Assembly: GCA_020741375.1 (NCBI GenBank)
Contig: DYZF01000225.1
Coordinates: 1-12,342 of the forward strand
From: Tessaracoccus flavescens
Lineage (GTDB): Bacteria > Actinomycetota > Actinomycetes > Propionibacteriales > Propionibacteriaceae
DNA: 12,342 nt
Direction of reading: 5' to 3'
Shown here: positions 1-12,342 of the stretch, one piece after another
How the letters are laid out: every line of letters starts with the position of its first letter
Numbering within the stretch: position 1 is the stretch's first letter
Position numbers and translations under genes: made by a program
Notes under the pieces: generated by a model
Told to the model about the DNA's origin: nothing
Database searches by the model: none
What the model saw: the letters and a program-made list of their open reading frames with translations, nothing else

Positions 1-851
1 TCGGGCTGAACTCCACGTCCTTCAATGGCGCCCGCCTCGTCGGTCCCGGTGCCGCGGGTCTGGCGATCGCGGCGTTCGGCGTCGGCCCCACGCTGCTGTT
101 CAACGCGCTGAGCTTCTTGGCGTTCATCGGCGCGATCATGGCGATGCGCGCCGACGAGTTGCACCCCGCCCCGCTGGCCAAGGCGAGGGGCGCTGCGCGG
201 GAGGGGCTGTCCTACCTGCGCCAACGCCCGGACATCATCGTCGTTCTCGTCATCGTCTTCATGCTCGGCACGTTCGGCATGAACTTCCAGATCTACAACG
301 CCACCATGGCGACGGAGGTCTTCGGGAAGGGCGCCACGGAGTACGGCATGCTCGGCACGATCATGGCCTTCGGCACGCTCGCCGGAGCACTCATGGCAGC
401 CCGCCGCGTGAAGCCCAGCTTCCGGACGCTGCTACTGGCGTTGGCCGGCTTCGCCGTCAGCACCGCCCTGCTCACCATCGCGCCGAACTACACCGTGTAT
501 TCGCTGCTGCTGATCCCCGCGGGGTTCTGCGCCCTCACCGTCATGACGACGGCGAACGCGTCCGTCCAACTCGCCACGGCCCCGGAGTTCCGTGGGCGCG
601 TCATGGCCATCTACGTGGCGATCTTCGTGGGCGGCACGCCGCTCGGCGCGCCCATCATCGGCTGGGTCGGGGAGATCCTAGGGCCCCGCGCGTCGGTCGC
701 GATCGGTGCAGTAGCCACAGGCCTCACCGTCATCGGCGTGCTCGCGTACCTGATGATCCACGACGGCCTCCGCCTCGCCGTCGAGCGCGGGCTGCCGCTG
801 CGGCTGCGCGTGCGGTGGGACCGTCAGCGGGCGTCGGAGGTTCCCGCCTAG
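1..851 (+). CDS. MFS transporter, MFS_3/EntS-like, 5'-truncated by window edge
   Basis: The reading frame is open from base 3 to the TAG at 849-851 and gives 282 visible residues, so the start lies upstream of the window. The first residues read NSTSFNGARLVGPGAAG, a signature of the MFS_3 family (transmembrane secretion effectors such as the enterobactin exporter EntS), where this helix lines the pore. Several hydrophobic segments follow (around IIVVLVIVFMLGTFGM, TLLLALAGFAVSTALLTIA, VAIFVGGTPLGAPIIGWVGE), consistent with roughly the last seven or eight of twelve membrane helices. The C-terminus is a short basic cytoplasmic tail. Members export siderophores, macrolides or other small hydrophobic compounds by proton antiport; the substrate here cannot be told. 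The neighbouring xylanase is convergent and separated by a strong terminator, so no functional link is implied. The family call is firm, the substrate unknown. Confidence 0.88.
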   Translation, partial: GLNSTSFNGARLVGPGAAGLAIAAFGVGPTLLFNALSFLAFIGAIMAMRADELHPAPLAKARGAAREGLSYLRQRPDIIVVLVIVFMLGTFGMNFQIYNATMATEVFGKGATEYGMLGTIMAFGTLAGALMAARRVKPSFRTLLLALAGFAVSTALLTIAPNYTVYSLLLIPAGFCALTVMTTANASVQLATAPEFRGRVMAIYVAIFVGGTPLGAPIIGWVGEILGPRASVAIGAVATGLTVIGVLAYLMIHDGLRLAVERGLPLRLRVRWDRQRASEVPA

Positions 852-865
852 GAGAGTGGCTCGAG

Positions 866-912
866 ACGACGCGTGGCCCGCACCCGGAGAAGGTGCGGGC
901 CACGTTCGTCGT
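866..912. terminator. Bidirectional intrinsic terminator between convergent MFS and xylanase genes
   Basis: A perfect 13-bp stem (872-884 CGTGGCCCGCACC with 892-904) closes a 7-base loop. It is extended by a further 6-bp outer stem (866-871 ACGACG with 907-912 CGTCGT), interrupted only by a two-base bulge TT at 905-906. The structure starts 15 bases after the transporter stop and ends 6 bases before the xylanase stop on the other strand. It can therefore end both convergent transcripts. There is no long T-run, as is common in high-GC actinobacteria. Confidence 0.85.
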
Positions 913-917
913 GAGGG

Positions 918-2528
918 TTACTTCAGCTTCAGCGATGCGATGGCGTCAGCCAGCGCCGCCTGGGCCGCGTTGACCTCGGCTTGGCCCTTGCTGGACTTGA
1001 TGACGGCGTTCGCCTTGCCCAGAGCGCTCTTGACGGCGCCGAGGCTCTTTCCGGTGTACACGTTGCCGCGCAGATCCAACGCCTTGGCCTCGGCCACCGT
1101 CGCCGCGAGGGCGGAGGTGTCGACGACCGGCTTCTTGAGCCCCAGCCATGCCTCGGGGTCAGCGACCGCCGGGGCCGACAGCTTCTCGGACCAATCCCGG
1201 TTGAAGAGCTGCGGGTTGTGCGTCGCACGCCAGTTCAGGTAGTCGTTCAGACCCCAGAACGTGACGCGATCCATGTCCTGCGAGTACTTCTTGTAGACGG
1301 CGAAGTACTCCGCGAAGCGCTGGGCCTGGATGGCTTCGAGTTCCGTGCGGCTCTCGATCTTGCCCACCCAATAGGTGAAGCCGTCCTTGTAGAAGCGGGC
1401 GGCGACGCTCTCGTCGTTCAGAACGGCGTAGTTCGCCTTGTCCGTGCCCTCGGGCTCCGCGTTCCAGGCCTCCCACACCTGCAGATCCAGTTCGCTCACG
1501 TTCGCGGTGAATCCGGCATCGATGATCAGTTGGAGCGAACGCTCGACGGAGGCGTCGTTCGAGCAGGCGCCCGGCTTCCATTCCTCGGCGTTGTCGTCGA
1601 CGAGCTCAGGCAGGAGCGTGAGATCCGAGCAGGCGAAGGCCGGCGTCTGGTTGATGTAGTTGTGCGACTGCAGGCCGATGGTTTCGATCAGCTGGCGCGG
1701 ATCGTCGGGGTATTGCGCTGCGTAGCGCTCGTTGAGTTCCGTCGCCATCGCGAGGATGGCCTTCGCCTTGCCCTCGGACTGGAAGACGTTGAAGTCGTTG
1801 TACTCCAACTTCGTCTCGGGCCCGTACTGGCGGGCGAAGACGAACGCATCGTAGATGAAGTCGCCCGGGCGCTCGCCGGCTTCGACGTCCATGTCGGTGG
1901 TATAGGCGTTGTACCAGCCCGAGTAGCTGTAATCGGTGGGATTGCCGCGGAGGAAGTCCTCCCAGTTCTGCGTCTCGGGATCGAAGGAGCCGATGCCGTC
2001 GACGAAGGCCTCATTGACGACGTCCCAGGAGACGACGCGACCCTTGAAGTGGGTGAGCACCTCCTTGATGTAGCGCTCCATGTTCGCCTTGGCGGCGTCG
2101 CGGCCGCCCTGGAAGATGCGAGCGGGGGACTGGCTGTGCCACACGAGGACGTGCCCATGGACGTCGATGCCACGCTCGAGGCTCTCGTCCACGAAATAGT
2201 CGGCCGGGGCGAAGTTGAACGTCCACTCGCCGGTGTCCGGGTTGATGTTCTGGTTGGGGAGCAACTGGTCCGGCTTCATGATGTTTTCGGCCGTCATGAC
2301 GTTGTAGTGACGCTCCACCTGTGCCCAGTTGGGGGAGACCTCTTCATAGGTTTGGGGTCCGGAGTAGATGTTGCCCACCTTGAAGTAGTCCGAATAGACA
2401 TCCTTCAGCGGGGGAATGAGTCCGTCGTCGGGCGCGCCGTGCGCTGGCATCGCGATTGTCGCCAGCGCCAAGGCGGCGCCGAGTCCGACGAGCTTGAGAA
2501 TTCGGGGCTTGCGGGGGTTGGTAGCCAC
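918..2528 (-). CDS. Secreted GH10 endo-1,4-beta-xylanase with C-terminal FIVAR module
   Basis: This 536-residue protein hydrolyses internal beta-1,4 bonds of xylan outside the cell. Residues 1-32 form a signal peptide: basic NPRKPRILK, then a hydrophobic core, then a likely cut near MPAHGA. The GH10 barrel spans about residues 35-460, with TAENIMKPDQ (79-88), HGHVLVWHSQSP (124-135), the acid/base Glu173 in WDVVNEAF, the nucleophile Glu346 in SELDLQ, and FWGLND (424-429). Residues 470-534 form a three-helix FIVAR-type module (ALAATVAEAKALDLRG ... NAAQAALADAIASL), usually found in cell-surface or extracellular glycan-active proteins. I chose the GTG at 2528 because AGAAAGGA lies six bases upstream and it gives a clean signal peptide; an in-frame start at 2666 would add 46 non-signal residues and overlaps the operator. 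The gene stands alone and is probably xylose-induced (see operator). Family call is very secure; the FIVAR role is inferred. Confidence 0.95.
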   Translation of the reverse strand: MATNPRKPRILKLVGLGAALALATIAMPAHGAPDDGLIPPLKDVYSDYFKVGNIYSGPQTYEEVSPNWAQVERHYNVMTAENIMKPDQLLPNQNINPDTGEWTFNFAPADYFVDESLERGIDVHGHVLVWHSQSPARIFQGGRDAAKANMERYIKEVLTHFKGRVVSWDVVNEAFVDGIGSFDPETQNWEDFLRGNPTDYSYSGWYNAYTTDMDVEAGERPGDFIYDAFVFARQYGPETKLEYNDFNVFQSEGKAKAILAMATELNERYAAQYPDDPRQLIETIGLQSHNYINQTPAFACSDLTLLPELVDDNAEEWKPGACSNDASVERSLQLIIDAGFTANVSELDLQVWEAWNAEPEGTDKANYAVLNDESVAARFYKDGFTYWVGKIESRTELEAIQAQRFAEYFAVYKKYSQDMDRVTFWGLNDYLNWRATHNPQLFNRDWSEKLSAPAVADPEAWLGLKKPVVDTSALAATVAEAKALDLRGNVYTGKSLGAVKSALGKANAVIKSSKGQAEVNAAQAALADAIASLKLK

Positions 2529-2591
2529 CGTGGGTCCTTTCTTCTGGAGCCTCCGGCGTCCGGCAGCGTCGATGCAGGTGCCGGATCCGTG

Positions 2592-2630
2592 CAGAGCGCG
2601 GGTGCGCTCTGGCAAGGCCTTCTTTGGCCT
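2592..2630 (-). promoter_or_regulatory. Structured 5' leader of the xylanase mRNA (two hairpins)
   Basis: The predicted xylanase transcript has about 140 untranslated bases. Within it lie a perfect 8-bp hairpin (CAGAGCGC at 2592-2599 with GCGCTCTG at 2604-2611, loop of four) and, further 5' on the transcript, a 5-bp hairpin (AGGCC at 2615-2619 with GGCCT at 2626-2630). Neither is followed by a T-run, so a terminator function is not supported. Stabilisation of the mRNA or modulation of translation is possible. The structure is seen; the function is unknown. Confidence 0.35.
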
Positions 2631-2645
2631 GAGGCGAGAGTGGAT

Positions 2646-2672
2646 ATTAATTTGGTTCAGCACCAAACTAAT
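2646..2672. promoter_or_regulatory. Palindromic operator, XylR (ROK family)-like
   Basis: Two 11-base arms, ATTAATTTGGT (2646-2656) and ACCAAACTAAT (2662-2672), surround a 5-base centre and match at 10 of 11 positions. Read on the xylanase strand the half-sites are TTAGTTTG and CAAATTAA, nine bases apart. That is the same half-sites and spacing as the xyl operator bound by the Bacillus ROK-family repressor XylR (TTAGTTTG and CAAACTAA, from memory). It covers the predicted xylanase start point (about 2670), so bound repressor would block initiation; xylose would be the expected inducer. No regulator gene is in the window. Confidence 0.72.
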
Positions 2673-2676
2673 GATG

Positions 2677-2706
2677 ACCCTAAGGTGAGCCCAGTGTCAG
2701 GGTCAA
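2677..2706 (-). promoter_or_regulatory. Xylanase promoter
   Basis: On the minus strand TTGACC (2701-2706) is followed by an 18-base spacer and TAGGGT (2677-2682), a reasonable SigA-type promoter for a high-GC actinobacterium. The start point would fall near 2670, inside the 27-bp palindrome, which is the usual geometry for simple repression. The box assignment is by eye. Confidence 0.55.
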
Positions 2707-2739
2707 GGGGTTTCGAAGAGTTTCCAAACGGAGGCAGGA

Positions 2740-2832
2740 TTGGGCGAGAACGGGGAGGCGACGCAACGGGCAGATCTGTGGCGGTGGAACAGCCGCCGCG
2801 CGGCGTGCGCCACGTGTAACCTGCCGCCGTGA
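2740..2832 (+). CDS. Candidate Trp-rich leader peptide upstream of trpB
   Basis: A 30-codon ORF starts with TTG at 2740, five bases after a strong Shine-Dalgarno GGAGG (2730-2734). Its codons 14-16 are Trp-Arg-Trp (TGG CGG TGG, 2779-2787), and its TGA stop at 2830-2832 overlaps the trpB GTG start as GTGA. trpB has no Shine-Dalgarno of its own, so coupling to this ORF would explain how trpB is translated. The Trp codons overlap GGCGG (2780-2784), which can pair either with CCGCC at 2793-2797 or with CCGCC at 2824-2828 next to the trpB start. A ribosome stalled for lack of Trp-tRNA would change that choice. Against it: the start is TTG, no clear promoter is visible, and G/C-rich DNA pairs easily by chance. 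The competing view is a leaderless trpB mRNA. Confidence 0.4.
2817..2822 (+). promoter_or_regulatory. Possible -10 box for a leaderless trpB transcript
   Basis: TAACCT lies exactly at -12 to -7 relative to the G of the trpB GTG, the geometry expected if transcription starts at the start codon. Leaderless genes are common in actinobacteria and this would also explain the missing Shine-Dalgarno. No convincing -35 box is seen. This conflicts with the leader-peptide reading of the same region; both could also operate from two promoters. Confidence 0.3.
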
Positions 2833-4019
2833 CCAACGATGGATTCTTCGGGCCCTATGGCGGCCGTTTCGTCCCCCCGCACCTCGAGGCTCCGCTCGCC
2901 GAGGTGGCAGAAGCCTACGAGGAGGCAAAGAACGACCCCGCGTTCATCGCCGAATACGAGGCGCTCCTCAGCGACTACGTCGGCCGACCCTCACCGCTGT
3001 TCAAGGCCGAGCGGCTCACCGAGGCGTTGGGTGGCGCCACCATCTACCTGAAGCGCGAAGACCTGAACCACACGGGCGCGCACAAGATCAACCACTGCTT
3101 GGGGGAGGCGCTGCTCGCCAAGCGGATGGGCAAGAAGAAGCTCCTCGCGGAGACCGGAGCGGGGCAGCACGGCGTCGCGCTCGCCACTGCCGCGGCTCTC
3201 GTGGGTCTCGAATGCGAGATCCACATGGGCGCCATCGACATCGCCAAGCAGCATCCCAACGTCGTGCGGATGAAGCTGCTCGGCGCGACGGTTGTGCCGG
3301 TGACCGACGGCGGCGCCTGCCTCAAGGACGCCGTCGATTCCGCCTTCGGTGTGTGGGCGGCCGACTACCACGACACCTTCTTCGCTATCGGATCCGTCGT
3401 GGGGCCGCACCCGTACCCGACGATGGTGCGCGATTTCCAGTCGGTGGTCGGCCGCGAGGCCCGCGCGCAGATCCTGGAGAAGGAGGGGCGCCTGCCCGAC
3501 GCGCTCGTCGCGTGCGTGGGTGGCGGCTCCAACGCGATGGGGCTGTTCAACGCCTTCCTCGACGACGCGGACGTCGCCATCTACGGGGTGGAGCCCGCCG
3601 GGCGCAGCCTCGAGGTCGTCGGTGAGCACGCGGCCACGATGACGCTGGGTTCCGACGGCATGCTCCACGGCATGAAGACCATCGTCCTGCAGGGCGCCGA
3701 CGGCGAACCCACGGCCGTGCACTCGATCGCATCCGGGCTCGACTACCCGGGCGTCGGCCCGCAGCACGCGTACCTCAAGGACACCGGTCGCGTCCAGTAC
3801 GTGCACGCCTCGGACACGGAGACGCTGGAGGCGTTCCAGTTGCTCTGCCGCACCGAGGGCATCATCCCCGCGCTCGAATCGAGCCACGCCTTGGCCCACG
3901 CCATGCGCATCGCCCCGGAGGTGGGCGGCGACAAGGTGATTGTGGTCAACCTGAGCGGTCGCGGCGACAAGGACATCGATTACGTCGACGAGCGCCTCGC
4001 GGAGCTGGGTAACAGCTGA
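2829..4019 (+). CDS. trpB: Tryptophan synthase beta chain
   Basis: TrpB condenses indole with L-serine to give L-tryptophan, using pyridoxal phosphate, normally as the beta subunit of the alpha2-beta2 complex in the cytoplasm. At 396 residues it has the standard length. Visible motifs are the PLP lysine Lys86 in HTGAHKINH, the catalytic Glu108 in [11 protein letters not shown], the phosphate-binding GGGSN (231-235), Asp305 in [12 protein letters not shown], Glu349 in [11 protein letters not shown], and LSGRGDKD (375-382). The GTG at 2829 is chosen because the family N-terminus ([11 protein letters not shown]) follows directly. No trpA, trpC or trpE is next to it, so it is either an orphan locus or a second, standalone TrpB; the sequence looks like ordinary TrpB1. 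It ends at a terminator facing the convergent icd gene. Regulation may involve the candidate Trp leader just upstream. Confidence 0.96.
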
Positions 4020-4025
4020 GCACCG

Positions 4026-4068
4026 CTGATTGAGTTGCCGGCGTCGCGTGCGCGGGGCGCTGAATCAG
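4026..4068. repeat. Imperfect inverted-repeat element between trpB and icd
   Basis: CTGATT (4026-4031) and AATCAG (4063-4068) are inverted copies around a very G/C-rich core, immediately 3' of trpB. It resembles the short dispersed palindromic intergenic elements of high-GC actinobacteria that begin GATTGAGT. This likeness is from memory; only one copy is visible here, so repeat status is unproven. Confidence 0.25.
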
Positions 4069-4076
4069 TAGAAACC

Positions 4077-4108
4077 AAGACGCCCACGGCCGAAACCGTG
4101 GGCGTCTT
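4077..4108. terminator. Bidirectional intrinsic terminator between trpB and icd
   Basis: A perfect 13-bp stem (AAGACGCCCACGG at 4077-4089 with 4096-4108) closes a 6-base loop CCGAAA. It lies 57 bases after the trpB stop and 16 bases beyond the icd stop on the other strand, so it can serve both convergent genes. Confidence 0.85.
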
Positions 4109-4124
4109 AGCGTCTAGCGATGGG

Positions 4125-6406
<2,282 letters not shown>

Positions 6407-6439
6407 CGGCGAACACCGACGTCCACCGGGCTTGCTCCT

Positions 6440-6468
6440 TTGGACTAAACCGGCTGATTGGGTAGCCT
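6440..6468 (+). promoter_or_regulatory. Promoter of the DUF3073 gene
   Basis: TTGGAC (6440-6445), a 17-base spacer and TAGCCT (6463-6468) form a good SigA-type promoter. The predicted start near 6475 leaves about 60 untranslated bases before the ATG at 6538, including AAGGGGG about ten bases ahead of the start codon. Confidence 0.6.
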
Positions 6469-6537
6469 GTACCCCACGAGTATCTGACAAATTCCGCGGC
6501 AAGGCCGCGAGGGACAAGGCAAGGGGGTCGACCCGAT

Positions 6538-6765
6538 ATGGGGCGCGGCCGTGCAAAGGCGAAGCAGACGAGGGTTGCCCGGGATCTGAAGTATCGCCCG
6601 GTTGACACTGATTTTGCGTCACTCGAGCGAGAGCTCCGTGGCGATAACTACGTCGACGATGTTGACATCACCGAAGAGGTGCCCGACGCCTACGCAGATC
6701 TTGCGGAGCAGTACGACGGATACGCCGACGAAGACGACGACTACGAAGAGCGTCGCTCCTCCTGA
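6538..6765 (+). CDS. DUF3073 family protein
   Basis: This 75-residue protein starts with the DUF3073 signature MGRGRAKAKQTRVARDLKYR: a basic, probably nucleic-acid-compatible N-terminus, then a conserved TDF..LERELRG segment, and a strongly acidic, Tyr- and Asp-rich tail (YADLAEQYDGYADEDDDYEE). The charge asymmetry, basic first third and acidic last third, is typical of the family. DUF3073 is widespread and largely confined to Actinomycetota; its function is not established. The ATG at 6538 follows an AAGGGGG ribosome-binding site and a good promoter. The next gene on the same strand overlaps or is tightly coupled to its 3' end, suggesting a two-gene operon. Family call is strong from the N-terminus. 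Confidence 0.88.
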   Translation: MGRGRAKAKQTRVARDLKYRPVDTDFASLERELRGDNYVDDVDITEEVPDAYADLAEQYDGYADEDDDYEERRSS

Positions 6766-7726
6766 TCCTCTGCCCTGGCAGCCGGATTCCGAGCTGCCGG
6801 GCTATCAGGCTGCCGTCCTGGAGTTGCCGGACGAACCCACTTATGCGCATGAGCCGGCCGGCTCGTTGGTCGCTACATTGGTGCGCCGCAATGAACCGAC
6901 GGCGTCGCTCGCGGTCCTCTACGTCCACGGGTGGAACGACTACTTCTTCCAGACGCACTTGGCCGATTCCATGGCCGAGTTGGGCTACGACTTCTACGCC
7001 GTCGATCTGCGCCGCTACGGGCGCTCGCTGCGGTCGAAGCAGTTGGCCGGCTACATCACCAAGCTCAGCGACTACTTCGTCGAGCTGGATCTGGCGCTGG
7101 CGGCCGTCAAGGCCGAGGGTCACGACGACGTCGTCCTCATGGGGCACTCCACGGGTGGTTTGACGGCGTGCCTGTTCGCGCATGAGCGGCCGGGCGAGCT
7201 CGCGGCGCTGGTGCTGAACTCTCCGTGGCTGGAGCTGCAGGGCAACGCGATCCTGCGACCAGTGACCCAGCCCATGATCACTGCCGCGCGCGCCGTCGCC
7301 CCGACGACGGCCCTTCCGCTCACAGAGAGCGGCTTCTACCGTCGCAGCACGCACCTCACCGAGGGTGGCGAGTGGTCCTACAACCTCAATCTCAAGGGCG
7401 ATCCGGCCTTCCTGATCCGCGTCGGCTGGTTCGCCGCGATCCTGGAGGGCCACGCCAAGGTGGCGGCCGGCCTCAGCATCGACTGCCCGATCCTCGTCGC
7501 CGTCAGCGAGCGCTCAGACTTCCGGCGCGTGTGGGACGACGCACTCTTGGCTGCCGACATCGTCCTCGACGTCGACCGCATCATGGAGCGCGGCTCAGAC
7601 CTCGGCAACCTAGTGGTGCTCGCCCGAATTCCCGACGCGCTGCACGATCTGGTGTTGTCGCGCCCCGCGGTGCGCGGCGTCGTCCTCGACGAGTACGCCC
7701 GCTTCCTGCGCTGCTACGCGCAGTAG
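6659..7726 (+). CDS. Alpha/beta hydrolase, lysophospholipase-like; start uncertain
   Basis: This serine hydrolase has the oxyanion-side HGWND, a VDLRRYGRS segment, and the nucleophile elbow GHSTGG (serine codon at 7148). A DALHDLVLS segment near the end supplies the likely catalytic histidine (codon at 7643). The fold resembles the Hydrolase_4/monoglyceride-lipase-like group; ester or acylglycerol substrates are plausible but unproven. No signal peptide is seen, so it is probably cytoplasmic. The real domain starts at about 6770 (PWQPDSELPGYQ). I give the ATG at 6659 as the boundary because it is the last ATG or GTG before the domain, but the 37 extra residues are a Thr/Pro-rich out-of-frame reading of the DUF3073 acidic tail. 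TTG 6602, GTG 6638 and TTG 6701 have the same problem. A CTG at 6770, four bases after the DUF3073 stop, is a coupled alternative. Family call secure, N-terminus not. Confidence 0.85.
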   Translation: MLTSPKRCPTPTQILRSSTTDTPTKTTTTKSVAPPDPLPWQPDSELPGYQAAVLELPDEPTYAHEPAGSLVATLVRRNEPTASLAVLYVHGWNDYFFQTHLADSMAELGYDFYAVDLRRYGRSLRSKQLAGYITKLSDYFVELDLALAAVKAEGHDDVVLMGHSTGGLTACLFAHERPGELAALVLNSPWLELQGNAILRPVTQPMITAARAVAPTTALPLTESGFYRRSTHLTEGGEWSYNLNLKGDPAFLIRVGWFAAILEGHAKVAAGLSIDCPILVAVSERSDFRRVWDDALLAADIVLDVDRIMERGSDLGNLVVLARIPDALHDLVLSRPAVRGVVLDEYARFLRCYAQ

Positions 7727-7745
7727 CCGGCGAATAGGGCCGCAT

Positions 7746-7775
7746 TTGTGGTCTGGGGGATCGTGCCCCTAGACT
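7746..7775 (+). promoter_or_regulatory. tRNA-Glu promoter
   Basis: TTGTGG (7746-7751), an 18-base spacer and TAGACT (7770-7775) lie just ahead of the tRNA-Glu gene at 7787. A bulged inverted repeat (GTCTGGGG with CCCCTAGAC) overlaps the promoter and may also end the hydrolase transcript. Confidence 0.5.
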
Positions 7776-7786
7776 TACCCGAGCTA

Positions 7787-7859
7787 GTCCCCATCGTCTA
7801 GCGGCCTAGGACCCCGCCCTTTCACGGCGGTAGCACGGGTTCGAATCCCGTTGGGGATG
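7787..7859 (+). tRNA. tRNA-Glu (anticodon UUC)
   Basis: A full 73-base cloverleaf is visible: acceptor GTCCCCA pairs with TGGGGAT (with a G1-U72 wobble), the anticodon stem is CCGCC/GGCGG with loop CTTTCAC (anticodon TTC at 7821-7823), and the T arm is ACGGG TTCGAAT CCCGT. The discriminator base is G and CCA is not encoded. It is the first of three clustered tRNAs. Confidence 0.96.
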
Positions 7860-7862
7860 CTC

Positions 7863-7886
7863 TTGCCCCAGTTTCGGCTGGGGCAA
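7863..7886 (+). terminator. Hairpin after tRNA-Glu
   Basis: A perfect 9-bp stem (TTGCCCCAG at 7863-7871 with CTGGGGCAA at 7878-7886) closes the loop TTTCGG directly after tRNA-Glu. There is no T-run, but its position and strength suggest a terminator or processing boundary, and a separate promoter precedes tRNA-Asp. Confidence 0.6.
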
Positions 7887-7917
7887 AACCGGTAGCGACA
7901 GCGCTGAAAACGCCGAT

Positions 7918-7947
7918 GTGACATCGGAACAAAGTGCACGCTATAGT
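7918..7947 (+). promoter_or_regulatory. Promoter of tRNA-Asp/tRNA-Phe
   Basis: GTGACA (7918-7923), an 18-base spacer and TATAGT (7942-7947), close to the SigA consensus, stand 34 bases before tRNA-Asp. With the hairpin at 7863-7886 this suggests that tRNA-Asp and tRNA-Phe form their own transcription unit. Confidence 0.65.
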
Positions 7948-7981
7948 TACCGGGCTGGCTCAGCCAGCAGGTCAAGAAATT

Positions 7982-8055
7982 GGCCCCGTAGCGCAGTTGG
8001 TTAGCGCGCCGCCCTGTCACGGCGGAGGTCGCGGGTTCGAGTCCCGTCGGGGTCG
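7982..8055 (+). tRNA. tRNA-Asp (anticodon GUC)
   Basis: The 74-base cloverleaf has acceptor GGCCCCG with CGGGGTC, anticodon stem CCGCC/GGCGG with loop CTGTCAC (anticodon GTC at 8016-8018), and T arm GCGGG TTCGAGT CCCGT, its first T-stem pair being G-U. The discriminator is G and CCA is not encoded. Confidence 0.96.
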
Positions 8056-8083
8056 CTAGGTCAGCGGAAACGCTAGGCCAGAT

Positions 8084-8160
8084 GGCCAGGTAGCTCAGTT
8101 GGTAGCAGCGTTCGCCTGAAAAGTGAAAGGTCGCCGGTTCGATCCCGGCCCTGGCCACCA
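8084..8160 (+). tRNA. tRNA-Phe (anticodon GAA), CCA encoded
   Basis: The 77-base gene includes the terminal CCA. Acceptor GGCCAGG pairs with CCTGGCC; the anticodon stem TTCGC/GTGAA has one G-U pair around the loop CTGAAAA (anticodon GAA); the T arm is GCCGG TTCGATC CCGGC. The D stem GCTC/CAGC carries a C-C mismatch at its inner pair (13-22), which is slightly unusual. It ends the tRNA cluster and is followed within three bases by a strong terminator. Confidence 0.95.
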
Positions 8161-8162
8161 GT

Positions 8163-8184
8163 ACCCCGCGAGAGCGGGGTTTTT
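8163..8184 (+). terminator. Intrinsic terminator of the tRNA cluster
   Basis: A perfect 7-bp stem (ACCCCGC at 8163-8169 with GCGGGGT at 8174-8180), a GAGA tetraloop and a run of five T (8180-8184) make a textbook Rho-independent terminator just after tRNA-Phe. Confidence 0.92.
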
Positions 8185-8216
8185 GCGTTCCAGGGCCGGG
8201 GTCTTCCCCCGTGCTC

Positions 8217-9842
8217 CTAGGCGACGACGTCGCTCACCGTCAGGCTGCCGTCGCTACGAGTCAGATCCCAGCGTCGAGTCACCCGCAGCTCGTTGGCCAG
8301 GTGATCGTCGTGGGTGACGACGATCAACGCCCCGCGGTAATCCTCCAACGCGTCCACGAGCTGATCAACGGAGGCCAGATCGAGGTTGTTGGTGGGCTCG
8401 TCGAGAACCAACAGCTGCGGCGCCGGCTCCGCGAAGAGAGTCTGCGCCAACCCGAGCCGGAACCGCTCGCCGCCCGACAGCGTCGCCGGGCTCTGGTACG
8501 CCTTGTCGCCGCGGATCAGGAAGCGGGCGAGCAGTGCCCGAGCGTCGTGGGGGAGCCTGCTGGGCGCCGTCTGTCGCACCGCGTCGATCGCCGTCGGAAA
8601 GGCCGTCAGGTGATCGAGCCGCTGCGAGACGACCCCCGTGGGCACCGTCGGCGCGAGCGTCAGTTCGAGGTCGCCCAGAACGTCCGGCCACCACGGCTCG
8701 GCCGGGCGGCCCAGCAGCAGCGACAGCAGCGTGGATTTGCCGGTGCCGTTGTCGCCGGTGATGCGGATCCGCTCCGGCCCGACGATCCGCAGCGGGCGAT
8801 CGCCTGTCGAGAGGGTGGCGATGTTCTTGCCGGAACCCACCGTCGTGTCGGGCAACTCGATGCGGATGGTGTCGGCGGTGCGCGCCGCGGCGTCCGCCGT
8901 CGTCCGCGCCTCCGTCGCCTGCTCCACTGCCTCCTGATGGGCCATGGACTTGGCCCCGGCCTTCTTCTCCGAACGGTTCTGAAGGTAGTCGGCGCCCGCC
9001 TTCCCGACGTTGCCCAGCGCTCTTTCCTTGGCGCCCACGCGGTCGCGCTGCGCCCGGCGCTGGAGTTCCACCTGCAGCGCCTGCTTCGCCCGGGAAAGCT
9101 CAGCGTCCGCCTCGCGCAGCCGTCGCTCCGCCGCCGCCTGGGTGGTGGCTTGGGCCTCGCGGTACTCGCTGAGCGTGCCGCCGAAGCTGACGACGCCTCG
9201 CGGGTCCAGATCCACGAGCGAATCGACGCGCTCCAACAAGGCTCTGTCGTGCGAGACGACGATGACGGCGCCCTGCCACCGATTGAGGGCGGCCGCCAGC
9301 CACGATCGTGCCGAGGTGTCCAGATTGTTCGTGGGCTCGTCGAGCAGGGTGACGTCGGCGTGGGCGAGGCGCGCGCCGATGAGGGCAACCTTGGTGGCCT
9401 CCCCACCCGAGAGGCCGCTGGCGGGGCGGTCCAGGATGTCTGGAGAGTCCGGAAGGCCGAGCGCTGAAAGCTCGGCCACAGCCAAGGCCTCGATGTCCCA
9501 GTCGTCTCCAATGACGTCGTAGTGCGCCTGATCCGTGGCCCCAGCCTCGACGGCACGGAGGGCCTGTCGGATGGGGGTGATCCCGAGCAGGTCCGCGACC
9601 GTCCCGGCCGCCGACGGGTTCTGGGGGACGAGGTGGACACGACCGGTGGCGCGGACGGTGCCCGCCGTCGGAGTGAGTCGACCGGCGATGAGGCGCAGCA
9701 AGGTGGTCTTGCCGGCGCCGTTGGGGCCGATCAGGCCGGTGATTCCCGAGGGGAACGTGGCGCTGACGCCGTCGAGAATGACGGTGCCGTCAGCGAGATG
9801 GAAAGAAAGGCCGTCGACGACGACGGCAGGGGAGTGAGCCAT
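8217..9842 (-). CDS. ABC-F family ATPase (ribosome-associated, two NBDs)
   Basis: This 541-residue protein has two fused nucleotide-binding domains and no membrane segments, the ABC-F layout. NBD1 has Walker [10 protein letters not shown] (39-47), signature LSGGE (144-148), Walker [11 protein letters not shown] (166-175) and SHD (197-199). NBD2 has GDNGTGKST (363-371), LSGGERFR (455-462), [11 protein letters not shown] (478-488) and THDD (510-513). Between them, about residues 225-325 form a charged, Ala/Arg/Glu-rich coiled-coil linker with basic [14 protein letters not shown], the part that reaches into the ribosomal E site in this family. ABC-F proteins act on ribosomes as translation factors or as antibiotic-resistance proteins that dislodge macrolides, lincosamides or pleuromutilins; which applies here cannot be told from motifs. 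The ATG at 9842 has AGGA six bases upstream. The leader with a three-codon ORF and hairpin suggests drug- or stall-responsive control. Confidence 0.94.
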
Positions 9843-9880
9843 GAGGTGTCCTGAGGGGTCGCTGGGGTGCTTCGTCGGAA

Positions 9881-9897
9881 GGCACGCCGTGCGTGCC
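9881..9897 (-). promoter_or_regulatory. Leader hairpin between the three-codon uORF and the ABC-F gene
   Basis: GGCACGC (9881-9887) and GCGTGCC (9891-9897) form a perfect 7-bp stem with a 3-base loop, three bases after the uORF stop. On the minus strand the 3' arm CGTGCCT can instead pair with AGGCCACG at 9913-9920, the uORF start region, with one bulge. The two pairings exclude each other, so ribosome occupancy of the uORF could decide between them. No T-run follows. Confidence 0.5.
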
Positions 9898-9900
9898 GGC

Positions 9901-9912
9901 TCAGTTCTCCAT
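9901..9912 (-). CDS. Three-codon upstream ORF (Met-Glu-Asn) in the ABC-F leader
   Basis: The minus strand reads ATG GAG AAC TGA, preceded by a perfect Shine-Dalgarno AGGAGG (9918-9923) with an ideal 5-base spacing. That is a far better ribosome-binding site than that of the downstream ABC-F gene. A very short ORF with so strong a site, a hairpin directly behind it and an ABC-F gene about 60 bases downstream matches the plan of ribosome-mediated attenuators upstream of ABC-F resistance genes in Firmicutes. The elements are seen; translation of the ORF is inferred. Confidence 0.55.
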
Positions 9913-9937
9913 CGTGGCCTCCTGCTCGGGGATTCTC

Positions 9938-9943
9938 AGACTA
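9938..9943 (-). promoter_or_regulatory. Possible -10 box of the ABC-F transcript
   Basis: TAGTCT on the minus strand would start transcription near 9931, eight bases before the uORF Shine-Dalgarno. The matching -35 region (TTCCGG at 9961-9966) is weak. Confidence 0.35.
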
Positions 9944-9971
9944 GCGCCCTCACCCAGCGTCCGGAAACGCG

Positions 9972-10007
9972 CGAAGGGGCCCGGCTCCCCAATGCCGGAC
10001 CCCTTCG
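9972..10007 (-). terminator. Intrinsic terminator of the SH3/M15-like gene
   Basis: A 14-bp stem with one C-A mismatch on the plus-strand reading (9972-9985 with 9994-10007) and an 8-base loop lies 19 bases downstream of the SH3-protein stop on the minus strand. It separates that gene from the ABC-F promoter region. Confidence 0.8.
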
Positions 10008-10026
10008 AGCTTGTTGTGCGTGCGGT

Positions 10027-11400
10027 TTACCCGTAGGTGTTGATGTGCACGTGGTTGTAGTGGTTGGCGTTGTCGCTGCCGCGATCAGACATCCAGCGCC
10101 AGCCCTCGCTGTTGCGCTGCACCGACCAGATCTTCTGGGCGAAGATGATGTAGTTGATGTTGTACTTGCTCGCGTTGGCGCGGTAGTAGTTCGCGATCTC
10201 CCAGCCGAGCGCCTGGTTGGAGCTGTAGCTCGGGATCATCACGTCGACGGCGCGGCCAGCCGGGTGGTCCGGGGTGACGTCGCGGCGCCAGCCGTACATC
10301 GTGGTGATCGCCGGGTACCGGTCCCACACGTCGCGGACGATGGCCTGCACGTTGGCGTTGGTCAGGTCGAGACCGCTGGAGTAGCCACGGTTGAGCGTGG
10401 TGGACGAGCCGCTGGAGGCGGTGGAGTCGGTGGGCTTGGTGGCCGAGACGTATTTGGCAGTCACCCAGCGGATGGCGCCGTTGTGCACGATTTGAGCGCG
10501 ACCGTTCTCCACCTTGCCGGTCACGTTGAGCTCAGAGCCGCGCGGGAACTCGCCGCTGTAGCGGGTGCCGGTGCTGGCGGCCCAGTTGTTGAGCAGCGTG
10601 GTGGCGTAGCGGACGGTGGTGGACGGCAGGGCGGTCGTCGGTGCCGGGGCGGGAGCTGAGGCGGTGGCGTCGACGGCGACCAGGTACTTGGCGTTGACCC
10701 AGCGGAGGCGACCCTGCCAGATGACCTGAGACATGCCGTTCTCAAGCTTTCCGGTCACGTCGAAGATGGTGCCGCGCGGGGCATCGCCCAAGTTGACGAA
10801 GCTCGAGGTGGAGGTGGTGCGGATCATGAGCGCGGTGGTGCCGCGCATCTTGCCGACGGGGGTCGGGAGCTCATGGTAGGCCGCGGCCGCCGTCGTGCTC
10901 AGGTAACGGGTGGAGGCCCAGTAGGTGCCGCCGTTGACCGTCACCTGGGCGAACTCGCCGCTGACCTCGCCGGTGAGGACGACGGCCGTGCCGCGCTGGG
11001 CGACGAAGGCGGAACGGTGGCTCGTGCTGGGGCCGGTGCGCATGTTGAGGTTCGCCGTCGTGTAGACGGTGCCCGTGCTGCCACCGGAGCTCGACTTCAC
11101 CTCGGCCGAGGAGCCCGCGAGGTACGCCGAGGCGACGTAGGCGGTCTTGCCGTTGTAGGTGACGGTGGTCCAGCCGTTCTTGGAGCCATGCGCCGGCAGC
11201 GTGTGGCCCTTGTAGATGACGGCCAGGCTCTGGCTCTGCGTGGTCGGGGAAGTGCGGACGTGCACGGCCGTGGTGGCGGTGACGTTGCCGTCGGTGGCGT
11301 CGGCCAATGGGCCCAACGTCAGGGCGCCGACGCCCTGAACCAGGACGGCAATTCCGGCCGCGGCTGCTGCGCCACGTACTGCCTTGAGTGCTTTCTTCAC
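10027..11400 (-). CDS. Secreted protein with four SH3-like repeats and M15-like peptidase domain
   Basis: This is probably an exported cell-wall-binding hydrolase. Counting from the GTG at 11400 (457 residues), residues 1-35 form a signal peptide (VKKALKAVRG, then AAAAAGIAVLVQGVGALTLG). Four bacterial SH3-like units follow at about 41-94, 112-168, 184-241 and 262-319. The first two keep the VRTSP and MRTGPS motifs; the last two are degenerate and resemble each other (VTGKLENG and VTGKVENG, each ending RWV.AKY). A Pro/Ala linker sits before the fourth. The C-terminal 115 residues match the ARB-07466/VldE-like, M15-type zinc peptidase fold: HPAGRAVD (379-386) and HVH (450-452) supply the metal ligands. 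Cleavage of peptidoglycan peptides is inferred. I prefer this GTG because AGGAG lies four bases upstream; the ATG at 11412, adding four residues, lacks a Shine-Dalgarno. Confidence 0.88.
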   Translation of the reverse strand: MKKALKAVRGAAAAAGIAVLVQGVGALTLGPLADATDGNVTATTAVHVRTSPTTQSQSLAVIYKGHTLPAHGSKNGWTTVTYNGKTAYVASAYLAGSSAEVKSSSGGSTGTVYTTANLNMRTGPSTSHRSAFVAQRGTAVVLTGEVSGEFAQVTVNGGTYWASTRYLSTTAAAAYHELPTPVGKMRGTTALMIRTTSTSSFVNLGDAPRGTIFDVTGKLENGMSQVIWQGRLRWVNAKYLVAVDATASAPAPAPTTALPSTTVRYATTLLNNWAASTGTRYSGEFPRGSELNVTGKVENGRAQIVHNGAIRWVTAKYVSATKPTDSTASSGSSTTLNRGYSSGLDLTNANVQAIVRDVWDRYPAITTMYGWRRDVTPDHPAGRAVDVMIPSYSSNQALGWEIANYYRANASKYNINYIIFAQKIWSVQRNSEGWRWMSDRGSDNANHYNHVHINTYG

Positions 11401-11429
11401 GTCTCTCCTCATCGCTGCGGATTAGGGGA

Positions 11430-11473
11430 CGGACGTATCGCTTCCCCGAAGCCCATGGCTTCCGACACGTCCG
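11430..11473 (-). promoter_or_regulatory. Nested hairpin in the 5' leader of the SH3/M15-like gene
   Basis: A 7-bp outer helix (11430-11436 with 11467-11473) encloses a 6-bp hairpin (GAAGCC at 11448-11453 with GGCTTC at 11457-11462). It ends about 20 bases before the Shine-Dalgarno. It does not match the c-di-AMP (ydaO) riboswitch consensus that often precedes such wall-hydrolase genes. The function is unknown. Confidence 0.35.
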
Positions 11474-11486
11474 GCCGCTGCGACGG

Positions 11487-11516
11487 ACACTAAGAGCCGC
11501 TATTCGGCGTAGCCAA
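11487..11516 (-). promoter_or_regulatory. Promoter of the SH3/M15-like gene
   Basis: TTGGCT (11511-11516), an 18-base spacer and TAGTGT (11487-11492) on the minus strand predict a start near 11480 and an 80-base leader containing the nested hairpin. Confidence 0.5.
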
Positions 11517-11735
11517 GCCCGAATTGAGAGTTTGCTGAGGTTTTGCAAGCAGCCGCGCCGATAATCGGCGGAAAACTACATCGGTGTGATTTTTCGCTCG
11601 TTTGACGCGTAATGCACATCTGGCTAGGGGTTTTGCTTAATCTGGGCATTGAGAGGTCAGACGTCTCCGCATCCTGAAAAGCTGTGAAAGCTCTCAGAAT
11701 CAACCGAGCTGAAGGGCAGCTTGAGGTTCAGGTCC
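11517..11735. other. Non-coding, lower-GC intergenic stretch
   Basis: This part of the 335-base gap between the GroEL-like gene and the SH3/M15-like gene is about 49% GC (11521-11700, counted by eye), clearly below the flanking genes. It holds a 15-base palindrome, CGCCGAT-A-ATCGGCG (11556-11570), placed about 75 bases upstream of the predicted SH3-gene start, a plausible operator. Just 3' of the GroEL-like stop there is a weak hairpin (AGCTG/CAGCT around 11707-11721) that might be its terminator. A 67-codon minus ORF at 11500-11703 looks spurious. Confidence 0.45.
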
Positions 11736-12342
11736 CTACTTGAGGGTTTTGTCAGGGGTGAGTGCTACCCACGTCGATCTGCCGGTGCTCGACCACTGCG
11801 AGGCTCGGCCCATGCCGGAGCTGGGGAGGTAGCCGGCCTTCAGATCAGCCTCGGTGACGGGGGTGGCGCCGGTGAGTTCGGCGAGCCTGATCCGGTCTCG
11901 CTGGGGCGCCTGCGCCGCGAGGACCGGGGTGTTGAGGGCTCGACGGTTGGCCGCCAAGGTGGTGAGGACGTCGTCGGAGAAGTTGTCCGCGACCACGACG
12001 AGCGGGGCGTCGGCGGTGGCGCGGCTGAGCGGAGCGAGCAGTTCGCGCATGGTGTCGACGGCGCCGTCGACGATGAGGAGCGTCGGGCTGGTGAGCACCG
12101 CGCCGGAGGGGTTGGTGGCGAAATCTGGGTGGGCGTGGCCGAAGCCGAAGCCTTCGCCGTCGTGGCGAAGATTGCGCGGTTGCCCGACGGCGGGGTGGGT
12201 GAGCGCGTCCACTTCATCCTGGGTGATGTAGCTGGGTACGTGGCGGTCGACGGCGGGGAGTCCGCGGGCCGGGGCGGGTTGGTCTGTGCCGACTTCTCGA
12301 CGGCGTTCCCGCCGGTCGGCGAGCACGGCGACCGCGAGCAGC
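11736..12342 (-). CDS. GroEL apical-domain-like protein with N-terminal membrane-anchor-like segment, partial
   Basis: The frame is open to the window edge, so the start is missing; 201 residues are visible. They begin [15 protein letters not shown], which looks like the end of a hydrophobic helix followed by a positive stop-transfer cluster. A linker follows, then about 130 residues that align by eye with the GroEL apical domain (E. coli about 191-375): [17 protein letters not shown] for [25 protein letters not shown] for [28 protein letters not shown] for [36 protein letters not shown] for IATLTGGTVISEEIGME, and [16 protein letters not shown] for LGQAKRVVINKDTTTI. The stop comes right there, so the C-terminal intermediate and equatorial (ATPase) parts are absent, and no remnant follows in 11400-11735. 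It cannot be a working chaperonin by itself; binding of extended or misfolded polypeptides at the membrane is an inference. The GTG at 12326 is unlikely to be the true start. Confidence 0.7.
   Translation of the reverse strand, partial: [201 protein letters not shown]

Follow-up and report, generated by a model that had tools for sequence, protein, structure and literature searches.

The apical domain of GroEL has been isolated in the laboratory to learn how much of the work of the chaperonin needs the ring and ATP. The resulting minichaperones, GroEL(191-345), GroEL(191-376) and T. thermophilus GrAD (190-333), contain no ATPase domain. They share the fold of the natural protein described here, and their boundaries, as given in excerpts of PMC9138447 and PMC4973282, are similar. 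GroEL positions named for client binding are 199, 201, 203, 204, 234, 237, 259 and 263 in the excerpted text of PMC3268035, and 203, 264, 265, 267, 268 and 270 in that of PMC10723157.

The natural gene lies at one end of the window, by which the whole analysed stretch of 12,342 nucleotides is meant. An open frame on the minus strand at 11736..12341 (201 visible codons plus stop) was assigned as the apical-domain coding sequence from the frame itself and from its full-length counterpart, database protein P0001 (217 aa, encoded on a 1249-base contig). The contig ends together with the window at 12342 and cuts the frame, leaving the first 16 residues beyond the contig end. These residues, absent from the window copy, were supplied by P0001 (MPAWSWFVVAVVIGGA); the shared 201 residues differ only at P0001 residue 160 (L for Q).

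The complete protein is ordered as a hydrophobic N-terminal helix, the basic run DRRERRR, a linker of ~45 residues and one folded domain. In the predicted structure of P0001 a helix spanning residues 4-34 was assigned as the transmembrane (TM) helix, and the C-terminal end of its hydrophobic stretch (residues 17-23) was located by hydropathy at 12321..12341 (minus strand, as for all features of this gene). A hydrophobic stretch ahead of the basic run had been reported in the earlier note and is present, but the window holds only its last ~7 residues, the full helix being seen in P0001. The basic run (residues 25-31, 12297..12317) was identified from K/R counts as a cytosolic-side signal. The linker (residues 32-76, 12162..12296) was delimited from alignments and was modelled with lower confidence (block means 71-95). 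It contains the motif PxY(I/V)TQDE(V/I)DA (residues 52-62, window 12204-12236), which is well conserved among close relatives, was partly modelled as a short helix (residues 57-62) and may be a docking motif. The GroEL apical-domain core follows (residues 77-212, 11754..12161), equivalent to GroEL 191-336. Counterparts of GroEL helices H (residues 114-122, 12024..12050) and I (residues 139-152, 11934..11975, with TLAANRRA) were placed using the secondary structure of the model, together with GroEL positions 231, 234 and 237, kept in most aligned members, for helix H and the conservation at 264/265 for helix I.

Alignment A2 comprised 54 members, made up of 30 of 69 database proteins and 24 proteins from loci. 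Members were 193-249 aa in length, with the start codons of 24 of the 54 picked by the analyst, and were built from a TM helix, a linker and the apical core; none of the 54 had an intermediate domain or an equatorial domain for ATP binding. This anatomy of the family was established computationally. An N-terminal equatorial domain upstream of the window had been named beforehand as evidence against an apical-domain-only protein; in complete relatives the chain opens with the TM helix and an equatorial domain is absent, the upstream end of the window copy itself lying beyond the contig.

Residues 77-212 of the P0001 model superpose on GroEL 191-336 of structure 1dk7. A structure prediction without the apical-domain fold had likewise been named as refuting, and the fold was confirmed by prediction and comparison with 1jon and 1dk7. 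The two predicted folds are not independent, because their alignments are partly common. Profile comparison gave homology to Group I chaperonin across the apical core with an E of 1e-20. None of the 54 aligned members matched any Pfam family at E 0.01, PF00118 included, and the NCBIfam GroEL models scored below cut-off (TIGR02348, 25.9 bits vs 582.1; best model NF009487, 32.4 vs 352). P0073 from Naumannella cuiyingiana is named 'TCP-1/cpn60 chaperonin family protein' by NCBI, so the likeness to chaperonins is visible to annotation software. The chain does end, as first described, before the return to the intermediate and equatorial domains, but at GroEL ~336 and not at the domain border at ~376, so that it also lacks the final ~40 residues of the textbook apical domain, as the laboratory minichaperones do. 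The replacement of GDRR by QRDR, taken earlier as a sign of divergence, is better read as a deletion, GroEL 284-288 being gapped in 54/54 members. The central claim of the earlier note, an apical-domain-only, membrane-anchored, diverged and maintained relative of GroEL, was borne out by fold, anatomy and distribution.

A hydrophobic 19-residue stretch was present in 54/54 members, with its best-scoring position starting at residue 1-7. K/R residues ahead of the stretch were found in 1/54 members and were absent from the other 53, while the 20 residues after it contained 2-7 K/R in 54/54, in every case more than before it. A second stretch beyond residue 60 reached the same hydropathy threshold in 9/54 members. 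We infer a single-pass N-out/C-in membrane protein with its apical domain in the cytosol, because positive charge follows the helix and does not precede it (positive-inside rule). The domain would thus face the cytosol, which speaks against the 'envelope factor' suggested earlier. A secreted or lipoprotein domain was rejected on the same charge distribution.

At the client-contact positions, F was found at 204 in 49/54 members, N at 265 in 53/54, and mostly L, M, I or V at 234, 237 and 259. Position 199 was H in 32/54 and L in 11/54, 203 was D in 35/54 and E in 6/54, 263 was A in 26/54 and R in 8/54, 264 was A in 46/54, 267 was R in 35/54 and K in 5/54, and 268 was A in 36/54. The client-binding surface is hydrophobic at 204, 234, 237 and 259 in most members and changed at 199, 203, 263 and 264 in most; H85, D89 and R150 of P0001 correspond to GroEL 199, 203 and 267. 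In early mutagenesis of GroEL, acidic changes at client-contact positions reportedly abolished binding. Among the 30 closer members the 13 groove positions had a mean entropy of 0.70 vs 1.29 at the other 99, and 1.2% of random draws, which disregard relatedness and burial, were as low. Over all 54 members the groove entropy of 1.60 vs 1.85 for the rest was not significant (17% of draws), so the groove may drift in distant genera. Within the genus of the window and its near kin, at least, the groove thus seems to be constrained, but for something other than the usual GroEL clients.

The reading preferred here, with a probability of roughly 0.45, is a membrane-tethered, cytosol-facing peptide-binding adaptor with a retuned groove and a specific partner. 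This would be a small single-pass inner-membrane protein whose sole folded domain is of the GroEL apical type, held at the cytosolic face by the N-out/C-in helix and the ~45-residue linker. Because the equatorial and intermediate domains, and with them the ATPase, are missing, it presumably cannot run the ATP cycle of GroEL and would act independently of ATP. Less certainly, the old groove flanked by helices H and I would still bind peptide, via conserved new contacts, and would capture a particular partner segment and not any unfolded chain, which would make the protein an adaptor or receptor for another protein that is bound to the membrane or inserting into it. The avidity normally provided by the ring of GroEL would come from clustering in the membrane. 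The protein probably keeps one specific partner at the inner membrane face, and a specific adaptor is preferred over a general holdase mainly because the groove is constrained with changed, non-GroEL residues.

A general holdase, that is a natural minichaperone taking unfolded or nascent chains into its apical groove at the membrane without ATP, had been proposed earlier and appears unlikely, though it deserves serious weight. The domain boundaries are near those of the active laboratory fragments 191-345 and 190-333 (excerpts of PMC9138447), the isolated domain suppresses aggregation without the ring (excerpts of PMC4973282), and positions 204, 234, 237 and 259 have stayed hydrophobic in most members. 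Most client-contact residues are nonetheless changed: D/E at 203 (41/54), H at 199 (32), A at 264 (46), R/K at 267 (40) and A at 268 (36) all fall at positions that contact clients in GroEL, according to the excerpted text of PMC10723157 and PMC3268035, and conserved substitutions of this kind would fit a specific ligand better. A more elaborate proposal, in which a natural minichaperone of Propionibacteriaceae, ATP-independent and clustered at the inner membrane face, would catch emerging membrane or secretory chains and perhaps pass them to the two cytosolic GroELs, is doubtful.

Similarly doubtful is a structural or signalling module that would bind a fixed protein or small-molecule partner on another face, for example at DLxAGYxP, with the old groove unused. 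That stretch differs from GroEL and is strongly kept (D182, L183, G186 and P189 in at least 90% and G194 invariant among the 54 members), and across all 54 the entropy at the groove is not significantly low; against this, conservation among the 30 closer members is higher at the groove positions than elsewhere, and N at 265 and F at 204 are nearly fixed (53/54 and 49/54), though both could be structural.

The neighbouring gene at 10027..11412 (-) encodes a secreted SH3-repeat wall-hydrolase-like protein of 461 aa (PF08239, E 1.1e-28). Its position downstream on the same strand, described earlier for the window, was kept in 20/24 loci; it was on the other strand in 2 and not found nearby in 2. 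The gap between the two genes, previously given as 335 bases, is 323 bases (11413-11735); in seven close loci (L005-L008, L039, L041, L042) the distance from the apical stop to the aligned hydrolase start is 322-358 bases. A conserved hairpin leader of the hydrolase gene was delimited at 11420..11526 (-) with RNAalifold on 6 sequences, with two-sided changes at 9/19 predicted pairs. A covariance model of the leader matched L040, L041, L042, L043, L048 and L052 at E below 0.001, with matches in loci outside its building set, among them L043. In most loci the leader ends 6-30 bases before the hydrolase match, the distance being 10-30 bases in L040, L041, L042, L043 and L048 and 148 in L052; in L043 leader and hydrolase lie 16 bases apart, both in the opposite orientation to the apical gene. 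The leader is possibly an undescribed cis-regulatory RNA of the wall hydrolase. Neither the leader nor the 323-base gap matched Rfam, whether at the gathering score or with E allowed up to 10, and a riboswitch in the gap was rejected for want of such a match. No sigma-70-type promoters or terminators were found in 11380-11800, about as expected by chance.

Motifs of the type AACCTCAA lie past the apical stop codon and ahead of the hydrolase leader at window ~11735-11690 (-) and in L005-L008 and L039, and are repeated in several relatives. A tRNA-Lys gene was located within 200 bases upstream of the apical gene in 10/24 loci, divergent in 9 of these 10. Genes for tRNA-Glu, tRNA-Asp and tRNA-Phe lie at window 7787-8160, and all three were near the apical gene in 15/24 loci.

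In 4/4 g23 genomes, none of which had an apical-gene match among those listed, the hydrolase was strongly matched (best E 3e-49 to 3e-80). It is probably not part of the apical-protein system: the hydrolase gene has a leader to itself and also turns up in genomes without an apical-gene match, so the pair marks a stable address and does not speak for joint function. An operon of the two was not supported (own leader, 322-358-base gap, independent occurrence). Joint action, with the apical protein for example holding the hydrolase precursor for export, is very improbable; the conserved order in 20/24 loci would favour it, but the gap carries the hairpin leader, the leader and hydrolase of L043 are on the opposite strand, and the hydrolase occurs in the g23 genomes without an apical-gene match and is missing nearby in 2/24 loci.

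The distribution of the gene was obtained from a profile search of 194 Propionibacteriaceae genomes, presence being defined as a match that included the N-terminal part (beginning at profile position 36 or lower) among the matches listed. By this measure the gene was carried by at least 143/194 genomes and at least 24/29 genera, by 35/35 genomes of the genus of the window, and by at least 107/134 genomes that were at least 95% complete. The other 51/194 had no such match among the matches listed, 27 of them at least 95% complete, so the gene is dispensable to many genomes. Patchy genera, again among the matches listed, were g14 (1/9 genomes), g23 (0/4) and g28 (0/4); the sole g14 carrier (G053:C1:2137235-2137840) has a hydrolase match at most ~0.8 kb away from the gene. 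Of seven fetched slots in genomes counted as without the gene, six gave no family match below E 0.1, and the seventh (G093, L175:3207-3410) contained a 68-residue frame of weak family likeness (E 8e-6), possibly a gene remnant. A second, more divergent apical-only gene in a genome already having one (G129:C93:102-761) could be a paralogue or binning contamination.

Among database relatives, which include proteins from Tessaracoccus massiliensis, T. bendigoensis, Arachnia and Naumannella, 67/69 are 207-224 aa long. Equal length and synteny in relatives, put forward earlier as a check, were thus both found, and restriction to one strain as a decaying copy was contradicted by the spread over genera. 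Differences at first, second and third codon positions among 15 sequences were 0.297, 0.243 and 0.502, the excess at third positions being the pattern of a protein under constraint.

The genome of the window has chaperonin matches on three other contigs. Two full-length groELs were present in each of 11 related genomes, 9 with the apical gene and 2 (G013, G081) without. In a tree of the apical region, built from 22 of the 54 family members together with 32 GroELs, all drawn from the class of the window, and leaving out the E. coli row and family rows L056, L057 and L058, the two sets were split by one branch (SH-aLRT 99.8); the inner order of the family is unsure because of long branches within it. 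The apical-only form was not found outside Propionibacteriaceae among the matches listed in the order (196 genomes), class (345) and phylum (110) samples, which include some Propionibacteriaceae genomes. Listed matches outside the family were mostly in frames of at least 500 codons, with shorter ones of ~250-480 codons. Six shorter frames (G645:C8, G670:C13, G704:C1, G704:C4, G650:C1, G650:C2) were rejected, as GroEL sequence runs well past the apical domain and the frames are broken or cut; G645:C8 and G670:C13 sit at contig ends and G650:C2 has two stops. G665:C1, matching in the TM part alone with no GroEL found (E 1.4e-4), and G717:C93 (E 8.9e-4) were taken as chance. A wider protein profile search over the best 7996 candidates by shared words returned the family and one 383-aa PF00118 protein, P0077. 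By these computations the family is separate from GroEL. The reading as a decaying full-length groEL or as a contig-end artefact, to which only the cut window copy lends colour, was rejected for the family and can be practically dismissed, given complete relatives of equal length in at least 24 genera, the codon pattern and the deep split from GroELs.

The gene looks like an old, maintained one with a retuned gripping surface. The cut made in the laboratory seems to have been made in evolution too, at nearly the same boundaries, with a membrane anchor added, the product kept across most genera of one bacterial family and its contact residues rewritten. This offers a natural experiment on the behaviour of an apical domain by itself, an assay-ready domain of ~136 residues, and a candidate function to seek behind database proteins named 'hypothetical', as eight relatives are. 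No description of a natural stand-alone apical domain was found in the titles and abstract openings of the open-licence papers listed. To our knowledge, no single-pass cytosol-facing membrane chaperone or adaptor has a chaperonin apical domain, although proteins of that general kind likewise tether a binding domain by one helix. Group I chaperonin GroEL/Cpn60 (PF00118, TIGR02348) is homologous over the apical core, but has ~540 aa and an ATP site where the apical protein has 193-249 aa and none, and the equatorial ring contacts of GroEL are absent along with their domain. Second chaperonins of the mycobacterial GroEL1/Cpn60.1 type are full-length, whereas the apical protein comes besides two full-length GroELs in the nine carriers examined. 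Unlike the laboratory minichaperones, it is the product of a natural gene, known here from sequence, with a membrane anchor and linker and with contact residues changed in a conserved way.
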